From Hydrogenophaga sp. (GTDB lineage: Bacteria > Pseudomonadota > Gammaproteobacteria > Burkholderiales > Burkholderiaceae_C): a stretch of DNA of 64,000 bases. The stretch covers positions 1-64,000 of the forward strand of contig JAGKSX010000014.1 of the NCBI GenBank assembly GCA_018993155.1, in the 5' to 3' direction. Below are positions 1-64,000 of the stretch, one piece after another. The first letter of the stretch is position 1. Each line of letters opens with the position of its first letter. The notes below the pieces were generated by a model that made no database searches, was not told where the DNA came from, and worked only from the letters and a program-made list of their open reading frames with translations. Position numbers and translations under genes: made by a program.

Positions 1-14
1 TGCTCTTCCGATCT
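1..14. other. Illumina adapter remnant at contig edge
   Basis: The 14 bases TGCTCTTCCGATCT are identical to the 3' end of the standard Illumina adapter (reverse complement AGATCGGAAGAGCA). They lie at the very start of the window and interrupt glpD, so they are most likely untrimmed sequencing adapter rather than genome. The glpD reading should be trusted only from base 15. Confidence 0.9.
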
Positions 15-446
15 GGGCAGGGCCTGCAGCGCCTGCGCCCGGTTGAGGAATTCGGTGCGGCCCAGGCCCGCGCCGCCGGCCAGCAGGTCGTACAGCTTGA
101 GGCCAAGGCCATAGAAAGGGGTCTGCCACCATCGATAGGACGGCATGACGAAGGGCAGCGGCTGCGCCAGGTGCGGCGCGATGCGCAGCACCGTGGCACG
201 CTCGGCCAGCGCTTCGCGCACCAGGGCCAGGTTGCCCTGCGCCAGGTAACGCACGCCGCCGTGCAGCAGCTTGGTGGAGCGCGACGAGGTGCCACCGGCG
301 AAGTCGTGCGACTCCAGCAGCACCACGGAGAAACCGCGCAGCGCCGCATCGAGCGCCACCCCCAGGCCCGTGGCCCCGCCACCGACCACCGCGAGGTCGT
401 ACACGCCATGGCGGGACAGCGATTCAAGCAGTTCTGCGCGTTTCAT
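15..446 (-). CDS. glpD: Glycerol-3-phosphate dehydrogenase GlpD, N-terminal part
   Basis: This is the first 144 codons of an FAD-dependent aerobic glycerol-3-phosphate dehydrogenase, which oxidises glycerol-3-phosphate to dihydroxyacetone phosphate and passes electrons to quinone. The N-terminus carries the Rossmann FAD motif (VVGGGATGLGVALDAALRG, about residues 20-38), then ESHDFAGGTSSRSTKLLHGG, which is diagnostic of the family. The gene is cut by the contig edge, so about 370 residues are missing. It starts 69 bp after the glpV stop on the same strand and probably ends the glycerol operon. GlpD supplies the step after GlpK. Confidence 0.9.
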
Positions 447-515
447 GGGGGAGTGGATGGTCCTCCGCACCCAGGCGGTGCGGAGGACGGTTGCTACAAA
501 AGCCGATGCATCACA

Positions 516-2249
<1,734 letters not shown>

Positions 2250-2344
2250 GTCGTCTCCTCTAGCGGTGTGCTTCCCCGGTGTGTGAGAGATCTCGGCCCC
2301 GGGGAAGCATTGGGCCGAATCCACAGGAAAGAAAACCGGCTCGG

Positions 2345-2653
2345 TCAGCCCTTGCGCATCACCAGCAGCAGCCAGCCCATGGAGAGCACGAAGGCGATCC
2401 AGATGCTGGGTTCCTGCTCCAGCGAGAACCACTGGGCGAACCAGCCCGCCAGGCCGATGAAGGCGAGGTTGATGTAGGCCGCGCCGAGCAGGCCGATGAA
2501 CAGGCGGTCGCCGCGCGAGGTGACCATGGGCAGGAAGCCCTTGCGCTCGATCGTCGGCGCCTTGACCTCCCACAGGGTCATGCCCGCGAGCATGAGCGCG
2601 ATGCAGGTGAAGAACACGGCCACGGGTGTGGTCCAGACCATCCACTGGAACAT
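2345..2653 (-). CDS. glpU: DUF2160 membrane protein of the glycerol transporter
   Basis: A 102-residue protein with about three hydrophobic segments (residues 6-25, 50-72 and 83-98) and a short basic C-terminus (VMRKG). It matches the small DUF2160 protein that accompanies glycerol ABC importers (GlpU in rhizobia). Its role is not established; the genetic linkage to permeases and binding protein suggests an accessory membrane subunit. The start at 2653 follows a G-rich GGGGGGATAG purine stretch that is part of a C-run/G-run repeat, so the repeat may supply the ribosome-binding site. Confidence 0.8.
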   Translation of the reverse strand: MFQWMVWTTPVAVFFTCIALMLAGMTLWEVKAPTIERKGFLPMVTSRGDRLFIGLLGAAYINLAFIGLAGWFAQWFSLEQEPSIWIAFVLSMGWLLLVMRKG

Positions 2654-2660
2654 GGCTATC

Positions 2661-2710
2661 CCCCCGCGCGCCTGCGGCGCACCCCCCGCAGGGGGGCAAC
2701 GCCAGCAGCC
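2661..2710. repeat. C-run/G-run hairpin repeat, copy 1
   Basis: The core is CCCCCC-GCA-GGGGGG (2682-2696), flanked by a GCG/CGC-rich stretch (GCGCGCCTGCGGCGC). It lies in the glpQ-glpU gap. Similar elements occur at about 3598-3634, 50462-50492 and 59645-59715. Confidence 0.6.
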
Positions 2711-2780
2711 TGGCAAAGCCAGTCCTGCGGCGTTTGCTGGAACTGTGGGTCTCGATGTGGCATGACTTGCTCTCCTTTTC

Positions 2781-3593
<813 letters not shown>

Positions 3594-3597
3594 GGAG

Positions 3598-3634
3598 CCC
3601 CCTTGGCGCTGCGCGCCATCCCCCCGGGGGGGAG
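3598..3634. repeat. C-run/G-run hairpin repeat, copy 2
   Basis: CCCCCC-GGGGGGG (3620-3632) with the flank GGCGCTGCGCGCC (3605-3617), itself self-complementary. It fills most of the glpP-glpQ gap. A hairpin here could set the relative amounts of the two permease messages, but nothing in the sequence shows that. Confidence 0.6.
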
Positions 3635-3664
3635 CAATTTTTCTTGAGGCGGCTCGGCGAAAAA

Positions 3665-6707
<3,043 letters not shown>

Positions 6708-6750
6708 TCGAGTCCCAGTGTGAAAAAGCGCACACCCGAAAGCAGGTGGC

Positions 6751-6843
6751 GATTCGTTTTACCGATTATGTTGTTCGTTTATGTTCCTTTTTATTCGGTA
6801 CTTACCCTGAGAAGGCGCCTCCGGGAATTCCGTTATGTTCGGG
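6751..6843. promoter_or_regulatory. Candidate GlpR operators between divergent glpS and glpR
   Basis: This AT-rich gap contrasts with its surroundings. TTCGTTT occurs at 6753-6759 and 6774-6780, 21 bp apart (two helical turns). ATGTTC occurs at 6781-6786 and 6835-6840; the latter reads TTATGTTCGG and resembles the ATGTTCG half-site of enterobacterial GlpR operators. ACCGA (6761) and TCGGT (6795) form a wider dyad. Binding by the adjacent GlpR is an inference. Confidence 0.5.
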
Positions 6844-6872
6844 TGGCCTTTTCACCCACGCCCCGCTGCCCG

Positions 6873-7655
6873 ATGAACCTGAACCCCCGCCACACCCAGC
6901 TGCTCGACGAAGTGCGCGCCCACGGTCCGCAGACCATCGAGGCCCTGGCCGAGCGCTTCGGCGTCACGCTGCAGACCGTGCGCCGCGACGTGCAGCGCCT
7001 GGCCGAGGCGGGCCTGCTGTCGCGTTTTCACGGCGGGGGGCGGCAACCGGGTTCGACCACCGAGAACATCGCCTACCGCCAGCGCCAGGCCATGCAGGCG
7101 GACGCCAAGACGCGCATCGCGCGCGCCGTGGCCCGGCGCGTGCCCAACGGCTGCTCGCTGATCATGAACATCGGCACCACCATCGAAGCGGTGGCGCGCG
7201 AGCTGCAGCACCACCGCGGCCTGCGCGTGATCACCAACAACCTGCACATCGCCTCGCTCATGAGCACCAACCCCGACTGCGAGGTGATCGTGGCCGGCGG
7301 CCTGGTGCGCGGCGCCGACCAGGGCATCGTGGGCGAGGCCACGGTGGACTTCATGCGCCAGTTCCGGGTCGACATCGGCCTGATCGGCATCAGCGGCATC
7401 GAGGCCGATGGCACGCTGCGCGACTTCGACTACCGCGAGGTGAAGGTGGCGCGCGCCATCGTCGAGCAGTCGCGCGAGGTCTGGCTCGCCGCCGACCACA
7501 GCAAGTTCAACCGCCCCGCCATGGTGGAGCTCGCGCGGCTGGACGACATCGACGTGGTCTTCACCGACCTGGCGCCCCCGCCGCCGTTCGACGAACTGCT
7601 GGCCCAGGCCAACGTCGAGTGCGTGCGCGCCGGCATCGGCACCGACAACGCCTGA
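6873..7655 (+). CDS. glpR: DeoR-family glycerol regulator GlpR
   Basis: A 260-residue DeoR-family repressor. The N-terminal helix-turn-helix reads [20 protein letters not shown] (about residues 22-41), followed by the family motif FHGGG; the rest is the sugar-phosphate-binding domain with the MNIGTT and ADHSKF motifs. The ATG at 6873 puts the HTH at the usual position; a longer frame from 6720 would translate the AT-rich operator region. It is divergent from the importer operon and 26 bp ahead of glpK. It probably responds to glycerol-3-phosphate. Confidence 0.9.
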
Positions 7656-7681
7656 CCAACACTGTTCTCCCGGAAGACGCC

Positions 7682-9175
7682 ATGACCTACCTGCTCGCCC
7701 TCGACCAGGGCACCTCCAGCTCGCGCAGCATCGTGTTCGACCGCCAGGGCCGCGTGGTCACCATGGCGCAGCGCGAGTTCCGCCAGATCTACCCGCAGCC
7801 GGGCTGGGTCGAGCACGACCCGCGCGACCTGTGGCAGACGCAGCTGGAGACTGCGCGCGAGGCCTTGAAGCAGGCCAAACTGCGCGCCGACCAGATCCAG
7901 GCCGTGGGCATCACCAACCAGCGCGAGACCACGCTGGTGTGGAACCGCCAGACCGGCGAACCCGTGTACAACGCCATCGTCTGGCAGGACCGCCGCGCCG
8001 AGAACACCTGCGCCGAGCTGCGCGAACGCGGCGCCAGCGATACCGTGCTGCAGAAGACCGGGCTGCGCATCGACGCCTATTTCTCCGGCACCAAGCTCAA
8101 GTGGATCCTGGACCACGTGCCCGGCGTGCGCGCGCAGGCCGAGCGCGGCGAACTCGCCTTCGGCACCGTGGACAGCTGGCTGATCTGGCAACTGACCGGT
8201 GGCGAGCGCCACGTCACCGACGTGAGCAACGCCTCGCGCACCATGCTCTTCAATGTGCACACGCGCGAGTGGGATGACGAGCTGCTCGCCCTGCTCGACG
8301 TGCCCCGGGGCCTGATGCCCGAGGCCCTGCCCTCCAGCGCGCACTTCGGCCGCCTGAAGGCCGAGTGGCTGGGCGCACCGCTGGAGATCGGCGGCGTGGC
8401 CGGCGACCAGCAGAGCGCCCTGTTCGGCCAGGCCTGTTTCAGCGCCGGCATGGCCAAGAACACCTACGGCACCGGTTGCTTCATGCTGATGCACACCGGC
8501 GAGCGCTTCCAGGTCAGCGAGAACGGCCTCATCACCACCGCCACCGCGCAACCGGCCGGTGCGCCGCAGTACGCGCTGGAAGGCAGTGTGTTCATCGGTG
8601 GTGCCGTGGTGCAGTGGCTGCGCGACGGCCTGAAGGCGATCCCGTCCAGCAGCGAGGTGCAGGCACTCGCGGAAAGCGTGCCCGACGCCGGCGGCGTGGT
8701 GCTGGTGCCGGCCTTCACCGGCCTGGGCGCGCCCTACTGGCAGCCCGAGGCGCGCGGCAGCATCACCGGGCTCACGCGCGGCACCACCATGGCCCACATC
8801 GCGCGCGCCGCGCTGGAGAGCATCGCCTTTCAGAGCGCGGCGTTGCTCGACGCCATGAGCCGCGACGCCGTGGCCGCTGGCGGCGTGCCGGTAAGCGAGC
8901 TGCGGGTGGACGGCGGCGCCTGCGCGAACAACCTGCTGATGCAGATCCAGGCCGATTTGCTCGGCATTCCGGTGGTGCGGCCGGCGGTGATCGAAACCAC
9001 GGCACTCGGCGCGGCCTACCTGGCCGGCCTGCACAGCGGCGTGTACGGCGGGCTGGACGAGCTCTCGAAACAATGGCGCGCCGAACGCACCTTCCATCCC
9101 ACGCTTTCGCGCGAGCGCGCGGCCGAGAAGATGGCGCAGTGGGAGCGCGCGGTGAGGCAAACAGTGGCTGCGTAG
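7682..9175 (+). CDS. glpK: Glycerol kinase
   Basis: A 497-residue FGGY kinase that phosphorylates imported glycerol to glycerol-3-phosphate. The phosphate-binding loop is [13 protein letters not shown], the FGGY signature region is [14 protein letters not shown], and the ATPase motif [13 protein letters not shown] is near residue 410. Length equals the E. coli enzyme within a few residues. It follows glpR by 26 bp and is likely co-transcribed with it. With GlpD it converts glycerol to dihydroxyacetone phosphate. No GlpF facilitator is seen, which fits an ABC-driven uptake route. Confidence 0.97.
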
Positions 9176-9243
9176 CCGGCTCCTCGGTGCCCCTTGATGG
9201 CGCGCGGCAGTTCACGCCACCGGCGGCGCGCGACAATGGCACA

Positions 9244-10071
<828 letters not shown>

Positions 10072-10096
10072 GCGTTACCTGGTTTCTCTCGCTGCT

Positions 10097-10325
10097 CGTG
10101 GACGCGGCGCACGCTACTCCGCGGCTGTCCTCCGGCCGGCTGCGCCGGCCTCCCCCTTTACGCCGCTGCGCAGCGCGCGCCGCATCCACGAGCGAAAGGT
10201 AGCGAGCGAAGAAGCCACTCCTCCGACGGCGGGCGTGGTGTGCTCTGCGCAGCGGCGTAAAGGAGGAGAGGCGGCGAAGCCGACTCGGGGGACAGCCGCG
10301 GAGCAGAGCACACCGCGTCCGCCGG
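10097..10325. repeat. Long inverted-repeat element between proC and ubiA
   Basis: Two arms of about 75 bases (10100-10173 and 10245-10320) are near-perfect reverse complements. Identical blocks include GGACGCGG (10100, 10313), CCGCGGCTGTCC (10119-10130, 10290-10301) and TTTACGCCGCTGCGCAG (10157-10173, 10245-10261), at matching internal spacing. A third partial inverted copy of the outer part (GCTCGTGGAYGCGGCGC) lies between them at about 10168-10203. It sits between convergent genes, so it may act as a bidirectional terminator or be a palindromic mobile-type repeat. No coding sequence is evident. Confidence 0.7.
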
Positions 10326-10358
10326 CGCGCGAGGTTCAACGATCGAAACTCAAGGCAC

Positions 10359-11231
10359 TCAAAGCAACCCGAGAACCACTCCTACAAATACGGTGAAGCC
10401 CAGCCAGTGGTTGAGGCGGAAGGCCTTGAAGCAACCGTCGCGCGTGCGGTCCTTGATCAGGGTGAAGTGCCAGACCACCTGGGCCAGCGCCACCACCAGC
10501 ATGGCGCCCCAGACCCAGGGATTCACCACCGGCCAGAGCGCAGCCGTCCAGACCGCCAGGAACACCAGGTAGAAGCCGGTGACAGCGGGCACATCGGCCC
10601 GGCCCAGCGTGATGGCCGAGGTCTTCATGCCGATGCGCAGATCGTCGTCGCGGTCCACCATGGCGTACTCGGTGTCGTAGGCCAACACCCAGAACAGGTT
10701 CCCCACCAACAACACCCAGGCCAGCAGCGGCACCTGCGACTGCACCGCCGCGAACGCCATCGGCACGCCGAAGCTGAAAGCCACGCCCAGCACCGCCTGT
10801 GGCATCGACACATGGCGCTTGGCATAGGGGTAGATCAGCGTGATCGCCAGCGCGGCGAACGACATCAGCACGGTGAGCGTGTTCGTGGTCAGCACCAGTC
10901 CGAAAGCTGCCAGGGCGAGCACGGCGCCCACCGCGAGCGCCTCGCGCGTGGACACCTTGCCCGAGGTGACCGGGCGCTGCGCGGTGCGCTTGACGTGCCG
11001 GTCGAAGTCGCGGTCGGCCACGTCGTTCACGCAGCAGCCGGCGCTGCGCATGAGGATGGTGCCGAGCACGAACACCGCCAGCAGGTGCCAGCCCGGGAAA
11101 CCGCCCGCCGCCACCCACAGCGCGGCCAGCGACGGCCAGAGCAGCAGCAGCCAGCCCGCGGGGCGGTTCCAGCGGATCAGGTCCAGGTACAGCGCGAGGC
11201 GCGACGGAGCGGGAGACGTGGCGGCGACCAT
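10359..11231 (-). CDS. ubiA: 4-hydroxybenzoate polyprenyltransferase UbiA
   Basis: A 290-residue integral membrane prenyltransferase that attaches the polyprenyl chain to 4-hydroxybenzoate in ubiquinone synthesis. Both aspartate-rich motifs are visible: [15 protein letters not shown] (about residue 73) and [20 protein letters not shown] (about residue 193). About eight hydrophobic helices follow. The ATG at 11231 is used; a TTG at 11252 would add seven residues and overlap dps. It starts 10 bp after the dps stop, so oxyR-dps-ubiA is probably one transcription unit. Confidence 0.93.
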
Positions 11232-11241
11232 GGTGGGTGGC

Positions 11242-11745
11242 TCACTCCTCAAGCAAGGAGCGCAGCATCCAGGCCGTCTGCTCGTGCACCGTCAGGCGCT
11301 GGGTCAGCAGGTCGGCGGTGGGCTCGTCGCCCGCCTTCTCCACCACGGGGAACAGCTGGCGCGCGGTGCGCGCCACCGCTTCGTGGCCCTGCACCAGGAT
11401 GCGCACCATCTCCAACGCCTTGGGCGGCGTGGCCGGCACATCGGGCACCGAGCTGAGCTTGCCGAACTGCGCGTAGCTGCCCGGCGCCGCGTGGCCCAGC
11501 GATCGGATGCGCTCGGCCACTGGATCGACCGCGTTCCACAGCTCGGTGTACTGGGTCATGAACATCGTGTGCAACGACGTGAACATCGGACCGGTCACGT
11601 TCCAGTGGAAGTTGTGCGTGGTCAGGTACAGCGTGTAGGTGTCGGCCAGCAGCTGCGACAGGCCCTTGGCGATGGCGGCGCGGTCCTTCTCGCCGATGCC
11701 GATGTTGATCGCGGGTGCGGTGACAGTGCCTCGGGGTTTGGCCAT
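11242..11745 (-). CDS. dps: DNA-protecting ferritin-like protein Dps
   Basis: A 167-residue miniferritin that oxidises and stores iron and protects DNA during peroxide stress. The ferroxidase ligands lie in [19 protein letters not shown] and in the following acidic helix [16 protein letters not shown] strong GAAGGAG precedes the ATG. It lies 35 bp downstream of oxyR on the same strand, a natural pairing since OxyR commonly activates dps. Confidence 0.95.
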
Positions 11746-11780
11746 GGTGTGCTCCTTCGGATGGTGAATGGAAAGAAAAA

Positions 11781-12740
11781 CTACGACAGGCGTTTGACGC
11801 CCGGCAGCTCGCAGGCGTAGATGGCGTTGCGCAGCTCGGCGATGGCCTCGTAGCGCGTGAAGCTGCGCCGCCAGGCCAGCACCACACGCCGCGTGGGCGC
11901 CTCGCCCTGGAACGGCAGGTAACGCACGTAGGACGAATCGCCGAAGTCCTGGCCCGGCGCGGTCGCGCCGTCCAGCGCGGACGAAGGCACCGAAAGGCGC
12001 GGCACCAGCGTCACGCCCATGCCGGCAGCGACCATGTGTTTGATGGTCTCCAGCGAGGAACCTTCGAAGCTCTTGCGGATGCCTTCGGCATCGTTCGAGA
12101 AGCGCGCGAACTCGGGGCAGACCTCCAGCACGTGGTCGCGGAAGCAGTGGCCCGTGCCCAGCAGCAGCATGGTTTCGCGCTTGAGCTCCTCGTTGGTGAT
12201 GTGCGCCTGCTTCGCCAGCGGATGCGTGTGCGGCACGGCGGCCAGGAAGGGCTCGTCGTACAGTGGCGCGATCGCGAGGTTGGTGTCGGGAAAGGGTTCG
12301 GCCAGGATGGCACAGTCGATCTCGCCCAGGCGAAGCTGCTCCAGCAGCTTGACGGTGAAGTTCTCCTGCAGCATCAGTGGCATCTGCGGCGTGCGGTCGA
12401 TGACGTGGCGCACCAGGTCGGGCAGCAGGTAGGGGCCGATGGTGTAGATCACGCCCAACCGCAGCGGCCCGGCCAGCGGGTCCTTGCCGCGCTTGGCGAT
12501 CTCCTTGATGGCGGCGGCCTGCTCCAGCACGGTCTGCGCCTGGCGCACGATCTCCTCGCCCAGCGGCGTCACCGCGATCTCGGTGGCGTTGCGCTCGAAG
12601 ATCTTGAGCTCGAGTTCCTCTTCCAGCTTCTTGATGGCCACCGACAGCGTGGGCTGCGACACATAGCAGGCCTCGGCGGCCTTGCCAAAATGCCTCTCCC
12701 TCGCCACGGCCACGATGTACTTGAGTTCGGTGAGCGTCAT
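11781..12740 (-). CDS. oxyR: Hydrogen peroxide-sensing regulator OxyR
   Basis: A 319-residue LysR-family regulator. The N-terminal HTH ([26 protein letters not shown], split about residues 18-43) is followed by the redox domain. The two redox cysteines are present in [18 protein letters not shown] (about residues 200 and 209), spaced as in E. coli OxyR, which forms an intramolecular disulfide with peroxide. The start lacks a Shine-Dalgarno, and CAAAAT ends eight bases before the ATG. It leads an oxyR-dps-ubiA unit. Confidence 0.95.
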
Positions 12741-12795
12741 GGGGTGCTATTTTGCGCCCGTGGCCCGCGGCGTGCAGGGCGCCTCAGCCATTCAC

Positions 12796-14892
12796 TCAGG
12801 CTTTCAGGTACTCGGCCTTGCCGCCGAGCCAGCGGGCAATGTGTTTTTCCGCCGCCGCCGGGTACTGGGTGAGCATCACCGGCGCGGCCTCGCGCGCCCA
12901 GTCGAGCAGGTGGGTGTCGGTCGCCAGGTCGGCAAAGCGCAGCAGCGGCGCACCCGACTGGCGAGCGCCCAGGAACTCGCCCGGGCCGCGGATCTCCAGG
13001 TCGCGGCGCGCGATCTCGAAGCCGTCGCTGGTGTCGGCCATGGCCTTCAGGCGCTCGCGCGCGGTCTCGCCCAGGCGCCCGCCATCGGGCGGCGTGTACA
13101 TCAGCACACAGGCCGAGGCCGCCGCGCCGCGCCCCACGCGCCCACGCAGCTGGTGCAGTTGCGAGAGCCCGAATCGCTCGGCGTGTTCGATCACCATCAG
13201 CGAGGCGTTGGGCACGTCCACCCCGACCTCGATCACCGTGGTGGAGACCAGCACGCCCATCTGCCCCCCGGTGAAGAGCGACATCACGGCCTTCTTCTCC
13301 GCCACGGGCATGCGCGAGTGCAGCAGACCAACGAGCACCCCCGGCAGGGCCTGCGACAGCTCCGCATGCGTGGCGGTGGCGTTCGAGAGATCGATCGCCT
13401 CGCTCTCCTCGATCAGCGGGCAGACCCAGTACACCTGCCGCCCCTGCGCCACCTGGCTGCGGATGCGCTCGATCACCTCGGCGCGGCGGCTGTCGGCCAC
13501 CACCTTGGTGACGATGGGCGTGCGCCCGGGCGGCAGTTCGTCGATGGTGGAGACATCGAGGTCGGCGTAGTAACTCATGGCCAGGGTGCGCGGAATCGGT
13601 GTGGCCGTCATCATCAACAGGTGCGGCTCCTGCTCGGTGCCGTCCTCCGCCACGCCCACCTTGCTGCGCAGCGCCAGCCGCTGCGCCACGCCGAAGCGGT
13701 GCTGCTCGTCGATGATGGCCAGCGCGAGACTCCTGAACACCACCTGGTCCTGGATGACGGCGTGCGTGCCCACCACCAGCGCGGCCTCGCCGCTGGCGAT
13801 GAGGGCCAGCATCTCGCCACGCTGCTTTTTCTTCTGGCTGCCGGTGAGCCAGGCCACGCGCTTGCCCAGGGGCGCGAGCAAGGGCTCCAGCCAGCCGATG
13901 AGCTTGGCGAAGTGCTGCTCCGCGAGGATCTCGGTCGGCGCCATCAGCGCGCACTGCCAGCCCGCGTCGATGGCGATGGCGGCGGCCAGCGCGGCCACCA
14001 CCGTCTTGCCCGAGCCCACGTCGCCCTGCAGCAGGCGGTGCATGGGCACCTGGCGCAGCAGGTCGCGCGCGATCTCCTCGCCCACGCGGCGCTGCGCGGC
14101 GGTGAGCGCGAACGGCAGCGTGCCCAGCAGCTGCTCGTGCAGGCCGCCCGGCGCGGCGCGCAGGGCCGGCGCGCGCAAGGCGGCGCGCTCCTGCTTGGCC
14201 GTGAACTGCGAGAGTTGCTGCGCCAGCAGCTCTTCGGCCTTGAGGCGCTGCCAGGCCGGGTGGCTGCGGTCTTCGAGCGCGTCGATCGACACGTCCGCCC
14301 CCGGGTGGTGCAGGTACTGCAGCGCATCGCGCAAGGTCCAGGTGCCGCGCACCACGGCCTGCAGGCCGCCCAGCAGCGCGGGCGGCAAGGTCTCGCTCAG
14401 GTCGGCGCGCTTGAGGCCGCTGGCCACGGCCTTGCGGAGGTAGGCCTGCGGCAGCTGCGCGCTGGTGGGGTAGACGGGGGTGAGCGCGTCGGGCAGCTCG
14501 CCACCGGCCGCGTGGAACGCCGGGTGCACCATGGTCCAGCCCAGGAAGCCGCCGCGCAGCTCGCCGCGCACCCGCACCCGCTCACCCACCGCCAGCGTCT
14601 TCTGGTGCGCCGGGTAGAAGGTGAAGAAGCGCAGCGTGCAGGTGTCGGTGCCGTCGTCCAGCGTCACCAGCAGCTGGCGGCGCGGGCGAAAACTGATCTC
14701 GCTGTTCGTCACCGTGCCTTCGATCTGCGCCAGCTGACCGTCGCGCGCGCCGCGCAGGGTGACGATGCGGGTCTCGTCTTCGTAGCGCAGGGGCAGGTGC
14801 AAGGCCAGGTCGATGTCGCGCACCAACCCGAGCTTGTGCAAGGCCTTCTGAGGGGCAGACAGGGGCTTGCGGGCAGGGGTGGCGTCGGGCAT
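12796..14892 (-). CDS. recG: ATP-dependent DNA helicase RecG
   Basis: A 698-residue helicase that remodels stalled replication forks and Holliday junctions. It has an N-terminal wedge/OB domain, Walker [17 protein letters not shown], the DEQH box [10 protein letters not shown], and helicase motifs [11 protein letters not shown] and QLRGRVGRG. Length matches E. coli RecG (693). The ATG at 14892 has CAGAAT six bases upstream and no Shine-Dalgarno. It is divergent from queA with 70 bp between. Confidence 0.97.
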
Positions 14893-14962
14893 GGGACAAT
14901 TCTGCCCGGTTCCCAACCCCACCCTTTCACTTGGCACGGGCCTTGTTCGGCCCTCAAGCAGC

Positions 14963-16069
14963 ATGACCGCTTCTTCCTTCCCCGACACCGTCGCGCGCCC
15001 TTTCACCGTCGCCGACTTCGACTTCCCCCTCCCCCCCGAGCTGATCGCCCAGCACCCCGCACCCGAGCGCAGCGCCTCGCGCCTGCTCGACGGCACCGGC
15101 CCCGCGCCGGTGGACCGCGTGTTCCGCGACTTGCCCGCCCTGTTGAACGACGGCGACCTGCTGGTGTTCAACGACACCCAGGTCGTCAAGGCGCGCCTCT
15201 TTGGCCAGAAGGCCAGCGGCGGCCAGCTGGAAATGCTGATCGAGCGCGTGTTGCTGCCGGACGAGGCCAGCGACGGCACGGCGCACGAGGTGGTGGCCCA
15301 CCTGCGCGTGAGCAAGAAGCCCCGGCCCGGCGGCCGCCTGCACATGGCCGGCGGCCTGACGGGCGGCGGGTTCGACGCGGTCTTTCTCGGCCGCTGGCCC
15401 GACGAGCAGGGCCAGCTGTTCCGCTTCCGCCTGCACGGCCCGGCCGGAGAAACGCCCTACGAGCTGATGGCGCGCCACGGCCACGTGCCGCTGCCACCCT
15501 ACATCACCCACGCCGACGAGGCCGACGACGAGCGCCGCTACCAGACGGTGTTCGCGCGCGTGCCCGGCGCGGTGGCCGCGCCCACCGCCGCCCTGCACTT
15601 CGACGAGGCCGTGCTGGCCGCGCTCGAAGCGCGCGGCGTGCGCCGCGCCAGCGTCACCCTGCACGTGGGCGCGGGCACCTTCGCGCCCATGAAGGCCGGC
15701 CGCATCGAAGACCACGTGATGCACCACGAGCGCTACGCCATTCCCCCAGAGACGCTGCAAGCCATCGGCGATTGCCGCGCGCGCGGCGGGCGCGTGGTGG
15801 CGGTCGGCACCACCACCGTGCGCACGCTGGAGAGCTGGGCGCGCTCGAACGAGACGCAGGGCGACACCAACATCTTCATCACCCCGGGCTTCGGCTTCCG
15901 CGTGGTGGACCTGATGGTGACCAACTTCCACCTGCCGCAGTCCACGCTGATGATGCTGGTCAGCGCCTTCGCCGGCTACGACCGCATCCGCGCGCTGTAC
16001 GAACACGCCATCGCCAGGCGCTACCGCTTCTTCAGCTATGGCGACGCCATGCTGCTGCGCCGCGCCTGA
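14963..16069 (+). CDS. queA: tRNA preQ1(34) S-adenosylmethionine ribosyltransferase-isomerase
   Basis: A 368-residue QueA, which transfers the ribosyl part of SAM to preQ1 in tRNA to make epoxyqueuosine. Family motifs include [13 protein letters not shown] near the N-terminus, [16 protein letters not shown] and the C-terminal [19 protein letters not shown]. It heads a likely queA-dehydrogenase-tgt operon (11-bp and 25-bp gaps); Tgt is the other queuosine enzyme here. Confidence 0.96.
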
Positions 16070-16080
16070 GGCCCCCCACC

Positions 16081-18496
<2,416 letters not shown>

Positions 18497-18560
18497 CGCA
18501 GGGCGCCCGGGGCGCCGAATCCACTACAGTGGCGAATCCAACACCAAGGAGGAGGATTCC

Positions 18561-19001
18561 ATGCCCAGACAACACATCCAGAAGCCCACGGGCGCCTTCG
18601 TGGCGGCCGCCTGGGCCGCCATGCTGGTCGGCGCCATCACGTACCTCTCGGGTCTGTGGAACGCCCAGATGCAGCTCAACGAGAAGGGCTACTACTTCAC
18701 GCTGCTGATGTACGGGCTGTTCTCGGCCGTCTCGCTGCAGAAGTCCGTGCGCGACCGGCTCGAAGGCATTCCCGTGACCGGCATCTACTACGGCCTGTGC
18801 TGGCTGTCGCTGGGCCTGGCCGTGCTGCTGCTGACCGTGGGCCTGTGGAACGCCACGCTGGCCAACAGCGAAAAGGGCTTCTACGCCATGGCCTTCCTGC
18901 TCTCGTTGTTCGGTTCGGTCACGGTGCAGAAGAACATCCGCGACGCGGCCCAGTTCAAGACCGAAACGCCCATCGACGACGAAATCCCCACGGTGCGCTA
19001 A
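18561..19001 (+). CDS. YiaA/YiaB-type inner membrane protein
   Basis: A 146-residue protein with two tandem copies of the YiaA/B two-helix unit: [15 protein letters not shown]...LQKSVRDR (residues about 35-75) and [15 protein letters not shown]...VQKNIRD (about 95-137). Four hydrophobic helices are predicted. AGGAGGAGG precedes the ATG. A CCACTACAGTGG palindrome at 18521-18532 contains the same TACAGTG -10-like element seen at the stress genes near 34-40 kb. The function of the family is unknown. Its end overlaps the convergent neighbour by 4 bp. Confidence 0.85.
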
Positions 19002-20053
19002 GCCTTCGGCGGCTCCGCGCGCGCCGCCGGTTCCCCACACGAATAGCAGTACCGCGCGAACGCGCTCTTGCGCGCCTGGCAGGCCGTGCAGTGGTTGTAC
19101 AGTCCCATGCCGCAGTGCGGGCAGAAGTCGTTCTTCGGGTCCTTCAGGTCCACCGCGCGCTCGCAGCCCGGGCACACCCCCTTGGCCAGGCGGGTCTGCG
19201 CGAGGTCGTAGTCCAGCTCCTGGCGGCGCTGCCGGTCGGGCAAGGCCTCGGCCTGCTGCTGGCGCCCCAGGTAGCGCTGCAGCGCCTGGATGGCATAGCG
19301 CCCGCCGATCACGGTGAGCACGATGCCCACGATGTAGCGCACATAACCGCCATAGCTCGGCAGGTAGGGCACGAGCTCGACGAAGAACGCGAACAGCGCG
19401 AAAAAGATGAAGCCCCACACGAAAGGCCAGTAGGTGCTCTTGCGCTGCTTCGCGAACAGCCAGCCCGCCGCCACCAGCAGGGGCAGCGTGAGCGCCAGGC
19501 GGTAAAGGAACACGCGCAACTCCTGCGCGCGCTGGGCCGACTCGTAGGACTGCTGGGCGTCTTCCTGCATCTGCTGCAGCTCGGCCTGGGCCCGCTGCTG
19601 CACCTGCCGCGCGTCAAGCGCTGCCTGACGTTGTGACTCCACCGCCGCGAGCGCCTCGCGCTCGGCCTGGCGGTAACCGTCGAGCTGGCGCGTGCGCTCG
19701 ATCAGCTCCGGGTCCTGCTCGGGCCGCTGCGTGGCCAGGCGGGTGTTCAGCCAGTTGCCGAAGGTGTCGCGTGCCGCGCGGTGGTTGGCCTGCGCGGCCT
19801 GGTGTTGAAGCTGCGCCTGATCGAGCGCGTCCTGGGCCTCGCGCGCCCTGCGTTGCGCGGTCTCGATGACCAGCCGGACCTGTGGCGCGCGCTGCGGGTC
19901 CAGAAAATCGTCGAGCGTGCGCTGCTGCTCGACCTGCGGCAGGTCGCCCACGATGGTGCTGCCCAGCCCCACCAGGAACCATGCGAACACGAAGGCCACC
20001 AGCCAGAGGCCCCGGTGGAACCACTTCTCCGACCAACGCAATGCCTTGCCCAT
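18998..20053 (-). CDS. Coiled-coil zinc-ribbon membrane protein
   Basis: A 351-residue protein of unknown function. Visible parts in order: an N-terminal transmembrane segment ([21 protein letters not shown]), a long Gln/Ala/Arg-rich coiled coil (about residues 55-180), two or three hydrophobic helices (about 185-255), and a C-terminal double zinc ribbon with CPGC...CPHCG and CTAC...CYSCG pairs (about 300-340). The ATG at 20053 is preceded by TGGAGGACTG and is preferred over 20077. It is downstream of the DUF2145 gene on the same strand with a 28-bp gap, so they may form an operon. Confidence 0.7.
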
Positions 20054-20081
20054 GTTCAGTCCTCCAGAAAGCCGCATCGTT

Positions 20082-20882
20082 TCACAAAGCCAGCGCCTGC
20101 GGCGCGGACGCCATGCCGCTGCGCGCCAGCCATTCGAACACCGAGTCCACCGTCACGGTCTCGATGCGGTCGGCAAACCGCTTCTCGTTCGGGTGGTCGT
20201 CGAAGGCCACGTTGGCCGTGCCGGCGCGCGCGCCGAGCCGCGTGAACGCGCCCAGCTTGAGCGGGGTCGGCTGGTAGCCCTTGAACCGCAGCCAGGCCTG
20301 GGCCTGTTCGCGCGTGCCGACACCGCTTTCGGCCGCCATCGCCAGGGTTTCGATCGCCCACTGGTTGGACTGCTGGTAACGTTGACCCCAGGCGTAGCTC
20401 ACCAGGTTGTAGGGCCGCGCGTGCAGGGCCACGGAACGCCGGGGGTCGTTCAACAGCTCGAACAGCGGCGCCTGCAGGGCCGGCGCCGGCACCACCCAGG
20501 CGGCCTCCTGGCGCCACAGGTCGTCCAGGAAAAACTCGCCCAGGCCCTGGCGGTACAGGTCGCCAGTGGCGGTGCCGCACTGGTTGAGCTTGTGCAGCAC
20601 GCGCCAGGGCCCTTGCGCCGTCTTGTAGGCCCAGCCCAGGTGCGAGTAGCGCAGCTGGTACTTGCTCAGGTCCTGCCCGGCGCGGGCCAGCACCACCACG
20701 CGCGCGCCGCTGCGGGCGTGCTCGGCGTCCAGCGCCTGCGCGGTGCGCTGCGCCAGCGCCATGCCCTGCTCGATGGTGTGCGCAGTGAGCGGTTTCTGTT
20801 CGCAGGAGCGGCCGGCGTGGGCCACCGCCGTGAACATCAACGCGGCAGCGCATCCGCAAGCGAAACGCAGCGCGGCCTTCAT
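20082..20882 (-). CDS. DUF2145 periplasmic protein
   Basis: A 266-residue exported protein (signal peptide MKAALRFACGCAAALMFTAVAHA) that matches the DUF2145 family, found in gamma- and betaproteobacteria and of unknown function. Conserved-looking stretches are RYSHLGWAYK and YNLVSYAWGQRYQQSNQW, where His and Cys/Asn residues could form an NlpC/P60-like or transglutaminase-like site; this is only a suggestion. It overlaps the upstream 151-residue gene by 4 bp (ATGA), so the two are translationally coupled. Confidence 0.75.
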   Translation of the reverse strand: MKAALRFACGCAAALMFTAVAHAGRSCEQKPLTAHTIEQGMALAQRTAQALDAEHARSGARVVVLARAGQDLSKYQLRYSHLGWAYKTAQGPWRVLHKLNQCGTATGDLYRQGLGEFFLDDLWRQEAAWVVPAPALQAPLFELLNDPRRSVALHARPYNLVSYAWGQRYQQSNQWAIETLAMAAESGVGTREQAQAWLRFKGYQPTPLKLGAFTRLGARAGTANVAFDDHPNEKRFADRIETVTVDSVFEWLARSGMASAPQALAL

Positions 20883-21334
20883 GGCGTCACCCGTTCGTTG
20901 TGCAGCAGGGCGCGGCCCAGCTCGTTGGGAACGAAGGCCAGCACCTCGCCGGCCGCCGAGAGCAGCACGCCGGTGCCGATCACGCTGACCGCCACCACGG
21001 TGCCCACGCCGACCACCACGCCCGAGGCCGCGCGGCCGGCAACCTCCACGCTGGCGCGGGCGCCGTCGGAAGCGCGTTCCAGCACATACACCGTGCCGCG
21101 CGCGGTGCTCTCCACCGTCTTCACCACCAGCACCGCACCGGCGGTGGAGAACGCCACCGGCAGCACACTGACAGCCGCCGCGCCCGCCGAGGCGGTGGCG
21201 GCCACGGAGGCCACCGGCAACAGGGACAGCGCGGCCGAGGCCTCACTCTGCGCCCGGACCGGGGCGCTGGCCAGGGACAAGGCCAGGCAGGCGCTGGCGA
21301 GCAGCGACACCGATTTCAGTTTGAACGTGTTCAT
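20879..21334 (-). CDS. Small secreted or membrane Ala/Val-rich protein
   Basis: A 151-residue protein with a signal peptide (MNTFKLKSVSLLASACLALSLASAPVRAQ) and then low-complexity Ala/Val/Ser/Gly sequence with hydrophobic stretches that could insert in a membrane (VVGVGTVVAVSVIGTGVLL, about residues 110-128). No family is recognised. The ATG at 21334 is chosen for the signal peptide and a GGAG 8 bases upstream. It is coupled to the DUF2145 gene by a 4-bp overlap and lies 41 bp after the YiaA/B gene, implying a four-gene minus-strand unit. Confidence 0.65.
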   Translation of the reverse strand: MNTFKLKSVSLLASACLALSLASAPVRAQSEASAALSLLPVASVAATASAGAAAVSVLPVAFSTAGAVLVVKTVESTARGTVYVLERASDGARASVEVAGRAASGVVVGVGTVVAVSVIGTGVLLSAAGEVLAFVPNELGRALLHNERVTP

Positions 21335-21375
21335 GGAAGGCTCCGGCTGGACAAGAAAAGAAGGGATGGATCGGT

Positions 21376-21867
21376 TCATTCGGCGGTGCCGGCGGTGCGT
21401 TCCTGCATCGCCTGCTGGCGGCCGCGAATCTGGGCCTCGCTCAGGTCGGCCTCGTGGCGGTCGCGCAGGGTCTTGGCCAGCGTGAACGCCGAGGTGACGA
21501 GGTAGAGCCAGCTCACCCCCAGATAGGCGCGGTAGGTGTCGTTGATCTCCATGCGCATCAGGCCCCAACCGGTCAGGCCCATGGCGACGGCAAAACCGCC
21601 CCAGACCACGATGCGCCACATCGGCGTTTCGGCTTCACCGCTGAGCGCGGCCTTCTGGCCATCGCGCACCGCCTTGGACAGCACGAACACGGTCGAGAGA
21701 CAGAACACGTAGCCCATCACCATGAACGCGCGGTCCAGCGACTGCCCGGGCAGCCAGGCCAGGCCGGTGGCGCACAGGAAGACGGCGACACCGAACGACA
21801 CCCACACCTGCAGTTGCCAGGCACGGGTGTCGCGCATCACGATGAGGGAAGAACGGTTCGAGGCCAT
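21376..21867 (-). CDS. YiaA/YiaB-like inner membrane protein
   Basis: A 163-residue protein with four hydrophobic helices arranged as two YiaA/B-like units (ending LSKAVRDGQ and LAKTLRDRH), a second homologue of the one at 18561-19001 but more diverged. It appears to lead the unit that includes the 151-residue protein, DUF2145 and the zinc-ribbon protein. The gene pair of YiaA/B proteins flanking this unit suggests a shared envelope role. Confidence 0.75.
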   Translation of the reverse strand: MASNRSSLIVMRDTRAWQLQVWVSFGVAVFLCATGLAWLPGQSLDRAFMVMGYVFCLSTVFVLSKAVRDGQKAALSGEAETPMWRIVVWGGFAVAMGLTGWGLMRMEINDTYRAYLGVSWLYLVTSAFTLAKTLRDRHEADLSEAQIRGRQQAMQERTAGTAE

Positions 21868-21960
21868 GTGAAAACCCTTGGGGTTGTTGAGGAGCCGCGA
21901 TGGTGCTGCGGCGCCCCTTCAAAAGACCAGGGAAACTCGACCTGTATCGAAAAATGGCTG

Positions 21961-21987
21961 AGCGGGTATCGCATGGCGATACCCGCT
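21961..21987 (-). terminator. Perfect 12-bp hairpin after the LplT-PlsC gene
   Basis: AGCGGGTATCGC (21961-21972) pairs with GCGATACCCGCT (21976-21987) around a 3-base loop, just past the minus-strand stop at 21995. On the minus strand a TTTTT run follows about 7 bases later, so it is an imperfect intrinsic terminator or 3'-end stabiliser. Confidence 0.55.
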
Positions 21988-21994
21988 GGCGAAA

Positions 21995-23950
21995 TCAGCG
22001 CAGCAGCTGGGCGACCCGCGCCTGCAAGGCCTCGGGCGCCACGGCCGAGGGTGGCATCGGTTCGCCCACGTTCAGCCCGACACGGTTGAACAGGCCGCGC
22101 CGGAACGGACGGACCATGGCGGTCTTCTCGCCGTGGCGCACCTCGACCCGGCTGAAGAAGGAGCCCCAGAGGTTGGTCAGCGCCATCGGGATCACCGGCA
22201 CCTGCAGGCCGTCGGCCTCGGCGCGCTCGAGGATCTTCATCACGCCACCCTTGAAGGGCTGCAGCTGGCCGTCGGCCGTGATGCCGCCTTCGGGGAAGAT
22301 GGCCAGCAGCTCGCCCTCGCGCAGCACGGCGGCGGCGGCCTCGAACGCGGCCTCGTAGGCCGCCGCGTCTTCCTTCTGCGGCGCGATCGGAATCGCCTTG
22401 GCCAGCCGGAACAGCGCGCCCAGCACCGGCACGCGGAAGATGCGGTGGTCCATCAGGAAGCGGATCGGGCGCGGGCTCGCGGCCATGAGCAGCACCGCGT
22501 CGACAAAGCTCACGTGGTTGCAGACGATCACGGCCGCGCCGTCGGTGGGGATGTGCATGTCGCCCGTGACCTTGAAGCGGTACACGCAGCGCGAAGCCAC
22601 CCAGGCCACGAAGCGCAACAGGTACTCAGGCACCAGCATGAAGATGTAGAACGCCACCACCGCGTTGGCCAGGCCCACCAGCAGGAACATCTGCGGGATC
22701 GTGAAGCCCGCACCCAGCAGCGCCCCGGCAATCAGCGCGCTGGCGATCATGAACAGCGCGTTGAGGATGTTGTTGGCCGCGATGATGCGCGCGCGGTGCG
22801 TGGGCTGGCTGCGCATCTGGATCAGCGCGTACATCGGCACGCTGTACAGGCCGGCGAACAGGCTGAGCAGGGTCAGGTCGGCCAGCACGCGCCAGTGGCC
22901 CGGCACCGCCATGAACTCGGCCACGCCCTGGCTGGCCACCGGCGGCAGGCCGCGCGAGGCGAAGTACAGGTCAATGGCGAACACGCTCATGCCGATGGCG
23001 CCGAGCGGCACGAGGCCGATTTCCACGTGCCGGCGCGAGAGCACCTCGCACAGCAGCGAGCCGGTGCCGATGCCGACCGAGAACACGATGAGCAGCAGCG
23101 AGGCCACCTGCTCGTTGCCGTGCAGCACCTCCTTGGCGAAGCTCGGGAACTGGCTCAGGAAGACGGCGCCGAAGAACCACATCCAGCTGATGCCCAGCAC
23201 CGAGCGGAACACCACCGTGTTGCCGTGCGCGAGTTTCAGGTTGCGCCAGGTCTCGGTGAAGGGGTTCCAGTTGATCTTCAGGCCGGGGTCGGTGGCGGGC
23301 GTGGCGGGCACGTAGTGCGACGTGACGCGGCCCAGGATGGCCAGGGCCACGCAGCTGAAGCCGACGTGGTGCGCGCCGATCTCGGGCACGGCGATGATCA
23401 GCCCGCCGGCCAGGTTGCCCAACAGGATGGCCACGAAGGTGCCCATCTCCACCATGCCGTTGCCGCCGGTGAGCTCGCGCTCGCCCAGGTGGTGCGGCAG
23501 GTAGGCGAACTTCACCGGGCCGAACAGCGTGGAATGCAGACCCATGAGGAAGGTGCAGGCCAGCAGCAGCACGATGTTCGTGCTGAAGAAGGCCCACGCG
23601 GCCAGGGCCATGATGAGCACCTCCAGCCGTTTCACGAAGACGATCAGCGTCTTCTTGTCGTATTTGTCGGCGAGCTGGCCGCTGGTGGCCGAGAACAGCA
23701 GGAAAGGCAGGATGAACAGGGCGCCGATCACCAGCCCGGCCAGGGTGGGCGGCAGCCAGGCCACCTGCAGCTGGTAGGTCACCAGCACGGTGAAGGCGAA
23801 CTTGAACAGGTTGTCGTTCGCCGCGCCGAGGAACTGCGTCCAGAAGAAGGGCGCGAAGCGGCGCTGGCCGAGCAGCGCGAACTGGCCGCCTTCGTGGGCC
23901 GGGGCGTGCGACGGATGGGCCACGGCGGACGTGGCGGTGGATGGGCTCAT
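21995..23950 (-). CDS. LplT-like MFS transporter fused to PlsC acyltransferase
   Basis: A 651-residue fusion. Residues about 25-430 are an MFS transporter of the lysophospholipid-flippase (LplT) type (FFWTQFLGAANDNLFKFA is characteristic). Residues about 440-651 are a PlsC acyltransferase with NHVSFVD (the HX4D catalytic box) and FPEGG. In E. coli Aas the acyltransferase is instead fused to an acyl-ACP synthetase; here that domain is absent. The likely role is flipping lysophospholipids inward and re-acylating them. The ATG at 23950 follows a perfect AGGAGGAG. It is divergent from an HTH regulator. Confidence 0.88.
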   Translation of the reverse strand: MSPSTATSAVAHPSHAPAHEGGQFALLGQRRFAPFFWTQFLGAANDNLFKFAFTVLVTYQLQVAWLPPTLAGLVIGALFILPFLLFSATSGQLADKYDKKTLIVFVKRLEVLIMALAAWAFFSTNIVLLLACTFLMGLHSTLFGPVKFAYLPHHLGERELTGGNGMVEMGTFVAILLGNLAGGLIIAVPEIGAHHVGFSCVALAILGRVTSHYVPATPATDPGLKINWNPFTETWRNLKLAHGNTVVFRSVLGISWMWFFGAVFLSQFPSFAKEVLHGNEQVASLLLIVFSVGIGTGSLLCEVLSRRHVEIGLVPLGAIGMSVFAIDLYFASRGLPPVASQGVAEFMAVPGHWRVLADLTLLSLFAGLYSVPMYALIQMRSQPTHRARIIAANNILNALFMIASALIAGALLGAGFTIPQMFLLVGLANAVVAFYIFMLVPEYLLRFVAWVASRCVYRFKVTGDMHIPTDGAAVIVCNHVSFVDAVLLMAASPRPIRFLMDHRIFRVPVLGALFRLAKAIPIAPQKEDAAAYEAAFEAAAAVLREGELLAIFPEGGITADGQLQPFKGGVMKILERAEADGLQVPVIPMALTNLWGSFFSRVEVRHGEKTAMVRPFRRGLFNRVGLNVGEPMPPSAVAPEALQARVAQLLR

Positions 23951-24033
23951 GCGGATCTCCTCCTGTGGACTTGTGCGGCGGATTCTGCCGCACGGCGCAA
24001 TGTGATGCTCCCCACCCCATACGGCATCACTTT

Positions 24034-24080
24034 CCGATACAGTCGATCCAGACCGAACCTCAAGTACCGAATACCGATAC
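24034..24080. promoter_or_regulatory. CCGA direct-repeat array between divergent genes
   Basis: CCGATAC at 24034-24040 and 24074-24080 are exactly 40 bp apart (about four helical turns); ACCGAA occurs at 24053 and 24066 between them. The array covers the only gap between the LplT-PlsC gene and the HTH regulator, so it may bind that regulator. This is an inference. Confidence 0.35.
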
Positions 24081-24091
24081 CCATCGACCCC

Positions 24092-24823
24092 ATGAGCACC
24101 ACCGCTGACCTCGTTCTCGCGCTCAAGAAGGAACTGAAGGCCGCGCAGATGACCTACGCCGATCTCGCGCAGGCCATCGGCATGGCGGAGTCCAGCGTCA
24201 AACGCATGCTGGCCGGCGGCGACATGTCGCTCTCGCGCGTGGACGAGATCTGCCGCGCCTTGAAGCTGGACTTCGCCGAGCTGTCGCGGCGCGTGGCCGA
24301 CAACCAGCCCCTGCTGCGCGAGATATCGCAGGAGCAGGAACGCGCGGTGGTGGCCGACAAGAAACTGCTGCTCGTCGCCATCTGCGTGCTCAGCCAGTGG
24401 ACGCTGGAGCAGATGACCGCCCAGTACCGGCTGAGCGAGGCCGAGTGCGTGAAGTACCTGGCGCAGCTCGACCGCATCGGCATCATCGAACTGCGCCCGC
24501 TCAACCGCTACCGCCTCAAGCTGGCCAAGACCTTCCGCTGGCGACCGCACGGGCCGGTGATGAACTACTTCCGCGAGCACGCGCTGCTGGACTATTTCGC
24601 GGGCGGTTTCGACGGCAGCGGCGAAGGCGTGATGCTGGTGCACGGCTCGGTCAGCCGCACGCTGGCGCCGGCCTTCCTGGAGCGCCTTCAGCGCGTGGCG
24701 CAGGACTTCGCGCAGCAGCACCAGACCGACCAGAAGCTCAGCGAGAAGGACCGCGAGGGCTACACGCTCGTGTTGGCCATGCGCAGCTGGGAGTTCGAGG
24801 CGTTCACCCAGTTGCGGCGCTGA
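24092..24823 (+). CDS. XRE-type HTH transcriptional regulator
   Basis: A 243-residue protein. Residues about 8-65 form an XRE helix-turn-helix (MTYADLAQAIGMAESSVKRML and LSRVDEICRALKLDFAEL). The rest (LSQWTLEQMTAQYRLSEAEC, winged-helix-like, then a C-terminal region) matches no family I can name. It is divergent from the LplT-PlsC gene and 11 bp ahead of an MFS gene, so it may control either. Confidence 0.8.
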   Translation: MSTTADLVLALKKELKAAQMTYADLAQAIGMAESSVKRMLAGGDMSLSRVDEICRALKLDFAELSRRVADNQPLLREISQEQERAVVADKKLLLVAICVLSQWTLEQMTAQYRLSEAECVKYLAQLDRIGIIELRPLNRYRLKLAKTFRWRPHGPVMNYFREHALLDYFAGGFDGSGEGVMLVHGSVSRTLAPAFLERLQRVAQDFAQQHQTDQKLSEKDREGYTLVLAMRSWEFEAFTQLRR

Positions 24824-24834
24824 GTGAGACCGGC

Positions 24835-26013
24835 ATGAACCACCCCGTTCCGCGCCACATCCTGCCCGTGCTGGTGCTGGCCCAGTTCCTGGGCACCTCG
24901 CTCTGGTTCGCGGTCAACGCCGTCATGCCCGATCTGCAGCACGAGCTGGGCTGGCCCACCAGCACCGTGGGCACGCTCACCTCGGCGCTGCAGTTCGGCT
25001 TCATCGCCGGCACGCTGTTGTTCGCGCTGCTGGCCATCGCCGATCGGTTCGCGCCGCGCCGCGTATTCCTCGTGTGCTCGCTGGCCGGCGCAGCCTGCAC
25101 CGTGGGGGCCTGGTGGATGGTGCGCGACCCCACCGCGCTGCTGGCCTGGCGTTTCGCCACCGGCTTCTTCCTGGCCGGGATCTACCCGGTGGGCATGAAG
25201 ATCGCGGCCCAGTGGTACACGCGCGGCCTGGGCGGTGCGCTGGGCCTGCTGATCGGGGCGCTGGTGCTGGGCTCGGCCAGCGCGCACGCGCTGCGCGCGC
25301 TCAGCGGCGCCCTGCCCTGGCCCACGCTCATGCTGGGCGTGGCGGCGCTGGCCGCCGCGGGCGGCCTGCTGCTGTACTTCGGCACCAGCGATCCGCCCGG
25401 CGCGGCCCAGCGCGTGACCACGCTGCAATGGCGCGCCCTGGCCACGATGTGGACGGATGCGCGTGTGCGCAGTTCGGTGCTCGGTTACTTCGGCCATATG
25501 TGGGAGCTCTACACCATGTGGGTGATGGTGCCGCTGGTGCTGGCCACGCGCTTCGAGGGCACGGCGCTTTCGTGGACCGCCTTCCTCGTGCTGGGCGCGG
25601 GCGCGATCGGCTGCGCGGGCGGGGGCTGGCTCGCGCCGCGCTGGGGCAGCGCGCGGGTGGCGGGCACGCAGCTCGCGCTCAGCGGCGCCTGCTGCCTCGC
25701 GGCACCCTGGGCCATCGGCGCGCCCACGGCGCTGTTCTTCGCCTGGCTGGTGCTCTGGGGCATCACGGTCTCGGGCGACTCGCCGCAGTTCTCCACGCTC
25801 ACCGCGCGCAACGCGCCGCCCCAGGCCGTGGGCAGCGTGCTGACGCTCACCAACAGCATCGGCTTCGGCATTTCGATCGTGAGCATCCTGCTGTTCGTCT
25901 CGCTCGCCGAACACGTGGCGCTGGGGGCGCTGCTGCCCTGGCTGGCGATCGGCCCGGCGCTGGGCCTGTGGGCCCTGTGGCCGCTGTGGTGCGAGGAAGC
26001 TCGACACGCCTGA
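24835..26013 (+). CDS. MFS transporter
   Basis: A 392-residue major facilitator with 12 hydrophobic segments. LWFAVNAVMPDL near the N-terminus and the ADRFAPRR loop between helices 2 and 3 are typical of the CynX/NimT or general MFS class. The substrate is unknown. It starts 11 bp after the HTH gene, so the two are probably co-transcribed. It ends 7 bp from the convergent response regulator. Confidence 0.82.
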   Translation: MNHPVPRHILPVLVLAQFLGTSLWFAVNAVMPDLQHELGWPTSTVGTLTSALQFGFIAGTLLFALLAIADRFAPRRVFLVCSLAGAACTVGAWWMVRDPTALLAWRFATGFFLAGIYPVGMKIAAQWYTRGLGGALGLLIGALVLGSASAHALRALSGALPWPTLMLGVAALAAAGGLLLYFGTSDPPGAAQRVTTLQWRALATMWTDARVRSSVLGYFGHMWELYTMWVMVPLVLATRFEGTALSWTAFLVLGAGAIGCAGGGWLAPRWGSARVAGTQLALSGACCLAAPWAIGAPTALFFAWLVLWGITVSGDSPQFSTLTARNAPPQAVGSVLTLTNSIGFGISIVSILLFVSLAEHVALGALLPWLAIGPALGLWALWPLWCEEARHA

Positions 26014-26020
26014 GACGGCC

Positions 26021-27181
26021 TCAGTGCGCCAGGTGCTTGGCCACCTTTTTCAGCAGAAGGTCGCGGTTGAACGGCTTGGCCACGAAGCCCACGGCGCCCG
26101 CCTTGCGGCTTTCCACGATCACCTCCTTTTCGATCTGGCCCGTGATCATGATCACTGGAACGCCCACGTTGGACTTGCTGGCCTTGAAATCGCGCGTGAG
26201 CAAGATGCCGTTGGAGTCCGGCAACAAGACGTCCATCAGGATCAGGTCTGGCCGGTTCGTGGCCAGAAACAGCTGGGCATCTGCCGCGGTGCCCACCGCT
26301 TCGACGTCGTATTGCGCGCTGTTCAGCACCTGTTTGAGCAAGCGGCGCATGAACACATCGTCATCCACGACCAGCAGCTGCGGGCGACTCAGTTTGGCGC
26401 GGTGCACCATCGCCTGGGTGGCTCTCAGTGGTTCGGCCAGTTCGCTGGTGATCGTGTCCACCCAATCGTGCACCGGTTGGGCCGCCCGCACCACGTGTTC
26501 CAGCGTGGGAATCAAGGACTCGCGCTGCAGATCGCCAAAGGCCTGCTTCACGCGCGAGGCGTCGCGCACCGTCAGAGCGTTGTCCAGGCCGTTGGCCAGG
26601 ATGCGTTCGGACAGGCCCCCCATCGCGCGGCTGACCGAAACCTGGGCCATGCGCGCGGAGCTTTGCGCGTTCTTCGCGTGCACCCGACCCAGCTTCACCT
26701 GCTGCGCGAGCTGCTCCTCCAGCGCCTCGGCACGTCGGGCCAGGGTAGCCAACTCGGACAGCGGTTCAAGCGCCTGCTCTTGGTCCAGGGCGCACAGCGC
26801 CAGGTGCGCCGACATGGGCAACCGCCTGGCGTCGTGCACCAGGGGCCAGAACAGCACGTAGTCGTCAAACACCTCCTGCATGCAGAGATCGAAGGCGCGG
26901 TGCATGCTTTCCTTGTCGCACAGCAGCAGCGTGCGGTGTGCCAGCGACTGGATCACCTCGCTGCGCCGATACAGGCCCAGGTAGAAGCGCTCACAGGCTT
27001 CCAGTGACTTGAAGGCCAGCACCAGCAGTTGCGGCTTCAGCCGGTCGAATACCGCGTCCGACTTCATCGGATCTGTCGTGCCCTCGGTGAGTGGGTAACG
27101 ACTGCGCAGCATGCCGCAGACCTGTTCTGCATCCACGGCGTTGTCGCCGACAACGAGGATGCGCGCGTCTTTGTGCTTCAT
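26021..27181 (-). CDS. Response regulator with degenerate N-terminal and intact C-terminal receiver
   Basis: A 386-residue protein. The C-terminal receiver (about residues 269-386) has the acidic triad VVDDD, phospho-acceptor Asp in LILMDVLLPD (about 317), Thr in MITG and Lys in VAKPF (about 369). The N-terminal about 120 residues look receiver-like (ILVVGDNAVDAEQVCGML) but have LLVLAFKS where the acceptor Asp would lie, so that half is probably a pseudo-receiver. A helical linker (about 140-260) joins them. No DNA-binding domain is present. It lies 27 bp downstream of the hybrid kinase gene and is a likely output partner. Confidence 0.82.
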   Translation of the reverse strand: MKHKDARILVVGDNAVDAEQVCGMLRSRYPLTEGTTDPMKSDAVFDRLKPQLLVLAFKSLEACERFYLGLYRRSEVIQSLAHRTLLLCDKESMHRAFDLCMQEVFDDYVLFWPLVHDARRLPMSAHLALCALDQEQALEPLSELATLARRAEALEEQLAQQVKLGRVHAKNAQSSARMAQVSVSRAMGGLSERILANGLDNALTVRDASRVKQAFGDLQRESLIPTLEHVVRAAQPVHDWVDTITSELAEPLRATQAMVHRAKLSRPQLLVVDDDVFMRRLLKQVLNSAQYDVEAVGTAADAQLFLATNRPDLILMDVLLPDSNGILLTRDFKASKSNVGVPVIMITGQIEKEVIVESRKAGAVGFVAKPFNRDLLLKKVAKHLAH

Positions 27182-27208
27182 CGTCAGGTCCGGGTTGGTT
27201 GGTTCGGC

Positions 27209-30088
27209 TCAATCGGCAGCGTTTGAACGCTGCCATTCCTCGTGACCGGACAAGCGGGTCATGACATGCGCCAGCGCGTCTTCCAGCTGGGCCATGAGCC
27301 TGTGCATCTCGCTGGGGCTGCTGCCGGGGCCAGCGCGCTCGATGCGGCTGCAGCATTCGCCCAGCGCCACGGCGCCGATCATGCGACAGGAGGACGAGAG
27401 GCGGTGAGCCAGGCCGGACAGGGTGGCCGTGTTGCCGTCGCCGGCGGCGCGGCGCATCTCGTCCACGGTGTTCAGGGCAGAAACCATGAAACGCTGGCGG
27501 AACTCGGCCAGCAGCCCGGGCTCTTCGCCGACCAGACGCTCCAGCGCCTGTTCGTCGTAGATGCAGTGGCCGAGCTCGACTTCGACCACATCCACTTCTT
27601 CACAGTCCGAAGCGCCAAACGAGGCCAGGGCTGGTGCCCCATCCGACGGCAGCCAACGCCTGACCATCTCGCCCAACTGGTCCGTCCGAACCGGTTTGCT
27701 GAGGTAATCATCCATGCCGGCCGAACGGCAGCGTTCGATCTCGCCATGCAAGGCATTGGCCGACAAGGCCACGATCGGGAGACGCGATCCACCCGTTTCC
27801 TCGCTGCGAATGGTGGTGGCCAGCGTGTAACCGTCGATACCCGGCATGTGCAGATCGGTGAGCAGCAACGCATGGCGTTGGGTGGCCCGGCCCGCGCGCC
27901 AAAGCGCCAAGGCTTCGAGTCCGTCACCGACCATCTCCACCGCCAACCCCAACAGCGCGAGCTGGTGCCCGATCACCTTCTGGTTGACGGAATTGTCTTC
28001 GGCCACCAACACCAGCGGGCCGCCGGATGGCACGAAGTGCGGCCCGGTGCGCGTGACCATGGCAGGTTTGTCATCGGCCACGGGCTCGGGGGCCGACGTG
28101 GACTGGAAAGGCAAGGTCACGGTGAAGGTGGAGCCCTGGCCCGCCTCGCTGTCGACCTTGACGCACCCCCCCATCAAATCGGCCAGCCGCTTGCAGATCG
28201 ACAAACCCAGCCCGGTGCCGCCAAAACGCCGCGTGGTGGCGCTTTCGGCCTGCACGAAGGGCTGGAAGATGCGCTGCAGCACCTCCGGGTTCATGCCGAT
28301 GCCGTTGTCGGTCACGCTCAACTGAAGGTGCCCCGGCAAGTCTGGCCCGCACGGCTGCACCCGAAGCTCCACCCGGCCTGCTCGACCTATGCCAGCCGAG
28401 AATTTGATGGCGTTGCCAAGCAGGTTGTTGAGAATCTGGCGCAGCCGTGTCTCGTCGCTCAGGATCCAGTCGGGCAAGCCCGGTGCCACATCCACCCGCA
28501 GATCGACGCCATGGGACGTGGCCGTGAGGCGCAAGGCGTTGCACACACTGTCGGTGAGTCGCTCCAGCGAAACAGCTTCGGTTTGCAGCTTGAGCTGACC
28601 CGCCTCGATCTTGGAGAAATCCAGGATGTCATCAATGATGGTCAGCAGACCCAGCGCCGATTCGTTGACGGTATCGATCAGATCTCGCTGGTAGGCCGAG
28701 AGCCCCGAGTGCTGCAGCAAATCGAGACTGCCCACCACGCCATTCATGGGCGTTCGAATCTCGTGGCTCATGGTGGCGAGAAACGCGCTCTTGGCTTCGC
28801 TGGCAGCCTCGGCTGCACGGCGCGCGTCCACCAGCGCCGCCGTGCGCTGCTCAACAAGATCTTCCAGGTGGGTCTGATGGCGCTCCAGTTCTTCGGTCAG
28901 GCGCCGCTTCTCTGTCACATCCAGCATCAGGGCCAGGTACTGGGTCACAGTCCCTCGAGCGTCTCGAATGGGGGTGATCGTTGCGGCGTCGACGTACTCC
29001 ACGCCATCCTTGCGACGGTTGAAGAGCAGACCGTGCCATGCCTTGCCCGCGGTGAGCTGCTGCCACATCTGGGCATAGGTCTCCCGCGGCGTCCTGCCCG
29101 ACTGCAACATGCGCGGATTTCGCCCCAGCATTTCCCGCATGGTGTAACCCGAACTCGTCAGCGCCGCGGCGTTGACGTATTCGATGTTGGCGTTCAGGTC
29201 GGTGATCACGATGCTTTGCGCGCTTTGCTCGACCGCCATGGAGAGCAGCCGCACCTCCTGCTCCTGCGAATGCCTCTGTGAAATGTCGCGCATGACCACC
29301 ACAAAACGCTGCTGCCCCACCATCCGGACACTGACCTCCGCCATGAAGCAGCTGCCATCGCGCCGCAACACCCGCCAGTCGGCCAGTTGCTCGCCGCCCT
29401 TGAGCACCCGCAGCGTCGCGCGCGCGAGGCGGGTGTGTTCGCCTGCAGGCAACAGCTCGCGCAGGTGCATCTGCCGCAATTCAACGGCGCGGTGACCGAG
29501 CATGCGCGCGGTTGCGCGGTTCACTTCGATCACACGGTGGGTGCGATCGACCAGCAGGATCCCGTCGCCCATCTGGTCAAACAGATTGCGGCGCTCGGCA
29601 TCGGCCCTCTGCGTTTGCAGCCAATGCTCGGCCGCGCGCGCGAGGTCTTTCAGCGTCTGGCGCTGCACGTCGGACAGCTGGCGCGGGCGGCGGTCGATCG
29701 CGCACAGCGTACCCATGGCATGACCTTCCACAGACAGCGGAACGCCGGCGTAGAAGACCACGTGGGGCTCGCCAGTCACCAACGGGTTGTCGGCGAACCG
29801 CGCGTCCAGCCGAGCGTCGTTCACCTCGAACAAGTCGGTCTGCTGGATGGCGTGGGCACAAAACGCCTGTTCGCGCGGGGTCTGCTCCGCATTCAGACCA
29901 TGGCGCGCCTTGAACCACTGGCGCCGTTCATCGACCAGACTCAGCAGCGAGACAGGGCAACCGATCAATTGGGCCGCAGCCCGCACGATGCCATCGAGCA
30001 CGGGATCGGCTGGCGTGTCGAGCACGCCCAGGGAGTCCAGGATGTCCAGACGCCGGGACTCGCCGGGGGACAGGGTAGCGGATTGCAT
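27209..30088 (-). CDS. Hybrid sensor histidine kinase (GAF-PAS-PAS-HisKA-HATPase-REC-HPt)
   Basis: A 959-residue cytoplasmic hybrid kinase with no transmembrane helices. In order: GAF (about residues 20-165), two PAS domains (about 170-400), a coiled coil, HisKA with SHEIRTPMNGV, HATPase (N, DNGIGMN, GGTGLGLSIC), receiver (LLLTDLHMPGIDG, Lys in YLSKP) and C-terminal HPt with the phospho-His in GLAHRLSSSCRMIG. It resembles BarA/ArcB-type phosphorelay proteins. It is upstream of the double-receiver protein in the same orientation, giving a likely two-gene relay. Confidence 0.92.
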   Translation of the reverse strand: MQSATLSPGESRRLDILDSLGVLDTPADPVLDGIVRAAAQLIGCPVSLLSLVDERRQWFKARHGLNAEQTPREQAFCAHAIQQTDLFEVNDARLDARFADNPLVTGEPHVVFYAGVPLSVEGHAMGTLCAIDRRPRQLSDVQRQTLKDLARAAEHWLQTQRADAERRNLFDQMGDGILLVDRTHRVIEVNRATARMLGHRAVELRQMHLRELLPAGEHTRLARATLRVLKGGEQLADWRVLRRDGSCFMAEVSVRMVGQQRFVVVMRDISQRHSQEQEVRLLSMAVEQSAQSIVITDLNANIEYVNAAALTSSGYTMREMLGRNPRMLQSGRTPRETYAQMWQQLTAGKAWHGLLFNRRKDGVEYVDAATITPIRDARGTVTQYLALMLDVTEKRRLTEELERHQTHLEDLVEQRTAALVDARRAAEAASEAKSAFLATMSHEIRTPMNGVVGSLDLLQHSGLSAYQRDLIDTVNESALGLLTIIDDILDFSKIEAGQLKLQTEAVSLERLTDSVCNALRLTATSHGVDLRVDVAPGLPDWILSDETRLRQILNNLLGNAIKFSAGIGRAGRVELRVQPCGPDLPGHLQLSVTDNGIGMNPEVLQRIFQPFVQAESATTRRFGGTGLGLSICKRLADLMGGCVKVDSEAGQGSTFTVTLPFQSTSAPEPVADDKPAMVTRTGPHFVPSGGPLVLVAEDNSVNQKVIGHQLALLGLAVEMVGDGLEALALWRAGRATQRHALLLTDLHMPGIDGYTLATTIRSEETGGSRLPIVALSANALHGEIERCRSAGMDDYLSKPVRTDQLGEMVRRWLPSDGAPALASFGASDCEEVDVVEVELGHCIYDEQALERLVGEEPGLLAEFRQRFMVSALNTVDEMRRAAGDGNTATLSGLAHRLSSSCRMIGAVALGECCSRIERAGPGSSPSEMHRLMAQLEDALAHVMTRLSGHEEWQRSNAAD

Positions 30089-30218
30089 GAGGTGGCATCA
30101 ATGGGGTTGCAGAGGGCACGCGGCCATAGCTGCGAATGCGTCAGAACACGTTCTTTTGCGCATCCGCATGCCGTCCAAGGGAAGGTCGGATACACCGACC
30201 CACATCTGCGATGGACTT

Positions 30219-30242
30219 TAAAAAGACCGCTGCTCGCGGTCT
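30219..30242 (-). terminator. Intrinsic terminator after the NarL-type regulator
   Basis: AGACCGC (30224-30230) and GCGGTCT (30236-30242) form a stem with a TGCTC loop; the A-run at 30219-30224 gives a U-run on the minus strand. It lies about 95 bases beyond the stop of the 30336-30974 regulator, within a 247-bp gap in which I see nothing else clear. Confidence 0.65.
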
Positions 30243-30335
30243 GTGGGGAGTTCTCGATGCGGCCCGGGGGGTCGATCGTGTTGCGTTCGTCTGTGTTTGC
30301 TATCGCGCAAGACGATGCGGGGATGGCGCCACGGA

Positions 30336-30974
30336 TCAGGCGCCCCCCGCATCGATCAGGCCGTTGCGGATGGCGAAGCGCACAAGGGCTGGCACGTCAG
30401 GCGCGCCAAGCTTTGCCATGATGCGGCTGCGGTACGAGTCCACCGTTTTGGGCGACAGGTGCAGTGCGCGCCCGATCTCCGCGCTGGACTGCCCCTGCAC
30501 CACCATCAGCACGATCTGGCGCTCACGCACCGAGAGCGTGTCCAGGGCGTCGTCACCCGGCGCGGTGAACCCCTGCACGGCGAGCTCGGCCACATCGGGC
30601 CCCAGGAATCGTTGCCCCTTGCTCACGGCATCGACCGCTTGCAGCAGCTGGGAGGCGGGCGATCCCTTGAGCACATATCCAGCCGCACCCAGCCTCAGCG
30701 CCTCAGCCACATGGCGCGGCTGAGCCGACATGGTCAGCACAATCGAGCGCACCTCCGGCGCCCGGCGCTGCAGCTCGGTCAGCAACTCGAAACCTGAGCG
30801 CTGGTCCAGGTTCAGATCGAGCAGAACCACCACCGGCCCAAGCTCGCGCAGCTGGGCCAGCGCTCGCGTCGGGTCAGCCGACTCGCCCACCACGCAATGT
30901 CCGGCGGCTTCCAGCAGTGCCCGCAATCCGTCACGCATGAGTGTGTGGTCGTCGACCAGGTAGATGTTGCTCAT
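30336..30974 (-). CDS. NarL/LuxR-type response regulator
   Basis: A 212-residue two-domain regulator. Receiver: VDDH (about residue 7), acceptor Asp in VVLLDLNLDQ, Lys in GYVLKGSP. DNA-binding LuxR domain: LSVRERQIVLMVVQGQSSAE and the recognition helix HLSPKTVDSYRSRIMAKLG. It overlaps the upstream PAS kinase by 4 bp (ATGA), so the two form a classic two-component pair. Confidence 0.92.
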   Translation of the reverse strand: MSNIYLVDDHTLMRDGLRALLEAAGHCVVGESADPTRALAQLRELGPVVVLLDLNLDQRSGFELLTELQRRAPEVRSIVLTMSAQPRHVAEALRLGAAGYVLKGSPASQLLQAVDAVSKGQRFLGPDVAELAVQGFTAPGDDALDTLSVRERQIVLMVVQGQSSAEIGRALHLSPKTVDSYRSRIMAKLGAPDVPALVRFAIRNGLIDAGGA

Positions 30975-33622
30975 GGTCCAGGCGCCTTCCAGCTAAGGCT
31001 GACGCGTGTGCCGCCACCTGTTTCTGCGGTGATGGAACAGCGCGCGCCGATGGAGATGGCCCGCTCCCGCATGCCCACGATGCCCAGATGGCCGGGTCGG
31101 CCGAGCTGCATGTTCGGGGCGATGCCCACACCGTCGTCAACGACGTGCACATTGAGCCGGTTCGCATCACCTTCCAGCACCACCCGGATCAGCGACGCAT
31201 GTGCGTGAAGCCGGGCGTTGGCGACGGCTTCGCGCGCCACCATGAAAGCGCTGTACTCCACGTCGGAGGGCCACCGCTGGCGATACAGCCCATCGACAAC
31301 CTCCAGCAGCACGTCGGGGCCCGAGGCCGACAACGCGCCCCGGATTTCGTTGTCCAGCGCGGCCGCCAGGCCTTGTTCCTCGAGCAGGGGTGGCCGCAGG
31401 TCGGCCAGCACTTTGCGCACATCCCGCACCGCTTGCGCCAGAACACCCGAGAGATGCTGACACTGTTCCGCAAGCACGGGCGGCAAGGTCTCGCCCGCCA
31501 TGATCAGCAAGGTGTCGAGATTCAGGCGAGCCACCGCCAGAGACTGGCCAAGGTTGTCGTGCAGCGCCTGGGCAAGGCGTTGGGTGGTGATCCGCTCCTG
31601 CTGCATCAGCCGCTGATTGAGTTCGGAGAGTTCAAACTGGTGGGTGATCAGCGCTGTCTGCGCTGCGCGACGATCGGTGATGTCGCGCAGCACGGCGATG
31701 CAGCGGGTGCTGTCGAGCGCACGCGTGCTCACCTCCACCGGCACAACAGTGCCATCCCGACGTACGACGTTCCATTCCGCCAGCGGACCTGTATCGAATG
31801 GCTGGGTCTTCAGTGTGTCGGGCGGGACGGTCGACTGCTGGTCCGCCAGCAAGGCCTGCAGCGGCAGGTTGAGCAGGCTCTCACTGGCGTAGCCGAGCAT
31901 GGTCATGGCTTGCGGATTGGCGTCCAGGATGCGGTTGCCGGAGTCGATCAGCAGCACGCCGTCGGCCAGTTGCTCGAACAGCCTGCGCCGGTAGGCCTCG
32001 GATTCACGCAGTGCCGCCTCGGCCCTCTTGCGCGGCGTGATGTCGACGGTCGTGCCGGCCATGTAGACGGCCCGCCCTGCGTCGCTCCATTCGGCCAGTC
32101 CACGAACATGCATCCAGCGCCATTCGCCCCACGCATCGCAGATGCGAATCTCCAGATCGAACGGCTCCCGGTTCTTGAGATGGCGGTGCATCGCATGATG
32201 ATGCCGAACCAGGTCCTCGGGATGGATCATGGCAGCCAGGCGGCTGCTGCGATAGTCCAAAGCCGAAAACGGTTCAAACCCAAGCTGCCGCCAGAAATCG
32301 TCGCTGAAGCTGAGTCTGTCGCTCAACATGTCCCAGTCCCACACCTGACCGCTGGCCGCAGCCAGTCGATAACGCTGCTCACTGCGTCGCAAACTGGCTT
32401 CGCTTTCGCGCAAAGCCTGTTCACTCTCCACCAGATCCGTGACATCCAGCGCGATGCCTTGCACATAAGCAGGACTCCCATCGGCAGGATCGATCCGGCA
32501 GGAACGGTCGCGAAAATGGCGCCAATTGCCCTGTGCGTCGCGCAAGCGGTACTGAATCTGGTGGTCGATACCGTCCACGTATTCATCCGACAACGCAGCC
32601 ACCGCGCGTTCGCAATCGTCGGGGTGAAGCGCCTTGGTCCACATCAGCGGATCGGCCATCCATTCGCTCACTGTGTAGCCGAGGATGCGGATGGACGGGC
32701 TGACATACAACGTGCGATACGGGGGTTCGAGAGACGCCCGGTAGATCATCGCCGGCGTCTGCTCGGCCAGCAGACGGAAATCACGCTCGCGGTCGAGCAG
32801 CCGGCGTTCGAACGCCTTGCGTTCCGTGATGTCGTTGCAGAAGATCGAAATCCCCTCTGGCGAAGGGAAGACGCGTCCTTCAAACCACTTGTTCCAGGGC
32901 GCATAGAACGCCTCGAAGACTTGCGCCTGTTGGGACCGCAACGCCCTGTCGTACGCTTGGTGGAAAGCTTGCGCCTGCTCCAGCTCGTACTCGTCCCAGA
33001 TGTATCGACCGATCAGTTGTTCGGCTCGATCGCGCTGGAGCAGGCTCACGGCAGGCGCATTGAGGTAGGTGAAACGCATTTCCCTGTCGAGCGCAAAGAT
33101 CGCGTCGCCCACCCGATTGATCACGTGGTCCAGCAATTCCCGCGCGGTCCCCATTTCCCGCAGGGCATGCTCGACGTGGCGCTGCAGCGCCACATGCGCG
33201 GTCACCTCGTTGGCCACCACAAGGCTCACCGCACGGCCTTCATAGTCCAGGTCGCTGAAGGAAACGTCGACATCGATCAGGCTGCCGTCTTTTAGTCGAT
33301 GTTGCTCTCGCTTCGTCGATCGCTGACCACCGATGCCCACAGGCTCTCGCTCAGGCTCCTCACCCGCCTGGCTTTGGCTTTGCGGCGCGAGCCGGATGTC
33401 CCTGATGTTGAGTTGCAGGAACTCCTCGTGTGAATATCCGTAACGCGCGACGGCCGCCGCGTTGGCGGCCAAGATGCGTTTGCTGGTCTGCTCGAGTACC
33501 CACATCGGCTGCGGGTGGGCATCGAACAGCAACCGATAGCCCTGTTCATCACTCCACACTGCGGCCCGGATAGCTGAAGGTTCCGTTCTTCGGGGCGTGG
33601 GGCAATCCTTGGGCGCAGACAT
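30971..33622 (-). CDS. Multi-PAS NarX-type histidine kinase
   Basis: An 883-residue soluble kinase with five PAS domains (starting near YRLLFDAHP, LLDHVINRVGDAIF, FRLLAEQTP, YRLAAASGQVWDW and RRLFEQLADGVLL), a HisKA_3 dimerisation domain with the phospho-His in LAQALHDNLGQSLAVARL, and a HATPase (EAVANARLHAHA, DDGVGIA). There is no membrane segment, so the signal is internal, perhaps redox or a small molecule. The ATG at 33622 is used; a GTG at 33649 would add nine residues, and neither has a clear Shine-Dalgarno. It is coupled to the downstream regulator. Confidence 0.88.
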   Translation of the reverse strand: MSAPKDCPTPRRTEPSAIRAAVWSDEQGYRLLFDAHPQPMWVLEQTSKRILAANAAAVARYGYSHEEFLQLNIRDIRLAPQSQSQAGEEPEREPVGIGGQRSTKREQHRLKDGSLIDVDVSFSDLDYEGRAVSLVVANEVTAHVALQRHVEHALREMGTARELLDHVINRVGDAIFALDREMRFTYLNAPAVSLLQRDRAEQLIGRYIWDEYELEQAQAFHQAYDRALRSQQAQVFEAFYAPWNKWFEGRVFPSPEGISIFCNDITERKAFERRLLDRERDFRLLAEQTPAMIYRASLEPPYRTLYVSPSIRILGYTVSEWMADPLMWTKALHPDDCERAVAALSDEYVDGIDHQIQYRLRDAQGNWRHFRDRSCRIDPADGSPAYVQGIALDVTDLVESEQALRESEASLRRSEQRYRLAAASGQVWDWDMLSDRLSFSDDFWRQLGFEPFSALDYRSSRLAAMIHPEDLVRHHHAMHRHLKNREPFDLEIRICDAWGEWRWMHVRGLAEWSDAGRAVYMAGTTVDITPRKRAEAALRESEAYRRRLFEQLADGVLLIDSGNRILDANPQAMTMLGYASESLLNLPLQALLADQQSTVPPDTLKTQPFDTGPLAEWNVVRRDGTVVPVEVSTRALDSTRCIAVLRDITDRRAAQTALITHQFELSELNQRLMQQERITTQRLAQALHDNLGQSLAVARLNLDTLLIMAGETLPPVLAEQCQHLSGVLAQAVRDVRKVLADLRPPLLEEQGLAAALDNEIRGALSASGPDVLLEVVDGLYRQRWPSDVEYSAFMVAREAVANARLHAHASLIRVVLEGDANRLNVHVVDDGVGIAPNMQLGRPGHLGIVGMRERAISIGARCSITAETGGGTRVSLSWKAPGP

Positions 33623-33682
33623 CAGGGTATTGTGCGCGCCTGGAGGCACATTCAGGCGCGCGCCAGCTCAGGGCCACCGGCC

Positions 33683-33725
33683 AAAAAAACGAGGGCCCGA
33701 CCGGCAGACACCGGTCGGGCCCTCG
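33683..33725 (-). terminator. Strong intrinsic terminator of the DUF1328 gene
   Basis: A perfect 15-bp stem, CGAGGGCCCGACCGG (33690-33704) with its complement at 33711-33725, and a CAGACA loop. The A-run at 33683-33689 becomes a seven-base U-run on the minus strand. It lies 27 bases past the DUF1328 stop. Confidence 0.85.
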
Positions 33726-33752
33726 TCGCGGTGAAGCGAGCGAAATGGCTCG

Positions 33753-33917
33753 TCAGCGCTTTCGGACCAGGCCGACCACGATCGAGACCAGGGCCATGAC
33801 CAGAAAGACCACGAAAAGCAGCTTGGCGATGCCGGCCGCGCTGGCGGCGATGCCGCCGAAGCCCAGCACAGCGGCAATCAGGGCGATGACAAAGAAAACC
33901 ACGGCGTAGTGCAGCAT
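33753..33917 (-). CDS. DUF1328 small membrane protein (YtjA type)
   Basis: A 54-residue protein with two transmembrane helices ([19 protein letters not shown] and [20 protein letters not shown]) and the RKR C-terminus typical of DUF1328/YtjA. CAGGAG lies 8 bases before the ATG. The family is often stress-induced, but its function is unknown. A shared promoter signature lies upstream (see 33990-34057). Confidence 0.9.
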
Positions 33918-33989
33918 GGTGGGCTCCTGTGTGAGGCCGGTGGTCCGGCCTTTTGGTGGGTTCACAACGACCACCGTTGTGATGCCTTC

Positions 33990-34057
33990 ACTGTAGGGAC
34001 CCCGGTGCGAGAAAGCTGCAAGCCCGAGCGCCGTTGTCTCGTAGGACGGCACCGACA
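33990..34057 (-). promoter_or_regulatory. Stress-type promoter of DUF1328 with GacA-box-like dyad
   Basis: Read in the gene's direction: a dyad TGTCGG-TGCCGT-CCTACG (34057-34040), then CCTACAGTG (33997-33989) exactly 48 bp downstream of the right half. TACAGT is a plausible -10. The same arrangement and spacing precede the csbD-like gene and the 54-residue peptide gene at 40172. The binding protein is inferred to be a NarL/GacA-type regulator. Confidence 0.6.
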
Positions 34058-34072
34058 CTTCGCGCGCGCCGC

Positions 34073-34705
34073 CTACTGGATCAGGCCGTTCTTCAGCGCG
34101 TAGTAGGTGAGGTCGCTGTTGCTCGTGAGTTTGAGCTTTTCGAGCACGCGCGTGCGGTAGGTGCTCACGGTCTTGATGCTCAGAAACATGGACTCGGCCA
34201 TGTTGCCGATGGTCTCACCCTTGGCCAGGCGCAGGAACACCTGCAGTTCGCGCTCGGACAGCAGTTCGTGTGGTGGGCGCTCGGCATCGCCCGCGGCGTT
34301 GTCGGCCAGCAGCTCGGCCACGGCCGGGCTGATGTAGCGCCGGCCGCGCGCCACGGTGCGGATGGCCGTGACGATGTCGTCGGGCGCGCAGTCCTTGTTC
34401 AGGTAACCGCTGGCGCCATAGCGCAGCAGCGTGGTGGCGTACTGCGCTTCGGGAAAGCCGCTGAGGATGAGCACCGGCAGATCGGGAAAGCGCGCCTTGA
34501 TGGCCTGCAGCGCGTCCACGCCGCTGTGGTCGGGCATGGAGATGTCCATCAACAGCACATCCACCTCGCCCCCGCGCACGAGTTCGAGGGCCTCACGGCC
34601 GTTGTTGGCCTCGCCCGTCACTTTCAGGTCCACGTGTTCGCTCAGGAACTGGCGCAGGCCTGATCGCACGATGGCGTGGTCGTCAACGATTCCGACTTTG
34701 ATCAT
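34073..34705 (-). CDS. GacA/UvrY-like LuxR-type response regulator
   Basis: A 210-residue regulator. Receiver: [10 protein letters not shown], acceptor Asp in [13 protein letters not shown] (about residue 54), Lys in [10 protein letters not shown]-terminal Lux[24 protein letters not shown] and [16 protein letters not shown], close to the KTVNTYRYRIFEKL of GacA. No kinase is adjacent on the same strand, so it could be served by the kinases at 36.7-39.4 kb. It is the best local candidate to bind the TGTAGG-N6-CCTACA-type sites around it. A weaker copy of that site (34775-34792) precedes its own gene. Confidence 0.9.
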
Positions 34706-34726
34706 GGTGTCCTTGATGCTTGCTTC

Positions 34727-34792
34727 TTTTATGTGTGGGCCGCAAGCAATTTAACAGGCCGGCTCCCCGGGGGCAGTCAGACGCCTCCTACA
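34727..34792 (-). promoter_or_regulatory. Weak dyad and -10-like box upstream of the GacA-like regulator
   Basis: In the gene's direction: TGTAGG-AGGCGT-CTGACT (34792-34775), the right half degenerate, and CATAAA (34733-34728) about 48 bp further on. It could indicate autoregulation but is the poorest member of the set. Confidence 0.3.
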
Positions 34793-34805
34793 ACCCCACC
34801 CCGCG

Positions 34806-34874
34806 CATCGGCCATGTCCTACACACGCTCGGCCCGCCGCCCGACATCCGGCAACCGGCGGATTTCCTACAGTG
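34806..34874 (+). promoter_or_regulatory. Stress-type promoter of the csbD-like gene
   Basis: CATCGG-CCATGT-CCTACA (34806-34823) followed, 48 bp from half to half, by CCTACAGTGG (34866-34875). The right half is perfect and the left half matches the consensus at three of six positions. Layout and spacing equal those at DUF1328 and the 54-residue peptide. A 220-bp gap holds this element plus a third CCTACA at 34787. Confidence 0.6.
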
Positions 34875-34925
34875 GCTTCACGGTCTTCTGACCGGTACCT
34901 GCAAACCCAACCACAAGGAGTCGCC

Positions 34926-35165
34926 ATGAACTGGGATCGCATCGAAGGCAACTGGAAACAAGTCAAGGGAAAGATGGTCGAGCAGTGGGGCAAGCTCACC
35001 GACGACGATTTCGACGTCGTGGCCGGCCGCCGTGAACAGCTCACCGGCAAGATCCAGGAACGCTACGGCGTGGCCAAGGACGAAGCCGAACGCCAGGTGG
35101 CGGACTGGGAACGGCGCGTCAGCGACGACTGGTTCGAAACTCCCAACGACCGCAAGCCGCACTGA
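34926..35165 (+). CDS. CsbD-family stress protein
   Basis: A 79-residue hydrophilic protein with the CsbD signature: MNWDRIEGNWKQVKGKM and YGVAKDEAERQV. Family members are general-stress proteins induced by sigma factors or osmotic shock; the molecular role is unknown. AAGGAG lies 8 bases before the ATG. It leads a likely csbD-BON-BON unit. Confidence 0.93.
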   Translation: MNWDRIEGNWKQVKGKMVEQWGKLTDDDFDVVAGRREQLTGKIQERYGVAKDEAERQVADWERRVSDDWFETPNDRKPH

Positions 35166-35225
35166 CCTGCGAATTTGCTTCATTCACCTTCGTCGGCCTG
35201 ACCGGCGATCTGAAAGGACAACATC

Positions 35226-35666
35226 ATGAAACGCAACACCCGACTCGCGGCCATCGCCGCAGCCGCCATGGCCACCAGCCTGATCGTGGCGTGTGGCCAG
35301 AAGGAAGACGAAACCGTGGGCCAGCGCATGGACAGCACGGTGGAGCAGACCCAGGCAGCGGGCGCTGAACTGCGCGCCGATGCCAACAACGCCGCACAGG
35401 ACGTGAAGGCCGCCGGCAACGAAGCCGCCGACAAGATCGCCATGGGCGCCGCCGACGTGGCCATCACCGCCAAGGTAAATGCCGCCCTGGCCGGCGACTC
35501 GCAACTGAGTGCGCTCAAGATCGACGTGGACACCACCAACGGCCACGTGGAACTGAAAGGCACCGCACCCGACCCCGCCGCCCGAGATCGCGCGACCGTC
35601 CTGGCCGCCGCCGTCGAAGGCGTGGTGAAGGTGGAAAACCGCCTGACCGTCGAGGCCAAGGGCTGA
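35226..35666 (+). CDS. BON-domain lipoprotein
   Basis: A 146-residue protein with a lipobox (TSLIVACG, Cys about 24), an Ala/Asp-rich helical linker (residues about 30-75) and one BON domain (DVAITAKVNAALAGDSQLSALKIDVD...GHVELKGTAPD...VKVENRLTVE). BON domains bind phospholipid, as in OsmY, and stabilise the envelope under osmotic stress. It follows the csbD-like gene by 60 bp. Confidence 0.9.
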   Translation: MKRNTRLAAIAAAAMATSLIVACGQKEDETVGQRMDSTVEQTQAAGAELRADANNAAQDVKAAGNEAADKIAMGAADVAITAKVNAALAGDSQLSALKIDVDTTNGHVELKGTAPDPAARDRATVLAAAVEGVVKVENRLTVEAKG

Positions 35667-35715
35667 CCAGCCCCCAGGCCCATCTCTCTCTGAATCTCAA
35701 ATGACCACCACCGCC

Positions 35716-35746
35716 ACCGGCGGGCCCTCCCTGGGGGCTCGCCGGT
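35716..35746. other. 12-bp hairpin between the two BON genes
   Basis: ACCGGCGGGCCC (35716-35727) pairs with GGGCTCGCCGGT (35735-35746) with one G-U pair. There is no U-run, so it is more likely an mRNA-stability or partial-termination element than a full terminator. Confidence 0.45.
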
Positions 35747-35779
35747 TGCTCCAAGAACCCAAACCCTGAGGAGAATCCC

Positions 35780-36091
35780 ATGAAACTGTCGCACACCCTG
35801 CTGGCCATTGCCGCCGCCACCGCCGTCGTTCAGGTCACCGGCTGTGCCGTGGCCCGCGATCAACAGACCGTCGGCGCCTACGTCGACGACGCCACCATCA
35901 CGACCCGGGTGAAGGCCGCCTACGCCAAGGACCCGGTCGTGGCCGCCACGTCCATCAACGTCGAGACGCTCAACGGCACGGTGCAGCTCTCGGGCTTCGC
36001 CAAGTCCGCCGGTGAAAAGAGCGCGGCCGAGCGCCTGGCTCGTGACGTCAGCGGCGTGAAATCCGTGAAAAACGACATCGTGGTCCGCTGA
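35780..36091 (+). CDS. BON-domain lipoprotein
   Basis: A 103-residue lipoprotein with a lipobox (VQVTGCAV, Cys about 20) and a single BON domain (DDATITTRVKAAYAKDPVVAATSINVETLNGTVQLSGFAKS...VKSVKNDIVVR). It resembles OsmY/YraP-type outer-membrane lipoproteins. GAGGAG lies 7 bases upstream of the ATG. It is the third gene of the csbD unit and a paralogue-like partner of the preceding BON protein. Confidence 0.9.
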   Translation: MKLSHTLLAIAAATAVVQVTGCAVARDQQTVGAYVDDATITTRVKAAYAKDPVVAATSINVETLNGTVQLSGFAKSAGEKSAAERLARDVSGVKSVKNDIVVR

Positions 36092-36110
36092 AAGAGACGG
36101 GGGCTGGTCC

Positions 36111-36190
36111 TGTAGGACGCCGCCTACATCAAAATCAGCGCCTCTGAAGGCGAAGGAGAGCACAAACGCGGCATGATGGCTGCGTTTGTG
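36111..36190 (+). promoter_or_regulatory. Perfect GacA-box-like dyad and second perfect dyad upstream of the receiver gene
   Basis: TGTAGG-ACGCCG-CCTACA (36111-36128) is a perfect 6-6-6 dyad. Its right half lies 48-50 bp upstream of CATGAT (36172-36177), a possible -10. That box sits inside the 12-base centre of a second perfect dyad, CACAAACGC (36161-36169) and GCGTTTGTG (36182-36190), which could be an operator or an mRNA hairpin. Confidence 0.6.
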
Positions 36191-36258
36191 CGTGAAAGCA
36201 TCCTCGGGTGTTTTCACCTGCACCGGAAATACCCTGGAACGCTCACGCCCGCCTGCCC

Positions 36259-36660
36259 ATGTCACCGCTCAGAACCTACATCGTCGAGGACAACAAGGTC
36301 ATCTATGAGAACTTGGTGTCCACGCTGGAAGAGCTGGCCAACGTGGAGGTGGTCGGGCACGCCAGCGACGAAGAAACGGCCGTGAACTGGCTGCAACAAG
36401 GTGATCGGTTCGACCTCATGATCATCGACATCTTCCTGGTCACCGGCTCGGGCCTGGGTGTGCTGAAAGCCGCCCAGGAGTCCAATGTGCCGGCGCGCCG
36501 GGTGGTGCTCACCAACTACGCCACGCCCGATATCCGCAAGCGCTGCGCGCTGCTGGGGGCGGACCGTGTGTTCGACAAGTCGTGCGAACTGGACGACTTG
36601 ATCGCCTATTGCGAACGCATTTCCGACGGCTCGGCCACCGCGCCCGGCGGTCTTCAATAG
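36259..36660 (+). CDS. Stand-alone receiver-domain protein
   Basis: A 133-residue protein that is only a receiver: VEDN (about residue 10), acceptor Asp in LMIIDIFLVTG (about 57), Thr in VVLTNY, Lys in VFDKSCE (about 107). No output domain is present. It resembles CheY-like relays or proteins that tune a neighbouring kinase. It starts a likely operon with two membrane kinases (18-bp gap to the first). Confidence 0.88.
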   Translation: MSPLRTYIVEDNKVIYENLVSTLEELANVEVVGHASDEETAVNWLQQGDRFDLMIIDIFLVTGSGLGVLKAAQESNVPARRVVLTNYATPDIRKRCALLGADRVFDKSCELDDLIAYCERISDGSATAPGGLQ

Positions 36661-36678
36661 GTCCGGCCAGCCCCTCCA

Positions 36679-38082
36679 ATGCCCTCCCCCTCTCCCATTC
36701 CCGGGCGCCGCTCACCCTGGCGAACCCCGCTGGCCATCGCGCTGGCGGTGTTGCTGGCGCTGGGGGTGCTGGCCGGGGCGGAGTGGACCTACCAGCGCGC
36801 CCTGGAATCCCTCGCCAGCCTGGGCGCGCGCGACACCGCGCGCAACGCCATCCAGACCGTGATGCGCCGCCTGCTCGACATGGAAACCGCCCAGCGCGGC
36901 TACCTGCTCACCGGCCGGCCTCAGTACCTCGACCCCTACCAGGCCGCCGAAACCGACATCGCCCATGCCATCAGCCGCCTGCGCGAGCACTACCGCAGCG
37001 ACCCCGAGTTGCTGCGCCTGGTGGACAGCCTGCAGGAGCGTGCGCGCGAAAAAACCTCGGAGGTCACCGAGACCATCGCGCTGTACAACGCCGGCTCCCA
37101 CGCCGCCTGGCACGGGCTGATGCTCACCGACATCGGCCGCGAGAAGATGGAGGGGGTGCGCCGGGTGGCCGACGTGCTGATGGTCACGGAAGAGCGCCGC
37201 CTCGGCATCGAACGGGCGGACATCTACCGCACGCTGGCGGTGGGCCACGTCGGCGTGTACGTTCTGACGCTGCTGAGCCTGCTGGCCTACGTGTTCTTCC
37301 TGCGCAAGAATGCCGCCCTGCAGACCAGCCAGATCGAACATGCCCGCCATCTGCAGATGGAGCGCGATTCGCTGGAGAGCCAGGTGCGGCTGCGCACGGA
37401 AGAGCTCGCGCAGCTCAACCTCGGCCTGCAGGAGATGCGCGACGGCGAGCGCAGCGGCCTGGCGCGCGCGCTGCACGACGACCTGGGCGCCCTGCTCACC
37501 GCCGCCAAGCTCGACCTCACGCGGCTGCGCCACTCGCTGCACACCACCGACCCGGAAGTGATCGAGCGACTGCGGCACCTGAGCTCCTCGCTGGACGAGG
37601 GCATCGGGATGAAGCGGCGCATGATGGAAGAGCTGATGCCATCGGCCCTGCACAACCTGGGCCTGCAGGCCGCCATCGAGCACCGCGCCACCGAGTTCGA
37701 GCGGCAGACGGGCATGACCATCGACCTGGCCTTCATGCCCGTCACGCTGGACGTGCCGTCCGAACAGGCACTGTTCGCGGTGGTGCAGGGCGCGCTGTCC
37801 AATGTGGAGCGGCACGCCAGCGCCACGATCGTTTCGCTGCGCCTGGCCCAGGAAGGCATCCACGCGGTGGTGGAGGTGCAGGACAACGGGCTGGGCTTCG
37901 CCGACCACCAAGGCACCACCTCGGCCAGTGGGCTGAGGAACCTGCGCCACCGCATCGAGTCGCTCGGCGGGCAGTTCAGCGTGCACTCCGTGCCGGGCTC
38001 GGGCACCCGCGTCATGGCGCGCCTGCCCTTGCGCCAGCGCGATCCGGCCCAGCCCGGTGCCCCACGTGCTACAACCTCCTGA
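36679..38082 (+). CDS. Membrane sensor histidine kinase (CHASE3-like, HisKA_3), first of a tandem pair
   Basis: A 467-residue kinase. N-terminal transmembrane helix (TPLAIALAVLLALGVLAGAEW), a periplasmic helical CHASE3-like domain (MRRLLDMETAQRGYLLTGRPQYLDPY is diagnostic), a second helix (VGVYVLTLLSLLAYVFFL, about residue 200), a coiled coil, HisKA_3 with the phospho-His in LARALHDDLGALLTAAKLDL, and HATPase (ALSNVERHA, DNGLGF). Its stop overlaps the next kinase start (TGATG). Confidence 0.9.
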   Translation: MPSPSPIPGRRSPWRTPLAIALAVLLALGVLAGAEWTYQRALESLASLGARDTARNAIQTVMRRLLDMETAQRGYLLTGRPQYLDPYQAAETDIAHAISRLREHYRSDPELLRLVDSLQERAREKTSEVTETIALYNAGSHAAWHGLMLTDIGREKMEGVRRVADVLMVTEERRLGIERADIYRTLAVGHVGVYVLTLLSLLAYVFFLRKNAALQTSQIEHARHLQMERDSLESQVRLRTEELAQLNLGLQEMRDGERSGLARALHDDLGALLTAAKLDLTRLRHSLHTTDPEVIERLRHLSSSLDEGIGMKRRMMEELMPSALHNLGLQAAIEHRATEFERQTGMTIDLAFMPVTLDVPSEQALFAVVQGALSNVERHASATIVSLRLAQEGIHAVVEVQDNGLGFADHQGTTSASGLRNLRHRIESLGGQFSVHSVPGSGTRVMARLPLRQRDPAQPGAPRATTS

Positions 38083-39437
38083 TGATGATCAAGTCCTCCA
38101 TCGAACGTGTGGCGCGCAACCGCTTCGGGATGCCCATCATCCTGGCGCTGGCGCTGATCATGCTTGTGGTCAACGAAGCGAGCTACCAGCATTCGCGTTC
38201 CACGCTGATGCAGGGCATCACGCTGAGCGATGCGCGCCAGCAGGCCGCCCGCACCCTGCAGGCCCTCACCGACGCAGAGGTCGCGGTGCGCGCCTTCATG
38301 CTCAGCGCCCAGCAGGCCGACCTGAGCAACTACCGCGAGGCCATCAACGAGATGGAGGGGGTTCAGAAGGATGCGTTCAAGCGGCTGGAAGAACTGGACC
38401 CCAAGCGCACCGTGTCGGTGGTGAACGTGCGCAAGCGGATCGAGGAGCGCACGGCCACCTTGAACCAGTGGGTGAGCATGATCGAGCAGGGCCGGCGCAC
38501 GGATGCCCAGACACTCGCCGTGAGCGACCAGGGCCGCCTGCGTTATGCCGAACTGCGCCAGGAGTTCGAGTTCGTGCTCGAACGCGCCGCCGCGATCCAG
38601 AAGACGGCGCGGGTGTCGCTCTACGACGCGATGATGATCAACCGGCTGGCGATCCACCTGCTGGTGCTGGTGGCCTGGGTGGCGCTGATCCTGTTCATGC
38701 GCCAGCTGCGCGACAACGACCGGCGCCAGGCCGAGGAGCACCAGCGGCTGGCCACGCAGGTGGCCTTGCGCACCACCGCGCTGCGCAACCTGGCCGGTCA
38801 CCACGTCAACGCCCGGGAAGACGAGCGCGGGCGGGTGGCGCGCGAGCTGCACGACGAGATGGGCGGCCTGCTCACCGCGATGAAGCTCGACATCGCGCGC
38901 CTGCGCCGCGTGCCCGCCCTGCCGCCTCCCGCGCTGGAGCGCCTGGCCAGCATCGAACAGCGCCTGACCGAGGGCATTGCCGTGAAGCGGCGCATCATCG
39001 AACACCTGCGGCCGTCCTCGCTGGACCAGCTGGGCCTGATCCCCGCGCTGGAAATGCTCTGCCAGGACGCGGCTGGCCGCATGGGCATCGAGGTGGAGAT
39101 GCACCTCTCGCCGGTTGAACTCGGCAAGGACGCGGAACTCACCGTGTACCGGCTGGTGCAGGAGTCCCTGACCAACGTCCAGAAGTACGCGCGAGCCCAC
39201 CGCGTGTGGGTGGGACTGGCGCAGGAGGACGGCACGGTGCGCGTCTCGGTGCGCGACGACGGCCAGGGATTCGACATCGACAGCGTGCCGGCGGGCCACC
39301 ACGGCCTGCTGGGCATGCGGGTGCGGGTGGAGTCGCACAGCGGCCAGCTGCACGTCCACAGCGAGCCGCGCCAGGGCACCCTGGTGGAGGCCGAGCTGCC
39401 GGCGAAGACCCTCGACACCCCCGCAGATCGGGCCTGA
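38082..39437 (+). CDS. Membrane sensor histidine kinase (CHASE3-like, HisKA_3), second of a tandem pair
   Basis: A 451-residue kinase with the same plan as its upstream neighbour: transmembrane helix (FGMPIILALALIMLVVNEA), periplasmic helical domain (TDAEVAVRAFMLSAQQADLSNYREA), second helix (LAIHLLVLVAWVALILFM), HisKA_3 with LHDEMGGLLTAMKLD, and HATPase (ESLTNVQKYA, DDGQGFD, GLLGMRVRVES). The ATG at 38082 overlaps the preceding stop by 1 bp. The two kinases are diverged, so a heterodimer or two inputs to one regulator are possible. Confidence 0.9.
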   Translation: MMIKSSIERVARNRFGMPIILALALIMLVVNEASYQHSRSTLMQGITLSDARQQAARTLQALTDAEVAVRAFMLSAQQADLSNYREAINEMEGVQKDAFKRLEELDPKRTVSVVNVRKRIEERTATLNQWVSMIEQGRRTDAQTLAVSDQGRLRYAELRQEFEFVLERAAAIQKTARVSLYDAMMINRLAIHLLVLVAWVALILFMRQLRDNDRRQAEEHQRLATQVALRTTALRNLAGHHVNAREDERGRVARELHDEMGGLLTAMKLDIARLRRVPALPPPALERLASIEQRLTEGIAVKRRIIEHLRPSSLDQLGLIPALEMLCQDAAGRMGIEVEMHLSPVELGKDAELTVYRLVQESLTNVQKYARAHRVWVGLAQEDGTVRVSVRDDGQGFDIDSVPAGHHGLLGMRVRVESHSGQLHVHSEPRQGTLVEAELPAKTLDTPADRA

Positions 39438-39462
39438 ACGCGCCACCCTCTCCCGCCGGCCC

Positions 39463-40158
39463 ATGCCCCGCTCACGGCCCACTCACCCGCTGCCGCACCG
39501 GCTGACCCACCTCACGGCCTGGCAGCGGCAGGTGGTGGCCTTGCTCCCGGCGGTGCTCGTGGGCGCCGCCAGCGCCACCTGGGCCACCCTCCCCGGTCCC
39601 GCCCCCTGGCTCATGGCCTGGATCGTGTACTGCGCCACCTACGTGGGCCTGGTGTGGCACCTCGCCGCGCGCCTGGACGCAAGAGCCACCCAGCAGCGCG
39701 CGCAACGAGAAGACCCGGGTGCCGCGATGCTGTTCGTGCTGGTCACCGCCGCAGCTTGCGCGAGCCTCGTGGCGGTGGCGATGAACGTGCAGGCCACGCA
39801 GGCGCTGCAAGGCTGGCAACGCGCGTCCAGCCTCGGGCTCATGGCCTTGTCGCTGGCCGGGGCATGGCTGCTGATCCAGGGTGTGTTCACGCTGCACTAC
39901 GCGCGGGTGTATTACCGCAGCCAGGGCGATCAAGGCACGCCCGACCGGGGGCTCGGCTTTCCCGACGGCAAGGACCCGGACTACCTCGACCTGCTGTACT
40001 ACAGCGCGGTGATCGGCATGACCTCGCAGGTGTCCGACGTGAGCATCCGCAGCCGCGGCATGCGGCACCTCACGCTGGTGCACGCCCTGCTGTCGTTCGC
40101 GTTCAATCTGATCGTGCTGGCCACGGCGGTCAATGTGTTCGCCAGCGCCGGGCGCTGA
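39463..40158 (+). CDS. DUF1345 membrane protein
   Basis: A 231-residue protein with about five hydrophobic helices; the stretch FPDGKDPDYLDLLYYSAVIGMTSQVSDVSI is characteristic of DUF1345. The TSQVSD region resembles a potassium-channel pore loop region, and the family has been likened to channels, but the activity is unknown. It follows the second kinase by 25 bp and is likely in the same operon. Confidence 0.85.
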   Translation: MPRSRPTHPLPHRLTHLTAWQRQVVALLPAVLVGAASATWATLPGPAPWLMAWIVYCATYVGLVWHLAARLDARATQQRAQREDPGAAMLFVLVTAAACASLVAVAMNVQATQALQGWQRASSLGLMALSLAGAWLLIQGVFTLHYARVYYRSQGDQGTPDRGLGFPDGKDPDYLDLLYYSAVIGMTSQVSDVSIRSRGMRHLTLVHALLSFAFNLIVLATAVNVFASAGR

Positions 40159-40171
40159 GAGCCGCCAAGGC

Positions 40172-40336
40172 TCAAGGCGTGAGTGTGGTGGCCAAGGCCG
40201 AGACGGCGGTGTTCATGCCCGCCACGGCCCGCACGAAATGGGCCTCGACGTCGAACCAGGGATGGACCGCTGCCGCCGACACGGCGATCACCAGGGTCGC
40301 GAGGTAACCCACGATGGCAGGTGCTGGCATGTGCAT
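40172..40336 (-). CDS. 54-residue single-pass membrane peptide
   Basis: A small protein starting MHMPAPAIVGYLATLVIAVSAAAVHPWF, with one transmembrane helix (about residues 8-27) and a mixed C-terminus. No family is recognised. A strong GGAGG lies 6 bases before the ATG at 40336. Upstream is the full stress-type promoter shared with csbD and DUF1328, which is the main support for it being a real gene. It is convergent with the DUF1345 gene. Confidence 0.65.
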   Translation of the reverse strand: MHMPAPAIVGYLATLVIAVSAAAVHPWFDVEAHFVRAVAGMNTAVSALATTLTP

Positions 40337-40392
40337 GAGGTCCTCCGTGAATGGCTTTGGCGTTCCGGAGGGCATCCTTCGCGCGTGGGTCC

Positions 40393-40460
40393 ACTGTAGG
40401 GACGGCTGGCCCGCCGCCCCACCGGACAACGGCGGCTTGGGGCGTCGGACGTGTCCTACA
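40393..40460. promoter_or_regulatory. Bidirectional stress-type dyad between the 54-residue peptide gene and pyk
   Basis: On the plus strand: TGTAGG (40395-40400), then CGTCGG-ACGTGT-CCTACA (40443-40460), with 48 bp from the start of TGTAGG to the start of CGTCGG. Read toward the peptide gene this is TGTAGG-N6-CCGACG followed by CCCTACAGTG. Read toward pyk, a GATAAT (40507-40512) lies 52 bp from the start of CCTACA, so the dyad may serve both genes. Confidence 0.55.
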
Positions 40461-40490
40461 AAAGCGACAGGCGGCGGCCTGTAACCGGCG

Positions 40491-40527
40491 TGTAACTGGT
40501 TTCACGGATAATTGAAACCAAATTACA
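40491..40527 (+). promoter_or_regulatory. pyk promoter with dyad around the -10 box
   Basis: GGTTTCA (40498-40504) and TGAAACC (40513-40519) are perfect arms around CGGATAAT, which contains the likely -10 GATAAT. Outer TGTAA (40491) and TTACA extend the symmetry with a one-base offset. This is the expected layout of a repressor operator covering a promoter. Confidence 0.55.
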
Positions 40528-40565
40528 AACCGGCCTCGCGGCCCCTTCTGGAGACAGCTTCCATC

Positions 40566-41999
40566 ATGTCCATGCGCGCCACCAAGATCGTTGCCACCCT
40601 GGGTCCGGCCTCCAGCGACCCCGACCTGCTGGAGCGGATGATCCGCGCCGGTGTCAACGTGGTCCGGCTCAACTTCTCGCACGGCACCGCCCAGGACCAC
40701 ATCGACCGCGCCGAACTGGTGCGCGCGGCGGCCCAGCGCGCGGGCCGCGAGGTCGGCATCATGGCCGACCTGCAGGGGCCCAAGATCCGCGTCGGCAAGT
40801 TCGCCCAGGGCAAGGTGATGCTGGAGCCGGGCATGCCCTTCGTGCTCGACGCCTCGCGCACCGAACCAGGCGACATCGAGGGCGTGGGTCTGGACTACAA
40901 GGAACTGCCGCGCGACGTGAAGGCCGGCGACACCTTGCTGCTCAACGACGGCCTGATCGTGCTCACCATCAACAAGGTGGTCGGCCCGGCGGTGCACACC
41001 ACCGTCAAGCTCGGCGGCGAGCTGTCCAACAACAAGGGCATCAACAAGCAGGGCGGCGGCCTGACCGCCCCCGCGCTGACCGCCAAGGACATGGACGACA
41101 TCAAGACCGCCATGGGCCTGAAGGCCGACTACGTGGCGGTGAGTTTCCCCAAGAACGCAACCGACATGGAGCTGGCCCGCCAGCTCTGCAACGTGGCTGG
41201 CGCCGCCCTCGCCCACAAGCCCGCGCTGATCGCCAAGATCGAACGCGCCGAGGCGATTCCCGAGCTGGCCGCGATCCTCAAGGTGTCCGACGGCATCATG
41301 GTCGCGCGCGGCGACCTCGCGGTGGAAGTGGGCAATGCGGCGGTGCCCGGCCTGCAGAAACACATGATCCGCCTCGCGCGCGAGATGGACAAGGTGGTCA
41401 TCACCGCCACGCAGATGATGGAGAGCATGATCGTCAACCCGGTGCCCACGCGCGCCGAGGTGAGCGACGTGGCCAACGCGGTGCTCGACGGCACCGACGC
41501 GGTGATGCTCAGCGCCGAGACCGCCGCCGGCCGCTTCCCGCTGGAAACCGTGATGGAAATGGCCAACATCTGCTCGGAAGCCGAGAAGGCCGAGTACCGC
41601 GAGCTCTCAGCCGACTTCCAGGGCAAGACCTTCAAGCGCATCGATCAGTCCATCGCCATGGGCGCGCTGTTCACCGCCCACCACCTGGGCGCCAAGGCCA
41701 TCGTGGCGCTGACCGATTCGGGGTCCACCGCGCTGTGGATGAGCCGGCACAACGTGCGCATGCCGATCTACGCCATGACGCCCAACCTCTCGACCCAGCG
41801 CCGCATGACGCTCTACCGCAACGTGCGGCCGCTGCTCATGGACAACAGCACCGACCGCGACTCCGCGCTGCTGGACGCCGAGGCGCACCTGAAGAAGCGC
41901 GGCATCGTGCAGACCGGCGACGTCTATGCCATCACCGTGGGCGAGCCCATGGGCCAGCCCGGCGGCACCAACACACTCAAGATCTGCAGGGCCGCCTAG
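40566..41999 (+). CDS. pyk: Pyruvate kinase
   Basis: A 477-residue enzyme converting phosphoenolpyruvate and ADP to pyruvate and ATP. Motifs: RATKIVATLGPASSD, VRLNFSHGT, the active-site Lys in IAKIERAEA, MVARGDLAVEVG and DAVMLSAETAAGRFP. A GGAGA lies about 11 bases before the ATG at 40566; an ATG two codons downstream is an alternative. It ends with a 4-bp overlap with the convergent DUF481 gene. Confidence 0.97.
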   Translation: MSMRATKIVATLGPASSDPDLLERMIRAGVNVVRLNFSHGTAQDHIDRAELVRAAAQRAGREVGIMADLQGPKIRVGKFAQGKVMLEPGMPFVLDASRTEPGDIEGVGLDYKELPRDVKAGDTLLLNDGLIVLTINKVVGPAVHTTVKLGGELSNNKGINKQGGGLTAPALTAKDMDDIKTAMGLKADYVAVSFPKNATDMELARQLCNVAGAALAHKPALIAKIERAEAIPELAAILKVSDGIMVARGDLAVEVGNAAVPGLQKHMIRLAREMDKVVITATQMMESMIVNPVPTRAEVSDVANAVLDGTDAVMLSAETAAGRFPLETVMEMANICSEAEKAEYRELSADFQGKTFKRIDQSIAMGALFTAHHLGAKAIVALTDSGSTALWMSRHNVRMPIYAMTPNLSTQRRMTLYRNVRPLLMDNSTDRDSALLDAEAHLKKRGIVQTGDVYAITVGEPMGQPGGTNTLKICRAA

Positions 42000-42763
42000 T
42001 CAAACCTCAGTGAAACGCCGGTCACGAACATCGTGTCGGCCTTCTTGAGGTTGGTCCCGGGGTCGCTGTCGTAGCGGTAGCTCAGGCCCGCCGACAGGTT
42101 GAGCGTCTGCGTCATCGCGACCGTGAGGCCCGTGTCCAGCACGGCGCGGTACTTGCCCGAGTCCCTCAAGTCCGGGTACAGCGAGAACTTCTGGCGCAGG
42201 CTGGTGGTCTCGGTGAGCTTGTGGCTGGACTCCTCCGCCAGCACCAGCTCCAGGCGGCCGTACCGGTCGCGCATCGCGCCGGCAATGTCGGTGGACTGGA
42301 TGTAACGGTCGTAGGTATAGCCCAGACCGACGGACACATCGAAGAAGCCCTGCTCTTCCTGCCACACGTGCCGGCCCACGCCGCTGGCCACCGAGGTCCG
42401 GCTGGAGATGTTGGCCAACCGGTCGCGCAGGAACTCGCCCGAGCCGAAGCCGAACCAGTCCACCGAGAAGTCGCGGTTGTACTGCGTGCGCAGGCCGTAG
42501 CGCTCGGTGGTGTCCACGCCCGAACTGCGCGCGCGGTCGGCCTTGGCGGCCCAGGTCCACTTGTCGTCGTCGCTCTCGCGCGCGCCCTCGGCCGCGAGGT
42601 TGAGCGTGCTGGCGTCGTTGTTGCCCGAGGAAATGTTGGCACCTGCGGTGAGCAGGTAGCGCCATTGGCCATCGGGTTTGAGCGTGACCTGGGCCTGCGA
42701 GAGGGCTGGCGCGAGCAGGGCCGAGACGGCGGCCAGTGTCGCGATCAGGGGGCGGCAGGGCAT
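41996..42763 (-). CDS. DUF481 outer-membrane beta-barrel protein
   Basis: A 255-residue exported protein (signal peptide MPCRPLIATLAAVSALLAPALSQA) with alternating amphipathic strands and a terminal aromatic/hydrophobic strand (MFVTGVSLRFD) typical of outer-membrane barrels; the pattern matches DUF481 (YdiY-like) proteins. Function is unknown. AAAGGAT lies 8 bases before the ATG. It lies 107 bp downstream of the PAP2 gene in the same orientation. Confidence 0.82.
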   Translation of the reverse strand: MPCRPLIATLAAVSALLAPALSQAQVTLKPDGQWRYLLTAGANISSGNNDASTLNLAAEGARESDDDKWTWAAKADRARSSGVDTTERYGLRTQYNRDFSVDWFGFGSGEFLRDRLANISSRTSVASGVGRHVWQEEQGFFDVSVGLGYTYDRYIQSTDIAGAMRDRYGRLELVLAEESSHKLTETTSLRQKFSLYPDLRDSGKYRAVLDTGLTVAMTQTLNLSAGLSYRYDSDPGTNLKKADTMFVTGVSLRFD

Positions 42764-42870
42764 GGTGGATCCTTTCTGAGGGTTTGACGTGTCTCCTGAA
42801 GGACTCGCCATGCCGCCGCCCCGGTTCCCCCGGTTTTGTGACGATTGGTATCCGCCGCGCCGAAACGCGC

Positions 42871-43449
42871 TCAGAGAGAGTCGGAACCCGCCGCTGGCAC
42901 GATCGCCGGCACCAGGCGGCGACGGCGGCGTTCCAGCCACGCGAAGCCCTGCCGGGCTGTCACCGCGCTGGCCGCGCCCAGCAGCAGGCCCACAGCGATG
43001 TCCGACACGAAGTGCAAACCCAGGAACACCCGGCTCCAGGCAATGACCAGAGCCACCCCGCCCGCCACGACCATCCAGCGGCGTGGGTGCGACGGGGCGA
43101 ACAGGGTGAGCGCCAGGGCCCAGGCGCCCGCCACCGCCGCATGAAAGCTGGGAAAGCTCGCCGTGGCCGCATGCTCGAGCCACTGCCCGCCCAGGCCCAG
43201 TTCGAAGGGCCGGGCCACGTGCACCGTCTCGCGGATGCCGCGCACCGCCAGCCAGGCCAGCACCATGGCCAGGCACACGCCAACGAACTGCCGGCGCCCG
43301 GTCGGGCAGAACAGCAGCAGGGGCGCGAGGCCGACCACCGTCAGGGCGGGCAGGTCGATGGACACCCAACGCGCCAGCGCCAGCAGCCAGGCCGGCGTGT
43401 CGGCCGTGGCGTTGATCCAGAGGAACAGCAGGGTATCGAGGTGGGTCAT
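42871..43449 (-). CDS. PAP2-family membrane phosphatase
   Basis: A 192-residue membrane phosphatase. The three PAP2 motifs are RETVHVARP (the usual Lys is Arg), FPSFHAA (PSxH) and SRVFLGLHFVSD (SRx5Hx3D). Five to six helices are evident. Likely substrates are undecaprenyl pyrophosphate or phosphatidic acid/phosphatidylglycerol phosphate; the sequence does not decide. Confidence 0.9.
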   Translation of the reverse strand: MTHLDTLLFLWINATADTPAWLLALARWVSIDLPALTVVGLAPLLLFCPTGRRQFVGVCLAMVLAWLAVRGIRETVHVARPFELGLGGQWLEHAATASFPSFHAAVAGAWALALTLFAPSHPRRWMVVAGGVALVIAWSRVFLGLHFVSDIAVGLLLGAASAVTARQGFAWLERRRRRLVPAIVPAAGSDSL

Positions 43450-43591
43450 GGTGTGGCTGAAAGTTCGACCCAGTCTGGCCCGCGCACATTAAGGGCGTGT
43501 GAAATGACACAAGCTCATCGCATCCGCGTTACAGGTCGAAAGTTAAAATGCCGGGTTACACCACGGTTACCAACTGATTAAGGGGAATCTC

Positions 43592-44656
43592 ATGGCGCTC
43601 GTTTCCATGCGCGAACTGCTCGACCACGCCGCCGCCAACGGCTACGGCATTCCGGCTTTCAACGTCAACAACCTCGAACAGGTGCAGGCCGTGATGGCCG
43701 CCGCCGACGAAGTCGGCGCGCCGGTGATCCTGCAGGCCAGCGCCGGGGCCCGCAAATACGCCGGAGAGCCCTTCATCAAGCACCTGATCCAGGCCGCGAT
43801 GGAGGCCTACCCGCACATTCCCCTGGTGATGCACCAGGACCACGGCACCTCGCCCAAGGTCTGCGAAGGCGCGATCAACCTGGGCTTCGGCTCGGTGATG
43901 ATGGACGGCTCGCTGATGGAAGACGGCAAGACCCCGGCCTCGTTCGACTACAACGTGGACGTGACCCGCAAGGTGGTGGACATGGCGCACAAGGTCGGCG
44001 TCACCGTGGAAGGCGAGCTCGGCTGCCTGGGCAACCTGGAAACCGGCGAAGCCGGCGAGGAAGACGGCATCGGCGCCGAAGGCAAGCTGGACCACAGCCA
44101 GATGCTCACGGACCCCGAAGAGGCCGCACAGTTCGTCAAGGCCACGCAGCTCGACGCCCTGGCCATCGCCATCGGCACCAGCCACGGCGCCTACAAGTTC
44201 AGCCGTCCGCCCACCGGCGACATCCTGGCCATCAGCCGCGTCAAGGAAATCCACAAGCGCATTCCCAATACCCACCTGGTGATGCACGGCTCGTCCTCCG
44301 TGCCGGCCGAGCTGCTGGCCATCATCAACCAGTACGGCGGCAAGATGAAGGAAACCTACGGCGTGCCGGTGAAGGAGATCCAGGAAGCCATCAAGCACGG
44401 CGTGCGCAAGATCAACATCGACACCGACATCCGCCTGGCCATGACCGGTGCGGTGCGCAAGTTCCTGGCCGAGAACCCCGACAAGTTCGACGCCCGCGAG
44501 TGGCTCAAGCCCGCGCGCGAAGCCGCCAAGCAGGTCTGCAAGGCACGTTACCTCGAGTTCGGCTGCGAAGGCCAGGGCAGCAAGATCAAGGGCGAGAGCC
44601 TGCAGGTCGTCGCCGCCAAGTACGCCAAGGGCGAACTCGCCCAGCTCGTGAACTGA
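43592..44656 (+). CDS. fba: Class II fructose-bisphosphate aldolase, CbbA/Calvin type
   Basis: A 354-residue zinc aldolase interconverting fructose-1,6-bisphosphate with dihydroxyacetone phosphate and glyceraldehyde-3-phosphate. Motifs: [16 protein letters not shown] (zinc His), [13 protein letters not shown] and HGSSSVP. Length and the YRELGCEGQ-like C-terminal part fit the Calvin-cycle subtype. AAGGGG lies 8 bases before the ATG; TAAAAT at 43544-43549 is a likely -10. Glycerol catabolism at the left of the window feeds dihydroxyacetone phosphate into this step. Confidence 0.96.
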
Positions 44657-44677
44657 CCCGCCTTTCGCTCCTGCCAG

Positions 44678-44704
44678 AACGCCACCCTCGCGGTGGCGTT
44701 TTTC
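44678..44704 (+). terminator. Intrinsic terminator of fba
   Basis: AACGCCACC (44678-44686) pairs with GGTGGCGTT (44692-44700) around CTCGC, followed by a T-run (44699-44703). It lies 22 bases after the fba stop. Confidence 0.9.
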
Positions 44705-44716
44705 ATGGGCGAGGGG

Positions 44717-45544
44717 TCAATCTTCCCAGCCGGCGGCCTGGATCGCGGCCACGATCTCGCGCCCGGTGCGCACCAGCGCCGGCCCGAAGTCCTCGTGCAG
44801 CAGCTCGCCCTGCAGCCGCGACGACGGCCCGCCCACGGTGAGGGCCAGCGGCTCGCGGCCGTCGCCCAGGTCGATGCCCACGCCAATCGCGGCGATCTCG
44901 CTCTCCCACTCCGACGCCGACACCGCGTAGCCGCGCCGGGCACATTCCGCCTCCGCACGCCGCAGGCCCGCCTCGCGCTCGGGCCAGAGGGTGGCGTCCT
45001 GCGCCTGCAGCCGGCGCGCCACCAGGCCTTGCATGCCGGGCGTGGCGGCACACCAGATGGCGCGGCCCATGGCGGTTTCTGCGAACGGCAGGCGCGTGCC
45101 CACATCCAGCCCCAGGATGAGGCGTGCGGTGCTGCGGCAGTGCGCCACGTAGACCACCGAGGTGTCGTGACGCACCCCCAGCGAGATCGCCGCCTGCGTG
45201 TGCTCGGCCAGCGTTTCCATGAACGGCCGCGCGATGCGCCCGACCTGGAAGTTGGACAGCACGCTGAAGCCCAGCGAGAGCACCGCCGGGCTCAGCGCGT
45301 ACTCGCCGGTGGCCGCGCGGTGCCGCAGGTAGCCCAGGCTGGTCAGCGTGAACGTGAGTCGCGAGACGGTGGCCTGCGGCAAGCCGGTGCGGCGCGCGAG
45401 CTCCTGGTGCGCGAGCCAGCGGTCGGACGGGCCGAAACAGCGCAGCACGGTGAGCCCGCGCGCCAGCGCGGTGACGAAACGGCGGTCCTCGGCGGGATCG
45501 GTGTCGGCCAGCGGGGGGGATGGCGTGTGGCGCTGGCGCCCCAT
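44717..45544 (-). CDS. IclR-family transcriptional regulator
   Basis: A 275-residue IclR regulator. The N-terminal winged HTH is LTVLRCFGPSDRWLAHQELA and TGLPQATVSRLTFTLTSLGYL (about residues 29-72); the C-terminal effector domain includes LPFAETAMGRAIW and GYAVSASEWESEIAAIGVGI. AAGGAG precedes the ATG. It is divergent from an acyl-CoA ligase/Bug cassette and probably senses its carboxylic-acid substrate. Confidence 0.92.
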   Translation of the reverse strand: MGRQRHTPSPPLADTDPAEDRRFVTALARGLTVLRCFGPSDRWLAHQELARRTGLPQATVSRLTFTLTSLGYLRHRAATGEYALSPAVLSLGFSVLSNFQVGRIARPFMETLAEHTQAAISLGVRHDTSVVYVAHCRSTARLILGLDVGTRLPFAETAMGRAIWCAATPGMQGLVARRLQAQDATLWPEREAGLRRAEAECARRGYAVSASEWESEIAAIGVGIDLGDGREPLALTVGGPSSRLQGELLHEDFGPALVRTGREIVAAIQAAGWED

Positions 45545-45568
45545 GGGATGTCTCCTTTTTCTGCAGAT

Positions 45569-45717
45569 CGGAATACAGCACCTGCCGTATTCCGCTCATC
45601 GGAATTCTGAAGCTCTTTCATCGGATGCCGGATGCTCGGTTTCCCTGAATGGCATTTACACATCCAAGGCGTGGACCGTATATTGACCTTCATTTTCTTG
45701 TTTTCCGCCAAGCGGAA
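45569..45717. promoter_or_regulatory. Two palindromes between iclR-type regulator and ligase
   Basis: CGGAATAC (45569-45576) with GTATTCCG (45587-45594) has a 10-base spacer. TTCCGC-CAA-GCGGAA (45703-45717) lies only 9 bases before the ligase ATG. The shared GGAAT/TTCCG element suggests both are sites of the divergent IclR protein. A further CGGAATTC at 45600 may be a third half-site. Confidence 0.5.
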
Positions 45718-45726
45718 TCAATCACC

Positions 45727-47415
45727 ATGCCCTCGCAAACGGCCCACTGGCCGCCCGGCCTGCCCCGGCAACTCACGCTGCCGCAGACCAACCTTTTCTA
45801 CAACCTCGAGGTCTCGGCCACGCGGTTTCCCGACAAGCCCTTCATCGTCTTCTACGACACGCCGCTGAGCTACGCGCACTTCCTGCGCGAGGCCGAGCAC
45901 ATCGCCGGGCACCTGCAACAGGTGTGCGGCGTGAAGCCGGGCGACCGCGTGCTGCTGTGCATGCAGAACAGCCCGCAATGGGCCCTGGCCTTCTACGGCA
46001 TCCTGCGCGCCAACGCGGTGGTGGTGCCGGTGAACCCGATGAACCGGGTGGAAGAGCTGCGCCATTGCCTCAGCGACAGCGGCGCGCAGGCGGCCTTCGT
46101 GGCGCAGGACCTGTTGCCGCAGCTGCGACCGCTGCTCACCACCGAGGGCGAAGGCCTGCGCCACCTCGTGGTCGCCACCTACAGCGACCACCTGCGCGTG
46201 CCCACCGAACTGCGCGTGCCCGACTTCGTGGCCGCGCCGCGCGCACCCATCGAAGGCCCCGGCCTCGTGGCCTGGGCCGACATGGTGGCCGCTGCCCGCA
46301 CGCCCGGGCCGCTGACCACCGGGCCCGACGACCTCTGCGCCATGCCCTACACCTCGGGCACCACCGGCCTGCCCAAGGGCTGCATGCACACCCACCGCAG
46401 CGTGATGAGCACGCTGGTCGGCGGCGTGCGCTGGTTCGGCACCTCGCAGGACGCGGTCTGCCTCTCCGTGCTGCCCTTCTTCCACGTCACCGGCCTCTCC
46501 GGCAGCCTGAACGGCCCGCTGTACGCGGGCGCGACCCTGGTGGTGCTCTCGCGCTGGGACCGCGAGGTCGCCGCGACCTGCATGCAGCGCTACCGCGTGA
46601 CCATGTGGCAGGCCATCTCCACCATGGTGATCGACTTCCTCGCGCACCCGCAGCTCGACCAGTTCGACCTCGCCAGCCTGGCCTGCGTGCGCGGCGGCGG
46701 CGCGGCCATGCCCGACGCGGTGGCCGCGCGCCTCAAGGCGCTCACGGGCCAGGACTACATCGAGGGCTATGGCATGTCCGAGACCATGGCCGCCACCCAC
46801 ATCAACCCCACGCACCGGCCCAAGCCCCAGTGCCTGGGCCTGCCGGTGTTCGACGTGGACGCGCGCGTGCTCGACCCCGACACCCTGGCCGAACGCCCCA
46901 CCGGCGAGACCGGCGAGATCGTGGTGCACGGGCCGCAGCTCATGCAGGGCTACTGGCGCAACCCACAGGCCACGCGCGAATCCTTCATCGACATCGACGG
47001 CCGGCGCTTCCTGCGCACCGGCGACCTCGGCCACGTCGACGAAGAAGGCTACTTCTTCATGACCGACCGGCTCAAACGCATGATCAACGCCAGCGGCTTC
47101 AAGGTCTGGCCGGCCGAGGTGGAGGCGCTCATGTACCACCACCCGGCGATCCAGGAAGCCTGCGTGATCGGCGTGCGCGACGCGCGCCGCGGTGAGACCG
47201 TCAAGGCCCTGGTGGTGCTGCGGCCCGGACAGCGTGGCCAGGTCAGCGAACAGGACGTGATCGACTGGGCGCACGGCCACATGGCCGCCTACAAGAGCCC
47301 GCGCATCGTGGAATTCGTGGAAACGCTGCCCCGCTCGGGCAGCGGCAAGGTGATGTGGCGCGAACTGCAGGAGCAGCAGGCCGCGCGCGACGCACAGACA
47401 CCCCATCCCTCCTGA
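45727..47415 (+). CDS. Acyl-CoA synthetase (AMP-forming)
   Basis: A 562-residue ANL-family ligase that activates a carboxylic acid to its CoA thioester. Motifs: AMPYTSGTTGLPKGCMHTH (P-loop), GYGMSETMAATH, TGDLGHVDEEGYFFMTDR and the C-terminal catalytic Lys in PRSGSGKVMWRE. It resembles medium/long-chain fatty acid or aromatic acid ligases; the substrate is undetermined. It is divergent from the IclR gene and 40 bp upstream of a Bug receptor, suggesting an uptake-and-activation cassette. Confidence 0.9.
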   Translation: MPSQTAHWPPGLPRQLTLPQTNLFYNLEVSATRFPDKPFIVFYDTPLSYAHFLREAEHIAGHLQQVCGVKPGDRVLLCMQNSPQWALAFYGILRANAVVVPVNPMNRVEELRHCLSDSGAQAAFVAQDLLPQLRPLLTTEGEGLRHLVVATYSDHLRVPTELRVPDFVAAPRAPIEGPGLVAWADMVAAARTPGPLTTGPDDLCAMPYTSGTTGLPKGCMHTHRSVMSTLVGGVRWFGTSQDAVCLSVLPFFHVTGLSGSLNGPLYAGATLVVLSRWDREVAATCMQRYRVTMWQAISTMVIDFLAHPQLDQFDLASLACVRGGGAAMPDAVAARLKALTGQDYIEGYGMSETMAATHINPTHRPKPQCLGLPVFDVDARVLDPDTLAERPTGETGEIVVHGPQLMQGYWRNPQATRESFIDIDGRRFLRTGDLGHVDEEGYFFMTDRLKRMINASGFKVWPAEVEALMYHHPAIQEACVIGVRDARRGETVKALVVLRPGQRGQVSEQDVIDWAHGHMAAYKSPRIVEFVETLPRSGSGKVMWRELQEQQAARDAQTPHPS

Positions 47416-47455
47416 GCAACAGCCCACCCGGCATCACCACAGAAGGAGACAAGGC

Positions 47456-48454
47456 ATGCAACACCCCTCATCACCCCCCTCGAAGCGCCGCCGCGCGCTG
47501 CTGCTGGCCAGCGCCGCCAGCGCGGGCCTGGCCCCGTTCGGCCTCGCGCGGGCGCAATCGCCCGCGTACCCGAACCGCCCCGTGACCATGATCATTCCCT
47601 GGCCCGCCGGCGGCTCGACCGACCGCCACCTGCGCGCGCTGGCCGAGATCGCCAGCAAACACCTGGGCCAGCCCATCGTGATCGAGAACCGCCCCGGTGC
47701 CGGCGGCACCCTGGGCCCGAGCACCATGGCGCAGACCGCCAAGCCCGATGGCTACACCATCGCCCAGTTCCCGCTCGGCCTGCTGCGCATGCCGCACATG
47801 CAGAAGACCAACTGGGACCCGCTGACCGACTTCACCTACATCATCGGCGTTTCGGGCTACACCTTCGGCCTGACCGTCAAGGCCGACTCGCCCTACAAGA
47901 CCTTCAAGGACTACATCGAGGCCGCGCGCAAGCAGCCGGGCGCCATCAACTACGGCTCCACCGGCACCGGCAGCAGCCCGCACCTGCTGATGGAAGAACT
48001 GGCCGGCAACGCCAAGGTGCAGCTCACGCACGTGCCCTTCAAAGGCAACGCCGACCTGCAGGCCGCCCTGCTCGGCGGCCACGTGATGGCGCAGAGCGAT
48101 GCCAGCGGCTGGGACAAGTACGTGGACGGCGGCCAGATGCGCCTGCTGGTCACCTTCGGCGAGCAGCGCACCCAGCGCTGGCCCGAAGTGCCCACCGCGC
48201 AGGAGCTCGGCTACGGCGTGGTGTCCACCTCGCCCTACGGCCTGGCCGGCCCCAAGGGCATGGACCCGGCCGTCACCAAGGTGCTGCACGACGCGTTCAA
48301 GAAGGCCATGGAGGACCCCAGGCACATCGAGGTGCTGGGCCAGCTCAACCAGGCCATGTGGTACCGCAGCGGCGACGATTACCGCAGGTGGGCGGCCGAG
48401 ACCTACGCCAAGGACAAAGCCCTGATCGAGCGCCTGGGGCTCGCCGCCAAATAG
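47456..48454 (+). CDS. Bug-family tripartite tricarboxylate receptor protein
   Basis: A 332-residue periplasmic binding protein of the Bug/TctC family, greatly expanded in Burkholderiales. It has a twin-arginine-like or Sec leader (KRRRALLLASAASAGLAPFGLARA), then YPNRPVTMIIPWPAGGSTDRHLR, VIENRPGAGGT and YGSTGTGSSPHL, all typical. No TctA/TctB membrane partners are adjacent, as for most orphan Bug genes. The ligand is presumably the acid activated by the upstream ligase. Confidence 0.9.
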   Translation: MQHPSSPPSKRRRALLLASAASAGLAPFGLARAQSPAYPNRPVTMIIPWPAGGSTDRHLRALAEIASKHLGQPIVIENRPGAGGTLGPSTMAQTAKPDGYTIAQFPLGLLRMPHMQKTNWDPLTDFTYIIGVSGYTFGLTVKADSPYKTFKDYIEAARKQPGAINYGSTGTGSSPHLLMEELAGNAKVQLTHVPFKGNADLQAALLGGHVMAQSDASGWDKYVDGGQMRLLVTFGEQRTQRWPEVPTAQELGYGVVSTSPYGLAGPKGMDPAVTKVLHDAFKKAMEDPRHIEVLGQLNQAMWYRSGDDYRRWAAETYAKDKALIERLGLAAK

Positions 48455-48504
48455 GCGCCGCACCGGCGGACTCGACTTTCGGCCCCATCCCGCCGCCAAC
48501 TTGC

Positions 48505-48556
48505 GATAATCCCCCGGAATGGTTCAAAGCCCGTTGGCTGTTCAACGGGCTTTTTT
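48505..48556 (+). promoter_or_regulatory. purC leader: -10-like box and intrinsic terminator
   Basis: GATAAT (48505-48510) is a good -10. AAGCCCGTTG (48527-48536) and CAACGGGCTT (48543-48552) form a 10-bp stem followed by TTTTTT (48551-48556). It could end the Bug transcript, or terminate purC transcription early, because the -10 lies upstream of it. Confidence 0.6.
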
Positions 48557-48587
48557 CTTGTCCTGCTATTTTCCGATCCGATCATGA
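48519..48587 (+). CDS. Putative 22-codon leader peptide upstream of purC
   Basis: An ATG 8 bases after the GATAAT box opens a 22-codon frame ([13 protein letters not shown]...) that runs through the whole terminator hairpin and stops at TGA 48585-48587, overlapping the purC ATG as ATGA. purC itself has no Shine-Dalgarno, which fits translational coupling. Whether the peptide is made is unknown. Confidence 0.4.
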
Positions 48588-49492
48588 CCTCTGCCTTGCA
48601 CACCTCGGCCCTGACCTCCCTGCCCCTGCTGGCGCGCGGCAAGGTGCGCGACAACTACGCCGTGGGCGACGACCGCATTCTCATGGTGGCGAGCGACCGC
48701 ATCAGCGCATTCGACGTGATCATGGGCGAACCGATCCCCGGCAAGGGCGAGCTGCTCACCCGGCTATCGCTGTTCTGGTTCGATCAGCTCGGCCCCAAGG
48801 GTTTGAACATCTGCCCGATCCACCTCACCGGCGACGCGCCCGAGAGCGTGGTCTCGCCCGCCGAGGTGCCGCAGGTCACGGGCCGCTCGATGCTGGTGCA
48901 GCGCCTCAAGCCCATCCCGGTGGAGGCCGTGGTGCGCGGCTACCTGGCCGGCAGCGGCTGGAAGGAGTACCAGGAAAGCCGCTCGGTCTGCGGCGTGAAA
49001 CTGCCCGAAGGCCTGCAGAACGCGTCGCAGCTGCCCGAGCCCATCTACACGCCCGCGGCCAAGGCGGCCATGGGCGAGCACGACGAGAACATCACCTTCG
49101 AGCGCACGGTCGAGATGATCGGCCCCGAGCTCGCCGCGCAGATCCGCGACGTGTCGATCGCGCTCTACAAGGCGGCCGCGGCGATCGCGCTGAAGAAGGG
49201 CATCATCATTGCCGACACCAAGTTCGAGTTCGGCCTGGACAAGGCCGGCAAGCTGGTGCTCATGGACGAGGTGCTCACGCCCGACAGCTCGCGCTACTGG
49301 CCGGCCGAAAGCTACGTGGTGGGCCAGAACCCGCCGAGCTACGACAAGCAGTTCCTGCGCGACTGGCTGGAGACCGCACAGGTCAGCGGCAAGCCCTGGG
49401 ACAAGACCCCCCCCGCGCCGCGCCTGCCGCGCGAGGTGATCGAGAAAACCTCTGCGAAGTATCAGGAGGCGCTCACGCGCCTGATGAATTAA
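48584..49492 (+). CDS. purC: Phosphoribosylaminoimidazole-succinocarboxamide synthase
   Basis: A 302-residue SAICAR synthetase of the longer (about 300-residue) type. Motifs: [41 protein letters not shown] and the Lys/Asp site [13 protein letters not shown]. It catalyses ATP-dependent condensation of CAIR and aspartate in purine synthesis. There is no ribosome-binding site before the ATG. The end overlaps the convergent thioredoxin gene by 4 bp; purE-purK follow 1 kb away. Confidence 0.97.
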
Positions 49493-50400
49493 CTGAGAAC
49501 GACGCTGGAGAGACGGCGGCGGTAGGTCGCCACCGTCGGGTCTTCGGGCGGCACCTGGCCTTCGGCCACCTTGGGCTTGGGTGGGTCGATCACGTCGAGG
49601 ATGGCGATGAAGGTCTTGCGCGCCAGCTCCTCTTTCCAGGCCTTGTCGCGCATCAGGATCTCCAGCAGTTCGTCCATCGCTGCCGTCCACTGGCCGTAGG
49701 CCATGAGCAGTTGCGCGAGCGCGAAGCGCGATTCGAAGTCGCGCTTGTTCGCGGCGATGGCGGCCTGCAGCTCCGCCGCGCGGGCATCGGGGTCGGCCAC
49801 CTCGGCCTGCGCATCGCGCGCGGCCATCCAGCGCTGCAGCGAGTCGAGCCGGCGCACGCCCGCGGCCTTGGCGATCACCGGGGCGAACGCCACCTTGGCG
49901 TCGTCGTCCTGCCCCATCTCCAGCAGCAGCTTCACGAGCTCGAAGCGCGCGTCGTCGTTGTCTGGTGCCGCCTGCACCGCCTCGCGCATCTTCTCCAGCG
50001 CGCCGTCCAGGTCGCCCTGGGCGAGCGCGTCCTGCGCATCGGGCTCCACCGCCTCGGCCTCGGCTTCGTCGCCGCCGGGGGGCAGGTGCTTGTCGAGGAA
50101 GGCCTTGATCTGGCCCTCGGGCATCGCGCCCATGAAACCATCGACCGGCTGGCCGTTCATGAGCAGCACGCAGGTGGGAATGCTGCGGATGCCGAAGGCG
50201 GCGGCGAGCTGCTGCTCCTGGTCGGAATCGATCTTGACCAGCTTGAAGCGGCCGGCGTAGTCGGCCTCCAGCTTCTCCAGCAGCGGGCCGATCACCTTGC
50301 AGGGGCCGCACCACGGGGCCCAGAAATCCACCAGCACGGGGGTGTGCATCGAAGCCTCGATGACCTCGGCTTCAAAGTTGGCGACGGTGACGTTGATCAT
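49489..50400 (-). CDS. Thioredoxin-TPR co-chaperone (CnoX/YbbN-like)
   Basis: A 303-residue protein: an N-terminal thioredoxin domain with the active site [11 protein letters not shown] (about residues 25-35) and cis-Pro SIPTCVLL, then helical tetratricopeptide-like repeats ([18 protein letters not shown] onward). E. coli YbbN/CnoX has lost one Cys, whereas this one keeps CGPC, like the Caulobacter protein. It likely holds oxidatively stressed clients. The ATG at 50400 is preferred to an upstream GTG at 50430. It is divergent from purE. Confidence 0.88.
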
Positions 50401-50447
50401 GGGAGCGGCCTGGGCAAACGTAAAATCCACACTTTACCGGAGACGCC

Positions 50448-50516
50448 ATGCCCTGCCATGCGCGCGACCGCTCCAGCCCCCCGCGGGGGGCGCATCGGCC
50501 AGAGGCACCGTCATGA
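50448..50516 (+). CDS. Putative 22-codon leader frame upstream of purE
   Basis: An ATG with CGGAGA 6 bases upstream opens a 22-codon frame that runs through a C-run/G-run repeat and ends TGA at 50514-50516, overlapping the purE ATG as ATGA. Length and junction mirror the purC leader frame, but composition is dominated by the repeat, so it may be coincidental. Confidence 0.25.
50462..50492. repeat. C-run/G-run hairpin repeat, copy 3
   Basis: CCCCCC-GC-GGGGGG at 50477-50490 with GCGCGACCGC on its left flank. It lies in the untranslated leader of purE. Confidence 0.6.
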
Positions 50517-51001
50517 ACTCCATCCAAGTGGGTGTGCTCATGGGCTCCAGCAGCGACTGGGACACCATGCAGCACGCCGTGCAGATCCTGCAGGACTTCG
50601 GCATCGCGCACGAGGCGCGCGTGGTCTCGGCGCACCGCATGCCCGACGACATGTTCACCTACGCCGAGGCAGCCGCCGGGCGCGGGCTCAAGGCGATCAT
50701 CGCCGGCGCCGGCGGCGCGGCGCACCTGCCGGGCATGCTGGCGGCCAAGACCGTGGTGCCGGTGCTCGGCGTGCCGGTGGCCAGCAAACACCTCAGCGGC
50801 GTGGACTCGCTGCACAGCATCGTGCAGATGCCCAAGGGCATCCCCGTGGCCACCTTCGCGATCGGCGCGGCCGGCGCGGCCAACGCGGCGCTGTTCGCCG
50901 TGGCCCTGCTGGCCAGCCACGACCCCGAGCTGCGCCACAAGCTCGACACCTTCCGCGCCCAACAGACCGCCGCCGCCCGCGCGATGACCCTGCCCGCATG
51001 A
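50513..51001 (+). CDS. purE: N5-carboxyaminoimidazole ribonucleotide mutase
   Basis: A 162-residue class I PurE that converts N5-CAIR to CAIR. Motifs: [19 protein letters not shown] (catalytic His) and [15 protein letters not shown]. It overlaps purK by 4 bp (ATGA). The nearest ribosome-binding candidate is CAGAGG 7 bases upstream, within the end of the leader frame. Confidence 0.97.
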
Positions 51002-52239
51002 GCCTCAAGACCCTTCTCCCCGGCAACCCTTCCGTGCACAGCGGCCAGCAGACCACGCTGGGCGTCATGGGTGGTGGCCAGCTCGGCCGCATGTTCGTGC
51101 AGGCCGCGCAGGCCATGGGTTATTTCACCGTGGTGCTCGATCCCGATCCGGCCAGCCCCGCCGGCCTGGTCAGCCACCACCACATCAAGACGGCCTACGA
51201 CGACGAGCAGGGCCTGGCCCAGCTGATGCAGCGCTGTGACGCCATCACCACCGAGTTCGAGAACGTGCCGGCGCAGGCCCTGCTCACGCTCGCAGCCCAG
51301 CGGCCGGTGGCGCCGTCCGCCGCCTGCGTGGCCGTGGCGCAGGACCGCGTGAAAGAGAAGGCCCACTTCGAGCATTGCGCGCCCATCAGCGGCGTGGCGC
51401 CGGCGCCGCACGCCGTCATCACCACCGACGCCTCGCTCAAGGCCCTGCCGGCCGATCTGCTGCCCGGCATCCTGAAGACCGCGCGCATGGGCTACGACGG
51501 CAAGGGCCAGGTGCGCGTGTCCACGCGCGAAGAACTCGCCGCCGCCTGGGACGATCTGGACAAGGTGCCCTGCGTGCTGGAGAAGCTGCTCCAGCTGCGC
51601 GCCGAATGCTCGGTGATCGTGGCGCGCGGCGCCGACGGCCAGGTCGTGAGCTTTCCGGTGCAGAAGAACACGCACCACGACGGCATCCTCGCTCTCACCG
51701 AGGTCTTCGACGGCGCGCTCGATCCCACGCTGGCACAGCGCGCGCAGGCCAGCACGGTGGCCATCGCGAACCACCTGCAGTACGTGGGCGTGCTGTGCGT
51801 CGAGTACTTCGTGGTGGAGAACGCCGATGGCGCGCTCGACCTTGTGGTCAACGAAATGGCGCCACGCCCGCACAACAGCGGCCACTACACACAGAACGCC
51901 TGCGACCTGTCGCAGTTCGAAGCCCAGGTGCGCGCGCTCGCCGGCCTGCCACTGCCCACGCCGCGCCAGCACAGCCCGGCCATCATGGTCAACCTGCTGG
52001 GCGATCTCTGGTTCGCGCCCAACGCCGTGCGCGCGCAAGCCAGCAGAACACCCGTGTCGCCGCCCTGGGGCGCGGTGCTGGCCCTGCCCGGCACCCACCT
52101 GCACCTCTACGGCAAGCTGGGCGCCCGCCCGGGCCGCAAGATGGGCCACCTCAACATCACCGGCGCCAGCGTGGCCCAGGTGCGCGAGACCACCGAGCAG
52201 GTGCTGGCGCTGCTCGGCCTGCCCGCGCTCGGCGCCTGA
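50998..52239 (+). CDS. purK: N5-carboxyaminoimidazole ribonucleotide synthase
   Basis: A 413-residue ATP-grasp enzyme that carboxylates AIR with bicarbonate to N5-CAIR, the substrate of PurE. Motifs: [18 protein letters not shown], the acidic Mg-binding [28 protein letters not shown] and [16 protein letters not shown]. It is translationally coupled to purE and is followed 8 bp later by the Sua5 gene. Confidence 0.97.
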
Positions 52240-52247
52240 GGCGCGCC

Positions 52248-53264
52248 ATGCCACCGCCGCTGCTGTCCGCGCAAGACCCCGCCGCCATCGAGCGCGCGGC
52301 GCAGCGCCTGGCCGCCGGCTCGCTGGTGGGCATGCCCACCGAGACCGTCTATGGCCTCGCGGCCGATGCCGACAACGCCACGGCGGTGCACCGCATCTTC
52401 GAAGCCAAGGGCCGCCCGGCCGACCACCCGCTGATCGTGCACCTCGCCCCGGGCCAGGGCGCGCGAGGCTGGCGCGCGGGCGTGGACCACTACGCGCGCG
52501 AGGTTCCCGCCTTTGCCGCCGCGCTCATGCACGCCTTCTGGCCCGGCCCGCTCACGCTGATCCTGCCGCGCCGCGAAGGCGTGGCCGCGGTCGCCGCTGG
52601 CGGGCAGGACTCGGTCGGCCTGCGCTGCCCGGCCCACCCCGTGGCCCAGGCCCTGCTGAGCGCAGCCGCCGCGCGCGGCGTGAGCGGCGTGGCCGCGCCC
52701 AGCGCCAACCGATTCGGCCGTGTGAGCCCCACCACCGCCGCGCACGTGGCCGAGGAGTTCGCCCGCCTGGCGGAAGACGAATTGCTGATCCTCGACGGCG
52801 GCGCCTGCCCGGTGGGCATCGAATCCACCATCGTCGACTGCACGCGCGGCCACCCCGTGCTGCTGCGCCCCGGCATGATCACCGTGGCGCAACTTGAAGC
52901 GGCCTGCGGCCAGCCCCTGCGGGAGCGCGACGAGGCCGCGCCGCGCGCCTCGGGCACGCTGGAGTCGCACTACGCGCCGCGCGCCAAGGTGCGGCTGATG
53001 GATGCCGCTCAGCTCCGTGCGGCGTTCCAGGTGCTGGGCAGCGATGCGAAGCACATCGCGGTCTACGCCCGCAGCCCGCTCGAGCCCGCCCGGGGTGTGC
53101 CGCGCCGACGCATGCCCGATGACGCCGCTGCCGCCGCGCAGGAGCTGTTCGCGGTGCTGCGGGAGCTGGATGCCACCGGCGTGCGCCTGATCTGGGTGGA
53201 AACACCGCCGGAAGACCCCGCCTGGGACGGTGTGCGCGACAGGTTGCGGCGCGCGGCGGCCTGA
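52248..53264 (+). CDS. tsaC: L-threonylcarbamoyladenylate synthase, Sua5 type
   Basis: A 338-residue protein: an N-terminal TsaC/YrdC domain (GSLVGMPTETVYGLAADA, KGRPADHPLIVHL, GIESTIVDCT; about residues 1-205) plus a C-terminal Sua5 domain (about 235-338) after a linker, SGTLESHYAPRAKV. It makes threonylcarbamoyl-AMP for tRNA t6A. TsaB is encoded 4 kb away. It probably shares the purE-purK transcript. Confidence 0.94.
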   Translation: MPPPLLSAQDPAAIERAAQRLAAGSLVGMPTETVYGLAADADNATAVHRIFEAKGRPADHPLIVHLAPGQGARGWRAGVDHYAREVPAFAAALMHAFWPGPLTLILPRREGVAAVAAGGQDSVGLRCPAHPVAQALLSAAAARGVSGVAAPSANRFGRVSPTTAAHVAEEFARLAEDELLILDGGACPVGIESTIVDCTRGHPVLLRPGMITVAQLEAACGQPLRERDEAAPRASGTLESHYAPRAKVRLMDAAQLRAAFQVLGSDAKHIAVYARSPLEPARGVPRRRMPDDAAAAAQELFAVLRELDATGVRLIWVETPPEDPAWDGVRDRLRRAAA

Positions 53265-53289
53265 GCCCGGTACCGCCAAACGTCAGGGG

Positions 53290-55602
53290 TCAGGGCGGTT
53301 CGATGTTCCCCGGTGCGGCGCCGCCGACGGACACCGTGCCGCTGTTCAGCACAAAGGTGACGACCTGCGTCTGCATTTCCGCCGTGACCTGCGGCGCCCC
53401 GCCCTCGGGTCGCAGCAGCGAAACGTGCCCGCCCGCCGTGTGCCGCACATAGCCGCGTCCCAACGCCGTGGCGCCCACCCCCAGGCGCGTGGCCCCCAGC
53501 AGGCGGGCCAGGGCGCTGGTGCCGGCCAGCGGTGCCTCCGGGGCCCCGTTGGGGACCACGAGATCGCCGTTGACCTGCTGCACCAGCACCGGCACGCCCT
53601 GGGTGGCGAGCGTGCCCATGAAGTTGACCGGATCGGCCGAGTCCACGGCCGCCTGCGCGGTGTAGAAGAACCGCTCGTAGTGGCTGGTGCCCGGCAGCAC
53701 GCCGAAGGTCGACAGACCGTTGTTGATGACCGGCGCGAACGTGGCGGAGCGCGCCAGGATCTGGCTCACCTGGCTGCCGGCGACACTGGCCACCAGACCG
53801 CGGATCGGCGGCAGCGGAGAAGGCAGCCCGAACACGGTGTCGTTGACGATGGCCGACTGGTTCACCGTGGTGAAGACACTGCTCAGAATGCCGCCCAGCG
53901 ACACGCCGACCACGTAGATGCGGTTGAGGTCGAGCCCCGGCGGCGCGCTCGCGAAACCTTGCACCGCCGTGTTCAGGCTGCCCAGGCTGGCGTTCAGGTT
54001 GAGCAGGTCCATCACCGCCTGCCGGCTGTGATCGCGCGTGACCGTGAGGTAGGGCAGGTTGATGAACTGCGCGCCCGACCCGTCGTTCGTTCCCGGCGTG
54101 ACGAAGTTCATCGGCGCGGGCGCACCCGGGGCGCCGGCGACCTCGAAGTGCCGCTCCCGGGGCACGTTGGCGCCATAGAGCGCGGCGAACGGAATGGAGC
54201 CCGACCGCTGCGTGTTGAGCGTGCTCACGAAGGCGCTGTTTGCCGGCACGCCATGCAACGGCAGGTCAATCGCCACCGTGGCAATGCAGCGCGAGGCCAG
54301 GGTGTGGGCCAGGGCCACCACCGAGGTGCGGTCGCTGGTGATGCCATGCACATAGATCACCGTGGGATAGCCCGTGGCGGTGTAGATCTGGCCGCAGTTG
54401 GCCGCGCCCGCATAGCCGGGCACCCAGTTGTTCTGCGGCAGCGTGAGCTGCAACGGCACCAACTCGTTGCCGGTGCGCCGGGCGAAGGGATAGCGCCAGG
54501 TGACGTTGCGGCTGCCGTCGGCATCGGCCGGCACCGGAGAGACCAGCGCACCGGCCAGGATCTCGTCAGGCTTCCAGGGCCGGGCCAGGAACTCGCCGAA
54601 GGCCAGCCCGGGTGCGTCGGCCGCCGTGAGGTAGTACGGCAGTTCGAGGAAGCCGGTGTAGAGCTTGCCGACGTTGGCCGCCAGCGACGCCGAAAAAAGG
54701 TTGAAGTCGATGCCCGTCAGCTCGTTGATGCCCAGTGGCCGAGCTTTCGGCGATGGCAGCAGGTTGGAGGCTTCCAGAGACTGCGCGTTGTTCACGGCCG
54801 TGGCCTGCAGCTCGCCCGCGTCGATCTGCCGCTGCGCGATGGTGCCGCGCGGCGAGCCCATGGCCCGCAGCGGGCCCAGGGTGTCGGTGGTGGTGAAGGT
54901 GTAGGTCAACAGCAGCTTCTCTTGCGCCTGGGCAGGCGACAAGGTGCCCCCGCTGCCCGCGGCGATCACGCCCGCGGCCAGGGCCTCCCAGGCCTGCACC
55001 GCCTGGCGCACGGGCAGCAGCGCGGGGGCGATGGCGGTGGCACTGTTGCGCACGGCCTGGTAAGACGCCGAACGGCCCATGCGGGCGCCGGCGAGATCGC
55101 GCAGGTCGTCGGTCAATGCCACCAGGTACTTGGTGCGCGGTTTCAGGGGCTGCGTGGGCCGCAGGCGCACGGCATTGCCGGACGCCCCGTCGAGCGACAC
55201 GACCTGCACGTCGAATGAGGCCACGCCGCGCACGCCAGTCACGCTGGTCATCGGAAGCGGGTCGGCCGTGCCCGTCTCCAGTTCGATCAGGCGCACGCTC
55301 TGGCCTGCCTGCGCGGTCGCCGGCGCCACCGAGCCCGACAGCATCACGTCGAAATACCCTGAGGTGGAGAAACCGTCCAGCTGGTTGAGCGCCGCACGCA
55401 CCGGATCGGAGGGCGCGCCGACATGGGCCGTGCCATCGGTCGATCCGGCGAAGACGAGGTCGTTGTTGAAAGGCAGGTCACCCGCCGTGGGGTCGAAACG
55501 GGGATAGACCGCGTTGGGGTTGGGCGTGCTGGGCGCAGGATCGCCACCGCAAGCTGTCAACACCAAGGCGAGCGACGCCAACCATCCGGCCATGAAACGC
55601 AT
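53290..55602 (-). CDS. Extracellular lipase-like lipoprotein (VolA/Pla-1 type)
   Basis: A 770-residue lipoprotein with a lipobox (LVLTACGG, Cys about 18). The N-terminal region (YPRFDPTAGDLPFNNDLVFAG...) matches the bacterial virulence-factor lipase N-terminal family. The alpha/beta-hydrolase core has an oxyanion region (VIYVHGITSDRTS) and the nucleophile elbow VVGVSLGG (Ser about residue 565). It is probably surface-anchored and hydrolyses lipids or lysophospholipids. GAGG lies 8 bases before the ATG. It is monocistronic between the dacB terminator and a convergent tsaC. Confidence 0.87.
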   Translation of the reverse strand: MRFMAGWLASLALVLTACGGDPAPSTPNPNAVYPRFDPTAGDLPFNNDLVFAGSTDGTAHVGAPSDPVRAALNQLDGFSTSGYFDVMLSGSVAPATAQAGQSVRLIELETGTADPLPMTSVTGVRGVASFDVQVVSLDGASGNAVRLRPTQPLKPRTKYLVALTDDLRDLAGARMGRSASYQAVRNSATAIAPALLPVRQAVQAWEALAAGVIAAGSGGTLSPAQAQEKLLLTYTFTTTDTLGPLRAMGSPRGTIAQRQIDAGELQATAVNNAQSLEASNLLPSPKARPLGINELTGIDFNLFSASLAANVGKLYTGFLELPYYLTAADAPGLAFGEFLARPWKPDEILAGALVSPVPADADGSRNVTWRYPFARRTGNELVPLQLTLPQNNWVPGYAGAANCGQIYTATGYPTVIYVHGITSDRTSVVALAHTLASRCIATVAIDLPLHGVPANSAFVSTLNTQRSGSIPFAALYGANVPRERHFEVAGAPGAPAPMNFVTPGTNDGSGAQFINLPYLTVTRDHSRQAVMDLLNLNASLGSLNTAVQGFASAPPGLDLNRIYVVGVSLGGILSSVFTTVNQSAIVNDTVFGLPSPLPPIRGLVASVAGSQVSQILARSATFAPVINNGLSTFGVLPGTSHYERFFYTAQAAVDSADPVNFMGTLATQGVPVLVQQVNGDLVVPNGAPEAPLAGTSALARLLGATRLGVGATALGRGYVRHTAGGHVSLLRPEGGAPQVTAEMQTQVVTFVLNSGTVSVGGAAPGNIEPP

Positions 55603-55663
55603 GGGGAAACCTCGTGAGAAAGAGGAGAAAGAGGAGAAAGGATCTTCCGGGAATGGTCGATCC

Positions 55664-55696
55664 TAAAAAAACCCGGTACCAGAACGTACCGGGTTT
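55664..55696 (-). terminator. Intrinsic terminator of dacB
   Basis: AAACCCGGTAC (55669-55679) and GTACCGGGTTT (55686-55696) form a perfect 11-bp stem; the A-run 55665-55671 is a U-run on the minus strand. It ends 18 bases after the dacB stop. Confidence 0.9.
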
Positions 55697-55714
55697 ACGC
55701 CTAGGGCGCCGCAC

Positions 55715-57262
55715 TCAGTCGGGCAAAAGGGCTGTCCACTCCAGCAGCGCGTCCAGCGCGGGCCGGGCGGCGGAGGCGTTGGGATGGTTGATGAAGCCGA
55801 CCACCACATAACGCGCCCCATTGGCCGCGTTGACGTAGCCGGCGATGCCGGTGACGTCGCGCAGCGTGCCGGTCTTGACCCAGGCGTTGCCGCGCGCGGC
55901 GCTCTGGCCACCGCGCGCCAGCCGCGCCGCGGTGCCGCTGACACCCGCGATCGAAAGCGACTGCACGAACTGCACGCCCTGCGGGTGGCGCGCGGCATGG
56001 CGCAGCAGGCCCGCCAGCGCCTCGGGCGTGATGCGCTCCTCGCGCGACAGGCCTGAGCCGTTGTCGAGCACCGGCCCCGGCACGCGGGGGCCGAAGGTGC
56101 GTTTCCACCAGTCGGTCACGACCTCGCGCGAGTATTCGAAGCGCGCCGGGCGCGAGGGCACCAGCCGGGCGGCGGCCGAACCCGGGGCCACCACGGCCAG
56201 CACGGGCGTGGCCGTCTGCGGCGGCGCCAGCTGGCCCAGCGTGAGGAACACCTGCTGCGCCATCACGTTGTTGCTCCACTGGTTCACGTCCACGATGACC
56301 TCGGACAGGGGCAGCGAGCGTGCCTCGTGCAGCAACTGCACCTCGGCCGGCATGGTGCCATCGCGCACCTGCCCGGTGATGGAGCCGCCACTGGCGCGCC
56401 ACAGACCTTCCATGGCGCGCGCGGCATAGCTCGCGGGCTGCTGGTAGGCCACAGGCCACTTGAGTTCGCCGCAGACCTGCGGGTAGCGGCCTTCGAAGCG
56501 GATGCGGTTCGGGTCGTCGAAGCGGGCCTGCACGGTGCCGCGCCAGTCGCCGCAGGCAGTGCCGCGCGAGAGCGGCACGGAGGCGTCGACCGCCAGGCCG
56601 GCCATGGGCGGCTCGCTGACCACGCGGGCCACGCCGTTGGCCAGGTCGGGCTGGAAGGTGAGAATGACCGACTTGAAATTGACCAGCAGCGCGTCAGGCG
56701 TGGCGTTGTAGGGGCGCAGGGCCTCGCCGTCGAAGGCGCCGGGGTCGATGGCGGGCAGCTCGAACGCACTGTGATCGAGCACCATGTCGCCCAGGATCAC
56801 GCGCACGCCCTTGGCCTGCAGGGCCAGGTAGGCCTCCTGGATGCGCTCGAGCACGAACTTGGGATCACCGCCCCCGCGCACGTACAGGTTGCCGCGCAGC
56901 ACGCCGTTCTCGACCGTGCCGTCGGTGTAGAAGCGGGTGTTCCAGGTGAAATCGCTGCCCAGCAGGTCGATGGCGGCGTACGTCGTCACCAGCTTCATCA
57001 CCGAGGCCGGGTTCACCGGGGTGCTGGCGCGGTGGCGCAGGCGCTCATGGGCGTCGGGATCGACCGAGATCACCAGCGCCGACAGCGCGCTGGCCGGCAC
57101 CTGGGCCCGGCTCATGGCCGCCAGCACCGCGGGCGGCAGTGGGTCGCTCCGGCCCGCCATCTGGGCGCAGGCGGGCAGCGCCAGGCCGGCCAGCAGGCTC
57201 AGCACCAGCCCGCGCACCTGGCGCAAGGCGGTCAAACGGCGGAGGAAGTCGATATCGAACAT
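55715..57262 (-). CDS. dacB: D-alanyl-D-alanine carboxypeptidase/endopeptidase PBP4
   Basis: A 515-residue class C penicillin-binding protein with a Sec leader (VRGLVLSLLAGLALPACAQ). Active-site motifs: SxxK in NPASVMKLVTT, SxN in QWSNNVMAQ and KTG in AWVKTGTLRD. It trims or cleaves peptidoglycan cross-links in the periplasm. The leader residue context LALPACAQ also resembles a lipobox (Cys 32). A GTTTCAT-T-ATGAAAC dyad with a CATAAT box lies 3-18 bases before the ATG. Confidence 0.94.
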   Translation of the reverse strand: MFDIDFLRRLTALRQVRGLVLSLLAGLALPACAQMAGRSDPLPPAVLAAMSRAQVPASALSALVISVDPDAHERLRHRASTPVNPASVMKLVTTYAAIDLLGSDFTWNTRFYTDGTVENGVLRGNLYVRGGGDPKFVLERIQEAYLALQAKGVRVILGDMVLDHSAFELPAIDPGAFDGEALRPYNATPDALLVNFKSVILTFQPDLANGVARVVSEPPMAGLAVDASVPLSRGTACGDWRGTVQARFDDPNRIRFEGRYPQVCGELKWPVAYQQPASYAARAMEGLWRASGGSITGQVRDGTMPAEVQLLHEARSLPLSEVIVDVNQWSNNVMAQQVFLTLGQLAPPQTATPVLAVVAPGSAAARLVPSRPARFEYSREVVTDWWKRTFGPRVPGPVLDNGSGLSREERITPEALAGLLRHAARHPQGVQFVQSLSIAGVSGTAARLARGGQSAARGNAWVKTGTLRDVTGIAGYVNAANGARYVVVGFINHPNASAARPALDALLEWTALLPD

Positions 57263-57265
57263 GGT

Positions 57266-57280
57266 GTTTCATTATGAAAC
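57266..57280 (-). promoter_or_regulatory. Perfect 15-bp dyad immediately upstream of dacB
   Basis: GTTTCAT-T-ATGAAAC ends 4 bases before the dacB start. On the minus strand it contains CATAAT, a -10-like box 8 bases before the ATG. The GTTTCA/TGAAAC arms are shared with the pyk dyad at 40498-40519. Confidence 0.4.
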
Positions 57281-57375
57281 GGCACCGGGAAAGCGCCGGC
57301 CACGGCCGTGTGAATGGCCGTTGCGGTGGATGGCCGGTGGCGCACCCTACCCCGGAAGCGGGGCACCCGGTGCCC

Positions 57376-57390
57376 GATAATCCCGGGATG
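57376..57390 (+). promoter_or_regulatory. Leaderless-type promoter of tsaB
   Basis: GATAAT (57376-57381) is followed by six bases and the tsaB ATG, so transcription would be expected to begin at or next to the A of ATG. There is no Shine-Dalgarno. The same spacing occurs at proC, recG and pyrF. Confidence 0.5.
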
Positions 57391-58158
57391 TCTTCCGCCT
57401 TGCGCCTGCTCGCCCTTGAAACCAGCACCGACACCCTGTCGGTCGCCCTGGGCGACGGCGCGCCCGGCGGCCCGCTGTGGCAGCACAGCGGGCCGGGCGG
57501 CGCGATGGCATCCACCACCCTGCTGCCGCTGGTGAAACAGCTGCTCGATGCCTCGGGCTGGGCCCTGAGCAGCCTGGACGCCGTGGTGTTCGGCCGGGGG
57601 CCGGGCTCGTTCACCGGCCTGCGCACCGCCTGTGCCGTGGCCCAGGGCCTGGCCTACGGGGCGCAGGATGCGGCCCGCCCGCAGGGCCTGCCGGTGCTGC
57701 CGGTCGACACCCTGCTGGCCTTGGCCGAAGAGGCCCACTGGAACCAGCAGCACACCGGCCAGCCCCGGCCCAAGCGCATCGCCGCCCTGCTCGACGCCCG
57801 CATGGGCGAGCTGTACGTGGCCACTTACGCCTGCACGGCGGCAGGGCTGTCGCCGCTGGCGCCGGCCCGCCTGTGCGCGCCGGCCGACCTGGGCGCGCAC
57901 CTTCAGGCCGATGGCGCCACCCTGCTCGCGGGCAACGCGTTCGACAGCTATGCCAGCGCGCTGGCCGAACTGCCGGGCACCCGCCTGCCGGCCCTGCCCA
58001 CGGCCGCCGCGCTGCTGCGCCTGGCGCCCGGCCTGCTGGCCGCGGGCGCGGCGGTGGCCGCGCGCGATGCCCTGCCGCTGTATGTGCGCGACAAGGTGGC
58101 CCAGACCACCGACGAGCGCGAGCGCCTGCGCGCGGCCTCGGCTGTGGTCACGCCGTGA
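57388..58158 (+). CDS. tsaB: tRNA t6A modification protein TsaB
   Basis: A 256-residue ASKHA-fold protein that partners TsaD in t6A synthesis. Motifs: LLALETSTDTLSVALG and FGRGPGSFTGLRTACAVAQGLAYG. It starts a tsaB-rimI-udg operon (8-bp gap, then a 4-bp overlap). Confidence 0.94.
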   Translation: MSSALRLLALETSTDTLSVALGDGAPGGPLWQHSGPGGAMASTTLLPLVKQLLDASGWALSSLDAVVFGRGPGSFTGLRTACAVAQGLAYGAQDAARPQGLPVLPVDTLLALAEEAHWNQQHTGQPRPKRIAALLDARMGELYVATYACTAAGLSPLAPARLCAPADLGAHLQADGATLLAGNAFDSYASALAELPGTRLPALPTAAALLRLAPGLLAAGAAVAARDALPLYVRDKVAQTTDERERLRAASAVVTP

Positions 58159-58166
58159 GGCTCACG

Positions 58167-58793
58167 ATGGACACCACCGTGAACGCCCTGCTGCGGGCCA
58201 TGACCCCCGGCGCCACACAACCCCTGCCCACGCAGGCCGCGTGGCCGCTGCCGGACACCGGGCGCTCCCCGGCCACCCGCGAACGCCGCATCGCCTTCGA
58301 GCCCATGACCGAGGCCGACCTGGACACCGTGCGGGCGGTGGAAGTCACGGCCTACGCCCACCCCTGGTCGCGCAAGCATTTCCACGATTCGCTGCAGGCC
58401 GGCTACCCGGCCGTGTTGCTGCTGGGCGAGGCGCTGCCAGGCGAACAGGCCCAGGCCGTGCACGCCGATGGCCGCGCGCTGCTGGGTTACCTCGTGGCCA
58501 TGCCGGGCGTGGACGAGGTGCACCTGCTCAACATCACCGTGGCACCGGCCCACCAGCGCCAGGGTTGGGCGCGCTTCATGCTCGACGCGCTGGTGCTGTG
58601 GTCGCGCGGACAGCAGGCCCAGTGGCTCTGGCTGGAGGTGCGCCAGAGCAACGAGGCCGCGCGCCGCCTGTACGAGCGCTACGGTTTCTCGCAGGTCGGC
58701 CTGCGCAAGGGCTACTACCCTGACGGCCACCTGCGCCGGGAAGACGCCATCGTCATGAGCCTGAACCTGATGGCGGCGAGGGGCCCCCGATGA
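58167..58793 (+). CDS. rimI: Ribosomal protein S18 alanine N-acetyltransferase RimI
   Basis: A 208-residue GNAT acetyltransferase. Motifs: PMTEADLDTVRAVEVTAYAHPWSRKHF, the acetyl-CoA loop VAPAHQRQGWARFML and ARRLYERYGFSQVG. It is longer than E. coli RimI (148) because of about 45 extra N-terminal residues and an internal insert, so a downstream start cannot be excluded. It overlaps udg by 4 bp. Confidence 0.9.
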   Translation: MDTTVNALLRAMTPGATQPLPTQAAWPLPDTGRSPATRERRIAFEPMTEADLDTVRAVEVTAYAHPWSRKHFHDSLQAGYPAVLLLGEALPGEQAQAVHADGRALLGYLVAMPGVDEVHLLNITVAPAHQRQGWARFMLDALVLWSRGQQAQWLWLEVRQSNEAARRLYERYGFSQVGLRKGYYPDGHLRREDAIVMSLNLMAARGPR

Positions 58794-59638
58794 GCGACGA
58801 CGTGCTCGACACCTCGTTTGTTCCGCTGCTCGATGCGCGCCAGCGCGCCATGCTGGCCGAGATGGGCGTGCGCGTCTGGGCACCCAAGCCCGTGCCGCCG
58901 GCCGTGGCGGCCCCCCTGGTGGAGGCACCCCAGACCGCCGCCCAGACGCCCAGGGTCGCGGCGCCACCGGTCGTTGCGCCTTCGCGCCCGGTGCCAACCC
59001 CGCCCCCAACCCCAAGCAGCGCGCCGCCCGCGCCCGCCGAACCCCCACCCTCCCGCCCCAGCCACGTGGACCGCATGGACTGGCCCGAGCTGCGCGAGAC
59101 CGTGGCCAACTGCCAGGCCTGTGGCCTGTGCAAGGGACGAAAGAACACTGTGTTCGGCGTCGGCGACGTGCAGACCGACTGGATGATCGTGGGCGAAGCG
59201 CCCGGTGAAAACGAAGACCTGCAGGGTGAACCCTTCGTGGGTGCGGCCGGCCAGCTGCTCGACAACATGCTGCGCGCGGTGGGCCGCAGTCGCCAGGGCG
59301 AGGGGGCGCAAGGCGCCTACATCGCCAACGTGCTCAAGTGCCGCCCGCCTGCCAACCGCAATCCGCAGCCCGAGGAAGTGGCGCGCTGCGAGCCTTATCT
59401 GGTGCGCCAGGTGACGCTGGTCAAGCCCAAGGTCATCGTGGCCATGGGGCGCTTCGCGGTGCAGTCGCTGCTCAAGACCACCGAACCCATCGGCCGCCTG
59501 CGCGGCCGGGTGCACCGCTACGAAGGCGTGCCGGTGATCGTGACCTACCACCCGGCCTACCTGCTGCGCACCCCCGGCGACAAGGGCAAGGCCTGGGCCG
59601 ACCTGTGCCTGGCGATGCACACGCTGGACAACGCCTGA
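58790..59638 (+). CDS. Family 4 uracil-DNA glycosylase
   Basis: A 282-residue iron-sulfur uracil-DNA glycosylase. A Pro/Ala-rich linker (about residues 35-95) precedes the catalytic domain: cysteines in CQACGLC, GEAPGENEDLQGEPFVGAAG, LKCRPPANRNPQPEE and the catalytic VTYHPAYLLR. It removes uracil from DNA. It is the third gene of the tsaB-rimI-udg operon, a common betaproteobacterial arrangement. Confidence 0.94.
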   Translation: MSDDVLDTSFVPLLDARQRAMLAEMGVRVWAPKPVPPAVAAPLVEAPQTAAQTPRVAAPPVVAPSRPVPTPPPTPSSAPPAPAEPPPSRPSHVDRMDWPELRETVANCQACGLCKGRKNTVFGVGDVQTDWMIVGEAPGENEDLQGEPFVGAAGQLLDNMLRAVGRSRQGEGAQGAYIANVLKCRPPANRNPQPEEVARCEPYLVRQVTLVKPKVIVAMGRFAVQSLLKTTEPIGRLRGRVHRYEGVPVIVTYHPAYLLRTPGDKGKAWADLCLAMHTLDNA

Positions 59639-59644
59639 GGAAGG

Positions 59645-59715
59645 CCACGCGATCCGGCGCCGGGCCGCCCCGTGCCGGATCAGCCCCCTCAGGGGGCAGT
59701 GCCCCGCGCAGCGGC
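59645..59715. repeat. C-run/G-run hairpin repeat, copy 4
   Basis: GCCCCCT-C-AGGGGGC (59683-59697) with a second hairpin-prone flank CCGCGCAGCGGCGGAGCG (59703-59720). It spans the end of the EamA gene, whose last codons lie within the element. Confidence 0.6.
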
Positions 59716-60591
59716 GGAGCGCGACGGCCACAACACCGACGCGATCGCCACCATCACCAGCGCGACGGCGGCCCAGTCCTGCCAATGCAGCACCTCACCC
59801 AGCCACCACGCGCCGGTGAACACGCCCAGCACGGGGATGAACATCACCGACAGCGTGGAGGCGATGGGCGGCAGGTCGCGCGCGAGCGAGAGCCAGGCCA
59901 CCTGGGCGAAGGCGAACACGCCCAGCGCGTTGAAGACGATGGCCCACCAGATGCCCGGTGTGGGCCAGACCCAGGCCGAGCGCTCGAAGGTCAGCGACAA
60001 CACGGTCATCCACACCGTGGTGAGCGCCGTGAGCCAGAACGAGATGGTCAGCGTGGGCGTCGGAATCGTCGTGCGGCGCATCATCTGCGTGCCCACCGCC
60101 CAGGTGGCAGCGGCCACCAGCATCATCACCACACCCAGCGGCTTGCCCGAGAGTTGCGTGAGTTCGTGCCACAGCAGCAGCAGCACGCCCAGCGCCGCCG
60201 CCGCCACGCCACCCCAGGCACGGCCCGCCAGCCGCTGACCGAACCACCAGCTCCCCACCAGCGCCGAGAACACCGGCATGGTGTACCCCAGGATCGCGGC
60301 GCGCCCGCTCGACAGCGTCTGGATTGCCAGGATCGCCAGCGTGTGCCAGAACAGCATGTTGAACACCGTGAGCACCGCCAGCTCCCGCCAGTGCTCGCGC
60401 GGGATGCGGAAGGGCACGCGCCGCCACCACAGGAACAGGCCCAGCACCGGCAGCCCGATCCACATGCAGATGGTGCGGAAGGTCAGGGGTGGAAAACCCG
60501 TCACACCAAACTTCATGATGGGCCAGTTGATGCCCCAGACGAGGGTGAGGAGGACGAGCAGGACGAGTTGTTGTCGGGACAGGGCGTGCAT
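59689..60591 (-). CDS. EamA/DMT-family transporter
   Basis: A 300-residue drug/metabolite transporter with ten hydrophobic helices in two EamA halves (LVLLTLVWGINWPIMKFGV and MLVAAATWAVGTQMMRRT). The substrate is unknown. The final residues (PSRSAAARGTAP) are encoded inside a C-run/G-run repeat, so the C-terminus may have been replaced. It is divergent from pyrF. Confidence 0.88.
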   Translation of the reverse strand: MHALSRQQLVLLVLLTLVWGINWPIMKFGVTGFPPLTFRTICMWIGLPVLGLFLWWRRVPFRIPREHWRELAVLTVFNMLFWHTLAILAIQTLSSGRAAILGYTMPVFSALVGSWWFGQRLAGRAWGGVAAAALGVLLLLWHELTQLSGKPLGVVMMLVAAATWAVGTQMMRRTTIPTPTLTISFWLTALTTVWMTVLSLTFERSAWVWPTPGIWWAIVFNALGVFAFAQVAWLSLARDLPPIASTLSVMFIPVLGVFTGAWWLGEVLHWQDWAAVALVMVAIASVLWPSRSAAARGTAP

Positions 60592-60665
60592 GGGCGTGAT
60601 CTTAGGCGGCGCGGGGCGGCGGTGTCTGTCGCGGGACTGCCAAGACCTCGCGGCAGGCGGCCAAC

Positions 60666-60680
60666 TAAAATCGGCCCATG
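60666..60680 (+). promoter_or_regulatory. Leaderless-type promoter of pyrF
   Basis: TAAAAT (60666-60671), six bases, then the pyrF ATG. No Shine-Dalgarno is visible. Confidence 0.5.
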
Positions 60681-61517
60681 ACCTTTCTCGACATGCTGCG
60701 CACCGCCGAGCGCCAGAACCGTTCCCTGCTGTGCGTGGGCCTGGACCCCGATCCCGCCCGCTTCCCCGCGCACCTGAAGAACGACGCCTCCCGCATCTAC
60801 GACTTCTGCGCCGCCATCGTCGAAGCCACGGCCGACACCGCCATCGCCTTCAAGCCCCAGATCGCCTACTTCGCGGCGCACCGCGCGGAAGAGCAGCTGG
60901 AGCGGCTGATGGCGCACATGCGCCGCGTGGCGCCGCAGGTGCCGGTGATCCTGGACGCCAAGCGCGGCGACATCGGCAGCACCGCCGAGCAGTACGCGAT
61001 CGAGGCCTTCGAGCGCTACGGTGCCGACGCGGTCACGCTCTCGCCCTTCATGGGCTTCGACTCGGTGCAGCCTTACCTGCAGTACCACGGCAAGGGAGCG
61101 TTCCTGCTCTGCCGCACCTCCAACCCCGGTGGCGACGACCTGCAGAACCAGCGCTTCGCCTCCATCGATGGCGAACCGCGCCTGTACGAACACGTGGCAC
61201 GCCTCGCGCAAGGACCATGGAACCTCAACGGCCAGCTCGGCCTCGTGGTGGGCGCCCCCTACCCCGCCGAGATCGAGCGCGTGCGCGAGATCGCGCCCAC
61301 CCTGCCGTTGCTGATTCCCGGCGTGGGCGCGCAGGGTGGCGATGCCGTGGCCACCGTGAAGGCTGGCCTGCGCACCCAGGGCGATGAGACCACCGGTCCC
61401 ATCATCGTGAACTCGTCGCGCGCCATTCTGTATGCGTCGGCCGGTGCGGACTTCGCGGACGCGGCGCGCCGGGTGGCGCAGAAAACACGAGACGAACTGC
61501 GCGCCGCGCGCACCTGA
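60678..61517 (+). CDS. pyrF: Orotidine 5'-phosphate decarboxylase, type 2
   Basis: A 279-residue enzyme that decarboxylates OMP to UMP, the last step of pyrimidine synthesis. The catalytic motif is [18 protein letters not shown]; the phosphate loop is [10 protein letters not shown]. Length and motifs match the type 2 subfamily (about 270 residues) rather than the E. coli type 1 enzyme. Confidence 0.96.
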
Positions 61518-61672
61518 ATTTCGACGGATGGCCACCGGGCAAACCCCGGCGGTAGCGCCGCCGGGCGGGTGCCGCGAACGCGCCACACCCACTTGTAACG
61601 ACTTGAAATTCGGCCTTTTCCGCTGAAGGCGCCTCCCTACACTCGCGCTCGTCGAACCGAGGAGGGATCGTC

Positions 61673-63535
61673 ATGATGGACATCGAAGAAGCGCCTGAAC
61701 ACGCGGCCGATGCGAGCGCGGCCGACACACACCACGAACCAGGCTCTTCGCCGGAGAACCCCACGCCAACGTCCCGGCACGCGCTCGCGCCGCTGGCGGC
61801 GGCCGCGCTGCTCGCGGCTTGTGGCGGCGGTGGCGGGGGCGGTGGCAGCAGCACCGCTGACGCGGCACCGGCGGTGGGCGTGATCGACTTTCCCATCGCC
61901 GGCTACAGCCACATCAACCCCACGAACGACGCCGAGGCCGCGCGCTTCCTTCAGCAGGCGCAGTTTTCCTCCACACCGGCGGAGATGGCCGAGCTGCGCG
62001 GCATGGGCTGCGCGCAATGGCTGTCCAACCAGTTCGCGCGCTATCAGGGCATCACCGGCTGGAACTGGCTGGAGGCCCGGGGCTACGGCGCGGTGGACGC
62101 CAACGGCTACTTCTTCAACCAGTACCCGGCCGACTTCATGATCTGGAACCAGCTTCTGAGCGGGCCGGACATGATGCGCAAGCGCGCCGCGCTGGCGCTC
62201 TCGGAGTTCTTCGTCTCCTCGCTCGCCTCGGCCGAGTTCACCTGGCGCTCGCACGCCTACGCGAGCTGGTGGGACACGCTGGTGCGCAACGCTTTCGGCA
62301 ACTACCGCCAGCTGCTGGAAGATGTCACGCTGCATCCGGCGATGGGCTACTTCCTCAACACCAAGGGCAACCAGAAAGAGAACACCAACACCGGCCGCGT
62401 GCCCGACGAGAACTACGCGCGCGAGGTCATGCAGCTCTTCACCATCGGCGTGGTCGAACTCAACCTCGACGGCACGCCCAAGACCAGCGGCGGCGTGCCG
62501 CTGGAGAGCTACACCCAGGCCGACGTGACCGGCCTGGCGCGCGTGTTCACCGGCTACGACTTCGACACCTCCGACGGCGTGCGCCATCCGGTGGACAGCT
62601 ACACCATCGAGTCGAAGGCCTTCGCGGGCAAGCGCATGTCGTTCAACCCCAACCGGCACTCCAACCTGGAAGCCCGCTTCCTGGGCACCACGGTGCCGGC
62701 CAACACACCAGGGCCCACCGCGCTGCGGATGGCGCTGGACGCCCTGTTCAACCACCCGAACGCCGGCCCGTTCTTCGCGCGCCAGATGATCCAGCGCCTG
62801 GTGACCAGCCACCCCAGCCCGGCCTACGTGGCGCGCGTCGCATCGCGCTTCAACGACAACGGTGCGGGCGTGCGGGGCGACCTCAAGGCGGTGTGGGTGG
62901 CGATCCTGCTCGACGACGAGGCACGTGGGCCGGCCTCGCTGCAAAGCACCACCTTCGGCAAGCTGCGCGAACCCATGCTGCGCTTCATCCAGTGGGCGCG
63001 CACCTTTGGCGTCACGTCGGCGGCCGGCAGCTGGAAGATCTTCGAGCTGAACAACGCGGCCACCCAGCTCGGCCAGAGCCCGCTGCGCTCGCCCTCCGTG
63101 TTCAACTTCTTCCGGCCGGGCTATGTGCCACCGGGCACCGCGCTCTCGGCCTCGGGCGCCACCGCGCCCGAATTCCAGCTGGTCAACGAGTCCACCGTGG
63201 GCGGCTACCTGAACTTCATGCAGGGCGTGATCGAACGCGGCATCAACTGCCCCGAACCCGGCGTGCCGCAGGCCGCCTGGACCAACTACGCCTACGACGT
63301 GCAGGCCAACTACAGCCGCGAGCTTGCACTGGTGGCCGATGCCACGGCGCTGGTGAACCACGTCTGCCTGGTGCTCGCGGCGGGCCAGATCTCCAGCGCC
63401 TCGCGCGCCACCATGGTCTCGGCGCTCAATGCCACGCAGGTGACCACGGCCAGCAGCGACACCGTCAAGCGCCGCCGCATCTGGGCCGCCATCCTGATGG
63501 TCATGGCCTGTCCCGAATACCTGATCCAGAAGTAA
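61673..63535 (+). CDS. DUF1800 exported lipoprotein
   Basis: A 620-residue DUF1800 protein (WLSNQFARYQG, GRVPDENYAREVMQLFTIGVVELN and GPFFARQMIQRLVTSHPSPAYVARVA are characteristic). A lipobox-like LLAAC (Cys 50) is followed by eight glycines, preceded by an unusually long 34-residue acidic stretch before the hydrophobic core. GAGGAGGG lies 8 bases before the ATG, which supports this start. It is 10 bp upstream of a DUF1501 gene; the two families nearly always occur together, with unknown function. Confidence 0.85.
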   Translation: MMDIEEAPEHAADASAADTHHEPGSSPENPTPTSRHALAPLAAAALLAACGGGGGGGGSSTADAAPAVGVIDFPIAGYSHINPTNDAEAARFLQQAQFSSTPAEMAELRGMGCAQWLSNQFARYQGITGWNWLEARGYGAVDANGYFFNQYPADFMIWNQLLSGPDMMRKRAALALSEFFVSSLASAEFTWRSHAYASWWDTLVRNAFGNYRQLLEDVTLHPAMGYFLNTKGNQKENTNTGRVPDENYAREVMQLFTIGVVELNLDGTPKTSGGVPLESYTQADVTGLARVFTGYDFDTSDGVRHPVDSYTIESKAFAGKRMSFNPNRHSNLEARFLGTTVPANTPGPTALRMALDALFNHPNAGPFFARQMIQRLVTSHPSPAYVARVASRFNDNGAGVRGDLKAVWVAILLDDEARGPASLQSTTFGKLREPMLRFIQWARTFGVTSAAGSWKIFELNNAATQLGQSPLRSPSVFNFFRPGYVPPGTALSASGATAPEFQLVNESTVGGYLNFMQGVIERGINCPEPGVPQAAWTNYAYDVQANYSRELALVADATALVNHVCLVLAAGQISSASRATMVSALNATQVTTASSDTVKRRRIWAAILMVMACPEYLIQK

Positions 63536-63545
63536 GGGGCCCGAC

Positions 63546-64000
63546 ATGCACTTCATCCAGCCCGATCTGCACACCCGCCGCGCCTTCCTGCGCCGCGCCG
63601 GCCAGCTGGCCTTCACCGGCGCGGCCCTGCCCACCGCGCTCAACCTCGCGGCCATGGCCGACGCGGCGGCGTTCAACGCCACCGACTACAAGGCCCTGGT
63701 CTGCGTGTTCCTCAACGGCGGCAACGACTACGCCAACACCGTCGTCAACTACGACACCGCCAGCTACGACCAGTACAGCGCCATCCGCGGCGGCGGCGCG
63801 AACCGCACGGCCGGCGGCATCGCCCTGGCGCAGGCCGCGCTCACGCCCACCGTGCTCAACCCCACCGTGGCCCTGCCCGGCGGCAAGCAGTACGCGCTGC
63901 ATCCGTCCATGACCGGCCTGGCCGGCCTGTTCAACAGCGGCGTGGCGGCGGTGCAGCTCAACGTCGGCCCGCTGGTGGCGCCGGTCACCCGCCAGCAGTA
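63546..64000 (+). CDS. DUF1501 Tat-exported protein, N-terminal part
   Basis: The first 151 residues of a DUF1501 protein (sulfatase-like fold). A twin-arginine signal is present (HTRRAFLRRAGQLAFTGAALP), followed by the family motif KALVCVFLNGGNDYANTVV. The window end truncates it; the full protein is usually near 400-500 residues. It is coupled to the DUF1800 gene. Confidence 0.9.
   Translation, partial: MHFIQPDLHTRRAFLRRAGQLAFTGAALPTALNLAAMADAAAFNATDYKALVCVFLNGGNDYANTVVNYDTASYDQYSAIRGGGANRTAGGIALAQAALTPTVLNPTVALPGGKQYALHPSMTGLAGLFNSGVAAVQLNVGPLVAPVTRQQ

Follow-up and report, generated by a model that had tools for sequence, protein, structure and literature searches.

Many Burkholderiales share a rigid promoter layout, in which an 18-bp dyad precedes a -10 element at a fixed distance and whose presence goes with that of one GacA-like response regulator. 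Computation demonstrates here, in and beyond a 64-kb window (the whole stretch of Hydrogenophaga DNA that was analysed), the architecture and its conservation, which genes it precedes, and that it co-occurs with the regulator. With a probability of about 0.8, judged from sequence, these elements form a two-component stress regulon in which the regulator encoded at 34073-34705 would activate the boxed small-protein and envelope stress genes. An earlier sequence-only reading had proposed a stress regulon of the NarL/GacA type lying next to the gene for its regulator, and the proposal is now supported by spacing, co-occurrence, proximity and further targets. No description of the box, the regulon or the regulator was found in the open PMC literature, and the stress regulon seems not to have been described previously.

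Promoter layout in the window and in relatives

At the csbD, DUF1328 and 54-residue peptide promoters of the window, the 18-bp dyad is separated from CCTACAGTG by 42 bp, and every coordinate of this layout in the sequence-only reading was verified. The csbD-like gene (34926-35165, plus strand, 79 aa, Pfam CsbD) is preceded by CATCGG-CCATGT-CCTACA (34806-34823, plus), a predicted regulator box centred at about -65.5 whose spacing is kept in relatives, by a third half-site, CCGACA (34841-34846, plus, about -39 to -34), and by CCTACAGTG (34866-34874, plus), with the -10 hexamer TACAGT at 34868-34873 and a predicted +1 A at 34880. On the minus strand, the DUF1328 gene (33753-33917, 54 aa, Pfam DUF1328) has the dyad TGTCGG-TGCCGT-CCTACG at 34040-34057, also kept in relatives, the third half-site CTTGCA at 34017-34022, and CCTACAGTG at 33989-33997, with the -10 at 33995-33990 and a predicted +1 A at 33983. 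The gene for the 54-residue peptide (40172-40336, minus) carries TGTAGG-ACACGT-CCGACG at 40443-40460 (minus; kept in relatives), a weak third half-site, CCGGTG, and CCTACAGTG at 40392-40400 (minus), with the -10 at 40398-40393 and a predicted +1 A at 40386; its orthologs in relatives have the same promoter, the peptide has no Pfam match and its residues 2-54 have no NCBIfam match. The arms of the three dyads are imperfectly complementary, at 3, 4 and 4 of 6 positions. The dyad and TACAGT arrangement described earlier held; what had been overlooked is the third half-site, at about -39 to -34.

Only three copies of CCTACAGTG are present in the 64-kb window, against 0.2 expected and a maximum of 2 in 100 second-order Markov simulations. 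Genome-wide, no enrichment of CCTACAGTG alone was found (10 copies vs 14 for the reversed pattern used as control), and a -10 on its own is therefore uninformative. The sequence 42 bp before the window copies shows 2-3 mismatches to TGTAGG-N6-CCTACA, and the other seven genome copies show 7-11 of 12. The dyad searched alone with 3 mismatches allowed was discarded as too loose, with 2062 matches per strand vs 1619 for the control. The strength of the signal lies in the pair of dyad and -10 with its spacing, as borne out in relatives.

In the window and 80 loci of regulator homologs, the gap is 42 in 46 of the 51 dyad/-10 pairs found at gaps of 30-55 bp, and the gap to CTACAGT is 43 in 32/36 pairs at gaps of 20-69 bp; L052, L053, L058 and L096 are exceptions, with CTACAGT at 66-67 bp. 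Chance occurrence and lack of conservation in relatives, both named by the sequence-only reading as grounds for abandoning the idea, are countered by these counts, the fixed spacing being non-random in this set and recurring in the relatives. Alignment A1 holds 44 sites, 3 of them from the window, and omits two overlapping artefacts among the 46 gap-42 rows (L029 minus 2019 and L052 minus 6941); A2 holds 40 sites picked for diversity, and the R2 scores of those sites are high by construction. In A1 a C is invariant at column 39, within the third half-site (44/44 sites). Across 102 non-redundant sites the half-site consensus is T-G-T-M-G-G, with the third half-site near -36; this second, downstream half-site is spaced 23 bp from the first and its left arm is degenerate. 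At the predicted start, 7 bp past the -10, CA is found in 52/102 sites and in at most 29 at the other positions tested, these columns lying outside the scoring.

The regulator, its cluster and its distribution

The gene at 34073-34705 (minus) encodes a NarL/GacA-like response regulator, the proposed activator, with the NarL/FixJ (LuxR-type) domain make-up (Pfam Response_reg, 97.9 bits; GerE, 53.1 bits). Its GacA-like character, claimed earlier, stands in a recognition helix similar to UvrY's SPKTVNSYRYRM and in 39% identity to E. coli UvrY; membership of the UvrY/SirA/GacA equivalog was ruled out by a score of 184.9 bits against NCBIfam NF007018, below the cutoff of 280. A second dyad, TGTAGG-AGGCGT-CTGACT (34775-34792, minus), faces the regulator gene and predicts autoregulation, with TTAAAT (34749-34754, minus) as the predicted -10. 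Among 81 regulator upstreams examined, a dyad lies 20 bp before TTAAAT or CTAAAT in 8 of the 10 having such a pair.

The perfect dyad TGTAGG-ACGCCG-CCTACA that had been reported before the receiver-kinase operon was found as claimed (36111-36128, plus). TANANT is absent from the canonical place after this dyad, and CATGAT stands at about that distance. The operon encodes a stand-alone receiver protein (36259-36660, plus, Pfam Response_reg) and two CHASE3-HisKA_3 histidine kinases recognised by Pfam (36679-38082 and 38082-39437, both plus), the former being a candidate partner of the regulator; three HisKA_3 kinases lie within the regulator's cluster, the third at 30971-33649. A short peptide pattern identified the receiver gene in just 20 of 81 loci; upstream of it, the dyad has 0-1 mismatches in 19/20 including the window, and is perfect in 13. 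Near the regulator in 39 loci of other genera, the receiver is found in 36/39, the 36679-38082 kinase in 38/39 (median identity 37%), DUF1328 in 31/39 and csbD in 0/39. In regulator-fetched loci, the upstream score exceeds the shuffle maximum at 14/24 DUF1328 and 15/22 receiver genes.

Regulator and motif occur together at every taxonomic level analysed. In the genus, the motif was found at E <= 1e-5 in 20/22 regulator-positive and 0/18 regulator-negative genomes, several of the former carrying training sites identical to A1 rows (same or near species). A set of 250 family genomes divides into 120 with both, 21 with the regulator only, 5 with the motif only and 104 with neither, which gives an odds ratio of 119, with a Fisher test that ignores phylogeny; put otherwise, the motif is missing at E <= 1e-3 from 21/141 regulator-positive genomes and present in 5/109 regulator-negative ones; 3 of these 5 contain a homolog (51-54%) whose recognition helix is similar. 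Outside the family, a regulator match at E <= 1e-55 was found in 16/16 motif-positive vs 6/18 motif-negative genomes (15/16 vs 6/18 at E <= 1e-60), the motif-negative set being 18 listed of 180 without a match. Furthermore, of 144 listed motif matches outside Hydrogenophaga, 32 are no more than 10 kb from the regulator gene, where 0.6 would be expected at random. All this conservation is by descent, and since some targets are clustered with the regulator, their joint loss would produce co-occurrence without regulation; the regulator and the gene cluster around it are not fully told apart by such data.

A comparison of csbD genes, in which the start of L124 was not found, is withdrawn as proof. 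Nine boxed csbD genes occur in regulator-positive genomes, and the csbD of regulator-negative Hydrogenophaga is unboxed in 4/4. However, three of these four are nearer to unboxed copies from regulator-positive genomes (L122, L125, L126) than to boxed ones, with mean identities of 78 vs 69, 75 vs 65 and 77 vs 64%; the fourth, with 66 vs 65%, falls on neither side. Unboxed csbD also stands alongside the regulator (L122 in G006, L125, L126), and the genome of unboxed L118 (G028) has a 54% regulator homolog. Because the unboxed paralogs are nearer to most of the regulator-negative csbD, the control is confounded, and confidence was lowered from 0.82 to 0.80 for the main reading and slightly for the Burkholderiales-wide reading given below, and slightly raised for a different reader of the box.

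Competing explanations

The box could be read by another DNA-binding protein, for instance a second NarL-type regulator, with the 34073-34705 regulator merely travelling with the targets. Genome G013 has no regulator at E <= 1e-60 and yet carries a dyad upstream of a Crp-like gene, genomes like it contain NarL-type homologs of 45-54% identity, and the csbD control, through paralogy, is compatible with such a reader. We consider it unlikely, given the co-occurrence in genus, family and order together with the proximity, the dyad before the regulator gene itself, and the 112 of 144 listed matches that lie away from the regulator, yet almost only in regulator-positive genomes; the 11 cluster proteins scanned contain no other DNA-binding domain. 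It is a good deal less probable that a sigma factor alone (sigma-S-like or ECF) suffices, with CCTACAGT as the -10, the dyad as an upstream element and no need of a response regulator. A C at -13 before the -10 is a feature of sigma-S promoters. Here, a C stands in 78% of sites at column 65, or -13 from the inferred start (a column used in scoring), and with the C at -14 and TACAGT it resembles sigma-S -10 elements; sigma-S may be the sigma factor used at the boxed promoters. In Salmonella, CsbD and DUF1328 homologs, one of each, belong to the small proteins under sigma-S control, as stated in an extract of PMC5437024; there a sigma factor controls them, whereas here a conserved dyad is tied to a response regulator. 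The palindrome at -65.5 is far from sigma contacts, a conserved -35 hexamer was not found across the 102 non-redundant sites, where a block at about -39 to -34 is conserved instead, the right dyad arm is kept whereas the -10 varies (TACGAT, TAGACT, AAAACT), and the presence of the motif follows the response regulator.

BvgA is an activator of the NarL-type family. It binds as tandem dimers 22 bp apart that end at -35, according to an extract of PMC7250471, and this precedent, together with a rigid dyad/-10 spacing at -65.5 in promoters lacking a -35, which appears typical of activators, makes it very improbable that the regulator is a repressor relieved under stress, even if RNA polymerase might be obstructed by the half-site near -36. 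A chance likeness among three unrelated GC-rich promoters would agree with the 10 vs 14 copies of CCTACAGTG alone, and is refuted because the dyad/-10 spacing is conserved in relatives; the extra promoters in the same genome and the co-occurrence in the family point the same way, and its probability is negligible.

Predicted regulon and known systems

Under the preferred reading, activation by the 34073-34705 regulator, a HisKA_3 kinase of the same cluster probably phosphorylates the regulator, a dimer of which would bind an 18-bp box, YGTMGG-N6-CCKACR, with its centre at about -65.5. Another dimer would probably sit 23 bp downstream, adjoining the -35 region, over a half-site (CYKRCA) that spans about -39 to -34, and from there RNA polymerase would be recruited to a promoter whose -10 follows C-C-TANANT, with the CA start 7 bp further on. 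We infer that this regulator binds directly, that it does so as a tandem dimer and that it activates and does not repress; the kinase and the signal are inferred as well. The receiver-kinase operon is a predicted target, and the regulator gene is probably a target of its own product.

The UvrY/SirA/GacA box of Gammaproteobacteria is likewise an 18-bp inverted repeat, so that the likeness drawn earlier is right for the 6-6-6 layout and fails for the half-site, which is TGTMGG here vs TGTAAG. Crosslinking places UvrY, too, both at an upstream repeat and close to -35, as an extract of PMC4682653 reports; the box is at -65.5 here vs about -183 for UvrY at csrB, and the predicted targets here are stress protein genes, whereas the strongest of UvrY are csrB/C. 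At Bordetella fha and ptx, BvgA binds as head-to-head dimers on one DNA face, the last abutting -35 (extract of PMC7250471); the corresponding distance between half-sites here is 23 bp, a second dimer is only presumed, and half-site and targets differ. The ACTU motif of Pseudomonas is an imperfect inverted repeat that CrbR, a response regulator of the LuxR type, requires at conserved promoters (extract of PMC5715377), but it is unlike the present box in its position (-52 to -36), its sequence and its acetate genes.

The predicted regulon suggests a two-component system doing work that enteric bacteria give to sigma-S. We lean, with some reserve, towards a Burkholderiales-wide response in which a NarL/GacA-type phosphorelay, and not only sigma-S, would directly drive those small-protein and envelope stress genes which in enterics fall under sigma-S, by a rigid two-dimer promoter code, with feedback on the receiver-kinase operon and the regulator gene, and with control of unannotated micro-genes such as that of a 24-residue membrane peptide. 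A testable binding site, promoter code, regulator, candidate kinases and target list are thereby offered for a large bacterial group. The genes concerned (csbD, DUF1328, BON, tiny membrane peptides) are of poorly known function, and the promoter model can point to unannotated micro-proteins.

The predicted target genes encode small proteins, for the most part of the envelope or of general stress: csbD, DUF1328, BON, and the 54- and 24-residue peptides. Two BON-domain genes assigned by Pfam lie at 35226-35666, 3' of csbD, and at 35780-36091 (both plus), and in some relatives the same box precedes BON genes. Other boxed genes of relatives, which would widen the target set there, include those for a ferritin-like protein, a hemerythrin and a lipocalin, and a Crp-like gene. 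The scan of genome and relatives that the sequence-only reading had called for found the motif again with additional stress-type targets, and the regulon is wider than proposed. In the genome of the window itself, model R1, which did not contain them, found two further promoters, before a Gln-rich protein and before the 24-residue peptide, both with half-site and -10 at identical positions.

Layout and spacing of the dyad promoters

The csbD, DUF1328 and 54-residue peptide genes of the window share one upstream layout, in which an 18-bp dyad (YGTMGG-N6-CCKACR) is followed after 42 bp by CCTACAGTG, and the three motif pairs described in the sequence-only reading proved exact in coordinates and layout on a recheck of the sequence. 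The products of the first two genes match the Pfam families CsbD and DUF1328, respectively. The 54-residue peptide (40172-40336) has no Pfam family, and Hydrogenophaga loci hold clear homologs of it downstream of the same promoter.

The window contains three copies of CCTACAGTG, where 0.2 are expected, and in the whole genome the pattern alone is ordinary (10 copies versus 14 for the reversed pattern). At 42 bp upstream, the dyad has 2-3 mismatches of 12 at the three window copies, versus 7-11 of 12 at the other seven in the genome. That the motif pair is more than chance was borne out by the decisive test, the conservation of its spacing in relatives, using the window and 80 loci fetched only by the protein of the regulator, a NarL/GacA-like response regulator (34073-34705, minus strand). 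With at most 3 of 12 dyad mismatches, CTACAGT followed the dyad at gaps of 20-69 bp in 36 cases, and the gap was exactly 43 in 32 of them. By using CCTACAGT with one mismatch permitted and gaps of 30-55, a gap of 42 was found in 46/51 pairs, a count that includes three from the window and two artefacts, later removed. These pairs lie mostly upstream of csbD, DUF1328 and 54-residue homologs in Hydrogenophaga, upstream of DUF1328 in loci labelled Rubrivivax, Rhodoferax, Rhizobacter and Pelomonas, and in a few cases upstream of other genes (L057, a receiver; L079; L089); they are not independent events, because many are orthologous promoters. Strong dyads in L052, L053, L058 and L096 have CTACAGT 66-67 bp away instead of 43, which may reflect a different spacing that includes an additional site; in L052 and L053, CCGACA stays at its normal distance from the dyad.

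An alignment of 44 sites, selected by dyad and -10 only, revealed a further half-site, CYKRCA, with an invariant C, 23 bp downstream of the right arm of the dyad; the 54-residue genes have a poor version of it. In the logo of 102 non-redundant sites, the left arm reads T-G-T-M-G-G-C, the right arm G-T-C-C-T-A-C-A, the segment at about -39 to -34 C-C-G-A-C-A and the -10 C-C-T-A-c-A-g-T; the strength of these columns is partly due to selection, because they were scored. In unscored columns, C-A stands 7 bp after the -10 in 52/102 sites versus at most 29 at 18 other tested positions, an excess to which shared descent also contributes. The same CA is present in all three window promoters (34879/34880, 33984/33983 and 40387/40386), and this conservation supports CCTACAGTG as a true -10.

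Co-occurrence with the regulator and further candidate targets

The window comes from a Hydrogenophaga-like genome, as judged from its regulator: of the 17 named sequences closest to that protein (97% to 85% identity), 14 carry the label Hydrogenophaga. Across 40 genomes of the genus, R1, the promoter model built from the 44 sites, found a match at E <= 1e-5 in 20/22 regulator-positive (E <= 1e-60) and 0/18 regulator-negative genomes, several of the positive ones carrying training-set sites. In 250 genomes of the family, 120 had both regulator and motif, 21 the regulator only, 5 the motif only and 104 neither (odds ratio 119, Fisher p 1.4e-41, phylogeny ignored). Three of the five motif-only genomes encode a homolog of 51-54% identity whose recognition helix is similar. 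The regulator-only group partly reflects the threshold, because in 19 of its loci 3/11 DUF1328 and 4/8 receiver upstreams exceed the highest shuffled score (13.4), compared with 11/13 and 11/14 in 20 loci from motif-positive genomes. Outside the family, among the genomes listed, a regulator match was found in 16/16 motif-positive and 6/18 motif-negative genomes at E <= 1e-55 (15/16 and 6/18 at E <= 1e-60), where orthology is less sure because homologs are only 46-64% identical. Among matches listed outside Hydrogenophaga, 32/144 motifs are no more than 10 kb from the regulator gene, against 0.6 expected from random placement.

In the genome of the window, R1 scored the three window sites at 47-51 bits and identified two sites absent from training, both with third half-site and -10 hexamer in exactly the same columns: one on contig 170 (27.7 bits, E 1.5e-5), upstream of a Gln-rich small protein, and one on contig 84 (8490-8554; 22.2 bits, E 7.9e-4), upstream of a 24-residue hydrophobic peptide (MNTIIYIVGL...) whose ORF begins about 25 bp after the -10. 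The latter has the same promoter in five other genomes (G011, G043, G048, G053 and G130); annotation usually misses genes this short. The contig 170 protein, also Asn-rich and without a Pfam match, has a hemerythrin gene downstream, and in L222 the same promoter lies directly upstream of such a gene. Matches in relatives stand upstream of BON, hemerythrin, ferritin-like, lipocalin and Crp-like genes, stand-alone receivers and other small proteins; 4/10 downstream proteins searched from this wider set had no Pfam match. The Crp-like gene (L183, L216, L219, L221 and L228; Pfam HTH_Crp_2 checked on L183 only) has dyad, half-site and a -10 of AAAACT or AACACT, and in G013 it is present with its dyad promoter without the regulator.

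Conserved spacing, regulator co-occurrence and additional candidate targets thus support and extend the earlier proposal of an undescribed NarL/GacA-type stress regulon encoded beside its regulator, and, as judged from sequence, support a putative system that combines a box of its own with a rigid promoter code. No description of box, regulon or regulator was found in the open-access PMC papers searched.

Boxed and unboxed csbD genes

The csbD upstreams of four regulator-negative Hydrogenophaga genomes scored -16.6 to -4.8, within the shuffled-DNA range, and those of nine csbD genes from regulator-positive genomes 17.7 to 48.8; the full box is lacking despite the regulator in G006 (-19.7) and two extra copies (-10.8, 8.0). 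As proof that losing the regulator entails losing the box, this control is weakened, since the presence of the box follows csbD type: three of the four regulator-negative genes are more like unboxed copies of regulator-positive genomes than boxed csbD, so the comparison shows which type is boxed rather than a regulator-linked loss. Hydrogenophaga genomes with and without the regulator contain another csbD type (MNWDTI..., ...QLTG...; L116, L119, L120, L122 and L126), which lacks the full box.

Proposed mechanism and gene module

Phosphorylated regulator dimers would occupy the dyad (at -65.5) and, 23 bp further downstream, a weaker site next to the -35, and would recruit polymerase to a promoter without a conserved -35. 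The closest mechanistic parallels are UvrY, which has an 18-nt repeat and crosslinks a second time near the -35 (PMC4682653), and BvgA, whose dimers follow one another at 22-bp intervals as far as the -35 (PMC7250471). The C at -13 of these promoters is a sigma-S-like feature. Because of it, and because the Salmonella CsbD and DUF1328 homologs are sigma-S regulon members (PMC5437024), sigma-S may cooperate at the dyad promoters. An Achromobacter mutant adapted to antimonite has a raised CsbD-DUF1328-BON cluster (PMC11719878).

A perfect dyad (36111-36128) lies upstream of a receiver gene that is followed by two genes for CHASE3-HisKA_3 kinases. Receiver-gene dyads have 0-1 mismatches in 19/20 upstreams examined, window included (13 perfect), and in other genera this promoter often has the full layout. 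A second dyad (34775-34792) is oriented toward the regulator gene and precedes TTAAAT by 20 bp; of 81 regulator upstreams, 10 have a dyad with such a hexamer, spaced by 20 in eight. From these two dyads we infer autoregulation. Within 3 kb of the regulator in 39 loci of other genera, matches were found to the receiver in 36, the kinase in 38, DUF1328 in 31, BON in two and csbD in none. In one Hydrogenophaga locus (L029, 7643-9178), a PLD-domain gene stands between the regulator and DUF1328.
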